Positions 1 to 64,000 of a stretch of 64,000 bases of DNA are shown here, piece by piece; the stretch's first letter is position 1, and every line of letters starts with the position of its first letter. The notes beneath the pieces were generated by a model, which saw only the letters and a program-made list of their open reading frames with translations, was not told the DNA's origin and ran no database searches. The stretch is from Myxococcales bacterium (GTDB lineage Bacteria; Myxococcota; B64-G9). A program made the position numbers and the translations under genes. The stretch covers positions 62,001 through 126,000 of the forward strand of contig JAAZNF010000084.1 of assembly GCA_012798435.1 (NCBI GenBank), in the 5' to 3' direction.

Positions 1-208
1 AACACGGGCCGCGCTGCCCGGGTATCCCACTCCCACGAGGGCAATGGACGCGGCGGGACGAAGGTTGGGTCGGTGGCGCCAGGACATAGAGGATCGTCGA
101 TTGACCGGGAAACTACCAAAACGCTCGCACGCTGGCAAGAAAAACCGCCCGCCTCGCGCTTGACGAAGAACTATTCGGATATAACTTGTCCACATAAGGA
201 GGTGCGCC

Positions 209-436
209 ATGTCAAACCTGTTACGGAAGAATATCCATCCGATGGAACGGGTCGTTCGCTTCTTGCTGGGGTCTTTCTTGCTCAGCCTGATCTTCTGGGG
301 CCCGCAAACGTGGTGGGGACTGATCGGCCTGGTCCCACTCGCCACGGCTTTCGTCGGGAGCTGCCCGCTGTACACTCTGCTGGGCCTCACCACCTGCCGC
401 CGCTGCGAGAATCCCTCCCCGTCGGGAAGCGCCTGA
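209..436 (+). CDS. DUF2892/YgaP-like small inner-membrane protein
   Basis: 75 aa, N-terminal 'NIHPMERVVRFLLG' followed by hydrophobic segments and 'GSCPLYTLLGLTTC', typical of DUF2892; AAGGAGG RBS upstream. Confidence 0.75.
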   Translation: MSNLLRKNIHPMERVVRFLLGSFLLSLIFWGPQTWWGLIGLVPLATAFVGSCPLYTLLGLTTCRRCENPSPSGSA

Positions 437-458
437 AGCCAGCCTCCGTCCGGGTGCT

Positions 459-1967
459 TCATTCCTCTCCCTTTTCCGCCGAGCCGCCCGTATTGGGCTG
501 GTGGGGGCGGAACCCTCGGTACTCTCCGAAGGGCCGCGCGCGAAACCGGGCTCCCAACGAGCGCGCCAGCCGCTCGCAGGCGGCGAGGTCCACGCCGGGC
601 AGGGCCACCGCCGTGGCCACGACCGTGGGGATCTCCTGGGCCGCGCGCCGGATGAAATCGCACATTGCATCGAAAGCCGCCTGCGGATCCGGGGGCTGAC
701 ACAGGCGGGCGTAGCTTTTCACGTCTGGGGCGTTGAGGCTCACGGAGACGGTGTCCACCGCGCCGCGCAGCTCCGAGACGATGTCTCGCCCGAGGACCAG
801 GCTGGCCAGGCCATCGGTGTTCACCCGTACCCGCTGTCCCTCGTCGCGGAGCTTCCGTCCCACTTCGATCACGACCTCCGCGCGCAGCAAGGGTTCGCCC
901 ACGCCGCAGAAGACCGCCTCGGCGTAGCGCTCGCCCGACGCCTCCCGGTAGGCCGCCAGCACCTCCGCCGGGGTGGGTTCGCGCCGCAGCGCCAGCGGGA
1001 TGTCGCCCAGCAGGTGTCCCCCGCGTTTCAAGCAAAAGCGGCAGGCCAGGGTGCAGCGGTTGGTCACGTTGAGGTACAGCGCTTCCTTGACCTGGTAGGC
1101 GATCCGTCCGGGCGGTGCCGCTTCCCGCGCGTCGAGGCGAAGCACGCGGCGCACGGTGGCGCTGGTGACGCTGCCGATCTCCTCGGCGGAGAGGCCCCGC
1201 AGCTTTCCCAGCGCCTGCGCGATCTCGGCCACCCGCGCCGGCTCGTTGCGGCGCCCGCGGAAGGGCACCGGCGTGAGGTAGGGCGCGTCGGTCTCCAGCA
1301 CCAGCCGCTCCAGGGGAACGTCGCGGACCGAGCGGCGCAGCTTCTCGGCGTTCGGAAAGGTGAGAATCCCGTTGATCCCGAAGGCGAAACCCAGGTCCAG
1401 ACCCGTTCGCAGCAGGCTCTCTTCACCGGTGAAACAGTGGATGATGCCTCCTGTGAGACCCGCAGACTCCTCCGTCAAAATGCGGGCCACCTCGCCGTGA
1501 TCGTCGCGGGCATGGATGACCAGCGGCAGGCGCAGACGGCGGGCCAGGCGTACGAAATCCCGGAACAGGACCCGTTGCACCTCGCGGGGCGAGAGATCGT
1601 AGTGGAAGTCGAGCCCCACCTCGCCGATGGCCACCACCTTGGGGTGGAGGGCCTGCATGGAAAGCCGTCCCAACACCCGGCGGCGGCGCGCCTCCCAGAG
1701 CGATCGCTGGGGGGCGGGAATGGGCGCGGTCGGCGAGCCTTCGAATTTGAGTCCCAGGGAGGCGTCGTGGGGATGAACGCCGACGGTGGCCCACAGGCGC
1801 TCGTCCGCGGCGGCCAAGCGCAGCGCCTCCCGGACGCTGGTATCGCCATCGCCGGAGCCCACCAGCACGATGCCTTCCAGCCCGGCCTCCCAGGCGCGGG
1901 CGAGCACGTCGCCGCGATCGGCGGCGAAGTCGGAGAAGTCGAGGTGGGCGTGGGAGTCGAAGTACAT
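459..1967 (-). CDS. TatD family hydrolase fused to a C-terminal radical SAM domain
   Basis: N-term 'MYFDSHAHLDF', 'GEVGLDFHYD', 'LVIHARDDHGEV', 'LETDAPYLTP' (TatD); C-term 'LNVTNRCTLACRFCLKRGG' (CxxxCxxC radical SAM) and 'FCGVGEPLLR'. Confidence 0.88.
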   Translation of the reverse strand: MYFDSHAHLDFSDFAADRGDVLARAWEAGLEGIVLVGSGDGDTSVREALRLAAADERLWATVGVHPHDASLGLKFEGSPTAPIPAPQRSLWEARRRRVLGRLSMQALHPKVVAIGEVGLDFHYDLSPREVQRVLFRDFVRLARRLRLPLVIHARDDHGEVARILTEESAGLTGGIIHCFTGEESLLRTGLDLGFAFGINGILTFPNAEKLRRSVRDVPLERLVLETDAPYLTPVPFRGRRNEPARVAEIAQALGKLRGLSAEEIGSVTSATVRRVLRLDAREAAPPGRIAYQVKEALYLNVTNRCTLACRFCLKRGGHLLGDIPLALRREPTPAEVLAAYREASGERYAEAVFCGVGEPLLRAEVVIEVGRKLRDEGQRVRVNTDGLASLVLGRDIVSELRGAVDTVSVSLNAPDVKSYARLCQPPDPQAAFDAMCDFIRRAAQEIPTVVATAVALPGVDLAACERLARSLGARFRARPFGEYRGFRPHQPNTGGSAEKGEE

Positions 1968-1972
1968 GAGTG

Positions 1973-2677
1973 TCAGTCTGCCGCCTTTTCAGCGAGGAAC
2001 TCCTGGAGCGCTTGTTGGGCCAGCGCCGCCAGCTCCGGGTCGGACGGGTCGCGGGCAGTGCGCTCCAACACCGGGATGGCGCGCGCGTCACCGAGCAGCG
2101 AAAGCCCCCGCGCCGCGTCGAGCCGGTGGATGTCTCGTTCGTCCTCGAGCACCCCGCGCAGCAGCTCGAGGGCTCCCGGCAGGCGCAGGGCTCCGGCCAG
2201 CTCCAGGGCGAAACCGCGCTCCTCGGCGCGCGTCGAGGTTTGGCAACGCTCCAGGTGGGCGGTCCCGCTGGCGTCGCCCATGACGTGCAGCGCGGCGGCG
2301 GCCTGCAGGCGTTCCAGCGGGTGTAGCCAGCGGCGGGCGAAGAACCGCTGCACCGGTTCGAGGGCGGCGGGTGCGGCCAACCGGGTGAGCCCGCGCAGCG
2401 CCTCGAAACAAAGGTCGCGCTTGTCCAGGGCCCAGACCAGCACCTCGACGCCTGCATCGTCACCGAGGACCGACAGGGCCACGGCGGCGCGAAAGGCGCT
2501 GATGGGATCCGGATCCGAGAGCAAGGCCCGGATGGCCGGCGCCGACAGAGCGTCTCGGGCCTCGGCCAGCGCCTCGGCGGCATCGGCGCGCTCGACCGAG
2601 TCCGAGGAGCCGAGCGCGGCGCGGGCCCGGGCCAGAGAATCGGCGGTGTCGTGGGGCGGAGGGAGCTTCATGGTCAC
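1973..2677 (-). CDS. HEAT-repeat domain protein
   Basis: Repeated ~30-aa helical units (ALSDPDPISAFRAAVALSVLGD..., RLDAARGLSLLGDARAIPVLE). Confidence 0.7.
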   Translation of the reverse strand: MTMKLPPPHDTADSLARARAALGSSDSVERADAAEALAEARDALSAPAIRALLSDPDPISAFRAAVALSVLGDDAGVEVLVWALDKRDLCFEALRGLTRLAAPAALEPVQRFFARRWLHPLERLQAAAALHVMGDASGTAHLERCQTSTRAEERGFALELAGALRLPGALELLRGVLEDERDIHRLDAARGLSLLGDARAIPVLERTARDPSDPELAALAQQALQEFLAEKAAD

Positions 2678-2680
2678 GCG

Positions 2681-4624
2681 TCAGTGCACCGACTCGCCGG
2701 CAGCGAGGTCTCCGGCGAACTCGGCGATGACCACCCGCTCACCGCCCGGGCCGGCCGCCAGCAGCATGCCGCGCGACTCCACGCCCATGAGCTTGGCCGG
2801 CTTGAGGTTGCAAAGCAGGAGGATGCGGCGGCCGACCAGGCTCTCCGGGGTATAGGCCTTTCCGATCCCGGCCACCACCTGTCGCGGTTCTGCTTCGCCC
2901 ACGTCCACCATCAGGCGCAGCAGCTTGTCGCTCTTCTTGATCCGCTCCGCGGAGCGGACCAGGCCCACGCGAAGGTCGATCTTCTGGAAGTCCTCGATGG
3001 CGATCTGGGGCTTCTCCGGCGGCGGTTGCGAGGGCTTGGCCTCCTGGGCGGCGGGCGCGAACTGGCCGAGAAGGCTCTGTGCCCGTTCGGGCTCGATGCG
3101 CGGGAACAGTGGTGCGCCCTTCTGGAGGAGGGTCCCCGCCGCCAGCCCGCCCCAGCGGGCCACGCGCTCCCGGGACAGCTCGGCCTGCTCGGGGCGCAGC
3201 CCGAGTTGCGAGAGCATGGCCTCGGCGGTGCTGGGCATGAACGGGTGCAGCAGCACGCCGATCACCCGCAGGCTCTCCAACGCGTCGTACACCACCGTGT
3301 TCAGGCGCTCCAGGCGGCCTTCCTTGTGCAGCGTCCAGGGGCCTGCCTCGTCCATGAAGCGGTTGGCCTCCCGCACCAGCTCCCAGATGGAGAGGAGGGC
3401 GCGGTGAAACTGGAAGTTCTCCAGGTGCTCGGCGGATTCCTTCACTGCGCGCAGGCCGACCTCGACCAGGTGCTGCTCCAGCCCCTCGCGCGCGCCCGGG
3501 GTCGGCACCTCGCCACGGGTGTACTTCTCGGCCACCGTGACCACCCGCCGCAGCAGGTTGCCCAGGTCGTTGGCCAGCTCGGCGTTGACGCGCCCGATCA
3601 GCGCCGGGTGCGAGAAGTCGCCGTCCAACCCGAAGGGCACCTCGCGCAGCAAGAAGAAACGTACCGCGTCCGCGCCGTAGGCGTCGATCAGCGCGTGCGG
3701 CTCCACCACGTTGCGCAGCGACTTGGACATCTTCTCGCCGTTGATGGTCCAGAAGCCGTGGGCGTACACCCGTCGCGGTAGCGGCAAGCCCGCCGAGAGC
3801 AGGAAGGTGGGCCAGTACACCGCGTGGAAACGCAGGATGTCTTTGCCGATGAGGTGTACGTCCGCCGGCCAGAAGCGCGAGAAGAGCTCGCCGCCCGAGT
3901 CGCTCCCGTCCCAGCCCAGGGCCGAGATGTAGTTGGCCAGCGCGTCGATCCACACGTAGATCACGTGGGCCGGATCGTCCGGCACCGGCACGCCCCAGGA
4001 GAACGAGGTGCGCGAGACCGACAGGTCGCGCAGGCCCTCGCGGATGAAGCTCGTAATCTCGTTGCGCCGGATCTCCGGCTGCACGAAGTCGGGGTGCTCT
4101 TCGATGTGGCGCAGCAACGCCTCCTGGTAGCGCGACATGCGGAAGAAGTAGCTCTTCTCCTTCATGCGTTCCAGCGGGCGCTGGTGCAGGGGGCAGCGGC
4201 CGTCCGGGACCTGCGTCTCGGTGAAGTACTCCTCGCAGCCGGTGCAATACAGCCCCTCGTACTCGCCCAGGTAGATGTCGCCGCGCTCCCGCACGCGGGA
4301 GAACAGCCGCTGCACCACCCGCTGGTGGCGCTCCTCGGTGGTGCGGATGAAGTCGTCGAACCGGATGTCCAATCGCTTCCACAGGGCGCGGAATCGCTCC
4401 ACCACCTGGTCGGCCAGCTGAATGGGCCGCATGCCCTGGGCCCGGGCGGCCTTGTCGATCTTCAGCCCATGCTCGTCGGTGCCGGTGAGGAAGCGCACCT
4501 CGCGACCGGCCGAACGGTGGTAGCGCGCCATCACGTCGGCGGCGATGGTGGTGTAGGCGTGGCCGATGTGGGGCACGTCGTTGACGTAGTAAATGGGGGT
4601 GGTGACATAGAAGGTCTGGTTCAT
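2681..4624 (-). CDS. metG: Methionyl-tRNA synthetase with C-terminal tRNA-binding (Trbp111-like) domain
   Basis: 'YYVNDVPHIGHAYTT' HIGH motif, 'KMSKSLRN' KMSKS motif, C-term 'IDLRVGLVRSAERIKKSDKLLRLMVDVG'. Confidence 0.97.
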   Translation of the reverse strand: MNQTFYVTTPIYYVNDVPHIGHAYTTIAADVMARYHRSAGREVRFLTGTDEHGLKIDKAARAQGMRPIQLADQVVERFRALWKRLDIRFDDFIRTTEERHQRVVQRLFSRVRERGDIYLGEYEGLYCTGCEEYFTETQVPDGRCPLHQRPLERMKEKSYFFRMSRYQEALLRHIEEHPDFVQPEIRRNEITSFIREGLRDLSVSRTSFSWGVPVPDDPAHVIYVWIDALANYISALGWDGSDSGGELFSRFWPADVHLIGKDILRFHAVYWPTFLLSAGLPLPRRVYAHGFWTINGEKMSKSLRNVVEPHALIDAYGADAVRFFLLREVPFGLDGDFSHPALIGRVNAELANDLGNLLRRVVTVAEKYTRGEVPTPGAREGLEQHLVEVGLRAVKESAEHLENFQFHRALLSIWELVREANRFMDEAGPWTLHKEGRLERLNTVVYDALESLRVIGVLLHPFMPSTAEAMLSQLGLRPEQAELSRERVARWGGLAAGTLLQKGAPLFPRIEPERAQSLLGQFAPAAQEAKPSQPPPEKPQIAIEDFQKIDLRVGLVRSAERIKKSDKLLRLMVDVGEAEPRQVVAGIGKAYTPESLVGRRILLLCNLKPAKLMGVESRGMLLAAGPGGERVVIAEFAGDLAAGESVH

Positions 4625-4645
4625 CGGTCATCTGCCTTTCGTTGC

Positions 4646-5992
4646 TTACGAGGTGGGAGCCGCGCCGCCCGGCGCGGGGCCAGTGGAGGGTGCCGGACCC
4701 CCGCCGGGACTCGCGTTGCCGGGCCCCGGCGGGCGGCCTTTGCCCGAACGGTGCCTGCGACGCCGGCGCTTGCGGCCTTCCGACGGGCGGTTCTCGGCGT
4801 TGCCTCCAGCGCTCGGGGTGTGTGTGCCCGCCGCGGTGGGCGCGCTCGGCCTGGCGCCGGACCCTTCAGTTGCGGAAGGCGGGTGTTGCTTCTCCGGGTG
4901 TTGGGGAGGTGCCGGAATGGGACGTTCGGGCCGGACCGGGGAAGGTGGCACGGGTTCTTCCGGTGCCGGGGGAGGCGCCGGCTTCTTCCCGGTCTTGAAC
5001 TCCTCGAGCGTCATGACGACGATCTGGTCCGGAAGCTGCAACCGCAACCGGCCCCCCAACACGTCCACGTCGAGCACCCGGGCGGAGCCCAGGTGGGTCT
5101 CCACCGTCTTTCCCACCTTGGGAAAGTCCTTGCGCAGGGCGCGGTAGGTCTCGTCCTCGAACACCAGGCAACACATCAACCGGCCGCACAGTCCGGAGAC
5201 CTTCTGCGGGTTGAGCGCCAGGCCCTGGGTCTTGGCCATCTTGATGGAAACCGGCACGAAGCGCCGCAGGTAGCGGGAGCAGCACAGCGGTTGGCCGCAG
5301 ATGCCGATGCCACCCAGCATCTTGGACTCGTCGCGCACGCCGATCTGGCGCATCTCGATGCGCACGTGAAGATCGCGGGCCAGCTCCCGCACCAGCGTAC
5401 GGAAGTCCACCCGGCCATCGGCCGAGAAGAAGAACACCGCCTTGTTCCCCCCGTGGAGGTACACCACGCGGATGAGCTTCATGGGCAGGCGCTGCTCGGC
5501 GATCTTCTTCTGGGCCAGCTCGAAGGCCTCCTCTTCCCGCTTCTGGTTGCGGCGCAGGAGCATCAGGTCCTCGGTGCCCACCTTGCGCAACACCGGGCGC
5601 AGCGAGATGCCTTTGGGATTGGGGGTGACGAACACCACCGATCCCAGGTTGAGATCCTTCTCGTTGTCCACCACCACCCGGTCGCCTACCTTGAGGGTGA
5701 GTGCGCGCGCGTCGAAGGCCGTCACCTGACCGTCCGGCAAGAGCACACCGACCACGGCGGTCGCCGAAGTGGCGGTGGGGGGCGGTGGCCGGGGCTGGGT
5801 CAGCTCGCCCGGGCCGCGCTGGATGCACACCGCACGGGCCGTCTCCTCGGCGAGGTGCTCCTCGTCATCGGGACCAGCCTCGATCCGGGCCAGGGCTTCC
5901 TCGGGCGTGTCATCCAGGGGCGAGGCGGACTCTTCATCGTCCACGTCTTCGGCGGGAGGAAGGATCGGTGGCTTTTCGTCGGTCGGGTTCAC
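4646..5992 (-). CDS. ricT: PSP1 domain (RicT/YaaT-like) protein with Pro-rich and basic C-terminal tail
   Basis: PSP1 core with 'GIGICGQPLCCSRYL' and 'GLCGRLMCCLVFE'; GTG start overlapping the holB stop. Confidence 0.88.
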   Translation of the reverse strand: MNPTDEKPPILPPAEDVDDEESASPLDDTPEEALARIEAGPDDEEHLAEETARAVCIQRGPGELTQPRPPPPTATSATAVVGVLLPDGQVTAFDARALTLKVGDRVVVDNEKDLNLGSVVFVTPNPKGISLRPVLRKVGTEDLMLLRRNQKREEEAFELAQKKIAEQRLPMKLIRVVYLHGGNKAVFFFSADGRVDFRTLVRELARDLHVRIEMRQIGVRDESKMLGGIGICGQPLCCSRYLRRFVPVSIKMAKTQGLALNPQKVSGLCGRLMCCLVFEDETYRALRKDFPKVGKTVETHLGSARVLDVDVLGGRLRLQLPDQIVVMTLEEFKTGKKPAPPPAPEEPVPPSPVRPERPIPAPPQHPEKQHPPSATEGSGARPSAPTAAGTHTPSAGGNAENRPSEGRKRRRRRHRSGKGRPPGPGNASPGGGPAPSTGPAPGGAAPTS

Positions 5993-7041
5993 GGTTCTCT
6001 CACCGAGAGTAAAAAGGATTCCATGGTCAGGCGCGGGTTGGCGTTGGCCTGCATCGCCGCGCGGGCGGCCTGCAGGCTGTCGATCCAGGAGAACAACCGC
6101 TCGTGCCCTGCGCTATCTGCGATGGCCTGCGCCTGCGCCTCGAGGTCCGGGTTGATGAGCTGCGCCTCCTTGGCGCCCAGCGAGAGCAACAGCGCGTCGC
6201 GTAGCCAGGCCTCGATCCGGTCCAGGACGAGCTGCGCCTGCTCGCGGCCTTCTCCGCCCGCGCTCTGCTCCTCCGCGAAGGAGAGCGCGTCCTCCAGATC
6301 GCCCTGGAAAACGCGGCGCAGCGCCTCCACGGTCGCGGCGCGCGCCGTCAGTTCTTCACTCTCGGCCAGCTCCAGGCCCCGGCCGGGGCTGCCCTGCGCC
6401 AGGGCGGCAAGCGCCCCTGCCGGCTCGGCGGCGAGGCCGGCCTTCTCCGAGAGAAGTTGGGCCACCGCCGCCTGGGGCACCGGCCCGAAGCTGACCGATT
6501 GGCAGCGCGAGCGAACCGTTGGCAGCAGGGCCTCGGGGTTCGCCGTGCACAGGATGATCACCGAGTCCGGGGTCGGTTCCTCGAGTGTCTTCAGGAAGCG
6601 GTTCTGGGTGTTCAGGTTCATGCGCTCGGCGTCCACCACCACCAGCACCTTGGCCCGCCCCAAACTGGGACGGTGCCGAAAGAGGTTGGCCGCCTCGTCC
6701 AGGTCGGAGACGCGGATCTGATCCGAGGGGGCCTTCTTCTCTTTGTCCTTGTGCCCCTCGTCCTCGCGCAGGCCGCGGGTGGCGAGCTCTTCCTCGCTGG
6801 CGAGCAGCCGCACGTCGGGATGGGTTCCGCGCGCGACCCGGGTGCAGGACTCGCACACGCCGCACGGCTCGGGCGCCGGGCAGGCGAGCGCCGCGGCGAA
6901 GGCCCAGGCCACTCGCTCCTTGCCCACGCCGCGCGGGCCTGAGAACAGGTAAGCGTGCGCCACTCGGCCGCCACGCCGGGCGTTCTCCAGACGGGCGATG
7001 ACCGCCTCGTGGCCCAGAATGTCGCGGTACACCGGCAACAT
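5989..7041 (-). CDS. holB: DNA polymerase III delta' subunit
   Basis: 'GHEAVIARLENARRGGRVAHAYLFSGPRGVGKERVAWAFA', 'NRFLKTLEEPTPDSVIILCT'. Confidence 0.92.
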   Translation of the reverse strand: MLPVYRDILGHEAVIARLENARRGGRVAHAYLFSGPRGVGKERVAWAFAAALACPAPEPCGVCESCTRVARGTHPDVRLLASEEELATRGLREDEGHKDKEKKAPSDQIRVSDLDEAANLFRHRPSLGRAKVLVVVDAERMNLNTQNRFLKTLEEPTPDSVIILCTANPEALLPTVRSRCQSVSFGPVPQAAVAQLLSEKAGLAAEPAGALAALAQGSPGRGLELAESEELTARAATVEALRRVFQGDLEDALSFAEEQSAGGEGREQAQLVLDRIEAWLRDALLLSLGAKEAQLINPDLEAQAQAIADSAGHERLFSWIDSLQAARAAMQANANPRLTMESFLLSVREP

Positions 7042-7105
7042 GCGGCTTCCTCCGGGCGGGGATTCTCCAGGAAGGCCCGCGCATTGTCAAAGGAATCTGA
7101 CGAGT

Positions 7106-7747
7106 TCAGAAAACCAGGCCGACCCGCAGCAGGTTGAGGTTGAGCCCGCCGGCGAGCGCCGTGCGCCGCGCGCGCGCCGTCTCGAACAGGTCGAAGTCGG
7201 CATGGAAGAACGACCCCTCGAGGCAACCCAGGCACACCCCGGCGTACACCCCGATCACCGGCTCCAGCACCAGCGGCCCGAGCCGGAAGCGATAGCCGAA
7301 GTCGAGGCCCAACCCGATCTCGCCATCCTCGCCGTTCACTCCCTGGGCTTCGGCGGCGGCGCAACCTTCTGCGGGAGGAGTCGTTCCTCGCGCGCCCCAG
7401 GTCGTCAGACGCCGGGCGCGGAGCTTCGGCTGGAGGAACCAGCCCCGGCTACCGCCGGCGGGGAAAAATCGCACCCCGACCGCGACGCTTCCTCCCGCCG
7501 AGCGGCTCTCGCAACCGTACCAGCCGCCCCGGGTATACATGCCCTCGATGACCAGGATGGCGCCGCTCTGGAGCACCACGTCCAGCCCTGCCGAAGCGTA
7601 CCCGAGGCCCGCCGCGCCGAGAAAGACGCTGCCCAGGGGCTCGACCCAGATCGCCCCATGCTCGACCCGTTGCGCCAGAGCCGGCCCCGTGGCTGCAGCG
7701 AGCCAGAGGGCCACGACAAAAGGCAATTGACACCTCGGGTGCGCCAT
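7106..7747 (-). CDS. Secreted, probable outer-membrane beta-barrel protein
   Basis: Start chosen at 'MAHPRCQLPFVVALWLAAATGPALAQ' signal peptide; alternating amphipathic strands. Confidence 0.6.
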   Translation of the reverse strand: MAHPRCQLPFVVALWLAAATGPALAQRVEHGAIWVEPLGSVFLGAAGLGYASAGLDVVLQSGAILVIEGMYTRGGWYGCESRSAGGSVAVGVRFFPAGGSRGWFLQPKLRARRLTTWGARGTTPPAEGCAAAEAQGVNGEDGEIGLGLDFGYRFRLGPLVLEPVIGVYAGVCLGCLEGSFFHADFDLFETARARRTALAGGLNLNLLRVGLVF

Positions 7748-7814
7748 GTTACCGTGCCGCCTTGATTCGGGAGTCAATCTCGTCCGATACCCATTCTCAT
7801 CCAAGGAGGAAAAA

Positions 7815-8144
7815 ATGCCAACCCCGAAAGAGATTTTCGAACAGAAGCTCCCCGGCCAGCTCAAGGCCAAGGGCGACGCCGTGACCAAGGTGAACGCCAT
7901 CTACCAGTTCGTGATCAACGGCGCCAACGGTGGCAAGTGGTGGGTCGACGCCACCAAGTCCGGCGGCGAGGTCGGCACCGGCGACAAGGAAGGCGCCAAG
8001 TGCACCATCACCATGAACGACAACGATTTCGTGGACATGGTGACGGGCAAGCTGAACGGCCAGATGGCCTTCATGACCGGCAAGCTCAAGATCAAGGGCG
8101 ACATGAGCCTGGCCCTCAAGCTCGGCAGCATCCTGGGGATGTAA
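7815..8144 (+). CDS. SCP2 sterol-binding domain protein
   Basis: 'INGANGGKWWVDATKSGGEVGTGDKEGAKCTITMNDNDFVDMVTGKLNGQMAFMTGKLKIKGDMSLALKL'; RBS AAGGAGGA. Confidence 0.9.
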   Translation: MPTPKEIFEQKLPGQLKAKGDAVTKVNAIYQFVINGANGGKWWVDATKSGGEVGTGDKEGAKCTITMNDNDFVDMVTGKLNGQMAFMTGKLKIKGDMSLALKLGSILGM

Positions 8145-8146
8145 CC

Positions 8147-9313
8147 CTACCTGCCCTCGTCCGGGGAGGACGGCGCGTCCAGCACCGTCACCTCGGCCAG
8201 GCACCCCCCGGCGGCGGGATCCGCTCCCGGCTCGAGCGCCTCCACGGTGAGGGTGAGCCGCTGGGCGGGAATGCGCCGCGACAAGACCACCAGGGTCTGC
8301 AGGGCGAAGCTCTTGCCGGGAAGGGCGAAGTCCGCGCTCCCGAACACCTCGCCTTCGGGTGACCCGTGTCGGTCGATGGCCAGGGTTGTCTTGTCATCGA
8401 GCCGGAGCGAGAGCCGGATCAAGCGGCCGTGTTTTCGCCACCGTGCCTCATCGGCGGCGCAGCCGGGGACGATGCGCAGGGCGCGCACCGCGCTGCCCTC
8501 CGGCAGCCGGAGCGAGAGGGTCGGCTTTTCTTTCTCCGAGGGGGGCGCGAAGGTCCACTCGGTGCCGACGTCACCATCGCTGGCGGCGGCTGTCTCCGGC
8601 GGGCCCTGGGGAGTCGCAGCCACCGGGCACAGGAAATTCGCTTCTCGGGTAGAGGCCAGGCGGTAGGTTTGCTCGTGGTAGCGGTACGAGGTTTCGCGGG
8701 CGCCGATGATGGCCGCGGTCGGGCCCGTCTTTCCGAGGAGCAAGACGCGTTTTTCTTCGGTCCGCAGAGTGAGCGCGGGCATGCCCTCGACACCTTCCGC
8801 CACGCTCAGGCCCGGCCGCGACGGCCCCAGGCGCAGTTCGGGCCTCGGGACCCGGCCGGCGTCCTCCTCGGAATGCACCACGCGGTACTCCCCGGCGAAG
8901 ATCTCCCGAGACCCGGTCGCTTCGAGCAGGAACAGGCGCACCCGGTGCAGCTCCTCGTCGGGGCTGTCCTCGAAGACATCGAGGCGCAGGGCGCGCCGGG
9001 AGCCGACGGCGATCTCGGCCAGCGGCAGCGCCTCGTCGCCCGGGGATTTTTCGGACCGCCAGCGCAGGCGATAGCGCCCCGGCGCCCAGCTCTGCCACAG
9101 CGAAAGCCCGATGCCGTCGTCCGAACGCTCCACCACCACGAGGTGTGGCTCGGCTGTACCGGGGAGCCGGATCTCCTGTTCGGAGATCACGGTGTGGCCG
9201 CTTTTGGCAAACTCGAAGAGGTGCTCGGTGCCCGAAGCTCCCTCGGCGCGGGCAGGGGTGGCCAGCGTAGTGGCGAGGCAGGCGAGCAACGGAGCCAAGA
9301 GTCGGTGGCGCAT
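8147..9313 (-). CDS. Secreted hypothetical protein with discoidin/NADase-type glycan-binding-like region
   Basis: Signal peptide 'MRHRLLAPLLACLATTLATPARA'; 'AASDGDVGTEWTFAPP...LSLRLPEGSAVRALRIVPG'. Confidence 0.55.
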   Translation of the reverse strand: MRHRLLAPLLACLATTLATPARAEGASGTEHLFEFAKSGHTVISEQEIRLPGTAEPHLVVVERSDDGIGLSLWQSWAPGRYRLRWRSEKSPGDEALPLAEIAVGSRRALRLDVFEDSPDEELHRVRLFLLEATGSREIFAGEYRVVHSEEDAGRVPRPELRLGPSRPGLSVAEGVEGMPALTLRTEEKRVLLLGKTGPTAAIIGARETSYRYHEQTYRLASTREANFLCPVAATPQGPPETAAASDGDVGTEWTFAPPSEKEKPTLSLRLPEGSAVRALRIVPGCAADEARWRKHGRLIRLSLRLDDKTTLAIDRHGSPEGEVFGSADFALPGKSFALQTLVVLSRRIPAQRLTLTVEALEPGADPAAGGCLAEVTVLDAPSSPDEGR

Positions 9314-9317
9314 GAGA

Positions 9318-11132
9318 TCACTCCGGCTCGGAGCCAGAAGAGCTGGCTGCGTACATGGTCTCGATGCAATCCCGGTGGCGTTCTTCCACCTCGTGGCGCC
9401 GGACCTTGAGGGTAGGGGTCAGCTCGCCCTGGGAAAGCTGGAGCGGCTCGGGCAGGATGGAGAACCGGCGCACGGCCTCGAATCCGGCCAGCCGGCGGTT
9501 GCGCTCCTCGATCTCGGCGGCGATGAGCGCGCGCACCTCAGGATGGACGGCGAGCTCCGAGATCTTATCGAAGGCGAGCCCCTTCTCCTCGGCGAAGCGT
9601 TGGATGTGCTCCGGGTCGAGGGTAATGAGAGCGGTGAGGAAGTCGCGGCCCTCGCCGATCACCACCGCCTGGTCGATGTACGGGCTCGAGCGCAGCAGCG
9701 TCTCGATGTGCTGCGGGGCGATCTTCCGGCCGGAGGCCATGACCAGGATGTCCTTCTTTCGGTCGGTGACGGTCAGGAACCCCTCCGGGGAGAGATGGCC
9801 GATGTCACCGGTGTGCAGCCAGCCGTCGCCGTCCAGTGCCTCGGCGGTGGCGGCGGGATCCTTGTAGTAGCCGCCCATCACGTTGCGACCGCGTAGCAGG
9901 ATCTCGCCGTCCGGCGCGATGCGCTGCTCCATGCCCGGCAGTGCCGTGCCGACCGTCCCGGCCCGAAACCGATCGGGGCGGTTGACGTTGGCGGCGCCGG
10001 TGTTCTCGGTGAGCCCGTACCCCTCGAGCACCAGTAGCCCCAGCGAGCGGAAGAACTCGGCGATCTCGGGTGAGAGCGCCGCGCCGCCGCACACGAAGAA
10101 CTTGAGCCGGCCCCCGAAGCGCTCTTCCACCGCGTCCCGCACCAGGCGGTCCGCCAGGCGGTGGCGCAGCCACAGGCCGAGCTCCAGTGGCTCCCGGTTC
10201 TCGCGGCGTGCGGCCACCCGAGAGGTCAGGTTTCGGTACCAGTCGGTGAGCCGGCGTTTGAGCGCCCCCTGGCGTATGAGGTTGCGCGAGATGGCCGCGT
10301 GCAACCGCTCCAGGATGGCGGGCACCACGGTGATGAAGTGGGGGCGGATCTCGGCAAGATCCCGCTCCAGCGCGTCCGGAGCCGAGGCGAAGGCGGTGGC
10401 GTACCCGCGCGCGACCGCGGCGTGCAGCAAACAACGCGGCAGGATGTGGGACAGCGGCAGGCACAGGTAGTGGACGTCCCCTTCCTCGATGAAGTCCTGC
10501 ATCACCTCTCGCAGCGCCTCGGCCTCGAAGGCCAGGTTGTCGTGGGTGAGCATCACCCCCTTGGGGCGGCCGGTGGTGCCGGAGGTGAAGACCAGCGTGG
10601 CCGGTGTCTGGTCCGAGACCGCCTCGATGCGCGCCTCGCGCTGGCCGGGGAACTCGGCCCGGTGAGTGCGCCCCGCCTGGAGAAAGGCCTCCCAGGCGAT
10701 CTCGTTGTGCTTTTGCACCGGGCCGCGCATGGTGACCACGCGGCGGACGGCGCTGCCGGGGAGCAAGGGACGAAAGCGCTCGAGCAGGCGCTCGTCCTCC
10801 ACGATGGCCAGCGTGGCGCCGCTCTCCTGCAGGACGTGGCGCATGCCGTCCGGCCCGAGGTCGGGAGGGACGGGCACGCTGACGGCGCCGACGCGCAGCG
10901 CGCCGAAGTCGAGCAGCGCCCATTCCAGGCAGCTTCGAGACACCAGCGCCACCCGCTCTCCCGGGGTCACGTCCCGCGCCAGCAAGGCGTCGGCCACCTG
11001 GGAGACCAGCTCGTTGATCTCGCGCCAACTCAGCGTGTGCCACAAGCCGCTATCGTTGTGGATCAGGGCCGGGAGCTCCGGGGTGCGCTCCGCGCGCTGC
11101 CGCAGGAGGGAGTCGAAACCGGGCCGGGGCAT
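9318..11132 (-). CDS. AMP-dependent long-chain acyl-CoA synthetase
   Basis: 'TLVFTSGTTGRPKGVMLTHDN', 'LEGYGLTENTGAANVNRP', 'GWLHTGDIGHLSPEGFLTVTDRKKDILV'. Confidence 0.95.
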   Translation of the reverse strand: MPRPGFDSLLRQRAERTPELPALIHNDSGLWHTLSWREINELVSQVADALLARDVTPGERVALVSRSCLEWALLDFGALRVGAVSVPVPPDLGPDGMRHVLQESGATLAIVEDERLLERFRPLLPGSAVRRVVTMRGPVQKHNEIAWEAFLQAGRTHRAEFPGQREARIEAVSDQTPATLVFTSGTTGRPKGVMLTHDNLAFEAEALREVMQDFIEEGDVHYLCLPLSHILPRCLLHAAVARGYATAFASAPDALERDLAEIRPHFITVVPAILERLHAAISRNLIRQGALKRRLTDWYRNLTSRVAARRENREPLELGLWLRHRLADRLVRDAVEERFGGRLKFFVCGGAALSPEIAEFFRSLGLLVLEGYGLTENTGAANVNRPDRFRAGTVGTALPGMEQRIAPDGEILLRGRNVMGGYYKDPAATAEALDGDGWLHTGDIGHLSPEGFLTVTDRKKDILVMASGRKIAPQHIETLLRSSPYIDQAVVIGEGRDFLTALITLDPEHIQRFAEEKGLAFDKISELAVHPEVRALIAAEIEERNRRLAGFEAVRRFSILPEPLQLSQGELTPTLKVRRHEVEERHRDCIETMYAASSSGSEPE

Positions 11133-11156
11133 GGATGATCTCCTCCGCGCCCCCCG

Positions 11157-11990
11157 TCAGTCCATCTCCTCCTGGATCTTCTTCTTGAGCGCCGGGGCCT
11201 GCTGCTGGAACCACAGGTCGTCGGCGTAGTCCCCCTGGCCGGGCGAGAGCTTGCGGGAGAGCACCACCTCCACCTCGCGCAGCGCGTCGGCGTATTGCTC
11301 TTCTTCCAGGTAAGTCTCGGCCAGGTAGAAGTGCGCGCGCAGCTTGTCGCCCTTCTGGATGGCCTCCTTGAGGAACTGGATGGACTTCTCGCCGTCGTAC
11401 TTGGGCCAGGGGAGGTTGTAGTAGTAGCGGCCCATGGCAATGAGCGGTCCGCCCTGATCGTAGCTGCGATCGATCTTGAGAGCCGCGCCGATGGCCCGGG
11501 TGTAGTCCCCGTCGATGCCCTTCACCAGCGCCTTCACCACGGAGATGCCGAGCGCATACTGGCCGAGCGCGATCCCCGAGAAGTAGTGGCCCTCGATCCG
11601 CAGCGGCGAGGCGGCGATGGCCTTCTGTCCCCACTCGTAGCCGCGCATGCCCAGATCCTTCTTGCTGTCGTCGTCGCTCGCGCGCTCGGCCAGAAAGAAG
11701 TACTGGCGGGCCAGGCGCCACAGCACCTCGAAGTTCTTCTGATCGAGGCGCTCTGCCTCCTGGTAGCGGGCCAGGGCCTCGCGCCAGGTGGTCAGGCGAA
11801 AACGCTCGCGGTAGAGCGCATCGCCCTCGGCGACGAGCCGGGCCACCTTGGCCTCGCTCGTCTCCGGCGCGGCCGGCTCGGCGGCCGGCGCGGCGGGTGG
11901 CGTGTCGGCGGGGACGGGCGCCGGTGCGGGCGCCTGGGCCATCACCGATCCGCATCCGAGGATCAACAGGACGACGACGAGACAGCGCAT
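11157..11990 (-). CDS. Secreted TPR-like repeat protein
   Basis: Start at 'MRCLVVVLLILGCGSVMAQ'; helical repeats typical of TRAP/TPR-like proteins. Confidence 0.6.
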   Translation of the reverse strand: MRCLVVVLLILGCGSVMAQAPAPAPVPADTPPAAPAAEPAAPETSEAKVARLVAEGDALYRERFRLTTWREALARYQEAERLDQKNFEVLWRLARQYFFLAERASDDDSKKDLGMRGYEWGQKAIAASPLRIEGHYFSGIALGQYALGISVVKALVKGIDGDYTRAIGAALKIDRSYDQGGPLIAMGRYYYNLPWPKYDGEKSIQFLKEAIQKGDKLRAHFYLAETYLEEEQYADALREVEVVLSRKLSPGQGDYADDLWFQQQAPALKKKIQEEMD

Positions 11991-12230
11991 GAGAACCTCC
12001 CGGGATTGACGAGCCGTGTCAAATGTATCCCGAGGGACAGAACGATGCAACCCGGTGCGTTCACAGTACGGGGATGTGGCTCGCTGCCGCTCGCAACTCC
12101 CCGTACCCCACCTCGCTCCGGCGGTTCGTGCCCGCCTCCGCTCGCGCGCTTCGACCCATCTCTAAAACAGCCGCAGCGTTGCAACATTCTCGGCAGTTGT
12201 AGATCAGGCGGGCTGGATTTCGACGGCCGG

Positions 12231-13433
12231 CTAGAGCGCCGCCTGGAGCCCCAGGAGCACGCCGTTGTCGTCCAGGTCGGGAAAGTAGATCTTGGCCGTC
12301 CGGCGCAGGATGACGTTGAGCTGAACCCGGATGTACTCGCGAAAGGAGTAACCCAGGCCGAAGGTCCAGGTCTCCTGGTGGGAAAACGGACCCACCTCGT
12401 CGGCACGCGCGTTGTACTGCTCGAAGCGCACCCCCAGCTCGAGCCCGTGCCGGCCCAGGGGTTCCCCGCCCAGCGCCCAGGCCAGAAGCCGATCCAGGCG
12501 CCACAGCAAGCGCGCCTCCCAGCCGTCGAAGACGTAGTCGTCCTTCCCGTTGTCGTCCCAGTCTTCCAGGATGGCACCGGCGCCGTACAGGAGGTGCAGG
12601 CGCAGGCCCGGTGCCTCCCAGCGAACGGCCAGATCGGCCGAGCCGGTGACGCGGTGGAGGTCCATCACCACCCGCCCGCTCTTGAACAGCACGTCATCGT
12701 GGCGGTTCCAGCTCGCGTGCGCCCCCAGGGAGATCACGCCGGGCCAGGGCTCCACCGTGAGCCGCGCGCCGTAGAAGAACTGCGCGCCGTTGGTGAGGAT
12801 GAACTCCTTGGCGCTCACCCCGCCGATGAACAGGTTGGCCCCCAGGCCGTTGCCGACCATGGCGAACAGGCGGACCGGGCGCCCGAGCGGCTCGGCCTCG
12901 AATTTCAACCCCAGGCCCAGGTCGCGGAGCTGCGAGCGGTTGCCATAGAACAGCGAGGAGGCGTAGGTGGTGCGCGACAGGGCGTAGTCGGCCAGGGCCG
13001 TGGAGAGATCGCTGCGGAGCAAGAAATCCAGCCGGCTATCCTCCTCCAGCGCCTCCCAGGAGGAAGGGATCTTGAACTGCCCGGCGCGGATCTCGAGGCA
13101 GGACCAGGGTCGGACGGCCAGGTAGAGGTCGAGGACCTGGATGGGCTCCTCCAGCTTGAGCTGAAAGGCCACCCGCATGAGCCGGTCGAGGAAATCCCAG
13201 TGCAGGCCCACTCGAACGCGGTTGATCCGAAAACCAGCGGTATTGTCGGTGGCCTCGTCGCCGCTGGGTTGCTGGACCTGGCCCTGGGCGTCCTCCATCT
13301 GCTCGAAGACCGTGAGCCAGGTCTGGAAGTAGCCGAAGACCGTGAGATCCGGGCTCACCTCGTAAGCCGCGATCGGCGGAGCGAGAAGGACCAGCAGCCC
13401 CAGCGCGGCGAACAGCGGCGGGATGCGGTTCAC
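12231..13433 (-). CDS. Outer-membrane porin (phosphate-selective porin O/P-like)
   Basis: Signal peptide 'ALGLLVLLAPPIAAYE'; many aromatic beta-strands ending 'REYIRVQLNVILRRTAK'; GTG start 1 nt after the upstream gene stop. Confidence 0.7.
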   Translation of the reverse strand: MNRIPPLFAALGLLVLLAPPIAAYEVSPDLTVFGYFQTWLTVFEQMEDAQGQVQQPSGDEATDNTAGFRINRVRVGLHWDFLDRLMRVAFQLKLEEPIQVLDLYLAVRPWSCLEIRAGQFKIPSSWEALEEDSRLDFLLRSDLSTALADYALSRTTYASSLFYGNRSQLRDLGLGLKFEAEPLGRPVRLFAMVGNGLGANLFIGGVSAKEFILTNGAQFFYGARLTVEPWPGVISLGAHASWNRHDDVLFKSGRVVMDLHRVTGSADLAVRWEAPGLRLHLLYGAGAILEDWDDNGKDDYVFDGWEARLLWRLDRLLAWALGGEPLGRHGLELGVRFEQYNARADEVGPFSHQETWTFGLGYSFREYIRVQLNVILRRTAKIYFPDLDDNGVLLGLQAAL

Positions 13434-13434
13434 G

Positions 13435-14646
13435 TCACGGTTTCTCGATGCCGTATCCGTACAGGAGCACGGTGGAGTTGGCGATGTAGGCCCAGCCGCC
13501 GTTCTTGGCGTCGAAGTCCTCCACGCCGGCCGGCAGCGGGTTGATGCGGATGGCGATCACCCCGCGCACCATGTCGCCGGCGTTGTGATCCTTGGCCTGG
13601 TCGTAGTCATAGCTGTCGCCGCAGGTGGGTTGGGGGTACTGCGAGCCGCGATCCGGCGCGCCCGGGGTGCTCTGGGGCACGATGATGCGATACGGGCCCT
13701 CGCCGTTGATCTTGCCGGAGGTGGGATCGAGGCTGGAGGGATCGATGGCCAGGCCGTCGCGCTCGTAAGCCAGCATCAGCCACTGCTCGCCCGGGATGGG
13801 CTGGCCGTCGACGACTCCGGCGGGGAGCTGGTCCGGGTACTGCACGAAACCGCAGGGGTTGGGCAAGGTGGCCGTGTCCAGGCCGCCGTAGAAGACGCCC
13901 GCGGGGTAGGCGGAGTTGATCTTCGCGACCGGGAAGTCCTTCATGAACCCGTCGGGGGCGATGACGGTGACGCCGGTCAGGTTGGGATCGGTCGGGTCGA
14001 CGCCGGCGGCCGTGAGCAGGTCCTTCACCTTCACGCCCTTGTAGGTGGCGTAGAAGTCGTACTGCTGCTTGCTGGCGTTCGCCAGCATGAACTCCTGGTG
14101 GGCCGTCAGGGCCTTGAGCTGCTCCATGGTGAAGGCCTTGACGGTGGGGTTCTTCTGGCCGGGCTTGGAGGCGGCGTCGCCCGGGTACTTGAGGTCGGCG
14201 ATCTCGGCCTGGTTGTCGTAGCCGTCGCCGTCGCTGTCCTTGCTCTTGATGCCGCCGAACGCCTTCTGGCTGCGGCCCGCCGCGGCGTAGTCCTTGCCGA
14301 AGGGGTTCAGGGTCTCCGCGTAGGTGGTCGGCTGGGGCTCGTTGAACCCGGTGGCGTCGGGGTGCTGGATGAGGTGGCAGTAGTCGCAGGCGTTCTTGTT
14401 CACGGTCTTTTGACCGGTGCCGCTGCCGGTGGTGAAGGCGAAGCCGGTATGGCAGGTCTGGCAGTCGTCAAGTCGCGTACCCAGCGTCTTCTTGAAGGCG
14501 TTGACGAAGGCGTTCATGTCGAGGTCGTTCTCGTGGCCCTTGTAGGCCCGCGAGGAAACGACGGCCTCCGAGCCTCCGCCGCAGCCGATCGGCGCGACCA
14601 GGGTGAAACCGAGGAGCAGCAGGCTGACAATGCGGGTGTGCGGCAT
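13435..14646 (-). CDS. GEGP-motif diheme cytochrome c-type lipoprotein
   Basis: Lipobox 'LVAPIGC'; two CxxCH motifs (CQTCH, CDYCH); 'GEGPYRIIVPQ'. Confidence 0.85.
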   Translation of the reverse strand: MPHTRIVSLLLLGFTLVAPIGCGGGSEAVVSSRAYKGHENDLDMNAFVNAFKKTLGTRLDDCQTCHTGFAFTTGSGTGQKTVNKNACDYCHLIQHPDATGFNEPQPTTYAETLNPFGKDYAAAGRSQKAFGGIKSKDSDGDGYDNQAEIADLKYPGDAASKPGQKNPTVKAFTMEQLKALTAHQEFMLANASKQQYDFYATYKGVKVKDLLTAAGVDPTDPNLTGVTVIAPDGFMKDFPVAKINSAYPAGVFYGGLDTATLPNPCGFVQYPDQLPAGVVDGQPIPGEQWLMLAYERDGLAIDPSSLDPTSGKINGEGPYRIIVPQSTPGAPDRGSQYPQPTCGDSYDYDQAKDHNAGDMVRGVIAIRINPLPAGVEDFDAKNGGWAYIANSTVLLYGYGIEKP

Positions 14647-14670
14647 GCGAGATCTCCTTGTGAAAAAGGT

Positions 14671-15549
14671 TCAGGCAACCAGTTTTCCGGTGTCGGCGAA
14701 GGTGTATCCCGGCGCTTCCGGTTTGCGCCCGCTCAAGAGCCACTCCAGGAGGCGCTGAAGAAAGAGCGCCAGGTGAGGGTGCCCCATGGCTCCCGTCGGA
14801 GCGGCCAGCCAGAACCGTTCCCGCTCGAGCGGGACGAACTCCAGATCGCACAACTCGGCGGCCACGCGGATGCCCAGGCCGCAATCCGCCTGGCCGCGGG
14901 CCACCGAGAGCGCCGTCTCCAGGTGGGAATGGAACGGGCCCAGCGATCGGAGATCCGAGAGCGCAAGGCCCCGCGCCGCCAGAAGCCGGTCGGTCAGGGC
15001 GTGCGTCCCCGAGCCTGGCTGGCGCAGGGCGAAGCGTAGCCCCCCGCGGACGACATCGTGTAGCGAGCGCACCTGTCGCCTGCGAGACCGCGGCAGCAGC
15101 AGGCCCTGTTCGCGGGAAAAGAGCTCGATACGCTGGACGGTGCCATCGCGCGCGTCGAGCAGCGATACCGGGGAGGGCAGGTGGAAACAAGCCAAATGGG
15201 CCCGGTTCTGGCTCAGGGCGTCCAGCCCGGCCCGGCTTCCCACGCGGGCGGCGACCGCGGCCACCGGCAAATCGGGGCGCAGGTCCTCGATGGCGCGATC
15301 GAGAAGCCAGTCGTCGCTGCCCTGCAGGATGATCACCGAGTCGAGGAGGTCGAACAACTGCATGCCCCGCGGGCGGCGGGTACGGCCATCCAGGAAGTCT
15401 CGGAGTATGTTCTCGCTAAAGAGCCACTTTCCCCCGAGCCGGGCGGCCGGGATCTCGCCCTGCGCGGCCAGGACGTAGACCTTCTTCGGGTTGATGCGCA
15501 GGATGCGGGCCGCCTCGGCGGCGGTGAGGTATCTGGCCTTGGCGCTCAT
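14671..15549 (-). CDS. Helix-turn-helix (excisionase-type) regulator with periplasmic-binding-protein-like domain
   Basis: 'YLTAAEAARILRINPKKVYVLAAQGEIPAARLGGKWLF' HTH; C-term PBP-like 'RFALRQPGSGTHALTDRLL', 'GQADCGLGIRVAAE'. Confidence 0.85.
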   Translation of the reverse strand: MSAKARYLTAAEAARILRINPKKVYVLAAQGEIPAARLGGKWLFSENILRDFLDGRTRRPRGMQLFDLLDSVIILQGSDDWLLDRAIEDLRPDLPVAAVAARVGSRAGLDALSQNRAHLACFHLPSPVSLLDARDGTVQRIELFSREQGLLLPRSRRRQVRSLHDVVRGGLRFALRQPGSGTHALTDRLLAARGLALSDLRSLGPFHSHLETALSVARGQADCGLGIRVAAELCDLEFVPLERERFWLAAPTGAMGHPHLALFLQRLLEWLLSGRKPEAPGYTFADTGKLVA

Positions 15550-15626
15550 GGGCTGAAGATAACAAGCCCCGCCTTCTATGCAAGGAAAAAAATGACAAAT
15601 AGTTACAAAAAATGACTTCCTGTGCC

Positions 15627-16352
15627 TTATGGGGCATGCCGGCGAGCGGTGTGGATGCAGGCGGCGCCGCCGAGCAGGGGCCGGATTTTCACTTCGGAGA
15701 ATCCGGCTCCTTCGAGCATTCGGGCGGCGGATTCCGAGTCGAGGAACCCGCGCGCCGAGCGGCCCAGGTATTCGTAGTCCGCCGGGGTCTTGCTGATGGC
15801 ACCTCCCAGGGGAACGGCCAGGAGGCGCAGGTAGGCGTGGACCGCGAAGCGGAAGGCGCGGGAGCGCGGCTGGCTGGTCTCGACGAGGCACAGCCGCCCG
15901 CCGGGCGCGCACACCCGCCGGATCTCGGAAAGATGCCGCTCCCAGCGCGGGTTCTGGTAGACGAGGTTGCGAAAGGCGAACGCGATGCCGATGGCGCCGA
16001 AGCGGCCATCGGGGAAGGGGAGTTCGGCCGCGTCGGCCTCGATGAAGGCGATCCGATCCCGGAGCCCGCGGCGCACCGCCTTGTCTCGGGCGCGCTCCAG
16101 CATGTCGGGACAGAAGTCGGCGGCCATGATCTCCGTCTCGGGCCCGGCCCGTCGCGCAAGCTCGATTGTCAGATCTCCGGTCCCGGCGCACAGGTCGAGG
16201 ACGCGCCTCGGAGAGCCGGTCAGGATCTCGCGGGCGAGGAGCCTGCGCCAGCGTCGATCGATCCCGAGGGAGAGCAAGCGGTTGAGCCGGTCGTAGGTCG
16301 GCGCCACGCGGCAGAACATCTCCCGCAGCGGATGTTCAGCGTTCTCGCTCAT
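15627..16352 (-). CDS. ubiE: Ubiquinone/menaquinone biosynthesis C-methyltransferase
   Basis: 'MFCRVAPTYDRLNRLLSLGIDRRWRR', 'VLDLCAGTGDLTIELAR', 'AFAFRNLVYQNP'. Confidence 0.95.
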   Translation of the reverse strand: MSENAEHPLREMFCRVAPTYDRLNRLLSLGIDRRWRRLLAREILTGSPRRVLDLCAGTGDLTIELARRAGPETEIMAADFCPDMLERARDKAVRRGLRDRIAFIEADAAELPFPDGRFGAIGIAFAFRNLVYQNPRWERHLSEIRRVCAPGGRLCLVETSQPRSRAFRFAVHAYLRLLAVPLGGAISKTPADYEYLGRSARGFLDSESAARMLEGAGFSEVKIRPLLGGAACIHTARRHAP

Positions 16353-16389
16353 TTGTCGCCGCCGCTGGCGATCCCGGTCCTTTCGTGGC

Positions 16390-17949
16390 TCACGGGCCCT
16401 CCCTCTCTGCTCTGGGCACCAGCGTCCGGCAGGCCGCGCGCTTGCCGTTGTGCGCGCAGTACTTGGCGGCGACGTCCTCCGCCTGGATGCCGCTGAAGGG
16501 GTAGCGGTTGTTGGCGAACCAGGTGGGGCTGGCCTGGATGCCGAGCAGGGCGCACAGCCGGGCGTCCTCGCGGAGCAAGCGCTCCCCCTCGGCCCCGTCG
16601 GCGCAGGACCCTAGCGTGGTCGGGTTCAGGCCAGCTTCGGTGGCGCAGGGCTCCCACACCGGGTCGCGGGGATTGCGCATCCGGCAGCCCACGTAGGCCA
16701 GCGATTTTTTCGGGGTGTTCTTCTGCACGCAGGCCATGCGGCGGTTCTCGGCGAGCTCCTCGGATCCGTGGAGCGAGTTCATCTGCCCGTTTTCGAAGCC
16801 GACCACGAAGTGGAACCTGACCTCCCTGAGGCCGGTGGCCTTCATCAGCTCGGGCAGGACCTGGACCGCCCTGGCGGCGAAGGGGCACTGGGACATGAGG
16901 AACAGCCGCAACTCGCCGGGTTTCTCAAGACGGCAGGATATCGATTCCTTGCAGGCCGGATCCCGGCAGTCGGCCCTTCCGTCCCCGGTGTCGTCGATGC
17001 CGTTGTCGCAGATCTCGGCGGTGGGATCGAACTTCGAGCCGGTCGCCAGCACCCGGTAGTCCCCGTGCGCCTTCAGCTGGTCCCACACGGGGGAGGTCGA
17101 CTCCCTGGCCAGCGCGTCCACGGACGCGTCCAGCACCACCGCCGGAAGCAGCGGCTTACCCGCCGCGACGTGCAGCGCCTTGCCGGCCGGGTCGAGGTAG
17201 TCCAGCTCCGTCAAGTCCAGGTTCTCGAAGGTGCGATTCAGGAACGCCTGCCAGTGCCGAGCCTGGCAGGTGGCGCAGCGTCTGTCCGAGAGGATCACCG
17301 CCCGCACCCGGGGGATGGGCGGCAGATCCTGGCACACCGGGGCTCGAAGGTCGCCGGCTGCGCAGATCTTCATGAGCAGGCTGTCGCGGCTGCGGTTGCC
17401 CTGGTACTTCTCGCCCCCGATGAACAGGGTGGGGGATCCTCGCACCCCGCGCGCCGACGCCTCCCGGTAGGACTCGCGCAGCAGTTGCTGGCCCTCGCCG
17501 CTGTCCGCGCAGGTGCGCACCGCGCTCACGTCCACCCCGACCGCCGCCGCGCAGCTCTCCCAGCCCTCGGGGATGGCCCGCAGGTTCCTGCCCATGCACC
17601 GCATGAAACCGGGCAGGGCGTTGCCAAACAGCCGCTGCACGCAGATCTCCAGGAGGTTGCCTGCCACCTCGCTCTCGCCGTGCATGGCCGACAGTCTCCC
17701 CTCGACCTCGGTCCCCACGAACCCGACGCGGAAGTCGACATGGTCCCGGAGGTCCTCCAGAAGCGGCCCCAGCTCCTCCATGATCTGGGCGCAGTAGGGG
17801 CACTTGGACATCACGTACAGCTCTACGCTCACCTTCGCGCCCGGCTGCGGCGGGGCCTCGACCGGCGCGGCGGGTGTACCCGCGAGGGGGGCAAGAAGCG
17901 CTCCCGTCCAGAGCGTGAAGAGGCTCGAGGCAAGAATCAGATTCGTCAT
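16390..17949 (-). CDS. Secreted tandem thioredoxin-fold protein: GILT-like (CPYC) - thioredoxin-like (CATC) - MopE-like linker - GILT-like (CPFA)
   Basis: 'ELYVMSKCPYCAQIM...AMHGESEVAGNLLEICVQR...CADSGEGQQLL'; 'CDNGIDDTGDGRADCRDPAC'; 'LFLMSQCPFAARAV...SLHGSEELAENRRMACVQKN'; paralog at 22378-23934. Confidence 0.8.
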   Translation of the reverse strand: MTNLILASSLFTLWTGALLAPLAGTPAAPVEAPPQPGAKVSVELYVMSKCPYCAQIMEELGPLLEDLRDHVDFRVGFVGTEVEGRLSAMHGESEVAGNLLEICVQRLFGNALPGFMRCMGRNLRAIPEGWESCAAAVGVDVSAVRTCADSGEGQQLLRESYREASARGVRGSPTLFIGGEKYQGNRSRDSLLMKICAAGDLRAPVCQDLPPIPRVRAVILSDRRCATCQARHWQAFLNRTFENLDLTELDYLDPAGKALHVAAGKPLLPAVVLDASVDALARESTSPVWDQLKAHGDYRVLATGSKFDPTAEICDNGIDDTGDGRADCRDPACKESISCRLEKPGELRLFLMSQCPFAARAVQVLPELMKATGLREVRFHFVVGFENGQMNSLHGSEELAENRRMACVQKNTPKKSLAYVGCRMRNPRDPVWEPCATEAGLNPTTLGSCADGAEGERLLREDARLCALLGIQASPTWFANNRYPFSGIQAEDVAAKYCAHNGKRAACRTLVPRAEREGP

Positions 17950-18065
17950 GGGAAGCTCCTTTCGGGGCCCGCGAGCGGCCAGGAGGACTCGACCAGGTGC
18001 ATGACCAGCAGCCGCAGGGCAAGAACGATGGATGGAACGGAGGGCCCGGCTCCGCAGCGCCTCCC

Positions 18066-18974
18066 TCAGGGGTCGCGGGCGCCCGCGTTCTGGCGCACGA
18101 ACCGGACCCAGGCCTCCCGGTACTCGTTCCCGCCCGCTTCCGGGATGTCGTTGTGATGGCAGTCGAGCTCGAAAAAGCGCTTCTTTCCAGCCAGGGCGGC
18201 AAAGACCTTCTTCCCGAGCTCGAACGGAACCACCTCGTCGCGCCGTCCGTGAACCACCAGCGCCGGGGAGCGGACCCGGGAAGCCTTTTTTTCGTTTTCG
18301 AAGCGCGAGCGAAGGAGGAGCGAGGTGGGCAGCCAGGGGAACACCGCCGCCGCCTCCTCGCGCATGCTGGAAAACGGCGCCTCCAGGATTATCGCCGCGG
18401 GTGGATCCGTGACGGCGAGATCCAGCGCGACCGCGCATCCCAACGACTCGCCAAAGTAGACGAGCTTCCTCGTGTCCACCTCGGGCCGCGCGCGAAGGTA
18501 CGCGAGCGCCGCCCGTGCGTCCCGGTACAACCCCTCCTCGTCCGGCGCGCCCTCGCTCTTGCCGTAGCCGCGGTAGCCGACGAGCAGCATTCCCAGCCCC
18601 GCTTCCTGCGCCTCCTTCATGCGGCCGCCGCGATGGGAGAGGTTGCCGGCGTTGCCGTGGAAGAAGATGATGGTCGGTTCGTTCGGCCGGGAAGGCGAGA
18701 ACCAGCTTGTAAGGCGCAGCCCGTCCTCGGCGAGATAGGACACCTCCTCGATACCCGCCAGCCCGAAGTACGCCGGCTCCATCATCTCGGATTCGGGGTG
18801 GAAGATGAGCCTGTTTTGGAGAAGGTAGAGGAGTCCCATGAAAAGCACCAGGGCGATGACGACGCTTCGCGCCGCCCGGAGCGGGAGCGGCCAGCGCGCA
18901 CGGCGAACGGTCGGGCTCGGGGCGGATTCCGGCACGAGCGATGTGTACCAGACCCAGGCCCTGGGTGCAATCAC
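18066..18974 (-). CDS. Membrane-anchored alpha/beta hydrolase (BEM46/ABHD13-like)
   Basis: 'IIFFHGNAGNLSHRG', 'VYFGESLGCAVALDLA', 'ALVVHGRRDEVVPFELG'; N-terminal TM segment. Confidence 0.9.
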   Translation of the reverse strand: MIAPRAWVWYTSLVPESAPSPTVRRARWPLPLRAARSVVIALVLFMGLLYLLQNRLIFHPESEMMEPAYFGLAGIEEVSYLAEDGLRLTSWFSPSRPNEPTIIFFHGNAGNLSHRGGRMKEAQEAGLGMLLVGYRGYGKSEGAPDEEGLYRDARAALAYLRARPEVDTRKLVYFGESLGCAVALDLAVTDPPAAIILEAPFSSMREEAAAVFPWLPTSLLLRSRFENEKKASRVRSPALVVHGRRDEVVPFELGKKVFAALAGKKRFFELDCHHNDIPEAGGNEYREAWVRFVRQNAGARDP

Positions 18975-19097
18975 GGGCCGACAAGGTGAAAGGCCCCGAA
19001 AAACCTTTCACCGAAAAAGATCTCGGCAAGAGGGCAAGCCCCCTGTTCCCCCGAAGAATGCACCCGGGGTCAACTGCCGACCAGGAAGTGTTCGAGA

Positions 19098-19118
19098 AAC
19101 CAGGGGGCCTGTCCCCAT
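19098..19118. repeat. REP-like imperfect palindrome (aaaccagggggcctgtcccca)
   Basis: Contains GGGGGCCTGTCCCC in the intergenic region downstream of the 19225-20100 gene. Confidence 0.4.
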
Positions 19119-19224
19119 GGTAAATCTCATAATATCAGGTACATATAAGTACTTGCCCTGGTGGAAAGCTCCGGAAATTTACCTTGCCAGGAAGTGGATG
19201 TCGTCAGGGTCCGGGCGGGGATTC

Positions 19225-20100
19225 TCAGGGAGTTGGAGTGGGAGCCGAAGGACACACCACGGGCCGGACGCGCTCGACCCCGAGCACGTTGGGGATGGGC
19301 CACTGCCTTGCGTTGCTATCGTTCTCGAAGAACCCGGACTCGTAGCTTCCGCACAGATCGAGATCCAGGCCGCCGGCGTGGATCGACAGGCTGGCCTCGG
19401 GCCCGCCTTCCAGGTGCATGGCGCGCTGGATCCCGAGCGATGATGCCAGCAGCATCCGGTTCAGCTCCGGCATGGAGACCGGCGTGCGCGAGAACACAAG
19501 CAGGATGCGGCCCGCCTCGTCGTCGGCGAGCAGCACCTCGCTCCACTTGCGCCGGTTGTCCCTCCACACGCTCCGGCCCGGTCCCTTGATGAGGCGCAGG
19601 TTCTGCACCACGGTCCGGTACCCGTCCAGCCGCTCCCTGGCCCCCGGCGCGTCGAGGTCGAGCACCAGTGCTGGCGGATCCTTCCCGTCCAGCGGATCGA
19701 AGGCCAGCACCGACTGGTAGTCCTTCACCCAGCGCGCGCTGTTGGTGTGCTCGCCGTGACGCAAGAAGCCCGTGTGCTCCGCCTGGTTTTCGAGGTTGAA
19801 CATCCCCAGGTTGGTAGTCACCGCGAGGTCATGCTCCTCGGCCCAGCGGCCGGCCGTGCGTTTCTGGCCGTCGAGCTCCGAGGCCAGCACGGCGCGAAGC
19901 CGCGCCACACGCGGGTCGATGCGCACCACGTGCAGGTCGAAGGTGGTGCCCTTGCCTGGCGCCTCGAATTTCAGGCGGGTGTATTCGAGGCCGGGTTGGA
20001 GGACTCGCCACCCCGGTTGTGCTGGCGCGCTCGTTTGGGCAGCGCCCGGCGGCGGCCCGGTGAGTAGCAGAACCAGGACCATCGAAAACCTGAAAAGCAT
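19225..20100 (-). CDS. Secreted phosphodiester glycosidase (NAGPA-like) family protein
   Basis: 'TTNLGMFNLENQAEHTGFLRHGE', 'LGIQRAMHLEGGPEASLSIHAGG'; signal peptide. Confidence 0.8.
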   Translation of the reverse strand: MLFRFSMVLVLLLTGPPPGAAQTSAPAQPGWRVLQPGLEYTRLKFEAPGKGTTFDLHVVRIDPRVARLRAVLASELDGQKRTAGRWAEEHDLAVTTNLGMFNLENQAEHTGFLRHGEHTNSARWVKDYQSVLAFDPLDGKDPPALVLDLDAPGARERLDGYRTVVQNLRLIKGPGRSVWRDNRRKWSEVLLADDEAGRILLVFSRTPVSMPELNRMLLASSLGIQRAMHLEGGPEASLSIHAGGLDLDLCGSYESGFFENDSNARQWPIPNVLGVERVRPVVCPSAPTPTP

Positions 20101-20157
20101 GGTCGAAATTCAGGCTACCCGTGCGGTGGACCTTGTGCAAGTTGAAACTGGGTACCG

Positions 20158-20216
20158 AAACCGGGGTGAAACCGGGGTGCCTGGCACACCGAAACCGAAA
20201 CCGGGGTGCCTGGCAC
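20158..20216. repeat. REP-like direct repeats (aaaccggggtgcctggcac x2 plus a partial copy)
   Basis: 19-bp copies at 20169-20187 and 20198-20216; partial aaaccggggtg at 20158-20168; core GGTGCCTGGCACC is near-palindromic. Confidence 0.75.
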
Positions 20217-20380
20217 CGGATAACCGGTTGAAATTGAACCAGAAAAATCTTCCACCAAGAAAAAACTTCGACGAAACATTCGAGATAAAGCAGAGAATTC
20301 AGGAAAAGCGTTGTCGGGTGGCGCGACGTCACTATATTTCGCTGGTCGCGACCGGGTTGTTCCAGAACAGGAGGCGAGGT

Positions 20381-21424
20381 TTGAGGCGATGCGCAAGATG
20401 CCAGGGCGAGTGGTCGAACGGCATATGGCCGCGGCTTGGGTTGTGCTGCACGTTCGCGAAAGAGCCGGTTCATTTTCGCCGGACGACGGCTCGCTGGGCC
20501 GCCGGCCTTGCGCCAGCCGAGCGGCGCGAGTTCTTGCGAAGGATCGCTGCGGACAACGCCCGGGCCCTTGGGCTAGCCATCGACTGGTGCGCGGCCCACA
20601 ACGTCGGCGCTTTTCGCATCAACAGCGAGATTCTCCCCTTGGCGACCCATCCCCGGGTGGGCTACCGGCTCGATGATCTCGATCGCTCGGGTGAGATCCG
20701 GCGGACTTTCGTCGACGCCGGGAAAAAGGCGCGCGCGGCCGGCATGCGGCTTTCTTTCCACCCCGACCAGTTCGTCGTCCCGGGGTCGTTGCATGATGAC
20801 GTCGTGCATTCCTCGCTCGCGGAGCTGGAGCACCAGGCTTCTCTTGCCGAACTCGTCGGCGCCGAGGTGATCACCTTGCACGGCGGCGGCGCCCAAGGGG
20901 GAAAGATGGCAGCGCTCGAGCGGCTGCGACGCAACCTGGCTCTTCTCAGCCCGCGCGCCCGCGGCAGGATCGCGCTCGAAAACGATGACCGCGTCTACAC
21001 CGTCCATGACCTTCTCCCCCTTTGCCTCGCGGAGGGAATTCCCCTGGTGTACGACGTGCACCATCACCGCTGTCACCCGGACGGCCTGTCCGTCGAGGAG
21101 GCCACCGCGGCCTGCGCCCGTACCTGGCGCGGGCGCGAGCCCTGGGCCCACATCTCGTCGCCCTTGGGCGGCTGGCGCGGTCCCGACTCACGGCTGCACG
21201 CGGATTTCATCCGACCGTGCGACGTGCCCGCGAGCTGGGTGGGCCGGCGCATGACGGTCGACGTCGAAGCCAAGGCGAAAGAACTCGCCGTGTTGCGCCT
21301 GGCCCGCTGGCTGCGCTCGCCTTTTGAAAAGCGAAAAGACGGCGGGCTGTCCTGCCAACAAGGACGGGCCCGAAAAAAAACCAGTAGAAGACTGCTGCCA
21401 AGGAAAGGCGAAGAGAACGGCTGA
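20381..21424 (+). CDS. uvsE: UV-damage endonuclease UvsE/UvdE family
   Basis: 'RLGLCCTFAKEPVHFRRTT', 'FRINSEILPLATHP', 'RLSFHPDQFVV', 'LENDDRVYTVHDLLPLC', 'YDVHHHRCHP'; TTG start proposed 6 nt after AGGAGG. Confidence 0.88.
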   Translation: MRRCARCQGEWSNGIWPRLGLCCTFAKEPVHFRRTTARWAAGLAPAERREFLRRIAADNARALGLAIDWCAAHNVGAFRINSEILPLATHPRVGYRLDDLDRSGEIRRTFVDAGKKARAAGMRLSFHPDQFVVPGSLHDDVVHSSLAELEHQASLAELVGAEVITLHGGGAQGGKMAALERLRRNLALLSPRARGRIALENDDRVYTVHDLLPLCLAEGIPLVYDVHHHRCHPDGLSVEEATAACARTWRGREPWAHISSPLGGWRGPDSRLHADFIRPCDVPASWVGRRMTVDVEAKAKELAVLRLARWLRSPFEKRKDGGLSCQQGRARKKTSRRLLPRKGEENG

Positions 21425-21712
21425 CAGAAAAACCAGGAGACGTTGCTCGTCGACGATGATGTCTGGTCTTGATTCTTGGTGATGGTCTTTCTACTGGCAG
21501 CGCCTTTTCAGGGATTTTTTCAGCGATGCTTCTGTTCATTGCCTCCTCTTCGCCTTCGCCAGATTTCCTCCATGCTCAGCGGTTTTTTCTGGCGGGCTCC
21601 GGGGAGTAAGCGAACAAGCCTCCTCTTTCGCGCCATTTTTTGCCGACCTTGTTTGCATCGGGACGCTCATGCGCTAGGCTGGACTCACGGTCGATTCGAC
21701 AAGGAGACTCTC

Positions 21713-22288
21713 ATGAAGGTCGTCGCGTTCAATGGCAGCCCGCGGCCCGAAGGGAATACCGCGCTTTTGCTTCGCACGGTGCTCGAGGTGCTCTCTGGCC
21801 GCGGCATCGAGACCGAGCTCGTGCAAGTCGGCGGCCAGCAGGTCTGGGGCTGCCGGGCCTGCATGGCCTGCCGCAAGGCGCACAACCGGCGCTGCAGCAA
21901 CGATCGCGATGGACTCAACGGTTGGCTGGAGAAGATGTTCTCGGCCGACGGCGTGCTGCTGGGCTCGCCGACCTACTTCTCCGACTTGACGCCGGAGCTG
22001 AAGGCGCTGATCGATCGCGCCGGCTACGTGAGCCGCGCCAACGGTGACCTGCTCAGGCGCAAGGTCGGGGCGGCGGTGGTGGCGGTGCGCCGCGCCGGGG
22101 CGGTCCACGCCTTCGACTCCATCAACCACTTCTTCACCATCTCCCAGATGATCATCCCGGGCTCCAGCTACTGGAATATCGGTGTGGGGCGGGACGAGGG
22201 CGAGGTGCACGACGACGCCGAGGGGATGGACACCATGCGCACCCTGGGCGAAAACATGGCCTGGCTGCTCGCGAAGTTGCAGGGGTGA
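21713..22288 (+). CDS. Flavodoxin-like NADPH-dependent FMN reductase family protein
   Basis: '[20 protein letters not shown]', '[10 protein letters not shown]', '[26 protein letters not shown]'; RBS AAGGAG. Confidence 0.92.
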
Positions 22289-22377
22289 ACGGCCAGGGCC
22301 TGGCCCCCGCAGCCCGCACTCGCAGAGCCCGGCCCGCAAGGACCGAACGTCGCTGGCGACCCCGGTTCCGCCGTGGC

Positions 22378-23934
22378 TCAGGGGTTCTCTCTCTCCACTT
22401 TGGGCACGAACGCCCGGCAGGCCGCCCGCTTTTGGTTGTGCGCGCAATACTTGGTGATGACGTCCTGCGCCTGGATGCCATTGAAGGGGTAACGGTTGTT
22501 GGCGAACCAGGTGGGGCTGGCCTGGATGCCCAGCTGAGAACCGAGCTTGGCGTCCTCGCGGAGCAGGCGCTCCCCCTCGGCCCCGTCGGCGCAGGACGCC
22601 ACCGTGACCGAGTTCAGGCCTGCTTCCGTGGCGCAGGGTTCCCAGACAGGATCGCGGGGATTGCGCATCCGGCAGCTCGCGTAGGCCAGCGATTTTGCCG
22701 GGGTGTTCTTCTGCACGCAGGCCATGCGGCGGTCTTCGGCGAGTTCCTCGGGCCCATGGAGCGAGCGCATCTGCCCGTCATGATCCACGCTGACCACGAA
22801 GTGCAACCTGACTTCCCTGACGCCGGTGGCCTTCAATACCTCCGGCAGGGTCTCCATCGCCCTGGCGGCGAAGGGGCACTGGGACATGAGGAACAGCGAA
22901 AGCTCGCCGGGCTTCTCGGGGCGGCAAGATATCGAATTCCTACAGGTAGGATCCCGGCAGTCCGCTTTTCGGTCTCCGTTGTCGTCGATGCCGTTGTCGC
23001 AGATCTCGGCGGTGGGGTCGAACTTCGAGCCCATCGCCAGCACCCGGTAGTTCCCCTGCTCCTGGAGCCGGTCCTTGAAGGGAAAGGTCGACCCTTTGGC
23101 GAAGGCGTCCACGGACGCGTCCAGCACCACCGCCGGGAGCAGCGGCTTGCCGGCCGCGGTATGCAGCGCCTTGCCGTCCGGGTCGCCGTAGTCCAGCTCC
23201 GTCAGGTCCAGGTTCTCGAAGGTGCGCTCCAGCAAGGACCGCCAGTACCCAGCCCGGCAGTCGGCGCAGCGCCTGTCCGAGAGGATCACCGCGCGCACGC
23301 GGGGGATGGGCGCCAGATCCTGGCACTGCGGGGCCCGGGAGGCGCCGGCCCCGCAGATCTTGCGGAGCAGGCTGTCCCGGCTACGGTTGCCCTGGTACTG
23401 GACACCCCCGATGAACAAGGTCGGGGAGCCGCGCACCATGCGCGCCGACGACTCCCGGTAGGAGTCGCGCAGCAGGCGCCAGCCCTCGTCGCCGCCCGCG
23501 CAGTCGCGCACCGCCTTCACGTCCGCCCCGGCCGCCGTCGCACAGCTCTCCCAGCCCTCGGGGATGGCGCGCAGGTTCCTGCCCATGCAGCGCAGGAAGC
23601 TGGGCAGGGCGTGGCCGTGCAGCCGCTGCATGCAGATTTCCAGGAGGTTGCCAGCCACCTCGGTCTCACCGTGCATGGCCGACAGTTTCCCCTCGACCTC
23701 GCTTCCTACGAAGCCGACGCGGAAGTCGACATGATCCCTCAGGTCCTCCAGGAGCGGTCCCAACTCCTCCATGAGCTGGGCGCAGTACGGGCACTTGGAC
23801 ATCACGTAGAGCTCCACGCTCACCTTCGCGGTTGGCGGTGCCTCGACCGGCACTGAGGGTGTTTCCGCGAATGGGCCGGAGAGCACCCCTACCCAGAGTG
23901 TCAGGAGAACCGAGCCGAGGATCGGATTCAGCAT
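22378..23934 (-). CDS. Paralog of 16390-17949: secreted tandem GILT-like/thioredoxin-like/GILT-like protein
   Basis: 'ELYVMSKCPYCAQLM', 'MHGETEVAGNLLEICMQR', 'CDNGIDDNGDRKADCRDPTC', 'LFLMSQCPFAARAM'; high identity to the first copy throughout. Confidence 0.8.
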   Translation of the reverse strand: MLNPILGSVLLTLWVGVLSGPFAETPSVPVEAPPTAKVSVELYVMSKCPYCAQLMEELGPLLEDLRDHVDFRVGFVGSEVEGKLSAMHGETEVAGNLLEICMQRLHGHALPSFLRCMGRNLRAIPEGWESCATAAGADVKAVRDCAGGDEGWRLLRDSYRESSARMVRGSPTLFIGGVQYQGNRSRDSLLRKICGAGASRAPQCQDLAPIPRVRAVILSDRRCADCRAGYWRSLLERTFENLDLTELDYGDPDGKALHTAAGKPLLPAVVLDASVDAFAKGSTFPFKDRLQEQGNYRVLAMGSKFDPTAEICDNGIDDNGDRKADCRDPTCRNSISCRPEKPGELSLFLMSQCPFAARAMETLPEVLKATGVREVRLHFVVSVDHDGQMRSLHGPEELAEDRRMACVQKNTPAKSLAYASCRMRNPRDPVWEPCATEAGLNSVTVASCADGAEGERLLREDAKLGSQLGIQASPTWFANNRYPFNGIQAQDVITKYCAHNQKRAACRAFVPKVERENP

Positions 23935-24172
23935 AAGGGCTCCTTTCAGGAACAACTCGTGAGGGTAGTGGTCGGGCCGTTCCATTTCAAGTCGTGCCAC
24001 CTCATGGAAGATACTGGAGGAAAACGGTCCGAACCAGTCCGTTGCTTTTCTTTCACAAGGGGGGCTCGCCGTGGGCGGTGGTGCTTGTGCCCGCAGGACT
24101 CGTTGTGGTAGTAAAACGATATCCGCGTTGTATGGATTGGTTGGAGTGATTTCTCAGGCAGTGTCGAGGTGT

Positions 24173-24760
24173 ATGGCGGTGACGAAGACCGGTGACCAGC
24201 GTGTGCCGATGGCCAAGGGCTCGAACCTGCTTGGACTGCTATACGCCGTGGAGCAGAAGTTCGGTCCCGAGACGGTTCGGCGCATGACCGCCGATCTGCC
24301 GGAGGAGATGGCCCTGGCCGTACAGGACGGCCGCATGGTGGTCTCGGGCTGGTATCCGCTGGAGTGGTACAAGATTTTACACCGGAGGGCCCAGCAAGCC
24401 AGCGGTCAGGACAACCACCTGGCCTGGGAACTGGCCCACCTGTTTGTGCACCACCAGCTGGGTGGAATCTACCGGGCGTTGCTGAAGCTCCTCTCGCCCA
24501 ACTGGCTCTTCCGCTACCCCTCGATGATCTTCTCCCGCTACTTTTCCCAAGGCGCGCTGGCCATCCCCGAAAACCGGCCCGGCTACGTCCGCGGCGAATG
24601 GTCCGGGTGCGAGGGTTTCGACCACAATATATGGTTGGCCACCTTCGGTGGTTGCCAGGCCGCCTTGGAGCGCGCCGGCGCCAAGAAGGTCGAGATCCGC
24701 ATCGTATCGGGTGCGAACGACGGGGACGAGACGGCCGTGGCCGAGGGAACCTGGAGCTGA
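24173..24760 (+). CDS. Uncharacterised protein, weakly reminiscent of the myxobacterial TIGR02265/DUF2378 family
   Basis: ORF with coding-like composition, start uncertain (24071 alternative); 'YAVEQKFGPETVRRMTADLPEEM...GWYPLEWYKILHRRAQ'. Confidence 0.5.
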   Translation: MAVTKTGDQRVPMAKGSNLLGLLYAVEQKFGPETVRRMTADLPEEMALAVQDGRMVVSGWYPLEWYKILHRRAQQASGQDNHLAWELAHLFVHHQLGGIYRALLKLLSPNWLFRYPSMIFSRYFSQGALAIPENRPGYVRGEWSGCEGFDHNIWLATFGGCQAALERAGAKKVEIRIVSGANDGDETAVAEGTWS

Positions 24761-24989
24761 GGAAGGGAACCTAGCCCAGGCCCTTGGACTTGACGTTGTG
24801 CATGCGCGTCCATTCCCCGAGCGCGGCGCGCCGCCAGCCGGTGTTTTCAAATCCTCGAATCGGACCCCGGACGGGGGCGGGCAGGGTCCGGATGATTTGA
24901 GGACAATTCCTCTCTTTTGGGACTGGCGGCAAGGGGGGCGACGTGCTAGATTCCGGGTTGCGGGAGGGCGCCAGGAGGAAGGTCATCCC

Positions 24990-26042
24990 ATGGAGCGAAG
25001 ACGAAAACGCCGCGGCATCAACCGGCGGGACTTTTTGCGGCTCACGGGCGCCGGGGTGGCGGCGGCGGGGATCTCGGCCTGCCTGCCGCACACCGGCGGC
25101 GACTGGAGTAGCTGCGAGCCCACCGACGGCGGCGCGCCGCCCAGTCCGGCATCCGCCCGGGTGGTCGAGGTCCACCTGCCGGGCGTGGTCGAGGCGGGCT
25201 ACCAGATCCCCGACCGGGCGCGGGTGGCCCGGGCCATCGAGCGCGGGCTGCTCTCGCTCACCGGGGACGCTGACCTGGGTTCGGCCTGGTCGCGCATCCT
25301 GGGTGATTACCAGACCAACCAGGTGGTCGGCCTCAAGGTCAACTGCCTCAACAAGAAGGGTGTGCCCACCTCCATCCCGGTCATCGCCGGCCTGGTCTCG
25401 TCGCTGTCCGCCTCGGCGCTCATGCCCCCCGAGGATCTGCTGGTGTGGGATCGCCGGCAGGACGAGTTCGAGGTCAGCGCCACCAACCTCACCGCGGACG
25501 CGGTGGGCTGCCCGGTGCGGGCCACCGAGGGGAGCCAGGGCTCGCCAGGGTACGAGGAGGAGCCCGCCTGCCTGGTCGGGCGCAAGATGTACTGGTCGAA
25601 GATCCTGACGCGCGGCGTGCAGCACCTCCTCAACGTGGCGGTGCTGAAGAACCACACCGTCTCCGGCTTCACCGGGGTGCTCAAGAACCACTACGGCAGC
25701 TTCATCCGCCCGGGCGACTTCCACCGGGACGCGCTGCGCGCCATCCCCGAGCTGAACACCCTGCCCGCGATAACCAGCGTCTCCCGCCTGTGCGTCATCG
25801 ACGCGCTCATCGGCGTGAGCACCATGGACACCGACGGCCCGCCCGACTGCAAGCCGGAGCGCATCCTGCTATCGTTCGATCCGGTGGCGGTGGACAGCCG
25901 GGGCGTCGATCTGCGCGACGAGATCCTGCTCGCCAACCCCGAGGTGGGCCGCAAGGGCCCCCCCGCCCCGTACCTCGAGATCGCCGAGGGCCTGGGACTG
26001 GGAAGCCGGGCCTACCAGCTCGTATCCATCACCGTCGATTGA
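24990..26042 (+). CDS. DUF362 domain protein with Tat signal
   Basis: 'MERRRKRRGINRRDFLRLTGAGVAAAGISAC' Tat signal with lipobox-like Cys; 'VVGLKVNCLNKKGVPTS', 'NVAVLKNHTVSGFTGVLKNHYGSF'. Confidence 0.85.
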   Translation: MERRRKRRGINRRDFLRLTGAGVAAAGISACLPHTGGDWSSCEPTDGGAPPSPASARVVEVHLPGVVEAGYQIPDRARVARAIERGLLSLTGDADLGSAWSRILGDYQTNQVVGLKVNCLNKKGVPTSIPVIAGLVSSLSASALMPPEDLLVWDRRQDEFEVSATNLTADAVGCPVRATEGSQGSPGYEEEPACLVGRKMYWSKILTRGVQHLLNVAVLKNHTVSGFTGVLKNHYGSFIRPGDFHRDALRAIPELNTLPAITSVSRLCVIDALIGVSTMDTDGPPDCKPERILLSFDPVAVDSRGVDLRDEILLANPEVGRKGPPAPYLEIAEGLGLGSRAYQLVSITVD

Positions 26043-26167
26043 CGCGCCGCAACAAGAGACCGCTTTGCCGCTGCGGGATTGCTTGACTTCATGGTGGCCT
26101 TTGAATACCGTCTGCCCCGTTCACTGTGAACCAGTGACAAAATCATCCCTATACAGGAGGTCGATAC

Positions 26168-27508
26168 ATGTACAAGTCGGTCAGCGATTTCGTATCCTAC
26201 GTCAAGGCCAAGAACCCCAACGAGCCCGAGTTCCACCAGGCGGTCCAGGAGGTCATCCAGTCCATCTGGCCGGTGATCGAGCAGAACCCGAAGTACCAGG
26301 CCAACAACATCCTGGAGCGCATCGTGGAGCCCGAGCGGGTGATCCTGTTCCGGGTGCCCTGGGTCGACGACCAGGGGAACATCCGCGTGAACAAGGGCTA
26401 CCGGATCGAGATGAACAGCGCCATCGGCCCCTACAAGGGCGGGCTGCGCTTCCACCCCAGCGTCAACCTGGGCATCCTCAAGTTCCTGGCCTTCGAGCAG
26501 GTGTTCAAGAACTCGCTCACCACCCTGCCCATGGGCGGCGGCAAGGGCGGTAGCGACTTCGATCCCAAGGGCAAGAGCGACGGCGAGGTGATGCGCTTCT
26601 GCCAGAGCTTCATGCTGGAGCTGTGGCGCCACATCGGCGCGGACACCGACGTGCCAGCCGGCGACATCGGCGTGGGCGGGCGCGAGATCGGCTTCATGTT
26701 CGGCATGTACAAGAAGCTGCGCAACGAGTTCACCGGGGTGCTCACCGGCAAGGGCCTGGGTTGGGGCGGCTCGTTGATCCGGCCCGAGGCCACCGGCTAC
26801 GGCTGCACCTACTTCGCCGAGGAGATGCTGAAGACCCGCAAGGAGTCCTTCAAGGGCAAGACCGTGGCCATCTCCGGCTCGGGCAACGTGGCCCAGTACG
26901 CGGTGGAGAAGGTCAACCAGCTCGGCGGCAAGGTGGTGACGCTCTCCGACTCCAACGGCACCATCGTGGACAAGAACGGCATCGACCTCAACAAGCTCCA
27001 GTTCGTGCTCGAGCTCAAGAACAAGAAGCGCGGCCGCATCAAGGAGTACTGCGAAAAGTTCAAGGGCACCGAGTACCTGGAGGGCAAGCGGCCCTGGGGT
27101 GTGAAGTGCGAGGTGGCCCTGCCCTGCGCCACCCAGAACGAGATCAGCGCCGACGACGCCAAGACGCTGGTGAAGAACGGCTGCTTCTGCGTCTCCGAGG
27201 GCGCCAACATGCCCTCCGAGCCGGCCGCCGTCGACACCTTCCTCGAGCACAAGATCCTCTTCGCCCCGGGCAAGGCGGCCAACGCCGGCGGCGTGGCCAC
27301 CTCGGGCCTGGAGATGAGCCAGAACAGCATGCGCCTCTCCTGGAGCCGTGAAGAGGTCGATCAACGGCTGCACAACATCATGAAGAGCATCCACGAGGTG
27401 TGCGTGCGCTACGGCAAGGACGGAAACTTCGTCAACTACGTCAACGGCGCCAACATCGGTGGCTTCATCAAGGTGGCCGACGCCATGTGCGACCAGGGAG
27501 TGATCTGA
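26168..27508 (+). CDS. gdhA: NADP-specific glutamate dehydrogenase
   Basis: 'YKGGLRFHPSVNLGILKFLAFEQVFKNSLTTLPMGGGKGG', 'VPAGDIGVGGREIGFMFGMYK'. Confidence 0.98.
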   Translation: MYKSVSDFVSYVKAKNPNEPEFHQAVQEVIQSIWPVIEQNPKYQANNILERIVEPERVILFRVPWVDDQGNIRVNKGYRIEMNSAIGPYKGGLRFHPSVNLGILKFLAFEQVFKNSLTTLPMGGGKGGSDFDPKGKSDGEVMRFCQSFMLELWRHIGADTDVPAGDIGVGGREIGFMFGMYKKLRNEFTGVLTGKGLGWGGSLIRPEATGYGCTYFAEEMLKTRKESFKGKTVAISGSGNVAQYAVEKVNQLGGKVVTLSDSNGTIVDKNGIDLNKLQFVLELKNKKRGRIKEYCEKFKGTEYLEGKRPWGVKCEVALPCATQNEISADDAKTLVKNGCFCVSEGANMPSEPAAVDTFLEHKILFAPGKAANAGGVATSGLEMSQNSMRLSWSREEVDQRLHNIMKSIHEVCVRYGKDGNFVNYVNGANIGGFIKVADAMCDQGVI

Positions 27509-27528
27509 GGGCCATTGCGGCAGGACGC

Positions 27529-27558
27529 AAGGGGCGCGACCGAGCGCCCCTTTTTTTT
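27529..27558 (+). terminator. Rho-independent terminator downstream of gdhA
   Basis: aaggggcgc-gaccga-gcgcccctt stem-loop followed by T8. Confidence 0.9.
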
Positions 27559-27594
27559 ATTTTCCTTTAATCTCCGATCCGGGAAAATCCGCCC

Positions 27595-30564
27595 ATGACC
27601 TCGGCCTTGCGCATCCAGAAGTTCAACCAGCTCATGCAGCGGCGCATCCGCAACGTGCTGCTGGTGTCCACCCCCTACGACGCTTTCGTCATCCAGGAGG
27701 AGGGCAACCTCACCGAGCAGATCTTCCTGGAGTACAAGGCCCTGAGCCTCTCCAGCGCCCCGCACGTGACCCATTGTCCCACCGAGGAGGAAGCCCTCGG
27801 GCGCCTGTTGCAAGAACGCTTCGACCTGGTGCTGCGGGTGACCCGGGTGGCCGACACCGACCTGGCCGAGTTCGGGCGGCGGGTGAAGGAGCGGCAGCCG
27901 GACCTGCCTGTGGTGGTGCTGGGGTTCGACCACGCCGAGATGACCCGGTTGCGGGAGCTGGTGAGCCGCGAGGCGGTGGACAAGATCTACCTGTGGAGCG
28001 GGGACGCCAAGATCCTTCTCGTGATCATCAAGGAGCTGGAGGACCGGCTGAACGCCGACCGCGACATCGCCGTGGCCGATCTGCGGGTGATCGTGGTGGT
28101 CGAGGACTCCATCCGCTACTACTCGGCCTTCCTGTCGGTGCTCTTCCCCGAGCTGATGAAACAGTCGCAGTCGCTGTTCTCCGAGGGTTCCAACCGGCTG
28201 GACCGCCTGCTGCGCATGCGCACCCGGCCCAAGGTGCTCCACGCCACCACCTTCGAGGAGGCCACCGCCCTCTACGAGAAGTACCGCGACAACCTGCTGG
28301 CGCTCATCAGCGACGTGGGTTTCCCCCACGGCGGCGCGCTGGACGTCGAGGCCGGGCTCAAGCTGGCGGGTCGAATCCGCGCCGAGATCCCCGATCTACC
28401 CATCGTGTTGCAGTCGGCCGAGGAGCGCTTCGCCGGGCCGGCGCGAGCGTTGGGCCTCTTCGTCAACAAGAACTCGCCCTCGCTGCTTTCGGAGGTGCGG
28501 CAGTTCCTCACCGACTACCTGGGCTTCGGGGCCTTCGTGTTCCGCCTGCCCAGCGGCGAGGAGGTGGCCCGGGCGGCGGACCTGCGCGAGCTGGAACAAT
28601 GCATCGCCTGCGTGCCCGCGGAGTCGCTGCGCTACCACACCAGCCGCAACCACGTCTCCAACTGGCTGCTGGCCCGCAGCGAGTTCGACCTGGCGGCGAA
28701 GCTGCGGCCGCGCAAGGTCAGCGACTTCGCCTCCATCGAGGAGGTGCGCCGCTACCTGATCGAGGAACTGTCGCACCTGCGCCGCACCGAGAACGCCGGG
28801 ACCATCACCGACTTCTCGGCGCGGGCCTTCGACCGCGAGAGCCTGTTCCAGCGCGTCGGCGAGGGTTCGCTGGGGGGCAAGGCCCGGGGGCTGGCCTTCC
28901 TCAACCACCTGCTCACGGTGCAAGCCGAGGACGGGCGCCTGGCCGGTCTGCGGGTGTGCCTGCCCCAGACCTTCGTGCTCACCACCGACATCTTCGACGC
29001 CTTCCTGCAGGAGAACCGGCTGATGCCGGCGGAACTGCTCGAGCTCTCGGACGCGGAGATCCTGGCGCGCTTCGAACGGGCGACCCTGAACCCCGGAGTG
29101 CGCCGTAGCCTGGAGGTCATGCTGGAGAACCTCGCGGGCCCGCTGGCGGTGCGCTCCTCATCGCTGCTCGAAGACGACATGCTCCACCCGCTGGCAGGGA
29201 TCTACGAGACGGTGATGATCCCCAACAACGACCCCGATCCCGGGGCGCGGCGGTTGGATCTGGAGCGTGCCGTGCGCCGGGTGTTCGCCTCGACCTTCCT
29301 GCGCAACTCGCGCGCCTACCTGACCCAGTTCGGCAGCCGCCCCGAAGAAGAGAAGATGGCGGTCATCGTGCAGTCTCTGGTGGGACAGCGCTTCGGTGGG
29401 CGCTTCTACCCGCACCTGTCGGGCGTGGCCCAGAGCTACAACTACTACCCGCTGCCGCCGCTCAAGTCCGAGGACGGGGTGGTGCTGCTGGCGCTGGGGT
29501 TGGGGCGCACCGTGGTGGAGGGCGGCGACTGCCTGCGCTTCTGCCCGCGCTACCCGGCCATGCTGCCGCAGTTCGCCACGCCGCAGCAGACCCTGGAGCA
29601 CGCCCAGCAGAGCTTCTACGCGCTGGATCTCGGGCGTAGCCGGGTGGAGCCCGCCCTGGAGCTCAAGGACGCGGTGGTGCGCTACGATCTCGACGCCGCC
29701 CTGGAGGACGGCACCCTGCCGCTCCTGGCCAGCCGCTACGACGCCGAGAACGACGTCATCCAGGAGGGCCTGGGTGGCGACGGGCCGTGGGTGCTCACCT
29801 TCCACAACCTGCTCAAGCACGGCTCGGTGCCGCTGGCACCGGCGTTGACCCGGCTCATCGAGCTCACCGCGCGAGGCCTGGGTACGCCGGTGGAGTTGGA
29901 GTTCGCGTGCGACCTCGGCGATGTGGGGCGTCGATTGCCGGCGGGGGCGCCGCGGCGCGAGCCGGTCCTGTACGCCTTGCAGGTGCGGCCCTTCATGGCC
30001 CGCGAGATGGTGAAGGAGCTCTCCGGCCGGCCGCTGTCGGTGGCCCGGGTGGTGTGCCGCTCGCGGCGCGCGCTGGGGTACGGGCGGCGCCAGCTTGGCG
30101 ACGTGGTGTACGTGAAACCCGCCGCCTTCCAGCCGGCGCACAGCCCGCGCATCGCCCGCGAAGTGGCGCAGCTCAACGAGCGCCTGCTGGCCGAGAAACG
30201 CTCCTACGTGTTGATCGGTCCCGGGCGGTGGGGCTCCTCCGACCCCTGGCTGGGCATCCCGGTGCAGTGGGCCGACATCAGCGGCGCCCAGATCATCGTG
30301 GAGGCCTCTCCCGAGGGCTACAACATCGATCCTTCTCAGGGTACGCACTTCTTCCACAACCTCACCTCCATGCGGCTGGGCTACCTGACCATCCCGCCGG
30401 GGGCGCGGGCGGGGCGCGACGAGGAGTACGTGGACTGGGCTTGGCTGGACGCTGCGCCGGCATACGCCGAGACCGAGCATCTGCGCCTGGTGCGGCTCGC
30501 GGAAGGCCTGGTCGCCGAGCTGGACGGTCGGCACGGCACCGGCCTGCTGGCCGTGCCGGGGTGA
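27595..30564 (+). CDS. PEP/pyruvate-binding domain protein (PPDK/PpsA N-domain) with N-terminal receiver-like region
   Basis: 'GSLGGKARGLAFLNHLL', 'AVRSSSLLEDDMLHPLAGIYETV', 'LIGPGRWGSSDPWLGIPVQWADI'. Confidence 0.88.
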   Translation: MTSALRIQKFNQLMQRRIRNVLLVSTPYDAFVIQEEGNLTEQIFLEYKALSLSSAPHVTHCPTEEEALGRLLQERFDLVLRVTRVADTDLAEFGRRVKERQPDLPVVVLGFDHAEMTRLRELVSREAVDKIYLWSGDAKILLVIIKELEDRLNADRDIAVADLRVIVVVEDSIRYYSAFLSVLFPELMKQSQSLFSEGSNRLDRLLRMRTRPKVLHATTFEEATALYEKYRDNLLALISDVGFPHGGALDVEAGLKLAGRIRAEIPDLPIVLQSAEERFAGPARALGLFVNKNSPSLLSEVRQFLTDYLGFGAFVFRLPSGEEVARAADLRELEQCIACVPAESLRYHTSRNHVSNWLLARSEFDLAAKLRPRKVSDFASIEEVRRYLIEELSHLRRTENAGTITDFSARAFDRESLFQRVGEGSLGGKARGLAFLNHLLTVQAEDGRLAGLRVCLPQTFVLTTDIFDAFLQENRLMPAELLELSDAEILARFERATLNPGVRRSLEVMLENLAGPLAVRSSSLLEDDMLHPLAGIYETVMIPNNDPDPGARRLDLERAVRRVFASTFLRNSRAYLTQFGSRPEEEKMAVIVQSLVGQRFGGRFYPHLSGVAQSYNYYPLPPLKSEDGVVLLALGLGRTVVEGGDCLRFCPRYPAMLPQFATPQQTLEHAQQSFYALDLGRSRVEPALELKDAVVRYDLDAALEDGTLPLLASRYDAENDVIQEGLGGDGPWVLTFHNLLKHGSVPLAPALTRLIELTARGLGTPVELEFACDLGDVGRRLPAGAPRREPVLYALQVRPFMAREMVKELSGRPLSVARVVCRSRRALGYGRRQLGDVVYVKPAAFQPAHSPRIAREVAQLNERLLAEKRSYVLIGPGRWGSSDPWLGIPVQWADISGAQIIVEASPEGYNIDPSQGTHFFHNLTSMRLGYLTIPPGARAGRDEEYVDWAWLDAAPAYAETEHLRLVRLAEGLVAELDGRHGTGLLAVPG

Positions 30565-30568
30565 GGGG

Positions 30569-32435
<1,867 letters not shown>

Positions 32436-32451
<16 letters not shown>

Positions 32452-33461
32452 GAAAACTCCATGCCGGCCGAGGCCGACAAGAAGAACGACGCGCCATCTG
32501 CGGTGAGGAACAGCGAGGGACGCAAGGAGAGCGAGAGGGCCAACGCCCCGCTCGCCGGCCATGACAGCCCGGTCTCGGCCTGTAGCAAGGCTCCCCAGTG
32601 GTCGTAACGGTCGCGGGTCCCGGTGGCCAGCGCCCCCGCTCCTCCGCCGAGCCTCAGCCGCACGGAGCCGAGCCGTGGCGCGTAGGCGCCGCTGGCCACG
32701 GCCGAGAGGTGTTGCAGAACGCCGTCTTCGGCAGAAGCCTCGTGGCGGCCCCAGGCCAGGTGGATGCGCAGCCAGAGGTCGGACGGCAGGGCGCAGCCGA
32801 GGGACAGCGAGGCACCGGGCCCGGCGGCGAGCGCCTCGGCGTCGCGGCCAAATAGAAAGATCCCTCCGCCGTCGGCGCCGGCGAGGATCTGCCAGGACGT
32901 CGACCGGGACTCGGGAGCCACGGGGGATGCACCCTTCTTCTCGACCGTTGTGATCGGCACGGCCGGCGGGGGCGGAGCCGGAACCGCGCTGCCCCCGCTG
33001 GTCACCGCGGCGGAGGCGGCATCGTCGGGCACGGCCCCGATCGGGGTCAGCGGCGGCCGCGTGGCACGGACTTTCCTGGCTGCGCGCCTCTTCTGGGCCT
33101 GTTCGAAGACGTAACGCACCTTGGGCGGCGGATCGGCATCCGGCAGGGAGAAGCCGTCGTCGATGGCCAGGATGGCCACGAACTGCGCCTCGGCCTCGGT
33201 CAGATCGTCCCGGGCCACCGCCAGGACCGCCAGGCGCTGCCGGGCCTCGATCACGTGGGCGACGAAATCCGGATCGGCCTCTGGCGAGAAGCGGCTCAAG
33301 GCCTGCTCCAGGCGCGAACGGGCGCAGTCGGTGTCCAGGTTGGAAAGGCACGCCAACCCGGCGGCCAGATCCGCCTGGCCGGGGAAGGCCTCGCCCGCGC
33401 GAGCGGGGCCGGTGACGAGGCCGAGCAACAAGAGCCCGAGAATGGTCGGTTCAGTCCGCAA
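32436..33461 (-). CDS. Secreted protein with C-terminal beta-barrel-like domain
   Basis: Signal peptide 'LLLLGLVTGPARA'; N-terminal repeat-like helices, Pro-rich linker, C-terminal amphipathic strands ending in 'MEFSWPIP'. Confidence 0.65.
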
Positions 33462-33945
33462 GGCCGTCGCCTCCTGCGTCGCCGTCCGGGCCCGCGTCCG
33501 GCGCCGCGTCGGCGTCCGGGCCGCCGTCGCCTCCGTCCTGGGGTGGAGTGCGGGGGAACACCCAGAACCATCCCCACACCGAGTGCGTCTGCCGCCGCAG
33601 GGCCACCGTTAGCCGCACCGTGTGCCGATCGATCTCGGCGTCCGGCTGGGCCTGCAGCACCACCTCCAGCGAGTTGTCGGCGCCGGAGAAGTCCGCCCGC
33701 GCGAACCCCAGGCCGGGGCCGAAGTCGAGCTGGGTGAGGATGGCCTGAGAGCTTGTCCCCCAGGGAGGGGGCCGGGATATTTCCACGCGGATCTGCTTGC
33801 GCTCCCCCTGGCGGATGAATTCGTCAGGAGAGAAGCGCAGCCCCGGCCCGGCGTCCGGCTCGCTGGCGGCGTCGGCGAAGGCGCCGCATCCGGCCGCGCC
33901 TGCAAGAGAGAAGAAAAGGACTGTCGCAAACGCGAAAAGCCGCAT
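33451..33945 (-). CDS. Hypothetical lipoprotein with Asp/Gly-rich C-terminus
   Basis: Lipobox 'LAGAAGC'; 'DGGDGGPDADAAPDAGPDGDAGGDG' tail. Confidence 0.6.
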   Translation of the reverse strand: MRLFAFATVLFFSLAGAAGCGAFADAASEPDAGPGLRFSPDEFIRQGERKQIRVEISRPPPWGTSSQAILTQLDFGPGLGFARADFSGADNSLEVVLQAQPDAEIDRHTVRLTVALRRQTHSVWGWFWVFPRTPPQDGGDGGPDADAAPDAGPDGDAGGDGLAD

Positions 33946-34071
33946 CGCGGGCCGACCTTAGCACACCCCCGAAGGAGCATCCAGTATTCCCAGAGGAAAA
34001 GAGGGGCTTCCGGTCGCCTGGAATTCTTCCCTCCTGTTGACAGCCGAAGGGCGGTGTGCTGCACTCGGGCC

Positions 34072-35169
34072 ATGATTGGAAACGCATTGAAACGTGCATG
34101 GTGGCTGCTCGTGATGCTGGCCTGTGCCGGATTGGGTTCCTGCGCTCACGCGCCGCCCGAACCCGACACCCTGGACGAGTCGGCGACTGACGACGCCGCA
34201 CCGACGGCGAAGCCAGCGCCCAAGGCGCCGTCCCCGGCGCCTGCGGCCGCCCCGGTTGCGGCAGAACCAGTGCCCCGCCCCGGTGCCGAGGCCACCGGCG
34301 AGGGCGCGGGTTCGGGATCGTTTTCGACCGCCAAGAAGCTCTTGGAGGCCAACCGTTTCGAGGATCTCCTGGGCGTCTTCGAGCCCGACCAGGCGCAGGC
34401 CTTGCCGCCCGACAAGAAGAAAGAGCTCCTCGGCATCTACGTGGAGGCGGCGCGGCGGCTGCGCGAAAAGTTCAAGGACATCGCCTTCTCCTCGCTGTTC
34501 TGCGAGCGGGGGCTCCTGCTCGACCCGCGCCACGTCGACCTCCTGCGCTTCCAGATCCGCAACTACCTCTCGCCGGAGATGCAGCTGGTGGGCGGCGCGG
34601 AGGAGCTCGCCGAGCAGCTCGTGGCGGTGGACGGCACCGAGCAGGAGAACCAGCTCCTGCGCGGCAAGGTGGCTTTGGAACAGGGGAAGTACGACGTGGC
34701 CGTGGAGTGGCTGACGCGGGCCGCGCGCAGCGGCCGGGAGCAGAACTCGCCCGCCGTGCAGGAGGCGTGGAAGCTCCTCGACGAGGCCAAGGGCCACCAG
34801 GAGGAGCTGAAGTCCTCGCTGTCCATGACCAAGGAGCTCGAGGCCATGATGGCGCGGGCCAAGGCCCAGGCCGCCAAGCTCCCGGCGGGCGAGGTCGAGC
34901 TGCCGCCCGAGCGGCGCTCGGAGATCATCCTGTACATGACCCGCTGGTGCCGCTATTGCGCCAAGGCGCGGGACCTCCTCAAGAGCCTCAAGGTCGAGTT
35001 CAAGGAGAAGGACATCGAGGACAACCCGCGCGCCATGCAGGAGCTGGTGGAGTTCGCCCGCGAGAAGGGCATCGAGCTGCGGGGGGTGCCGGTGGTGCGC
35101 ATCGGTGACGAACTGGTGCTGGGCTACAACCCCCAGCGCATCGAGGCCCTGGTCCGCAGCCTGAAGTAG
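34072..35169 (+). CDS. Lipoprotein with C-terminal glutaredoxin-like domain
   Basis: Lipobox 'AGLGSC'; helical-repeat middle; C-term 'IILYMTRWCRYCAKARDLLKSLKVEFKEKDIEDNPRAMQEL...GVPVVRIGDELVLGYN'. Confidence 0.85.
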   Translation: MIGNALKRAWWLLVMLACAGLGSCAHAPPEPDTLDESATDDAAPTAKPAPKAPSPAPAAAPVAAEPVPRPGAEATGEGAGSGSFSTAKKLLEANRFEDLLGVFEPDQAQALPPDKKKELLGIYVEAARRLREKFKDIAFSSLFCERGLLLDPRHVDLLRFQIRNYLSPEMQLVGGAEELAEQLVAVDGTEQENQLLRGKVALEQGKYDVAVEWLTRAARSGREQNSPAVQEAWKLLDEAKGHQEELKSSLSMTKELEAMMARAKAQAAKLPAGEVELPPERRSEIILYMTRWCRYCAKARDLLKSLKVEFKEKDIEDNPRAMQELVEFAREKGIELRGVPVVRIGDELVLGYNPQRIEALVRSLK

Positions 35170-35210
35170 CTCCCTGGACCGCGGCAAAACCCGCTGACAG
35201 GAGGAACCCT

Positions 35211-36410
35211 TTGTTCCCTGATGCGTCGGGCCGCGATGCCACCGGGGCAAGCGCGGCCGGACGCCAACGCGAGCCCCTTGACGCCTGGCTGCTCGGCCCA
35301 CAAAACCAGTGTGGTCGCGCGTGCGTCCGGCTGCCGTCTTGTCTTTCCTGGGTCGTTGTCCTGTGGCTGTCGGCGCCTCCGGCCGCGGCCCAGCACGAGA
35401 TCCGCTTGCTGCTCTCCTCCAATGCCGCCAGCGTCACGCTGACCGGCCGAGAGCTTCGCGTCCTCGACGACGAGGGCGAGCAGACGCTCGGCCGGGCGGG
35501 CCAACGGCTGGTGGTTTGCCGGGAGGGGGAGGGTGTCGCGGCCAAGGGCGTGTTCGATCCGCAGCCGGCCGTCCGCGTCACCGGCGAAGACGTGGCCGTG
35601 GACGGGCACCGGCCGCTGGGGGTGCTGGAGATCCGCGGCGGGCGCGGCGGGCTGTGGCTGGTGGATCGCCTGCCGCTGGAGGAGTACGTGGCCCGGGTGG
35701 TCGAGGCCGAGATGGGCGGAGGTTGGCCGCTCGATGCGCTCAAGGCCCAGGCGGTGGCGGCGCGCTCGTTCGCCCTGCGCCGCTGCCTGCAGCGCCAGGA
35801 GGAGGCATACGATCTTGTGGCCTCGACCTCGGACCAGGCCTTCGCGCGCGGCTCCATCGCCGAGGGCCGGGTGCGGCAGGCGGTGCAAGAGACCTTCGGA
35901 GAGGTGCTGGCCTTCGAGGGCTTTCCCGCCGAGGCCACCTACTCGGCCTGCTGCGGCGGCCGGACGGGATCGGCCGAGGAGGTCTTCGGCGAGAAGGTCC
36001 CCTATCTGCGCTCGAACCCCGACCCGTACTGCGCCGGATGTCCCGGGGGCGAGTGGCAACGGAGGGTGGCCCGGGCCGAGCTGGAGAAGGCCCTGGTGCG
36101 CGCGGGTCGCATCCGCGGCAAGCTCGCGCGTTGCGATACGGATGCCGGGACGCTCGTGTGCCATGCCGGTGACGCTCGCCTCGAACTCCGGCCCGCCGAG
36201 CTGCGGCGGCTGCTCGGCCCCGCGCTGGTTCCGGCGGCGCGCTTTTCGATCAAGGTGGAGAAGACGGGGCTGGTGCTGGTCGGCCGCGGCCGTGGCCACG
36301 GGGTGGGCATGTGCCAGTGGGGAGCGCGCGGAATGGCCGAGCAGGGGTCGGAATACCGCGAGATCCTGCGCCGCTACTATCCCGGCGCGGAACTGCGAAA
36401 GATGTACTGA
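35211..36410 (+). CDS. SpoIID/LytB domain protein
   Basis: 'LPLEEYVARVVEAEMGGGWPLDALKAQAVAARSFAL', 'GRGRGHGVGMCQWGARGMAEQG'. Confidence 0.93.
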   Translation: MFPDASGRDATGASAAGRQREPLDAWLLGPQNQCGRACVRLPSCLSWVVVLWLSAPPAAAQHEIRLLLSSNAASVTLTGRELRVLDDEGEQTLGRAGQRLVVCREGEGVAAKGVFDPQPAVRVTGEDVAVDGHRPLGVLEIRGGRGGLWLVDRLPLEEYVARVVEAEMGGGWPLDALKAQAVAARSFALRRCLQRQEEAYDLVASTSDQAFARGSIAEGRVRQAVQETFGEVLAFEGFPAEATYSACCGGRTGSAEEVFGEKVPYLRSNPDPYCAGCPGGEWQRRVARAELEKALVRAGRIRGKLARCDTDAGTLVCHAGDARLELRPAELRRLLGPALVPAARFSIKVEKTGLVLVGRGRGHGVGMCQWGARGMAEQGSEYREILRRYYPGAELRKMY

Positions 36411-37483
36411 TGCGCCTTTCCGACTTTGACTATGATCTTCCCCTCGAGCGCATCGCGCAGGAGCCGGCCTCCGAGCGCGACGGGTCGCGGCTCATGGTTC
36501 TCGAGCGCACAGGCGCGCTCCTGCACCGGTGCTTTGCGGACCTGCCGGAGTTTCTCGAAGAGCGGGATCTGGTGGTGCTCAACGACACCCGGGTGATCCC
36601 GGCGCGGCTACGGGGCCGCAAGCCGAGCGGCGGCGCGCTGGAGGTCCTGCTCGACCGCCTGGAGGAGAGCGAGACGGAGCACAACGGGCGCTTTCTCTCC
36701 CGGTGGCGCTGCCTGATGCAGGCCGCCCGGCCGCTGCGGGCGGGCGGGGCGGCGGAACTCCCCCAGGCGGGGCGGTTGCGAGTCATCGAGCGGACCGCGG
36801 GCGGACTGTGCCGGGTAGAACTCGATCTGCCACGCCCCTGGCCGGATTACCTGGAGAGCTGCGGCGAGGTGCCGCTGCCACCCTACATCCGGCGCGACCC
36901 GGCCGATCCCCGCTTCTCGATCGACCGCGAGCGCTACCAGACGGTGTTTGCGCGTCGGACGGGGGCGGTGGCCGCTCCCACCGCCGGCCTGCACTTCACC
37001 CCGCGGCTCTTGGAGCGCATCGAGGAGAAGGGGGTGAGGACGGCCCGCATCACCCTGCACGTCGGTCCGGGAACCTTCCTCCCCATCCGCACGGACGAGG
37101 TGGAGGATCACCGCATGCTGGGCGAGCGCTACGGGGTGTCCTCCGAAGCCGCTGTCGCCATCCGCGCCTGCCGGGCCCGAGGCGGGAGGGTGGTGGCCGT
37201 GGGGACCACCGTGGTGCGTGCGCTAGAGAGCGCCGCCCGCGACGGCGAGGTGAGGGCCGGGGAGGGCGAGACCGATCTCTTCATCCGGCCCGGGCACCGC
37301 TTCCAGGCGGTGGACGCGCTTGTCACCAACTTTCACCTGCCGCGCTCCACCCTGTTGCTTTTGGTGTGCGCCTTCGCCGGGCGGGAGAGGATCCTGGCGG
37401 CCTATGCCGAGGCGGTACGGCTCGGGTATCGATTCTATTCCTACGGGGACGCCATGTTGATCGACGGAAGGGATGGCTCGTGA
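36410..37483 (+). CDS. queA: S-adenosylmethionine:tRNA ribosyltransferase-isomerase
   Basis: 'MRLSDFDYDLPLERIAQEP', 'LNDTRVIPARL', 'AAPTAGLHFTPRLLERIEEKGV', 'NFHLPRSTLLLLVCAFAG'. Confidence 0.98.
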   Translation: MRLSDFDYDLPLERIAQEPASERDGSRLMVLERTGALLHRCFADLPEFLEERDLVVLNDTRVIPARLRGRKPSGGALEVLLDRLEESETEHNGRFLSRWRCLMQAARPLRAGGAAELPQAGRLRVIERTAGGLCRVELDLPRPWPDYLESCGEVPLPPYIRRDPADPRFSIDRERYQTVFARRTGAVAAPTAGLHFTPRLLERIEEKGVRTARITLHVGPGTFLPIRTDEVEDHRMLGERYGVSSEAAVAIRACRARGGRVVAVGTTVVRALESAARDGEVRAGEGETDLFIRPGHRFQAVDALVTNFHLPRSTLLLLVCAFAGRERILAAYAEAVRLGYRFYSYGDAMLIDGRDGS

Positions 37484-38625
37484 GCGACGCGGGACGAACA
37501 CTTCGTTTCGAGATCGTGGCGCGCGCCGCCGGCCCGGCCCGCTGCGGCGTGCTGCACACCCGGCGCGGCGCGGTCGAGACGCCGGTGTTCATGCCGGTAG
37601 GGACGGCCGGGGCGGTGAAGACCCTCCATCCCGACGAGGTGCGCGCGCTCGGTTATTCGCTGGTCCTGGGAAACACCTACCACCTGATGCTGCGCCCGGG
37701 CGCCGAGCTGGTGGCTGCGCTCGGAGGCCTGCACCGCTTCATGGGTTGGGACGGCGCCATCCTCACCGACAGCGGCGGCTACCAGGTCTTCAGCCTGCAG
37801 AAGATCCGGCGCATCCACGAGGACGGCGTCGAGTTCCGCAGCCACATCGACGGCGGCGCGCATTTCCTCTCGCCGGAGCGGGCGGTCGAGATCCAGCGTC
37901 TGCTCGGGGCCGACATCATGATGGCGCTCGACGAGTGCCCGCCGCACGACGCCGACGCGGCCTACCACGCCGCCTCTTGCCAGCGCACCACCCGCTGGGC
38001 GACCCGCTGTCTTTCGGCCCGCGGCCAGCATGGCGGGGCGCTGTTCGGTATCGTGCAGGGCGGCCTGGATCTTCCGCTGCGCCGCGCGCACCTTGACGAG
38101 CTGGCCGCGATGCCCTTCGACGGCCTGGCCCTGGGCGGGCTGTCGGTGGGGGAGGGGCCGGAGCGCATGGCCGAGGTGGTGGCCGACGTCGCGCCACGCA
38201 TGCCGCCCGAGCGGCCGCGCTACCTCATGGGCGTGGGCGAGCCGCGCGACATCCTGATGGCGGTGAGCGCGGGCATCGACATGTTCGACTGCGTTCTGCC
38301 CACCCGCAATGCGCGCAACGGCTCGTTGTTCACTCGTCGCGGGCGTATCCAGATCCGAAACAGCGTCCACGCCCGGGCCGACCGGCCCATCGAGGAGGGG
38401 TGCGCCTGCCCCGCCTGCCGGCGCTTCTCCCGTGCCTACCTGCGCCACCTGTATCTCTCCAACGAGATCCTGGGCCACCGCCTGAACACGCTGCACAACC
38501 TGCACTTCTTCGCCGAGTTCATGCGCGATGTCCGGCGAGCCATCCGCGAAGACCGCCTGGCCGCCTTCGCTGCGGAGTTTCTCTCAGAATTCGAGCCCCC
38601 CGTGTCGGACCGGCGCGAGGCCTAG
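37480..38625 (+). CDS. tgt: tRNA-guanine transglycosylase
   Basis: 'RCGVLHTRRGAVETPVFMPVGTAGAVKTL', 'LTDSGGYQVFSL', 'FGIVQGG'; GTG start overlapping queA stop. Confidence 0.97.
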   Translation: MSDAGRTLRFEIVARAAGPARCGVLHTRRGAVETPVFMPVGTAGAVKTLHPDEVRALGYSLVLGNTYHLMLRPGAELVAALGGLHRFMGWDGAILTDSGGYQVFSLQKIRRIHEDGVEFRSHIDGGAHFLSPERAVEIQRLLGADIMMALDECPPHDADAAYHAASCQRTTRWATRCLSARGQHGGALFGIVQGGLDLPLRRAHLDELAAMPFDGLALGGLSVGEGPERMAEVVADVAPRMPPERPRYLMGVGEPRDILMAVSAGIDMFDCVLPTRNARNGSLFTRRGRIQIRNSVHARADRPIEEGCACPACRRFSRAYLRHLYLSNEILGHRLNTLHNLHFFAEFMRDVRRAIREDRLAAFAAEFLSEFEPPVSDRREA

Positions 38626-38744
38626 CCTCCCGGGACCTTTTCGAAAAGTGCATAAATTGTTTGATCTCCCAGGCCAATTTTGTTATGGAGGCTAGCCTGC
38701 CGCGGAGCCGGACTGTGCCGGCGGCTGGCGAGGAGGCTACACCC

Positions 38745-39119
38745 TTGGATTCGATACTGTTTTCATTGTTGGCGCAGGAGCAGGGAGGACAAGGCACTCC
38801 GGGCGCTGCCGGTTGCCAGGGCATGATGGGGATGCTGTTCCCCATCCTGCTCATGTTCGTCATCATCTTCTTCTTGATCATTCGCCCCCAGCAGAAGCAG
38901 CAGCGCCAGCTCCAGGAGATGCTCAAGGCGCTCAAGAAGGGCGACAAGGTCATCACCGCCTCGGGCATCTTCGGCACCATCGTAAACCTCAATGACAACG
39001 TGGTCACCCTGGAGGTGGCCAAGAACGTCCACCTGCGCATCCTGCGGGCCCAGGTGGCTGGCCTGCAGTCCGGCGCCCTGGAGAAGGCGGGCGAAGAAGC
39101 CGCCACCGAGGGCAAGTAA
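38745..39119 (+). CDS. yajC: Preprotein translocase subunit YajC
   Basis: 'MLFPILLMFVIIFFLIIRPQQKQQRQLQEMLKALKKGDKVITASGIFGTIV'; TTG start with AGGAGG 8 nt upstream. Confidence 0.92.
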   Translation: MDSILFSLLAQEQGGQGTPGAAGCQGMMGMLFPILLMFVIIFFLIIRPQQKQQRQLQEMLKALKKGDKVITASGIFGTIVNLNDNVVTLEVAKNVHLRILRAQVAGLQSGALEKAGEEAATEGK

Positions 39120-39152
39120 GCGCACTCGCAGTCCCCATCGGAGAGATCGATC

Positions 39153-41246
39153 ATGGACAAAGGCTGGTACTGGAAACTGGGATTCGTCCTGGTCCTCGTG
39201 CTGTTCTCGGTAGCGTTTCTGCTGCCGAGCTTCGTGCCGGAGGCGCTTCCGGCCTGGTACAAGGACATCTTCTCCCGCAAGGTCAACCTGGGGCTCGATC
39301 TCCAAGGCGGCATCCACCTGGTGCTGGGCGTGGAGGTGGACAAGGCCCTGGAGGACAAGGCCGACCAGTATGCGGGCGACTTCAAGGACGCGCTGAAGGA
39401 AAAGCGCATCCCCTTCAAGCGCGTCTCCCGCCTGCCGGGCACCTTCGACCTGCTCTTCGAGCTCGAAAACACGGACGACCTCAAGAAGCTCGAGAAGCGC
39501 GTGCTGAACACCTACTTCAACCTGAAGAAGGTCTCCGAGGAAGGCTCGACGTTGCGGGTGACCTTCGACGAGAAGTTCGTCGAGGAGCTGCGCAAGAACG
39601 CCCGTGACCAGTGCCGCATGACGGTGCGCAACCGGGTGGACGAGATCGGCGTGGCCCAGCCCACCATCGCCCCGCACGGCGACGTGGGCATCCTGGTGCA
39701 GCTCCCGGGCGAGTTCGACCCCGAGCGCGCCAAGAAGCTCCTCGGCCGCACCGCCCAACTGGTGTTCAAGGTGGTCGACGACAAGAGCGACTTCATCAAG
39801 AAGTACAAGGACCGGTTGCCGCAGGGCGTGCGCATGGAGAGCTACAACTACTCCGGCCCGAACGAGGAGGTCGTCACCGAGTTCTTCCTGGTGTCGCGCG
39901 GCAAGGGCAACGAGGGCAAGAACCGCCTGCAGGACTTCTTCAACAACGTCTCCGAGATCGACGCCTTCTTGAAGTCCAAGAGTGTCGATCCCAAGATCGC
40001 CGGGCGCATCGTGGAGCTCTTGCGCGAGGGCATCAGCGACAGCGAGCGCCGGGAGATCCAGACGCTGGCCCGGCAGGCTTTCGGGGTGACGGACGCCGCT
40101 CCGGCCGGAGCGAACACCCCGGAGGAGAAGAATACAGATGTGGCGGCAGCGGCGGCCCCGGCGGACGCCAAGGCGGTCCCAGCCCCGGACGGCGCTCCCT
40201 CCGCTCCCGTGGACGAGAAGAAAGCCGAGCCGGCCCCCGCCACGGCGGCGACGGCGGCGCTGCCGCCGGACTACGTCGAGTTCGAGCGGCTGCTGCGTGG
40301 CAAGGTGCCCGACGACCGCGAGATCGGCTACTCGCGCACCGAGCAGCAACTCGAGGTGGAGTACCGCACCTACTACCTGCATCGCGAAGTGGCCATGACC
40401 GGCGACTACATCACCGACGCCCGGGTGCAGATGGATCCCGAGACCGGGCACCCCGAGGTGTCGCTGACCTTCGATCGCACCGGGGCGGTGAAGTTCGAGA
40501 AGCTCACCGGGGCCCACGTGCGCGAGCGCATGGCCATCGTGCTGGAGGGCGAGGTCAGCTCGGCCCCGGTCATCCAGCAGCGCATTGCCGGCGGCCGGGC
40601 GCGCATCACCCTGGGCTCGACCCGCGACTACAACAGCGCGCTCACCGAGGCCAACGACCTGGCAGCGGTGCTGCGGGCCGGGGCCTTGCCGGCGCCGGTG
40701 CGCATCCTGGAGGAGCGCACCGTGGGACCGACCATGGGTGAGGACGCCCGGCGCCAGGGCTCCTGGGCGCTGGCCATCGGCACGCTGCTGGTGGTCCTCT
40801 TCATGGTGGTGTACTACGGGATCTTCGGGCTCATCGCCGACGTGGCGCTCGTGCTCAACGCGATTCTCATCCTGGTGTGCATGGTGGCCTTCGGGGCCAC
40901 CCTCACCTTGCCGGGCATCGCCGGCATCGTGCTCACCCTGGGCATGGCGGTGGACGCCAACGTGATCATCAACGAGCGCATCCGAGAGGAACTACGCGCC
41001 GGCAAGACCCCGCGGGCGGCGGTGGAGGCCGGCTACAGCCGCGCCTTCTGGACCATCTTCGACGCCAACCTCACCACCCTGATCACCGCCTTCGTGCTCA
41101 TGTCCTACGGCTCCGGCCCGGTGCAGGGCTTCGCGGTGACGCTGGCCATCGGGTTGGTGGTCTCCATGTTCACCGCCATCTTCGTGACCCGCGTCCTGGT
41201 GGACTGGCTGGTGGCGCACCGCAAGGCCGCCAGTATCAGCGTGTAG
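39153..41246 (+). CDS. secD: Protein translocase subunit SecD (with Ala/Pro-rich insertion)
   Basis: 'VNLGLDLQGGIHLVLGVE', 'GIAGIVLTLGMAVDANVIINERIREE'. Confidence 0.97.
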   Translation: MDKGWYWKLGFVLVLVLFSVAFLLPSFVPEALPAWYKDIFSRKVNLGLDLQGGIHLVLGVEVDKALEDKADQYAGDFKDALKEKRIPFKRVSRLPGTFDLLFELENTDDLKKLEKRVLNTYFNLKKVSEEGSTLRVTFDEKFVEELRKNARDQCRMTVRNRVDEIGVAQPTIAPHGDVGILVQLPGEFDPERAKKLLGRTAQLVFKVVDDKSDFIKKYKDRLPQGVRMESYNYSGPNEEVVTEFFLVSRGKGNEGKNRLQDFFNNVSEIDAFLKSKSVDPKIAGRIVELLREGISDSERREIQTLARQAFGVTDAAPAGANTPEEKNTDVAAAAAPADAKAVPAPDGAPSAPVDEKKAEPAPATAATAALPPDYVEFERLLRGKVPDDREIGYSRTEQQLEVEYRTYYLHREVAMTGDYITDARVQMDPETGHPEVSLTFDRTGAVKFEKLTGAHVRERMAIVLEGEVSSAPVIQQRIAGGRARITLGSTRDYNSALTEANDLAAVLRAGALPAPVRILEERTVGPTMGEDARRQGSWALAIGTLLVVLFMVVYYGIFGLIADVALVLNAILILVCMVAFGATLTLPGIAGIVLTLGMAVDANVIINERIREELRAGKTPRAAVEAGYSRAFWTIFDANLTTLITAFVLMSYGSGPVQGFAVTLAIGLVVSMFTAIFVTRVLVDWLVAHRKAASISV

Positions 41247-41274
41247 CGGCCGGCAGGGGATCGGAGGACAAGCC

Positions 41275-42450
41275 ATGGAATTCTTCAAGCCTGGTTCGGT
41301 GCACATCGACTTCATGGGAAAGCGCAAGGCCTTCCTGATCATCTCGCTGGTGATGTGGTTGAGCTGCCTCGGCGTATTCGTGGTGCGCTACCTCAACGGC
41401 TCCATCAACTGGGGCATCGACTTCGCCGGCGGCACGGTGGTCGACCTCGAGTTCGAAAAGAACGTGGACATCGGCGCGGTGCGGAATCTGGTGGCGGACC
41501 TCGGCTACAAGAAGGCCACCATCCAGAACAGCGGCCTGGGCCAGGAGGGCAAGGCTGCCTTCATCATCCGCATCGAGCGCATCGCCATCCTGTCGCCGGA
41601 GGATGCCGCCTCCCTCGAGGCCGCCCTGCGCGAGGCGTACCCGGATGGGATCGCGCGCTTCGAGTACGATCGCGATGGCGGCGATCAGTTCGGGGTCACC
41701 TTCACCTCGCTCCACTCGGCCCAGGAGCTGAAGGACATCCTGGCCGGCCTGGCCGAGAAGCTCAAGAAGCCCGATCTGGCCACCGTCAGCATCCGCGCCC
41801 CGACTCGGGAGGGCGAGTTCCGCTACCAGGTGCTCATGACCGGCGTGGCGGCCCAGATCGAGCGGGCGGCGGCCAAGTCGTTCCCGGAGGCCAAGCCCGA
41901 GGTGCGCAAGGTGGAGTTCGTGGGCCCCGAGGTCGGCGAGAAGCTCCGGCTGGACGCCTTGCTGGCCATGTTGTACGCCTTCGTGGGCATCCTGGTGTAC
42001 ATCGCCTTCCGCTTCAACATGTTGTTCGCCCCCGGCGCGGTGATCGCGCTCGTCCACGACGCCTTCATCGTGATCGGGATGTTCGCCCTGTTCGGCCTGG
42101 AGATGAACCTCACCTTCCTGGCGGCGGTGCTCACCGTCATCGGCTACTCCATCAACGACACCATCGTGATCTACGACCGCATCCGCGAGACCATGGGGCG
42201 GCTGCGCTCGCTGCCGCTCGACCAGATCATGAACACCGCGCTCAACGAGGTGTTAAACCGCACCATCCTCACCTCGTTGACCACCGAGCTCGCGTTGCTG
42301 GGCCTCTTGTTCATGGGCTTCGGCGAGATCCGCGACTTCGCCATCGCCATGACCATCGGCATCGTGGTCGGCACCTACTCCTCCATCTACATCGCCTCGG
42401 CACTCACGCTCCAGTTCGACAGCCTGGCCAAGAAGATGAAGCCCGCCTGA
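41275..42450 (+). CDS. secF: Protein translocase subunit SecF
   Basis: 'GIDFAGGTVVDLEF', 'VIGYSINDTIVIYDRIRE'. Confidence 0.97.
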   Translation: MEFFKPGSVHIDFMGKRKAFLIISLVMWLSCLGVFVVRYLNGSINWGIDFAGGTVVDLEFEKNVDIGAVRNLVADLGYKKATIQNSGLGQEGKAAFIIRIERIAILSPEDAASLEAALREAYPDGIARFEYDRDGGDQFGVTFTSLHSAQELKDILAGLAEKLKKPDLATVSIRAPTREGEFRYQVLMTGVAAQIERAAAKSFPEAKPEVRKVEFVGPEVGEKLRLDALLAMLYAFVGILVYIAFRFNMLFAPGAVIALVHDAFIVIGMFALFGLEMNLTFLAAVLTVIGYSINDTIVIYDRIRETMGRLRSLPLDQIMNTALNEVLNRTILTSLTTELALLGLLFMGFGEIRDFAIAMTIGIVVGTYSSIYIASALTLQFDSLAKKMKPA

Positions 42451-42469
42451 TCGCGGGCCGAGTCCATCC

Positions 42470-44197
42470 ATGGCGCGCCGCTGGGAGATCCAAACGCCCG
42501 ACGCGGCGGCGGCGGAAGCGTTGTCCCGGGAGGTGGGGGTGAGCCCGATGTTGGGCGCGCTGCTGCTCGCGCGTGGCGTGGACACGGCCGAGGCGGCGCG
42601 GCGCTTTTTGTCCCCTTCACTCAAGGATCTGCACGATCCCGGCCTCATGCGCGGGATGGAGGCCGCGGTGGAACGGCTGGTCGGTGCGCTGCGCCGGCAG
42701 GAGGCCGTCACTGTGTGGGGCGATTATGACGTGGACGGGGTGACGTCCACTTCCTTGCTCAAGCTCTTCTTGCAACGGATCGGTCTGGTGTGCGCTTACT
42801 ACATCCCATCGCGGATGGAGGAGGGATACGGGCTGAACGCGGAGGGGCTCCGCCAAATCGCGGCCTCCGGCACGAAGCTGCTCGTCACCGTGGACTGCGG
42901 CAGCAGCGACCGGGACGAGATCGCCCTGGCACGCTCCATGGGCCTCGACGTGCTGGTGATCGATCACCACCAGGTGCCGGAGGAGTTGCCGGAGGCGCTG
43001 GCCTTGCTCAACCCCCACCAGCCCGGCTGCGGCTTTCCGGCCAAGGATCTGGCCGCGGTGGGCGTCGCCTTCAACCTGATAATGGCCCTGCGAACCCGCT
43101 TGCGCCAGACCGGCCTGTTCGCTGACTGCGAGGAGCCGAACCTGCGCGAGTACCTGGATCTGGTGGCCTTGGGAACCCTGGCCGACGTGGTGCCGCTCTC
43201 GGACGAGAACCGGGTGGTGGCCCAGTTCGGCCTGCGGGAGCTGGCCGCCGGGCGCCGGCCCGGGTTGGCCGCGCTGAAGGAGGTCGCCGGCCTGCGAGGC
43301 GGCGCGGTGAGTGCCGCCCAGGTGGTCTTTCGCCTGGCACCGCGCCTCAACGCCATCGGCCGGTTGGGCAAGGCCGACCTGGCGGTGGAGCTGCTCACCA
43401 CCTCCTCCTATTCCCGCGCGCTGGCCCTGGCCCGCGAGCTGGACCAGGCGAACAGCGAGCGGCAGGCCATCGAGCAGGGTATCTTCGAGGAGGCGCTGCG
43501 GCTGGCCCAGGCCGAGCTCGAGCGGGGCGATCAGGGTGGCCTGGTGCTGGCGGGCGAGGGTTGGCACGTGGGTGTGGTGGGCATCGTGGCCTCGCGTCTC
43601 GTCGACCGGTTTGGTTGTCCGGTGGCCATGATCGCCATGCAGGGGGAGGAGGGGCGCGGCTCGGCGCGCGGCACCGACGACGTCCACCTCTTCGAGGCCT
43701 TGCAGGGTTGCGCCGAGCACCTGGTGGCCTTCGGGGGGCACCGGGCCGCGGCCGGGCTGACGGTCCGGCGCGAGAGGCTGGAGGCCTTCCGGCGCGCCTT
43801 CCTGCACATTATCGAGAAGCAGCGCTCCGGTGCCAAGGGTGGCCGGGCGCTGCGTCTGGACGCCGAGGTGCCGCCCGGAGCGTGGTCGGTCGAGGCCGTC
43901 GGCGAAATGTCCGCCCTGGAGCCCCACGGGCCAGGAAACCCCGAGCCGTTGTTCCTGGGGGCCAACCTCGGGGTGAAATCCGCGCGAGTGGTGGGGCGCG
44001 AACCTCCGTACCACCTCAAGCTCCTGCTGCAAGCTGGAGAGCGGACGTTCGACGCCATCGGCTTTCGACTGGGTGACCGCCTGCCCCATGTGCTCGAACG
44101 GATGGACGTGGCTTACCGGCCGGAGGTCAACGCCTGGGAGGGTAATCTGGGGGTACAGCTTCGGCTGGTGGACTTTCGTCTGCCCGGTGGCGGATGA
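42470..44197 (+). CDS. recJ: Single-stranded-DNA-specific exonuclease RecJ
   Basis: 'WGDYDVDGVTSTSLL', 'VIDHHQVPEELPEALALLNPHQ', 'FGGHRAAAGLTV'. Confidence 0.96.
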   Translation: MARRWEIQTPDAAAAEALSREVGVSPMLGALLLARGVDTAEAARRFLSPSLKDLHDPGLMRGMEAAVERLVGALRRQEAVTVWGDYDVDGVTSTSLLKLFLQRIGLVCAYYIPSRMEEGYGLNAEGLRQIAASGTKLLVTVDCGSSDRDEIALARSMGLDVLVIDHHQVPEELPEALALLNPHQPGCGFPAKDLAAVGVAFNLIMALRTRLRQTGLFADCEEPNLREYLDLVALGTLADVVPLSDENRVVAQFGLRELAAGRRPGLAALKEVAGLRGGAVSAAQVVFRLAPRLNAIGRLGKADLAVELLTTSSYSRALALARELDQANSERQAIEQGIFEEALRLAQAELERGDQGGLVLAGEGWHVGVVGIVASRLVDRFGCPVAMIAMQGEEGRGSARGTDDVHLFEALQGCAEHLVAFGGHRAAAGLTVRRERLEAFRRAFLHIIEKQRSGAKGGRALRLDAEVPPGAWSVEAVGEMSALEPHGPGNPEPLFLGANLGVKSARVVGREPPYHLKLLLQAGERTFDAIGFRLGDRLPHVLERMDVAYRPEVNAWEGNLGVQLRLVDFRLPGGG

Positions 44198-44245
44198 TGG
44201 GACGGCGCGCCGCGGCGTGCTTTCATTGCTCGATGGAGGAGAGAC

Positions 44246-45421
44246 GTGGGACACGACGCGCTGTACATCGTGCTGGTGCTCGGCCTGTTCGTTGTCCCCA
44301 AGGCGCTGCAACGCTTCCGGCTGCCCGGCGCCATCACCAGCCTGCTCCTGGGCATCATTGCCTCGCTGGCGGGGCTGTTCCCGGACGACGCGGTGGTCTC
44401 CCTGCTCGGCACCTTCGGCATCGTGGCCCTGTTCCTCATCGCCGGAATGGAGGTCCGCTTCGGCGAGCTGCACCGGAACGCCGGGGTGCTGGTCCAGCAC
44501 CTCGCCATCCAGGCGGCGGTGTTGTCGCTCGTCTCCTGGCTGTTTTCGGCTGCCTTCGGCGTCGACTGGCGGGTGGCGGCCCTGGTGGGCCTCGCCCTGC
44601 TCACCCCCTCGGCCGGCTTCATCCTGGACTCGCTGGGTTCGTTCGGTCTTTCGGAGCAAGGACGCTTCTGGGTAAAATCCAAGGCCATCGCCGCGGAGAT
44701 GCTCGCCCTGCTCACCCTCTTCGTGGTGATGCAGTCAAGCTCGGTCGGGCAGTTTGTCCTGGCAAGCCTTGCGCTGGTGCTGCTGCTGCTGGTGGTGCCG
44801 GCGCTGTTTCGCCTGTTCGCGCAGCGCATCGTCCCGTTCGCGCCGCGCTCGGAGTTCGCCTTCCTCATCATGCTGGCGGTGGTGTGCGCCTACGCCACCA
44901 AGCACCTGGAGGTGTACTACCTGGTGGGCGCCTTCCTCGTGGGCCTGGCGGCGCAGCGCTTCCGCGAGATACTCCCCGCCTTGTCCTCCGAGCGCATGCT
45001 GCACGCGGTGGAGGCCTTCGCCTCGGTGTTCACGCCGTTCTATTTCTTCAACGCCGGGCTCATGTTCCGGGCTGCGGACTTCGGACCGATGGCGCTCTTG
45101 GCCGGGGCGGGCTTTATCCTGCTGTTTGTGCCGCTGCGGGTGGGATTGGTCGCCTTCCACCGCCGTATCAGCCTCAAAGAGAACTTGTGGCAGGGCCTGC
45201 AAGTCGGCGTTCCCTTGCTGCCCACTCTGGTGTTTACCCTGGTGCTTGCCCAGATCCTGCGGGAGCGGTTCGACGCCCCCGGCTGGCTGGTGGGCGGCTT
45301 GGGGATATACACCGTGGTGAACACCCTGGTGCCGGGGCTGCTGCTGCACACGCCGCCGCCCGAGTACGAGGCGCCGCACCTGGCCGAGCCGTCCTCGCCC
45401 ACCGCCGGTAAAAACCCATAG
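44246..45421 (+). CDS. Cation:proton antiporter (Kef/CPA2-type)
   Basis: Multi-TM; 'RLPGAITSLLLGIIAS', 'LGTFGIVALFLIAGMEVRFGEL', 'TPFYFFNAGLMF'. Confidence 0.85.
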   Translation: MGHDALYIVLVLGLFVVPKALQRFRLPGAITSLLLGIIASLAGLFPDDAVVSLLGTFGIVALFLIAGMEVRFGELHRNAGVLVQHLAIQAAVLSLVSWLFSAAFGVDWRVAALVGLALLTPSAGFILDSLGSFGLSEQGRFWVKSKAIAAEMLALLTLFVVMQSSSVGQFVLASLALVLLLLVVPALFRLFAQRIVPFAPRSEFAFLIMLAVVCAYATKHLEVYYLVGAFLVGLAAQRFREILPALSSERMLHAVEAFASVFTPFYFFNAGLMFRAADFGPMALLAGAGFILLFVPLRVGLVAFHRRISLKENLWQGLQVGVPLLPTLVFTLVLAQILRERFDAPGWLVGGLGIYTVVNTLVPGLLLHTPPPEYEAPHLAEPSSPTAGKNP

Positions 45422-45473
45422 GTTTGCGGCCGAATCCGCTTGGCATCTTCCAGCGGCGTGCTATATTGGGTCC

Positions 45474-45767
45474 ATGAGGCGGTGGGCCATCATGCTCTTG
45501 TTTGCGCTCGGCTCGGCCGGAGACGGTCTGGTGCCTGTCGAACCCCGGGTGCATTCGGATGTCATCCGGCCGGTGTCGTCCCAACCCGCCTCGCCCCTGG
45601 ATAAGCCTGTCCCGGCCTCCTTGCTCGCCGGGCCGGTGGCCGCCAGCGAAACGGTCCTGGATGGGCAGAGCTGCAACAACGGCAGCTCTGTGCTCGGTGG
45701 CCTCGTTGGAAAGATCCGTCCTCCGATCCCGGAGGACATCTTCCGCCCTCCCCGAAGCTCGCACTGA
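45474..45767 (+). CDS. Small secreted hypothetical protein
   Basis: 'MRRWAIMLLFALGSAGDG' N-terminus; no recognised domain. Confidence 0.4.
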   Translation: MRRWAIMLLFALGSAGDGLVPVEPRVHSDVIRPVSSQPASPLDKPVPASLLAGPVAASETVLDGQSCNNGSSVLGGLVGKIRPPIPEDIFRPPRSSH

Positions 45768-45836
45768 GCGGCTTTCTGGATTCGAAAACACGCACGGTGC
45801 GGCGGGAGGGTTCGCCTCCCGCGCGGGAGGACGATC

Positions 45837-46019
45837 ATGAGCCAGAACAAGCACACGGCCCTTTCGGGCCCTGGTCCGCAATCGGTGAACCGGGAATCAC
45901 AGCCGGCTGCGGCGAATCAACAAAGAAAGCTCGGCGCCGGCAAGTTCGCCCTGCTGTTCTGGGGGCTGCCTTTTGTCCTGCTGATTGTGCTGCTCGCCAC
46001 GCGAAGCTCTTGCGCTTGA
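45837..46019 (+). CDS. Small hypothetical protein with one C-terminal TM segment
   Basis: 60 aa, 'KFALLFWGLPFVLLIVLLATRSSCA'. Confidence 0.4.
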   Translation: MSQNKHTALSGPGPQSVNRESQPAAANQQRKLGAGKFALLFWGLPFVLLIVLLATRSSCA

Positions 46020-46038
46020 GGGTGCCAGGCGGGATATC

Positions 46039-46854
46039 ATGAGCGCGAGAAAACCGGTCTTTCGAGGTGGCCCGCTGATGGCCCGGACAAGAGGACCCAT
46101 CCGGCAAAAGCGCAGACGCGCGGGCGGCGGCCTGCTGATGCTGGACTACGATGGCACCCTGGCGCCGTTTCGGCGCGATCCGGCCCGGGCCGGGCCCTGG
46201 CCCGGCGTGCGCCGGTTGCTTCAGCGCATCTCGGTCAATCCGCGAACCCGCGTGGTGGTGGTCACGGGGCGAAGCGTAGAAGACCTGCTCCGGGTGTACG
46301 CTCCTCCGGCGCCGGTCGAGGTGTGGGCCTGCCACGGCTGGGAGCACTTCGCCCACGGACGCCACACCCGCCTGCCGCTCCCCGCCGGGTGCGGTTCGGA
46401 TCTGCGTCGTGCGCTGGAAGCGGTCGCCGATCTGCTGGCGCGCGGCGCCCGCCTGGAGGTGAAACCCGCCTCGCTGGCGCTGCACGTGCGGGGGTTGCCG
46501 GCGGCGCGCGCCGCGGCTCTCCTGGCCGAAGGCCGGCGGCGCTGGCGGGTGGTGTGCCGCGCGGGAAGGCTCGGGCTCCTTCAGTTCGCCGCGGGGATCG
46601 AGATCATCGCTCGCGGGCGAGGAAAGGGCGTGGTGGTGGACGAGCTTCTGGCTCGGGCGCTCCCCGGCGAGAGGGTCGCCTACCTGGGAGACGATGTCGC
46701 CGACGAGGAGGCCTTCCGGCGGGTGCGCCGGCGTGGTGAGGCGATCCGGGTGGCGACGAGGTGTTCTGCGACCGCGGCGGGGAAGACGCTCCGACCGCCG
46801 GTGGAATTGCTGGCCTACCTCGGAACGTGGTTGTCCCACAGGGGGCCCGGATGA
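46039..46854 (+). CDS. otsB: Trehalose-6-phosphate phosphatase
   Basis: 'LMLDYDGTLAPFRRDP', 'VVVVTGRSVEDLL', 'VAYLGDDVADEEAF'. Confidence 0.92.
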   Translation: MSARKPVFRGGPLMARTRGPIRQKRRRAGGGLLMLDYDGTLAPFRRDPARAGPWPGVRRLLQRISVNPRTRVVVVTGRSVEDLLRVYAPPAPVEVWACHGWEHFAHGRHTRLPLPAGCGSDLRRALEAVADLLARGARLEVKPASLALHVRGLPAARAAALLAEGRRRWRVVCRAGRLGLLQFAAGIEIIARGRGKGVVVDELLARALPGERVAYLGDDVADEEAFRRVRRRGEAIRVATRCSATAAGKTLRPPVELLAYLGTWLSHRGPG

Positions 46855-48368
46855 ACTCGATGAACCGATCGGCCGGCCGGATGGTGGTGGTCTCGAATCG
46901 GCTGCCCTTCGTGGTGGAGAAGGACGGTCGGCAGGGGTGGCGCCTGGTCCCGGGATCCGGTGGACTGGTGTCGGCGTTGCTCCCCACGCTGAAGGACCGG
47001 GGCGGCGTGTGGATCGGCTGGCCCGGCGCCGTTCAGGAAGAGGCCGCCGCGCGGCGCGTGCTCAACCGCTCGGGCGACCAGTCGGGGTACCGGCTGGTGC
47101 CGGTGATGTTGTCCGCCGACGACATCGAGAAGTTCTATCTCGGGTTCTCCAACGAGATCATCTGGCCGCTGTTTCACGACCTGCAGTCGATGTGCAACTT
47201 CGATCCCGGCTACTGGCAATCGTACGTCGCGGTCAACCGGAAGTACGCCATGGCGGTCCGCGGCGCCGCCCGGCCGGCGGACTTCGTGTGGGTGCACGAT
47301 TACCATCTGATGCTGCTGGGGCGCGAGCTGCGGCGCCTGCGGCTGCAAAACCGCATGGCCTTCTTCCTGCACATCCCGTTCCCTCCGCCGGACATCTTCT
47401 TCAAGCTGCCGTGGCGCCAGGAGCTGGTGTGGGCGCTGCTCGAGTTCGATCTCATCGGCTTTCAGACCTGGCGCGATCGCCACAACTTCCTCCAGTGCCT
47501 CGAGGTGTTGGCGCCGCAGGCCTCGTTTTCGGGACGGTCGCAGGTGATGTCGATCCGCCTCGGCGGCCGCACGGTGCGCCTGGGGCACTTCCCCATCAGC
47601 GTCGACTTCGCCGCCCTGGAGCACGCCGCCGGGCAGGAGTCGGTGCTGTGGGAGGTCGAGCGCCTGCAGGAGGTGTTGCACCACCGGCAGCTCATCCTCG
47701 GCCTGGATCGGCTGGACTACACCAAGGGCATCCTGAACCGGCTGCAGGCCTTCCAGTACGCCCTGGAGCACAGCCCGTCGCTGCAGGACCGGGTGACCCT
47801 GGTGCAGGTGGTGGTGCCGAGCCGCGGGGACATCCCCCGCTACCACGAACTGCGCCTGCGCATCGAGCAGACGGTGAGCCGCATCAACGGCCAGTACACC
47901 CGGCCCGGGAGCTGGGTCCCCATCCACTACCTCTACCGCAACCTCTCTCCCACGGAGCTTTCGGCCTTCTACCGGGCCGCCGGCATCGCACTGGTGACCC
48001 CGCTCAAGGACGGCATGAACCTGGTGGCCAAGGAGTACTGCGCCTGCAGCCTGGAGGAGGACTGCGTGCTCATCCTGAGCGAGTTCGCCGGGGCCGCCGC
48101 GCAGCTGCACCACTGGGCCCTGACGGTGAACCCTTACGACGTCAAGGGGGTGGCTGACGCCATCGCCCGCGCCTGCCGCATGGACCTGGCAGAACGGCAC
48201 CGCCGCATGCGGCCGATGCGCCGCTCCATCCGGCGGCACGACATCTTCTGGTGGCTGGATCTCTTCCTGCACGCGGCCTTCCGCCGCGATCTGGACGACT
48301 TCCCGGTGGATGCGAAACCGCTGCGGGAGGGGTCCGTCACCCGTCAGGTGCGGCGGCGGCGCCGATAG
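46851..48368 (+). CDS. otsA: Trehalose-6-phosphate synthase
   Basis: '[16 protein letters not shown]', '[12 protein letters not shown]', '[15 protein letters not shown]', '[16 protein letters not shown]'; overlaps otsB by 4 nt (ATGA). Confidence 0.95.
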
Positions 48369-49657
48369 GCGGCGCCAAGCAGCGGTAGCAGGCAGAGCCC
48401 TGCGCCCGGGGCGGTGGCGCAGCCGGAGCCGCCGCCGGAGCACTCGCCCTGGCGGCAGGACTTGCCGGGCCCGCAGGAGGTGCCGTCCGGGGCGGGCGGG
48501 TGCAGGCACCCCTGGACCGGGTCGCACACGTCCTCGGTGCAGGCGTTGTCGTCCCAGCACTCCAGGGCGACCGGGGCGTACACACAGCCCTCCAGCGGAT
48601 CGCAACGATCCTTGGTGCAGGCGACGCTGTCCTGGCAGGACAGCGGCTCACCGGGCTGGCACGCTCCGCCCCGGCACACCTCCCGGCCGTTGCACACGGT
48701 GTTGTCGTCGCAGCTCTCCTCGTCCGCGACCGGCTGGCACGTCCCCAGACTCCCCGCCTGGTTGCAGGTGTGGCACAACGGGCAGCGAGATTCGCAGCAC
48801 ACCCCGTCGCCGCACACCCCGGTCTCGCAGTCCTCGTCGAGGGCGCAGGCTTCGCCCTGGCGCCGGCCCAAAAAGGAAAGGATGAAATCCTCGAACTCGT
48901 CCACCTTGGTGCTGCAGGCCATGTAGGCGCAGTAGCCGTCGCCGTAGGAGGTGACGCCGGCCACGTACTCCTTTCCTGCGCGCAGCACCAGTCCCGGCCC
49001 GCCGCTGTCGCCGCTGCAGGTGCCGCCCGGATCCATGTCGGTACAGATGGTGCGCGGGTTGGCCTGCCGGCAGCGGCTCGGTCCGGGGCAGATCACGCTG
49101 AGGTCGTTGGTGACGTGCATCTTGGTCCCCTCACCGCCGCCGCCCGGGATGGTGCTGCCGAAGCCCACGAACTCGATGGCCAGGCCCACGTCGCTGCTGG
49201 TGAGCCTTTCGCTGGCGGGAAGGTAGGGGATGGGCTCGATCCCCGCCGGAGCGTCGGTCTCGAGCCGGAGCAGGGCGATGTCGTTGACGATGTTGGCGCT
49301 GTCCCACTCGGGATGGACCGACACCGCACTCACCGTGCGGGCCACCATGCCCTCGAACATGCTGTTGCCGAACTTGATGACGATGTGCTCCGGCGGGGCG
49401 GAGATGCCGGCCTCGGGGTTGACGCAGTGGGCGGCCACCATCACCACGCGGCGGGCGATCAATGTTCCGGAACACATCCACCCGTTGGCGCCGCCGTCGC
49501 CGGCTTCCATGCCGACGACCGCGGCGTGGGCGGGGTTTGTGTCGGGCTCACCGTTGATGATGGGGAAGAAGCGTTCCAGGTACTCCGACGTCTCTATCGA
49601 GCTGCAGGCCGTGCCGAAGAGCGCCAGGATTGCCGCCGCGAGCAGATGGCGATGCAC
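48344..49657 (-). CDS. Secreted trypsin-like serine protease with Cys-rich repeats and MYXO-CTERM-like tail
   Basis: 'IINGEPDTNPAHAAVVG', 'VVMVAAHCVNP', 'DPGGTCSGDSGGPGLVLR'; C-term '[28 protein letters not shown]'; GTG start proposed. Confidence 0.88.
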   Translation of the reverse strand: MHRHLLAAAILALFGTACSSIETSEYLERFFPIINGEPDTNPAHAAVVGMEAGDGGANGWMCSGTLIARRVVMVAAHCVNPEAGISAPPEHIVIKFGNSMFEGMVARTVSAVSVHPEWDSANIVNDIALLRLETDAPAGIEPIPYLPASERLTSSDVGLAIEFVGFGSTIPGGGGEGTKMHVTNDLSVICPGPSRCRQANPRTICTDMDPGGTCSGDSGGPGLVLRAGKEYVAGVTSYGDGYCAYMACSTKVDEFEDFILSFLGRRQGEACALDEDCETGVCGDGVCCESRCPLCHTCNQAGSLGTCQPVADEESCDDNTVCNGREVCRGGACQPGEPLSCQDSVACTKDRCDPLEGCVYAPVALECWDDNACTEDVCDPVQGCLHPPAPDGTSCGPGKSCRQGECSGGGSGCATAPGAGLCLLPLLGAAYRRRRRT

Positions 49658-49691
49658 GTCCGACCTCCAGTGCTCCCCTCCAACGGCCAAA

Positions 49692-52091
49692 CTAGCAGAA
49701 TCTTTTGCGTGATTCCAGAACGCCGGTGCCGACGGGCAGGGCGAGGGAGGAGGAGGAACACCCGGTATTCGTTTGTCTTCGGGCGCGCCGCCTCCAGGGG
49801 AGGAGCGCCACCAGGGTCACCAGGGACCACCCGCCGCCGCCCACGTCTTGGGGCCCACAGCCGCAACTTCCGCTGATGGCGACGCCGCCCTCGCCGCCGC
49901 CGGGGTCGGAACCCGCATCGAGGACGCCGTCGGGGCCGGTGTCAGGGCTTGCGTCGGTGTCAGCGTCGCTTCCGGCATCGCCGCCCGCGTCCTGGTCGCC
50001 CTCGGAGCCGGCGTCGGCACCGTCGCTGCCGCCGTCCGGGCAGGTGTCGGGCAAGAGCACCTCGTTCGTCGGTACGGCGGCCCGCCAGTCGATACCGGAG
50101 GCGGCGCGGTAGGGCGGCTGGGTCTGCACGGGAGCGCTGGACACCAGGACCTCGCTGCGAAACGGCGAAAGTGAGACGCTGCCGCTCGCCGCTGTCCCGT
50201 CGGCATGCGACCAGGTGCCGGGCGGGAGCGCGACCTCGGCCTCGCACTCCGTGTCATTGAAGGCCAGAAAGGCGTTCGCGCGCACCACACGGCTGCCAGT
50301 GGCGTCGGCCCAGGCGGCGGCCGCGGTCCAGGCGGCGAGCGAGTCGAGATCGCTGTCCCCCTCCGGTCGGATCACGGCGGCGCCGCTCGGGGATGCGATG
50401 AAGGTGGTCTCGCTCATGCGCCCGTAGTCGACGGCGGGATCATACTGGAGCGCCGCGGGGGCGGGCTCCGCGTAGGGCGGCTTCCACCACTGGTTGAGGT
50501 TCTCGGGACGCTGCAAGCGCCGGGTGGGAAAAACCGCCGCCAGCACGTTCCCCGAGATGGCGTGGTCCTGGCGGTCGCCGGCGTCCCCGGAGAGGCCGAG
50601 CCCGGCCACGCGGTTGTCGACGGCCCGGTTGCCGGAGACGTCGCAGGAGAAGTTGTTCGGCAGCATGATGCCCTGGCCGTTGCTGCCGTAGATGGAGTTG
50701 TCGGTGATGACCGAGTCGCGAAAGTCCGAGAGGAACTCGGGCCAGATGCCGTGCCCGAGCGGCCACCAGGGGTGCGAGGTCTCGAGATCCCCCAGGGTGT
50801 CCAGGATGATGTTTTCGCGGATGAGCGAGGCGTTGCAGTTGGTGTAGACGGCCGCGCCGTCGTTCAGCGTCCCCATGGTCCGCACGAACACGTTGCGCTC
50901 GACCGTCTGGCCGTCGGAGCCGAGGATGATCCCCGCGTAGCCGGTGTCGATCACCCGGTTGAGCCGGAAGACGGCGTTGCGGGTCTGGCCCAGGATGACA
51001 CCGGCCGCGTGCCAGGAGCCGCTGCCGCCGTAGCCGCGCTCGGCGCCGATGCGCAAAAACAGGTTGCGCTCGATGACCGTCCCGGCCGGGCCACCGGCGT
51101 CGGCCCAGCCCTGGATGGCCACGTTGCGCACGTCGCGAAAGATCGAGCGGCGGATGGCGAAGGGCTGGGAGCTCCAGCCGAAGACCACGGCGTCGGTCTC
51201 GATCTCCTCGAAGAGGCAGTCCTCGACCGTGCTCGGGCCGTCGATCTTCAGCGCCGGACCGAAGTAGCGCGCAAAGCGCACCCCGCGCACGGTGGCATTG
51301 CGGACCGCCAGGCCGGCATCCTCGCGGGTGACGGCCTCGACGACCATCGAGTCCGGGTTCGCGCCGGCCGGCGGATACAGGTACAGCGTGCCCCCCTCCC
51401 ACATCCACTCGCCCGGGGCGTCGAGCTCGTCGAGGTCATTGTCGATGAAGTAGCCGGACCCGGGGTCCGAGAAGGGATCCTGGAAACGTCCCTCCGGGCC
51501 GAGCACCAGCGTGTCGGCGGGACCATGGGTCATGATCGGTCGCGTCTCCCACCACCAGCTCCAGCGACGCCAGCGCACCTGGGCGCCGGTCCATCGGCCG
51601 GCCGCCACGCCGGGGCGTTCGAGCAGTTCCGCGTCGACGATGCGATCGGGATCGTCGTCATTGTCGATCCGCAAGAAGCCCGTGTCGGGGTAGCGCGCGA
51701 GAGGCACAAAGCGCCCGTTCACGTAGCAGCCGAGGGCCCTTTCCGCCAGCGCGCCGGTGCGGACGGCGGGGTTCCGCGGCCAGGTCCCGCCCAGCGTGAC
51801 GATCACACTTCCGGTCAGCGTGGGCGGCTCGCCCGTGCCGTAGGCGGCGATGGTGAGGCCGTCTGCGCTGAGCGCGCCGATGCGGAAGGTTCCGCCGCGC
51901 TCGAGCAAGATGGTGTCGCCAGAGCGGGCGCGCGAGAGGGCGTGCTCGAACGTGGCCAGCGGCTCCTGCTCGGTTCCCGCGGCGCCGTCCGTGCCGTCCG
52001 GCGCCACGTGCCACACGGCCCCCGGGGCCGCTGTGGCGACCAACAGCGTACTCAGCAGCGAGAATCGTCCCAGAACGGAACCGTTTTTCAT
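49692..52091 (-). CDS. Secreted right-handed beta-helix repeat protein with MYXO-CTERM-like segment near C-terminus
   Basis: Repeated beta-helix units ('NLFLRIGAERGYGGSGSWHAAGVILGQTRNAVFRLNRVIDTGYAGIIL'); C-term 'CGCGPQDVGGGGWSLVTLVALLPWRRRARR'. Confidence 0.85.
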   Translation of the reverse strand: MKNGSVLGRFSLLSTLLVATAAPGAVWHVAPDGTDGAAGTEQEPLATFEHALSRARSGDTILLERGGTFRIGALSADGLTIAAYGTGEPPTLTGSVIVTLGGTWPRNPAVRTGALAERALGCYVNGRFVPLARYPDTGFLRIDNDDDPDRIVDAELLERPGVAAGRWTGAQVRWRRWSWWWETRPIMTHGPADTLVLGPEGRFQDPFSDPGSGYFIDNDLDELDAPGEWMWEGGTLYLYPPAGANPDSMVVEAVTREDAGLAVRNATVRGVRFARYFGPALKIDGPSTVEDCLFEEIETDAVVFGWSSQPFAIRRSIFRDVRNVAIQGWADAGGPAGTVIERNLFLRIGAERGYGGSGSWHAAGVILGQTRNAVFRLNRVIDTGYAGIILGSDGQTVERNVFVRTMGTLNDGAAVYTNCNASLIRENIILDTLGDLETSHPWWPLGHGIWPEFLSDFRDSVITDNSIYGSNGQGIMLPNNFSCDVSGNRAVDNRVAGLGLSGDAGDRQDHAISGNVLAAVFPTRRLQRPENLNQWWKPPYAEPAPAALQYDPAVDYGRMSETTFIASPSGAAVIRPEGDSDLDSLAAWTAAAAWADATGSRVVRANAFLAFNDTECEAEVALPPGTWSHADGTAASGSVSLSPFRSEVLVSSAPVQTQPPYRAASGIDWRAAVPTNEVLLPDTCPDGGSDGADAGSEGDQDAGGDAGSDADTDASPDTGPDGVLDAGSDPGGGEGGVAISGSCGCGPQDVGGGGWSLVTLVALLPWRRRARRQTNTGCSSSSLALPVGTGVLESRKRFC

Positions 52092-52303
52092 GCCGTCATT
52101 GTAGCCGAAAAGCGCCTTCCTTTGCAGAGCTCGTATTTGTGCGCGAAAGCGCAGGCGTGGCTATCTCGGCCTTCACGCGAGAGAAAAAAGCTCTGGTCCG
52201 GCCGCGCCCGCTGGTGTGGCATCGGGCCAGAGACCCCCGGCGGTTTGATTCGCCAGGCCCCTGTGACAAGCGGAACCCGCGGCCCGACGCCGTAGGTGGG
52301 AGG

Positions 52304-54688
52304 TTACTTCTGGTTGAGGTCCACGAAGACGGTGTGGACCTTGTCCTTCTCGATGACGACCCGCACCTTCTTGGTGATGCCCAGCGCGTCGTTCTTGAGC
52401 GTCAGAGTGTGGCTGCCCACGGGGAGTTTCACGTCCATCTGCGGCGTGGGGCCGATCTTCTGCGCGCCCAGGTACACCACCGCGAAGGGCTCCGAGTTGA
52501 TGCGCAGCGTGCCGGTGGCGCCGCCGGCGGGGGGCGGCTTGGGGGCCACCGCGACCTTGTCGGCAGGTGGCGGCTTGGGCACGGGCGGCTTGGGCGCGGG
52601 CGGCTTCGAGGTTGGAGGCCTGGGCGCCTCGTCGGGCGGAGGAGCCTTGGCCGTCTTCGGCGGTTCGTCCGTGCTCGCCGGAGGTTCCGCGTCGGGAGGA
52701 TTGGCCGCGACGGAGGTCTTGCCGCCAGCGTCCACCTCCCCGGCGTCCGGCGCTGCCGGGTTCTCCGCCGCCGCTACGTTGGCACCGGCGGGTTCCTCGC
52801 TGGAAGAGGCGGCAGCGTCCGGAGCTGGCTCCGGCGGATTGGCGGGGACGGCCGCCGGGACGCCGGCGTCGACTTCTGCGGGCCTGGGCGGCGGGATGGG
52901 AGTCGGCGGGGCGACCGCCCCTCTGGTATCGGCGCTGCCGCCGCTCTTGAGAATGAAGTAGGAACCGACGAGGACCACCGCGAGCCCGACGCCGATCACG
53001 GCCAGGAACTTTCCCCGGCCCTGCTTGGGCCGGATCATGATCTGGGGCTCTTCGTCCTCGAAGGAGGTGCCCTTGGGTGGCGGGGCTTTCTGGAGCCAGC
53101 GCTCCTCGAGGTTCGCGTCCGCGGAACCCGCCGCGGCCGGCATGCCCTCGACCATGACGGTGGGGGACGGCTGCGCGCTCGCGGCGGCGACTTTCGCGGG
53201 CGCCGCCGGCAGGGGCTCGTCGGGCTTGTTCAGCAGCATGGTCTTGGCCGAGAGCAGCTGCGCGTCCGGCACCTTGCCCACTACCTGTCCCGGGGCCGGC
53301 GCCGCGGCGGGGCTCGGCGCGCTGAAGAGCCGAGTGGGAGCCGACAGCAGCTCGGGCGGTGGTGCCGCCGCGGGGCCGGCGCCCGCGTTCGGGGAGCTGG
53401 CGGCGGGCATCTCGGGCAGCGTCTTGGCCGGCACGGAGGATGGCGTCGGAATCTGGGCCGCCGAACCCATGGGATCGGTCGGCCGGCGGGAATCGGCCGC
53501 CTCGGAGTAGCCCGGCAGGTTGAGCGCGTCGAAGGAGACCGCCTCGCCCACCACCGCCACCGCCTCCGGCGAAGCCGCCGCTGACTCGGCCGCGGCCGGC
53601 GCTGGTGCCGGAGCGGCGGCCGGAGGAAAGGCCGGAGCGCGCTCGGGCTTTTCCGCCGCCACGGGTTGGGACGCCGGCGTGAGGTGGGCGGCCCGCGCGG
53701 CGTCGCGGCGGATGGCCCGGATGGGCGTGGGCGGCATGGTCCGGGGCTTGGCCTCGGGGAGCCGCTGGATGATGAAGGCGGCCACCGTGGAGGGGTCGGG
53801 CCGCAGACCCTCGCGATGCAGCACATCGGACAGATCCGCGGCCATCTCGCCGGCGGTGGCGTAGCGCTTGCGGGGGTTCTTCTCCAGGCCCTTCTTCAAT
53901 ATCTCGGCCAGCCGCTTGGGGATTTTGTTGTTGAGGCGTTGCGGTTTTTCGAAGACCCCGCGGGTGATCAGCGCCATGGTCTCCTGCGGGGTGGCGCCCT
54001 CGAACGGCCGGTGGTTGGTGAGCATCTCGTACAGGATGATGGCCGCGGCGAAGATGTCGCTGCGGTTGTCGACCTCGCTGCCCATGATCTGCTCTGGGCT
54101 CATGTAGGCCACCTTGCCCTTGAGCACCCCGTGTTGGGTCGAGGTGAGGCGGGAGGCGGCCCGGGCGATGCCGAAGTCGACGATCTTCACCTCGCCCTCG
54201 AAGGTGATGAGGATGTTCTGGGGGCTCACGTCACGGTGGACGATTTTGAGCGGTTTGCCGTCGGGGCCGACCTTGCGGTGGGCGTAGTCGAGGCCGCGGC
54301 AGATCTCGTGGGCGATGTGGCAGGCGATGGCCGGGGGGAAGGGCTCGAACAGCTCGGTCGAGCGGCGGATCAGGCTCTGCAGGTCCACCCCGTCGATGAA
54401 CTCCATGACCAGAAAGTGCTCGCCCTCGATCTCGCCGAAGTCCAGCACCGAGACGATGTTGCCATGGTTCAGGGTCACGGTGATCATGGCCTCGTCCATG
54501 AACATCTGGATGAAGTCGCGTTCGCCCGCCAGGTGTGGCAGCACCTTCTTGATGGCCAGGTCCTTCTCGAACCCGCCAGCGCCGTAGAGCTTGGCGCGGT
54601 ACAGCTCGGCCATCCCACCGGTGGCGATGCGCTCGATGAGGTGGTACTTGCCGAACTCTCGCGGCAGCTGTTCCTGGTTGCCGGCCAT
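52304..54688 (-). CDS. Serine/threonine protein kinase with C-terminal PEGA-like domain
   Basis: 'YHLIERIATGGMAELYRAKL', 'IVHRDVSPQNILITFEGEVKIVDFGIARA', 'MSPEQIMG'; C-term 'GTLRINSEPFAVVYLGAQKIGPTPQMDVKLPVGSHTLTL'. Confidence 0.95.
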   Translation of the reverse strand: MAGNQEQLPREFGKYHLIERIATGGMAELYRAKLYGAGGFEKDLAIKKVLPHLAGERDFIQMFMDEAMITVTLNHGNIVSVLDFGEIEGEHFLVMEFIDGVDLQSLIRRSTELFEPFPPAIACHIAHEICRGLDYAHRKVGPDGKPLKIVHRDVSPQNILITFEGEVKIVDFGIARAASRLTSTQHGVLKGKVAYMSPEQIMGSEVDNRSDIFAAAIILYEMLTNHRPFEGATPQETMALITRGVFEKPQRLNNKIPKRLAEILKKGLEKNPRKRYATAGEMAADLSDVLHREGLRPDPSTVAAFIIQRLPEAKPRTMPPTPIRAIRRDAARAAHLTPASQPVAAEKPERAPAFPPAAAPAPAPAAAESAAASPEAVAVVGEAVSFDALNLPGYSEAADSRRPTDPMGSAAQIPTPSSVPAKTLPEMPAASSPNAGAGPAAAPPPELLSAPTRLFSAPSPAAAPAPGQVVGKVPDAQLLSAKTMLLNKPDEPLPAAPAKVAAASAQPSPTVMVEGMPAAAGSADANLEERWLQKAPPPKGTSFEDEEPQIMIRPKQGRGKFLAVIGVGLAVVLVGSYFILKSGGSADTRGAVAPPTPIPPPRPAEVDAGVPAAVPANPPEPAPDAAASSSEEPAGANVAAAENPAAPDAGEVDAGGKTSVAANPPDAEPPASTDEPPKTAKAPPPDEAPRPPTSKPPAPKPPVPKPPPADKVAVAPKPPPAGGATGTLRINSEPFAVVYLGAQKIGPTPQMDVKLPVGSHTLTLKNDALGITKKVRVVIEKDKVHTVFVDLNQK

Positions 54689-54962
54689 GATCTTGGAATT
54701 CCTCCGCCGGGCAATCTAGCAGACCGGGGACCGGATGGTCAAATAAGGTGCCCTGGGTATAGGACGTGTCCGAAATCCGGACGGTCTGAAAAAATCCGGA
54801 CGGCGGGCCTGGCCCGCGCATACCGGGGCGAATGACAATATGGCGCACGCCTTTCAAGGATTTGTTTTTAATGGATTATTTCAGGACCGTCGGGCGGGTG
54901 GTTCCGAGAGCGCCGTGGTGCGCAAATTGCATGAGAGGAGGTGGCAACAGGAGGTCGGTGCG

Positions 54963-56000
54963 GTGGAAAAGAACCAGGGGACGGAACCGCCAAGCCCAAG
55001 GAAGCTCAGGCGCGCTCGCGAGCGCGGGGAGATGGCCTACTCGCGGGAGGTCGCTTCAGCGTCGGCGCTCCTCGGCGCGCTGGCTGGCATGGCGGCATGG
55101 TTGCCCGGAGCCGGCCAGGACCTCCTCGGGCTTCTGCAAGGATGCCTCGCGCAGGACATCTCCGATCCGGCCGGAGCGGGGTTCTCGCTGCTCCTCGGGG
55201 CCATGCTGGCGATCGGCGGGGGCGCGGCGGCGGGAGGGCTGCTGGCCGGGGTGTGGCAGGCGGGCTTTCGTCTGCGATTCCGATTTCGACCCGAGGCCCT
55301 GAACCCGCTGCGGGGGATGGCGCGGCTGCTCTCGCGCGAGCGGGTCGCCGACCTGGGTCTTCTTGTGCTGAAGGTGGCCTCGCTCGTCACGGCCGGTGTT
55401 CTGCTGGGCCTGCCCGTGGCGCTCGAACTGTGCCCCGCCGCCGGCCAGGGCGATCCCATGCCTGCCTTCGCCGCCTTCGCGAGAGCGCTTTTTACGCCGC
55501 TGGCCATCATGGTCGCCCTCACTCTCGGCTGGGCGGGAATGGACCTGTGGCTACAGCGCCGCCGCTTCCACCGGCGCCAGCGCATGACTCATCAGGAAGT
55601 CCGGCAGGAGCACCGGGAGGAAGAGGGGGACCCCCAGCTTCGCGCCGAACGGCGCCGGCGGCACCGCGCGTTGCTCGCCGGAGGCCTGGCCTCGCTGCGG
55701 AACGCGGCGGTGGTGGTGGCCAATCCCACCCACCTGGCGGTGGCGCTGCGCTACCTGCCGGGCGAGGACGAGGCCCCGGTGGTGGCCTGCTCGGGACGGG
55801 ACGAGGCCGCCCTGCGCATCCGGCGCGAGGCGGCGCGGCTCTCCGTGCCGGTCGTCGAGAACGTACCCCTGGCGCGCGCGCTGGTTCGCGTCCCGATCGG
55901 CGACGAGATCCCGGTTGCGCTCTACCAGGCGGTGGCCGAGGTGCTGCGCTCCCTGGCCGGGGACTCCGCCCGCGGGCCTCGCCCGAGCCTTTCTCATTGA
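54963..56000 (+). CDS. FlhB/EscU (type III export switch) family protein
   Basis: 'TEPPSPRKLRRARERGEMAYSREV', 'AVVVANPTHLAVALRYLPGEDEAPVV', 'VPVVENVPLARAL'; GTG start 8 nt after AGGAGG. Confidence 0.85.
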   Translation: MEKNQGTEPPSPRKLRRARERGEMAYSREVASASALLGALAGMAAWLPGAGQDLLGLLQGCLAQDISDPAGAGFSLLLGAMLAIGGGAAAGGLLAGVWQAGFRLRFRFRPEALNPLRGMARLLSRERVADLGLLVLKVASLVTAGVLLGLPVALELCPAAGQGDPMPAFAAFARALFTPLAIMVALTLGWAGMDLWLQRRRFHRRQRMTHQEVRQEHREEEGDPQLRAERRRRHRALLAGGLASLRNAAVVVANPTHLAVALRYLPGEDEAPVVACSGRDEAALRIRREAARLSVPVVENVPLARALVRVPIGDEIPVALYQAVAEVLRSLAGDSARGPRPSLSH

Positions 56001-56068
56001 CAAGGCGACCTCCTTCCATATACTTACGTGACCTTTGGGGCGGGCGGCACCGCCCCGGGAGAACGGTC

Positions 56069-56617
56069 ATGTCGTTTCAAATTCGCATCGCCGACATCAC
56101 CGCGGAACCGCTGGCCATCAGCGAGCCGCTCTCCCGCGCCTGGTTGGACGAGGTGTTGAGCGGACAGAACCCGACGGGGTTCTTCTCGGCCGAGGAGGAG
56201 CAGCGGGCGATCGGCAGCGTGTGGCGCTCGGGCCTCGACCTCGTCCTGCGGCTGGACTTCGGCCTGCGCCTGCAGGCGGAGTGCGCCCTGTGCCTCCAAC
56301 GCTTCGAGCTCGAGGTTCCGGTGCGGTTCGATATGACCCTGGTGCCACAGCCCGAGGCGGTGGCTCCACCCCCCGAGGAAGTGGAGCTCAGCCGCGAGGA
56401 TCTGGAGCGCGAGTTCTACACCGGCGAGTTCCTGCCGCTGGAGGACCTGGTGCGCCAGCAGATCCTTCTCTCGCTGCCGATGGTGGCCCGGTGCCGGGAG
56501 GATTGCCGTGGCCTGTGTCCGGGGTGCGGCGCGGACTTGAACCGGGAGACTTGCAGCTGCGCCCGGTCCAAAGAAGAATCGGCGTTTCGCGTGCTTCGCG
56601 GCATGCTGGAGAAATGA
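56069..56617 (+). CDS. DUF177/YceD family protein
   Basis: 'LRLQAECALCLQRFELEVPVRFDMTLVPQPE', 'CREDCRGLCPGCGADLNRETCSC'; immediately upstream of rpmF. Confidence 0.92.
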   Translation: MSFQIRIADITAEPLAISEPLSRAWLDEVLSGQNPTGFFSAEEEQRAIGSVWRSGLDLVLRLDFGLRLQAECALCLQRFELEVPVRFDMTLVPQPEAVAPPPEEVELSREDLEREFYTGEFLPLEDLVRQQILLSLPMVARCREDCRGLCPGCGADLNRETCSCARSKEESAFRVLRGMLEK

Positions 56618-56647
56618 ACCGGGCCGGATGGCCCAGGAGACGGAGCG

Positions 56648-56827
56648 ATGGCAGTCCCCAAGAGGAGAAAGAGCAAGAGCAAGCGCGACAAGCGGCGGGC
56701 CAGCTGGAAGCTCAGCGCGCCCGGCCCCATCGATTGCCCCCAGTGCACCGAGCCCATGTTGCCTCACCGGGTGTGCGCCCACTGCGGGTACTACAAGGGT
56801 CGCCAGGTCGTCACGGTCGCCGACTGA
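56648..56827 (+). CDS. rpmF: 50S ribosomal protein L32
   Basis: 59 aa '[59 protein letters not shown]' read directly (below the ORF track length cutoff). Confidence 0.95.
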
Positions 56828-56842
56828 GGGCTCTGTTCGCCG

Positions 56843-57790
56843 ATGAAGCCGCCGGAGGGTGGACCGTCCGTGCCGGCGACCGGGGGACGGGCGGTGATGT
56901 TTCCGGGACAGGGTTCCCAGCGCCCGGGCATGTTCCACCCGCTGCGTGAGGCCGGCCCGGCGATAGGCCGCCTGCTCGAGCAAGCCGATCACATCCTCGG
57001 ATTCCCGCTGCAACGGTTGGAAGAACCGCCGGACGGCGGCGCGCTGCACCGCACCGAGAACGCGCAACCGGCCCTATTCGTGTGCTGTCTGGCGGCCTGG
57101 CACACGCTGCGCGCGCGCCAGCCCTTCGAACCCCGCGTGCTGTTGGGGCATTCGCTGGGCGAATTCACCGCGCTTTGTGCGGCTGAGAGCGTCTCCTTCG
57201 AGGACGGTCTGCGCCTGGTCCAGCGGCGCGGGCGGGTCATGGCGGGCGCGGATTCCGAGGGGGGCATGGTGGCGGTGCTGGGCCTCCCGGCGCAGGTGGT
57301 CGAGGCGAGACTCGCCGAGATCCCGGACCACGGGGTGGTCATCTCCAACTACAACGCCCCACGGCAGGTGGTGCTGTCGGGCCCGGCGACGGAGCTGGAG
57401 CGCTTGGCCCCGCTGCTCCGCCAGGCGGGGGCCCGGGGCGTCATTCGCCTCAAGGTGTCGGTCGCCTGCCACTCGCCGCGGATGCAGCAGGCGGCCGAGG
57501 AGCTTTGTGCGTGTTTGGAGAAGATCCCGCTCTCGCGGCCGCGCTGGCCAGTGCTCTCCAACGTGACCGGCCGCCCGCACGGCGAGCCGGAGGAGATCCG
57601 CCGGCTGCTGCTGCGGCAGCTCAGTGCGCCGGTGCGCTTCGAGGAGTGCGTGCGTTGGGCGCTCGGGCAGGGCGCGCGCGAGTTTGTCGAGGTCGGCCCG
57701 GGGGACGTGTTGCGGGGCCTGGTGCGCCAGATCGATCCCAGTTGCCGGTTGACCGGGTGCGACGGAAGCGGTACACAAGGGGCCACCTGA
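56843..57790 (+). CDS. fabD: Malonyl-CoA:ACP acyltransferase
   Basis: 'VMFPGQGSQRPGM', 'LLGHSLGEFTALCAAE', 'VACHSPRMQ'. Confidence 0.95.
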   Translation: MKPPEGGPSVPATGGRAVMFPGQGSQRPGMFHPLREAGPAIGRLLEQADHILGFPLQRLEEPPDGGALHRTENAQPALFVCCLAAWHTLRARQPFEPRVLLGHSLGEFTALCAAESVSFEDGLRLVQRRGRVMAGADSEGGMVAVLGLPAQVVEARLAEIPDHGVVISNYNAPRQVVLSGPATELERLAPLLRQAGARGVIRLKVSVACHSPRMQQAAEELCACLEKIPLSRPRWPVLSNVTGRPHGEPEEIRRLLLRQLSAPVRFEECVRWALGQGAREFVEVGPGDVLRGLVRQIDPSCRLTGCDGSGTQGAT

Positions 57791-57803
57791 CCGAGGAGCG
57801 GAC

Positions 57804-58058
57804 ATGGACCTGGAAAGCCGAGTCAAGAAGGTCATCGGGGCGGTGTTGAACATCCCGCCCGCCGACCTGCGGGTCGAGGCCAGCCTCAAGGACGACCTGG
57901 GCGCCACCTCGCTCGATCGCTACACCATCCTGATGGATCTCGAGGCCGAGTTCGGCATCACGCTGGACGAGGTGCCCGAGGAGGAGCTGGAGAGTCGCTT
58001 CGGCACCATCGGCGACATCCTGACCTTTCTGAAGCCGCGGGTCGCCGGAGGAGGGTGA
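57804..58058 (+). CDS. Acyl carrier protein (atypical)
   Basis: 84 aa 'DLGATSLDRYTILMDLEAEFGITLDEVPEEEL'; downstream of fabD. Confidence 0.85.
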   Translation: MDLESRVKKVIGAVLNIPPADLRVEASLKDDLGATSLDRYTILMDLEAEFGITLDEVPEEELESRFGTIGDILTFLKPRVAGGG

Positions 58059-58064
58059 CACCGC

Positions 58065-58537
<473 letters not shown>

Positions 58538-58541
<4 letters not shown>

Positions 58542-58999
58542 GCGAGCGGCCGGACTGGGACACCTACTTCATGGACTTCGCCCGCCTGGCGGAGCGGCGT
58601 TCCACCTGCCTGCGGCGCCGGGTGGGCGCGGTGATCGTCAAGGAGCGCATGCTCATGGCCACCGGCTACAACGGGGCGCCCAAGGGCACCCCGCACTGCG
58701 CCGAGGTGGGCTGCCTGCGCCAGAAGCTGAATGTGCCCTCCGGCCAGCGGCACGAGTTGTGCCGCGGCCTGCACGCCGAGCAGAACGCCATCATCCAGGC
58801 GGCCTACCACGGGGTGTCCATCCGGGAGGGCACCCTGTACTGCACCTTCAGCCCGTGCATCATCTGCATCAAGATGATCATCAACGCCGGCTTGCGCCGC
58901 GTGGTCTTCCTGGGAGACTATCCCGATCGGCTGGCGCTCGAGCTCGGCCAGAGCGCCGGGCTGGAGCTGTGCAAGCTGGCGGAGGCCGAAGCCGTCTAG
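58538..58999 (+). CDS. dCMP/cytidine deaminase
   Basis: '[13 protein letters not shown]' and '[17 protein letters not shown]' zinc motifs. Confidence 0.93.
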
Positions 59000-59015
59000 G
59001 CGGAGTCGCTCGCAC

Positions 59016-59501
59016 ATGAAGTGCCCCGGTTGCGGACATCTGGAGAACAAGGTCATCGACTCGCGCCTGAGCCAGGACGGCAAGGCCATCCGGCGCCGCC
59101 GCGAGTGCGCCGCCTGCCGCCACCGATTCACCACCTACGAGCGGGCCGAGGATACCACCCCCCTGGTGGTGAAGAAGGACGGCCGCCGCGAGCCGTTCGA
59201 ACGCGAGAAGTTGAAGTCCGGCATCCTGCGGGCCTGCGAGAAGCGGCCGGTCGGTGTCGACGAGATCGTGCGCTTCGTGGATGAGGTCGAGCGGCGGCTC
59301 AGCGAGAAGGGCGAGCGCGAGGTCTCCTCGACCTGGCTGGGCGAGGAGGTCATGCGCTTCTTGCACGACCTGGACGAGGTGGCCTACGTGCGCTTCGCCA
59401 GCGTGTACCGCTCCTTCCGCGACCTGTCCGAGTTCATGGGCGAGCTCAAGGAACTCATCGAAGAGCGCGGGCGGACCGCCAAGAAGCGCGGCAAGAGCTG
59501 A
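59016..59501 (+). CDS. nrdR: Transcriptional repressor NrdR
   Basis: '[42 protein letters not shown]'. Confidence 0.97.
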
Positions 59502-59513
59502 GGCGACACGAGG

Positions 59514-60671
59514 ATGGGCCGGTTTGTCAACCCTCTGTCTTGCCATGAGCGGCTGATGCGGCGCGCGCTGGCACTCGCCCGGCGCGCGCGCGGCCGCACC
59601 TGGCCCAACCCGATGGTGGGCGCGCTGGTGGTGCGAGGGGGGCGGGTGGTCGGAGAGGGATACCACCGCCGGGCGGGGTTGCCCCACGCCGAGATCGAGG
59701 CCCTGCGCCGGGCTGGCCGCGCCGCCCGCGGCGCCGATCTCTACTGCACGCTGGAGCCTTGCCATCTCCACGGGCGCACCGGTCCCTGTCACCGGGCCAT
59801 CGCCGCCGCCGGCATTCGCCGGGTGTTCGTCGGCGCGCTGGATCCCAACCCGCGCGAGTGCGGCCGGGGGATCCGGGCATTGCGCCGCTTGGGCATCGAG
59901 GTGCGCTACGGAATCCTGGAGAACGAGTGCCAGCGCTTGAACGAGGTGTTCCAGATCCTCATTCGGGAGAGGCGCCCGTGGGTGGTGGCCAAGGCGGCCA
60001 CGAGCCTGGATGGTCGGCTGGCTCCGGCGGGGGGTCGGGCGCAGCGTCTGACCGGCGACGCCTGCCAGCGGCGGGTCCACCGCCTGCGGGCGGCGGTGGA
60101 CGCGGTCCTGGTCGGCGCCGGAACGGTCCGCTGCGACGATCCCCGACTCGACGTGCGCCGGGTGCGAGGCCGGAACCCGGCGGTGGTCGTCCTCGACGGC
60201 CGGCTGTCGTGCTCGCCGCGGGCGCGCGTGTTCCGCCTGCGCCGTGGTTCGCCAGTGCTGGTGTACACGACCCGCCGCGCCAGCGTGGCGCGACAGCGAG
60301 CGCTGGAGCGCGCCGGGGCCGAGGTGATCCGACTACCCGCCCGGGCCGGCCGACTGCCGCTTTCGGCCGTGCTTGCGGACTTGCTCTCGCGCGGCGTGTA
60401 CCGCCTGCTGGTGGAAGGTGGCGCCGACGTGCTGGGACAATTCCTATCGGCCCAGGTGGTGGATCGGCTGGAGATCCACCTGGCGCCCCTGCTGCTGGGA
60501 GATGCCGCGGTGCCGCTGGCTCGTTTCAGCGGCGCGCGTAACGTGGGACGGGCCCTGCGTCTCTGGCGCGTCGAGTGGCGCCGGCTCGGAGAGGATGGCG
60601 TGTGCGCGGGCGCGCTGCCAGCGAAAGGACAGGCATGTTCACCGGGATCGTCGAGGACATCGGGCAGGTGA
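59514..60671 (+). CDS. ribD: Bifunctional riboflavin biosynthesis deaminase/reductase
   Basis: 'NPMVGALVVRGGRVVGEGYH', 'YCTLEPCHLHGRTGPC', 'WVVAKAATSLDGRLA'. Confidence 0.95.
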   Translation: MGRFVNPLSCHERLMRRALALARRARGRTWPNPMVGALVVRGGRVVGEGYHRRAGLPHAEIEALRRAGRAARGADLYCTLEPCHLHGRTGPCHRAIAAAGIRRVFVGALDPNPRECGRGIRALRRLGIEVRYGILENECQRLNEVFQILIRERRPWVVAKAATSLDGRLAPAGGRAQRLTGDACQRRVHRLRAAVDAVLVGAGTVRCDDPRLDVRRVRGRNPAVVVLDGRLSCSPRARVFRLRRGSPVLVYTTRRASVARQRALERAGAEVIRLPARAGRLPLSAVLADLLSRGVYRLLVEGGADVLGQFLSAQVVDRLEIHLAPLLLGDAAVPLARFSGARNVGRALRLWRVEWRRLGEDGVCAGALPAKGQACSPGSSRTSGR

Positions 60672-61291
60672 GCCGCGTGCGGCACCGGGCGGAGGGCCTG
60701 CGCCTGGAGATCACCACCCGCCTGCCGCTGGAATCATTGCCCCCGGGGTGTTCGGTGGCGGTGGACGGGGTGTGCCTCACGGTATGCGCCCACGCAAAAG
60801 GCGCCTTCGCGGCCGACGTCGGCCACGAGACGGCGCGAGTGACAACCCTGGGCCGCGCACGCGCGGGTGGGCGGGTGCACCTGGAGCGTGCGCTCGTTTT
60901 CGGCGGCCGGCTCGATGGGCACCTGGTCACCGGCCACGTGGATGGCGTGGGCGAGGTGCTCGAGCGCTCCGTGCGGGGGAGCGGGGTCGACCTCGTGCTG
61001 CGCGCCCCGGAAGCCGTGCGGCCATTCCTCGTGGAGAAGGGCTCGGTGGCGGTGGACGGCGTCAGCCTCACGGTGAACGCTCCCTCCGCCGACGCCTTCC
61101 GCGTGGCGCTGGTGCCCCACACCCTGGAGAAGACCCGTCTGGGAGAGTTGCGGCCGGGCGAGGGGATCAACCTGGAGGCCGACCTCATCGGAAAGTACGT
61201 CCGACACTTCGTGGCGCCGGCGGGCCAGGGCGTGGACGAGGATTTCCTCGCCGAACACGGCTTTCTCGGGCCCGGCGGCCGCTCGCGCTGA
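60635..61291 (+). CDS. ribE: Riboflavin synthase alpha subunit
   Basis: 'MFTGIVEDIGQV', 'VAVDGVCLTV', 'HLVTGHVDGVGEV', 'VAVDGVSLTVN' (duplicated lumazine-binding domains). Confidence 0.95.
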   Translation: MFTGIVEDIGQVSRVRHRAEGLRLEITTRLPLESLPPGCSVAVDGVCLTVCAHAKGAFAADVGHETARVTTLGRARAGGRVHLERALVFGGRLDGHLVTGHVDGVGEVLERSVRGSGVDLVLRAPEAVRPFLVEKGSVAVDGVSLTVNAPSADAFRVALVPHTLEKTRLGELRPGEGINLEADLIGKYVRHFVAPAGQGVDEDFLAEHGFLGPGGRSR

Positions 61292-61292
61292 G

Positions 61293-63479
61293 CTATTTCT
61301 GCGCCGCCATTTCTGAAAGACGCCCCTCGTCCACCGCCGCCGGGGGAAACAGCGTCATGCGTGAGGTCACGGCGGCGGAGATGGAGAGGCCGAAGGGGCT
61401 CTGGGGCGCGTAGCCGGCCTGCATCTGGAAGGCGCCGGTGAAGGACACCAGGGCGCGCAGATCGGGCGCCAGGAACACCGGGATGCCCTTCTGGCCGGCC
61501 TGGGCCAGCAGCTCCTTGGCCTGGCGGGCGTGCGCGCGAACCTTTCCGGGATCGCTCTCCGAGAGGGCCAGCCACAGCCGGCACTGGAGCTGGGTGTGCA
61601 GATCCGCGAAACGGTCGGCCTGCGCGGCGAGCGACTTCTTCAACGCCTCGCCGGCCGGGTCGCCGCCGAGCAGGCTCAGGATGGTCTTGAGCGCGAGTTG
61701 CGTCGGGTCCTGGCCGCATATCGGCGCCATCTGCTCGATGAGATCGAGCGCTTCTTTCGACTGCTGACCCTCCATGAGCAAGGTGGAGAGGGCGGTCACG
61801 CTGTCGCACAGGACCACGGGATCGCGCTCGTCCCCCTCGGCCGCGGCGTAGGCCTGCATGGCCTCCTGGTAGGCGGCGGCGACCTGGGGAATGCGGCGGG
61901 AGACCTCCTCCGGAACGCCCACCAGCGCCTCCACGGCCAGGAGGTGCGCCCGCCACAGCAACCACTGCTGGGTGCGTTTCTCGGCCAGGCGAGCGGCGAT
62001 CCATTCCTGGATGGGCTTCAGTTCCGCCGCGCTCTTCTGCTTCAGCGCTTCGCGGATGGCCTGGCCGGCCATGACCGGCAGAAGCTCGGGCGGGAAGGGC
62101 TTGCCCTGGCTGGCCTTGGCGAAGCGCTGGATGGCCGCCGGGACGTCCACGCCAAGCTCGCCGAGCTGGCGCAGCAGGTACACCATCTGCAGGCCGGCGG
62201 GATCGTCCGGGTACGCCTGGGCGAAGGCCTCCACGTCCCGTCGCAGCGAATCCGGCGGCACGGGGCGGGTGGGATCGCGGGAGTAGCGTGCCAGGTCGAT
62301 GAACAGGCGCGTGAGGTTGGCCAGGCGCGCCTCCACGGCGGCGAAGGCCACCAGATCCGCGCGCAGCAGGTCTTCGTCGCGCGATGCAGACCCGGCCTTC
62401 CCCGGGTTCACCAGGATCTTGAGGAATTCGAGCAGCCCGAGCCCGATGCGCCGTCCCAGCAGGGCGGGGTGGGGAGGGGTGGCCCGGGCCGAGCGCGCGA
62501 AGTCGCGGATCCGCTCCGCCGGAGCGCCGCTCAGCACCAGCGCATCCAGGTAGTCGCGCTGGAGGAGCGGAAGGTCGCTCTGCGTCACCACGGCCGGGTT
62601 CAGCGTGGACGTCAGGCGCCAGGGCTCTTCGAGCTGGAGCAGGATCTCGGCCAGGCGGGCCATCTCGGGGGAGCTGATCTTCTTCGGGACCTTCTTGATC
62701 AGCGCAACCAGCTCGCGCCGCAGCTCGGCCGGCTGGAGGTCGGCGCCTGCCTTCTGCGCCCGCTGCAAGGCCGCCTCGGCGGCCGGGGCCTTGCCTTGCT
62801 CGAACAGCGCCTCGGCCAGCCATACGCTGGCCGGCCCCGGGCCTCCGATCTCCTCCAGCGTCAGCGCCGCGCGCTCCATGTCGGCGTAGCGGCCCAGGCG
62901 CCGGTGCGTCTCCACCAGCGCCGCGAGCAGCGAGGCACGGTGCGCCTCGGGCACCCCGGCACGCGGCAGGGTGCGCCGCGCCAGCCACAGGATGCCCTCG
63001 CGGGCGTAGGGGGGGAGGTCGCGCAGGCGGTCGAGGAGCTGAACCAGCGGGTGGTTGGCGCCCGCCTGAAGCCGGTACATCTCGACCGCCGGCTGGAGCA
63101 GGTTGCGCACGCGTTCCATGCCCGCAAAGGCCCGGTAGCACTCGAGTAGCCGCGCCTCCCACTCGGCGGCCGGCTCCACCGTGCCGGCCGCCAGCGCCTG
63201 CTCCAGCAGCACCGCCACCGCCACCCAGCCCAGGAGCGGCTGGCTGTCCTCGAGCATGTTGATCTTCGAGAACGGTGGCAGCGTGGCCGAAAGCTCCAGG
63301 GCGCGCCGGGCGCGATCGGCCGCGGCGCCCACCGCCAGAAGCTCGAGATCGTATTGCGACCCGACCTCGGGGATCACCTTGGCCAGCCGGGGCTGAAAGT
63401 CGGCCGCCCGGGCGGCCGGCGCCGCCAGCGGCGCGCCCAGCACGAGCGCCAGCAGACAACGAGCGATGACCAGGCGCAT
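61293..63479 (-). CDS. Large secreted helical-repeat protein of unknown function
   Basis: 728 aa; signal peptide 'LVIARCLLALVLGAPLAAPAARA'; TPR-like helical composition. Confidence 0.65.
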   Translation of the reverse strand: MRLVIARCLLALVLGAPLAAPAARAADFQPRLAKVIPEVGSQYDLELLAVGAAADRARRALELSATLPPFSKINMLEDSQPLLGWVAVAVLLEQALAAGTVEPAAEWEARLLECYRAFAGMERVRNLLQPAVEMYRLQAGANHPLVQLLDRLRDLPPYAREGILWLARRTLPRAGVPEAHRASLLAALVETHRRLGRYADMERAALTLEEIGGPGPASVWLAEALFEQGKAPAAEAALQRAQKAGADLQPAELRRELVALIKKVPKKISSPEMARLAEILLQLEEPWRLTSTLNPAVVTQSDLPLLQRDYLDALVLSGAPAERIRDFARSARATPPHPALLGRRIGLGLLEFLKILVNPGKAGSASRDEDLLRADLVAFAAVEARLANLTRLFIDLARYSRDPTRPVPPDSLRRDVEAFAQAYPDDPAGLQMVYLLRQLGELGVDVPAAIQRFAKASQGKPFPPELLPVMAGQAIREALKQKSAAELKPIQEWIAARLAEKRTQQWLLWRAHLLAVEALVGVPEEVSRRIPQVAAAYQEAMQAYAAAEGDERDPVVLCDSVTALSTLLMEGQQSKEALDLIEQMAPICGQDPTQLALKTILSLLGGDPAGEALKKSLAAQADRFADLHTQLQCRLWLALSESDPGKVRAHARQAKELLAQAGQKGIPVFLAPDLRALVSFTGAFQMQAGYAPQSPFGLSISAAVTSRMTLFPPAAVDEGRLSEMAAQK

Positions 63480-64000
63480 CAGGAGCGCTTTCGCCGCAGG
63501 AAGGGGGCGAGGAGCAGCATCGCCAAGCCGCCCGTGCCGGCGCCGTCCGCGGTGCCGCAGCCGCAGCCGTCACTCTTGCAGTCCGGCACCTCGGCGCTGC
63601 AGGTCCCCGCCTGGCACATCACGCAGTCGCCGCACTCGTAGCCGTCCGGCCGCGGCATGTGGAGGCAACCGACGTCGGTGGCGCAGCTGTCGATGGTGCA
63701 GGCGTTGTCGTCGTCGCAGTTGACCGTGCCCGAGGGGACGCAGGCGCCACCCTGGCAGACCGCCGTGCCGCACAGGCCACCGCCGCAATTGGTGCCATCG
63801 GCCACGGGCGCGTTGCGGCAACCGAGGACCGGGTCGCAGCTGTCCGTGGTGCAGGGGTTGTGGTCGTCGCAGGCCAGGCCGGCGCCGGTGGGGAGGCAGG
63901 TGCCGTTCTGGCAGGCGTCGGCGCCGTTGCACAGGTTGCCGTCGTCGCACGGGGAACCGTTGGCGATGTTCTGGCGCACGCAGCCCGAGCCGGGGTTGCA
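63479..64000 (-). CDS. C-terminal part of a Cys-rich repeat protein with MYXO-CTERM-like tail (5' end outside window)
   Basis: Frame open to the window edge; repeats 'CDDGNLCNGADACQNGTCLPTG', 'CDDHNPCTTDSCDPVLGC'; tail 'DGCGCGTADGAGTGGLAMLLLAPFLRRKRS'. Confidence 0.85.
   Translation of the reverse strand, partial: CNPGSGCVRQNIANGSPCDDGNLCNGADACQNGTCLPTGAGLACDDHNPCTTDSCDPVLGCRNAPVADGTNCGGGLCGTAVCQGGACVPSGTVNCDDDNACTIDSCATDVGCLHMPRPDGYECGDCVMCQAGTCSAEVPDCKSDGCGCGTADGAGTGGLAMLLLAPFLRRKRS

Follow-up and report, generated by a model that had tools for sequence, protein, structure and literature searches.

Two genes in the window, a 64,000-nucleotide stretch of DNA from a Myxococcales bacterium, encode members of a prokaryotic and apparently undescribed protein family related to GILT, the lysosomal enzyme by which animals cleave disulfide bonds. 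The gene of interest, P0001 (16390..17949, minus strand), encodes an exported three-module GILT-like thiol-redox protein of 519 amino acids, as recognized from its open reading frame (ORF), Pfam matches, an AlphaFold2 (AF2) model and Foldseek. An initial annotation of this gene had seen its essence in the pairing of a CxxC head with a CxxA tail. Beyond that annotation, we describe an entire family of prokaryotic proteins whose usual active-site plan is another one, and in which the window pair is derived, tail-less and devoid of a lipid anchor. Computation establishes the fold, homology, architecture, distribution and nucleophilic-Cys conservation of the family, the fold assignment being close to certain. 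A redox role is likely, with the activity, partners and substrates being those that we infer below.

Architecture and fold of P0001

The ORF lies at exactly the proposed position, on the minus strand (the strand had not been given before), and an AAAGGAG ribosome-binding site (Shine-Dalgarno) stands just 5' of its ATG. All of the landmarks previously quoted from its translation are found, namely CPYC (aa 50-53), HGESEVAGNLLEIC, RCM, WESC, CADSGEGQQLL, SPTLF, CATC (aa 225-228), CDNGIDDTGDGRADCRDPAC and CPFA (aa 355-358). The N-terminus is hydrophobic and is predicted from sequence to be an export signal or anchor (17842..17949, minus strand, as are all P0001 features below), in keeping with the extracytoplasmic location that had been proposed. 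Unlike most bacterial homologs, it has no lipobox Cys, and its n-region contains no basic residue.

Three modules follow. Module 1 is a GILT-like domain (aa 40-208; 17326..17832) that is matched by PF03227 at aa 42-135 and, in a profile comparison, by mouse GILT (6NWX, 5.8e-9); its active site, by sequence and family alignment, is CPYC (17791..17802), where the family norm is CP[YF]G. Module 2 is a thioredoxin-type unit (aa 212-302; 17044..17316) whose profile matches Pyrococcus protein disulfide oxidoreductase (PDO; 1J08, 1.3e-6; 1A8L, 3.4e-6), and the thioredoxin-like middle unit with CATC (17266..17277) that had been described is supported as a dithiol unit. The MopE-type segment reported between the modules corresponds to an acidic double-disulfide segment (16930..17016), detected by NF033662 with an E-value of 5.6e-7 at a score under the curated cut-off (29.2 bits vs 41). 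This model matches 42/74 family members at E<=0.001; several Myxococcales, as well as Micrarchaeota, lack the segment or have a shorter one. Several further proteins encoded in the P0001 genome also match this part of P0001 (aa ~299-343; L004-L009 on G000 C83, C35, C87, C38 and C100). Module 3 is a second GILT-like domain (aa 345-508; 16426..16917; profile vs mouse GILT, 1.3e-7) with a CPFA active site (16876..16887; family norm CP[YF]G) whose nucleophilic Cys is present in 81/81 homologs. Modules 1 and 3 align with each other (hhalign E 4e-65, 29% identity) and are one domain that was internally duplicated.

Pfam, PDB-profile and Foldseek searches all place GILT first. Against Pfam, P0001 matches GILT (PF03227) in two stretches with an E-value of 2.4e-19 (70 bits vs a gathering cut-off of 22.4), ahead of DSBA (PF01323; E 2.2e-14, 54.1 bits vs a cut-off of 25.6). 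PF03227 also matches 74/74 aligned homologs, and it found no match in 14 well-known control genomes; ordinary DsbA proteins thus do not trigger the profile, and the P0001 match is not a generic DsbA signal. A whole-family profile searched against the Protein Data Bank (PDB) retrieves GILT (5.8e-9, through its module 1 part) and archaeal PDO (6.5e-7), with no DsbA at E<=0.01, while single-module profiles lead from module 2 to PDO and from module 3 to GILT first. The AF2 model of P0001, built with 74 relatives (pLDDT 92.3, pTM 0.81), displays thioredoxin-like strand and helix patterns in three blocks, and its top Foldseek match in the PDB is mouse GILT 6NWX (E 2.3e-8, TM-score 0.79 on the target). 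Sequence profile and fold therefore agree with the two GILT-like outer modules first noticed in the sequence. The model of a tail-bearing member, L048, likewise returns mouse GILT as its top match (pLDDT 93.5, TM-score 0.77).

The proteins share with GILT/IFI30 (PF03227; 6NWX) a thioredoxin fold with a helical insert, an HGxxEx2-3[ND]x4C core and a cis-Pro-type loop, and the six structural Cys of module 1, conserved in 81/81 homologs, all align with Cys of mouse GILT. The GILT signature is given as CQHGX2ECX2NX4C (PMC7017176). This signature occurs in 0/81 homologs in module 1 and 0/81 in module 3, with the two signature Cys of CQHGx2EC being absent; the reduced form is found in 72/81 and 75/81, respectively. 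The resemblance to GILT that had been noted thus stands as kinship and fails as formal identity: lacking the animal signature, the family is related to GILT but is not GILT proper. The family further differs in carrying two GILT-like copies and a PDO-like unit per chain, in usually having CPxG instead of CxxC, and in being prokaryotic, lipid- or membrane-anchored and Cys-tailed.

Other known systems fit less well. Module 2 aligns with the N-terminal CxxC unit of archaeal PDO (1A8L, 1J08); PDO, however, comprises two tandem units of its own kind, whereas P0001 has one such unit between GILT-like modules, and we rejected assignment to PDO because only module 2 matches and tandem PDO units are lacking. 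The DsbA group, including BdbD and Staphylococcus aureus DsbA, shares the fold class, scores over the PF01323 cut-off and ranks high in Foldseek, but it is weaker than GILT in every comparison; in addition, the outer modules of most family members lack CxxC, and the family has extra conserved Cys. Partial likeness to the Rcas_1661 thioredoxin-like (seleno)lipoprotein (NF041057) lies around the second half of a GILT-like module in 56/74 members, and assignment to it was rejected at 34.6 bits vs an equivalog cut-off of 190.

Gene copies and genomic surroundings

The window contains a paralog, P0002 (22378..23934, minus strand), which was not part of the initial annotation. It encodes 518 aa from an ATG at 23934 with AAAGGAG upstream, a longer frame being available from a GTG at 24000, and has the active sites CPYC (23782-23793), CADC (23257-23268) and CPFA (22867-22878), all on the minus strand. 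The two proteins are 79% identical and their genes lie 4.4 kb apart; the duplicated segment, with 85% DNA identity across 1.5 kb, does not reach beyond the gene. A Ka of about 0.13 against a Ks of about 0.32 indicates purifying selection on the pair. A third copy in the genome, L003 (G000:C124; 38% identical), is a lipoprotein with CPFG, CKDC and CPFG in modules 1-3 and the C-terminus PAPACGQ.

A UbiE/MenG-type methyltransferase gene (15627..16352, minus strand; PF01209, 1.1e-50) begins 37 bp downstream of P0001 and is probably co-transcribed with it, and an alpha/beta hydrolase gene (18066..18974, minus strand; PF12146, 1.3e-13) lies upstream on the same strand; neither has a known functional link to P0001. 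Downstream of the methyltransferase gene, window positions 14671-15588 encode a regulator-like fusion of HTH_17 and a PBP-like domain (PF12728 + PF12727). The gene at 13435-14646 encodes a putative secreted protein with CxxCH motifs and a weak cytochrome c7 match (PF14522), and it adjoins a phosphate-selective-porin-like gene (12231-13433). Elsewhere in the window, 27595-30564 encodes a protein of 989 aa that contains a PPDK N-terminal ATP-binding domain and weakly matches a response regulator.

Active sites across the family

Among 81 homologs ranging from Bacteria to Archaea, C50, C228 and C355 of P0001 are invariant and C225 is Cys in 80, and the CxxC of module 2 is near-universal in the family. 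The outer modules follow another pattern. Module 1 reads CPYG or CPFG in 121/140 non-redundant full-length relatives and the module 3 motif ends in Gly in 126/140, which does not support the CxxC-head, CxxA-tail arrangement as the defining property of these proteins. A conserved SPT (cis-Pro-type) motif accompanies the CP[YF]x sites of the outer modules. With CPxG as the usual state, the window copies (CPYC, CATC or CADC, CPFA) are exceptional: the CXXC (CXXC/S) site typical of GILT occurs in module 1 of P0001 and P0002 and module 3 has CPFA. Elsewhere in the family, module 3 of L187 reads CPYC, and module 1 of L074, L188 and L242 reads CPHC. The window copies sit on a long branch of the family tree, and their CPYC/CPFA state and loss of the lipobox and tail Cys are derived features of a fast-evolving paralog pair. 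A frameshifted relative, L072, was excluded. Selenocysteine at the active sites was rejected for the homolog ORFs taken from the genome scan, which are open across these positions; because the scan patterns required Cys in part, Sec forms may occur elsewhere.

A C-terminal tail associated with the module 3 motif

Nearly all members, bacterial and archaeal, end with a Gly-rich stretch that has a Cys in its last few residues (GGCG, GSC, ACGK). This tail Cys is found in 124/125 members with Gly at the fourth position of the module 3 motif, compared with 5/14 of those with another residue (Fisher 5e-10, relatedness ignored; L054, whose ORF runs off its contig, is left out of the counts). All but one of the tail-less members lack the module 3 Gly, the exception being L244 (CPFG, no tail); in L187, the tail is absent and module 3 is CPYC. 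The tail Cys is kept despite CPFA in module 3 in one clade (L074, L188, L241, L242), and likewise in L016 (CPFT). Independent contrasts on the tree gave five concordant, no opposite and one tied case (p 0.06). The tail hypothesis arose from an initial set of 81 sequences, and in the 61 held-out sequences used for testing the association was weaker (p 0.016); the tail Cys was present in 22/22 held-out full-length archaeal proteins.

The fact that tail loss mostly accompanies loss of the module 3 Gly, once with a return to CPYC, suggests that the tail Cys may be a displaced resolving Cys, standing in for the missing second active-site Cys. Within the DsbA superfamily, a precedent exists in FrnE of Deinococcus radiodurans: this DsbA-type reductase has a CX4C tail at its C-terminus that has been proposed to regenerate the CP(W/F)C active site (PMC8945050). 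FrnE differs in being cytoplasmic and in adding a CX4C tail to an intact CxxC, whereas the present family has one tail Cys and a CPxG site, and its window copies are tail-less; for this reason assignment to FrnE was rejected. AF2 predicts the tail to be disordered (pLDDT 39), so docking of the tail is not predicted, and static docking was rejected on the same ground. P0001 and P0002 have neither tail nor lipid anchor, and without a tail their mechanism must differ from that of core members.

Shortened relatives (L114, L115, L118, L154-L156) consist of module 2 and module 3 only, and those read out keep the C-terminal tail Cys, L115 also having a lipobox-like Cys. Their retention of this residue suggests that the minimal functional unit is made up of modules 2 and 3 together with the tail. 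One tail-less member (L013:2487-4682), with the sites CPFA and CPYA, is fused to a family 3 solute-binding domain (SBP_bac_3, E 1.9e-13).

Distribution and candidate partners

A scan of species-representative genomes yielded 169 relatives, the best 80 of which cover essentially the whole architecture. These 80 come from Myxococcota/'Deltaproteobacteria' metagenome-assembled genomes (MAGs), a few other bacteria and, among archaea, Woesearchaeota, Micrarchaeota, Altiarchaeota, Diapherotrites and Nanoarchaeota. The family occurs in 21/197 genomes of the window's phylum, among them 8/9 sampled genomes of the window's own family, in 46/197 genomes of one DPANN phylum (many with the full architecture, some with one or two modules), and in 35/378 genomes of another phylum containing relatives. 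Two-module (module 2 + 3) and one-module versions exist. In the tree, a branch with full support separates the bacterial from the archaeal sequences. Contamination of MAGs was rejected as an origin of the archaeal copies because 46/197 genomes of the DPANN phylum carry the family and 17 archaeal sequences group together on one side of the tree with support. The family is not described in the literature found by searches on Rcas_1661, the CPYG motif, GILT in prokaryotes, DsbA with a resolving tail, and DPANN/VKOR; no family model or paper was found that describes the whole architecture, in agreement with the earlier view of it as undescribed.

Family searches detected two VKOR and three DsbD_TM proteins encoded in the same genome. 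Among 117 immediate neighbors of relatives scanned against Pfam, no partner gene recurred, and guilt by association from gene neighborhood was rejected accordingly.

Proposed mechanism and alternatives

On balance, we slightly favor the explanation that P0001 and P0002 are secreted, fast-evolving paralogs within a prokaryotic family of envelope thiol-disulfide exchange proteins. The plan of this family is a GILT-like module 1 followed by a PDO-type dithiol module 2, in most cases a spacer with an acidic double disulfide, and a GILT-like module 3; core members add a C-terminal tail that is flexible and rich in Gly and has one Cys near its end. Under this proposal, module 2 would use its CxxC to trade electrons with a redox partner in the membrane, either DsbD/CcdA or VKOR, each of which the genome encodes. 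Substrate disulfides would be attacked or held by the outer modules through one exposed Cys (CPxG). The mixed disulfide would then be resolved by the tail Cys, which, for module 3 at least, would take the place of the CxxC Cys that is missing. The window copies would have been rewired, with module 1 regaining a dithiol site (CPYC), module 3 turning to CPFA, and the tail and lipid anchor lost; given these changes, they would act as soluble oxidoreductase or isomerase variants beside the lipid-anchored core copy L003.

These proteins might instead be disulfide holdases or cargo binders, whose GILT-like modules mainly bind Cys-containing clients and leave module 2 as the only redox-active part. 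The outer modules are indeed monothiol in nearly all members. Comparison with plant vacuolar sorting receptors (VSRs) is also apt: the VSR TRX domain has a GILT-like fold, its model (PF25011, VSR_TRX) gives weak matches in 46/74 members, VSR1 is the third Foldseek match for L048, and VSRs are themselves cargo receptors. VSRs differ in being eukaryotic receptors with PA and EGF-like domains (PMC11052993). The 81/81 invariance of the outer nucleophilic Cys, its CP[YF]x context and the conserved SPT argue for chemistry, and CxxC does occur in some lineages, either in module 1 or in module 3, so that we judge a pure binding role unlikely. A function in extracytoplasmic metal or copper handling, of the ScsC or Sco kind, seems very doubtful. 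Caulobacter ScsC is among the lower-ranked Foldseek matches, and soft metals could be bound by the single outer Cys and by a Cys carried on a mobile tail; however, the best match is GILT and not ScsC, the conserved columns show no His/Met/Cys metal-site pattern beyond Cys, and no metal genes recur in the neighborhoods, where two P-type ATPases are the only such neighbors.

A further alternative concerns VKOR. The family and VKOR are nearly mutually exclusive in the DPANN sample, where 6 of 197 genomes have both, 40 have the family alone and 92 have VKOR alone (Fisher 7e-9, a statistic that ignores kinship between genomes). The family might thus stand in for a VKOR-based disulfide-forming pathway in DPANN and serve as an accessory isomerase or reductase in Myxococcota. 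Against this, the Myxococcota exhibit no association (18/21 vs 128/176, p 0.29), and we find the substitution improbable, less so than metal handling. VKOR as an obligate partner was rejected, since the two are unassociated in Myxococcota and inversely associated in DPANN. We can also envisage a broader version of the favored explanation, in which an undescribed and widespread prokaryotic branch of the GILT superfamily would have moved its resolving Cys to a flexible C-terminal arm (CPxG ... GGCG) that feeds a three-module cell-surface thiol relay and replaces VKOR-dependent disulfide formation in DPANN, the window pair having lost the arm and regained a module 1 CxxC. This combination is speculative and unlikely to hold as a whole.

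Implications

A 2008 study stated that GILT had no known prokaryotic homologs (PMC2398784). GILT now has a multi-module branch across Bacteria and DPANN archaea, which offers comparative material on where the fold of eukaryotic GILT and the vacuolar sorting receptors may come from. The association between the tail and the active site provides a concrete and cheap handle on a possibly relocated resolving Cys. In DPANN, where the family and VKOR occur in complementary sets of genomes, the pattern points to an undescribed route of disulfide chemistry in microbes that resist cultivation. The P0001 family is therefore a new lead on extracellular disulfide handling in uncultured myxobacteria-related bacteria and tiny archaea.
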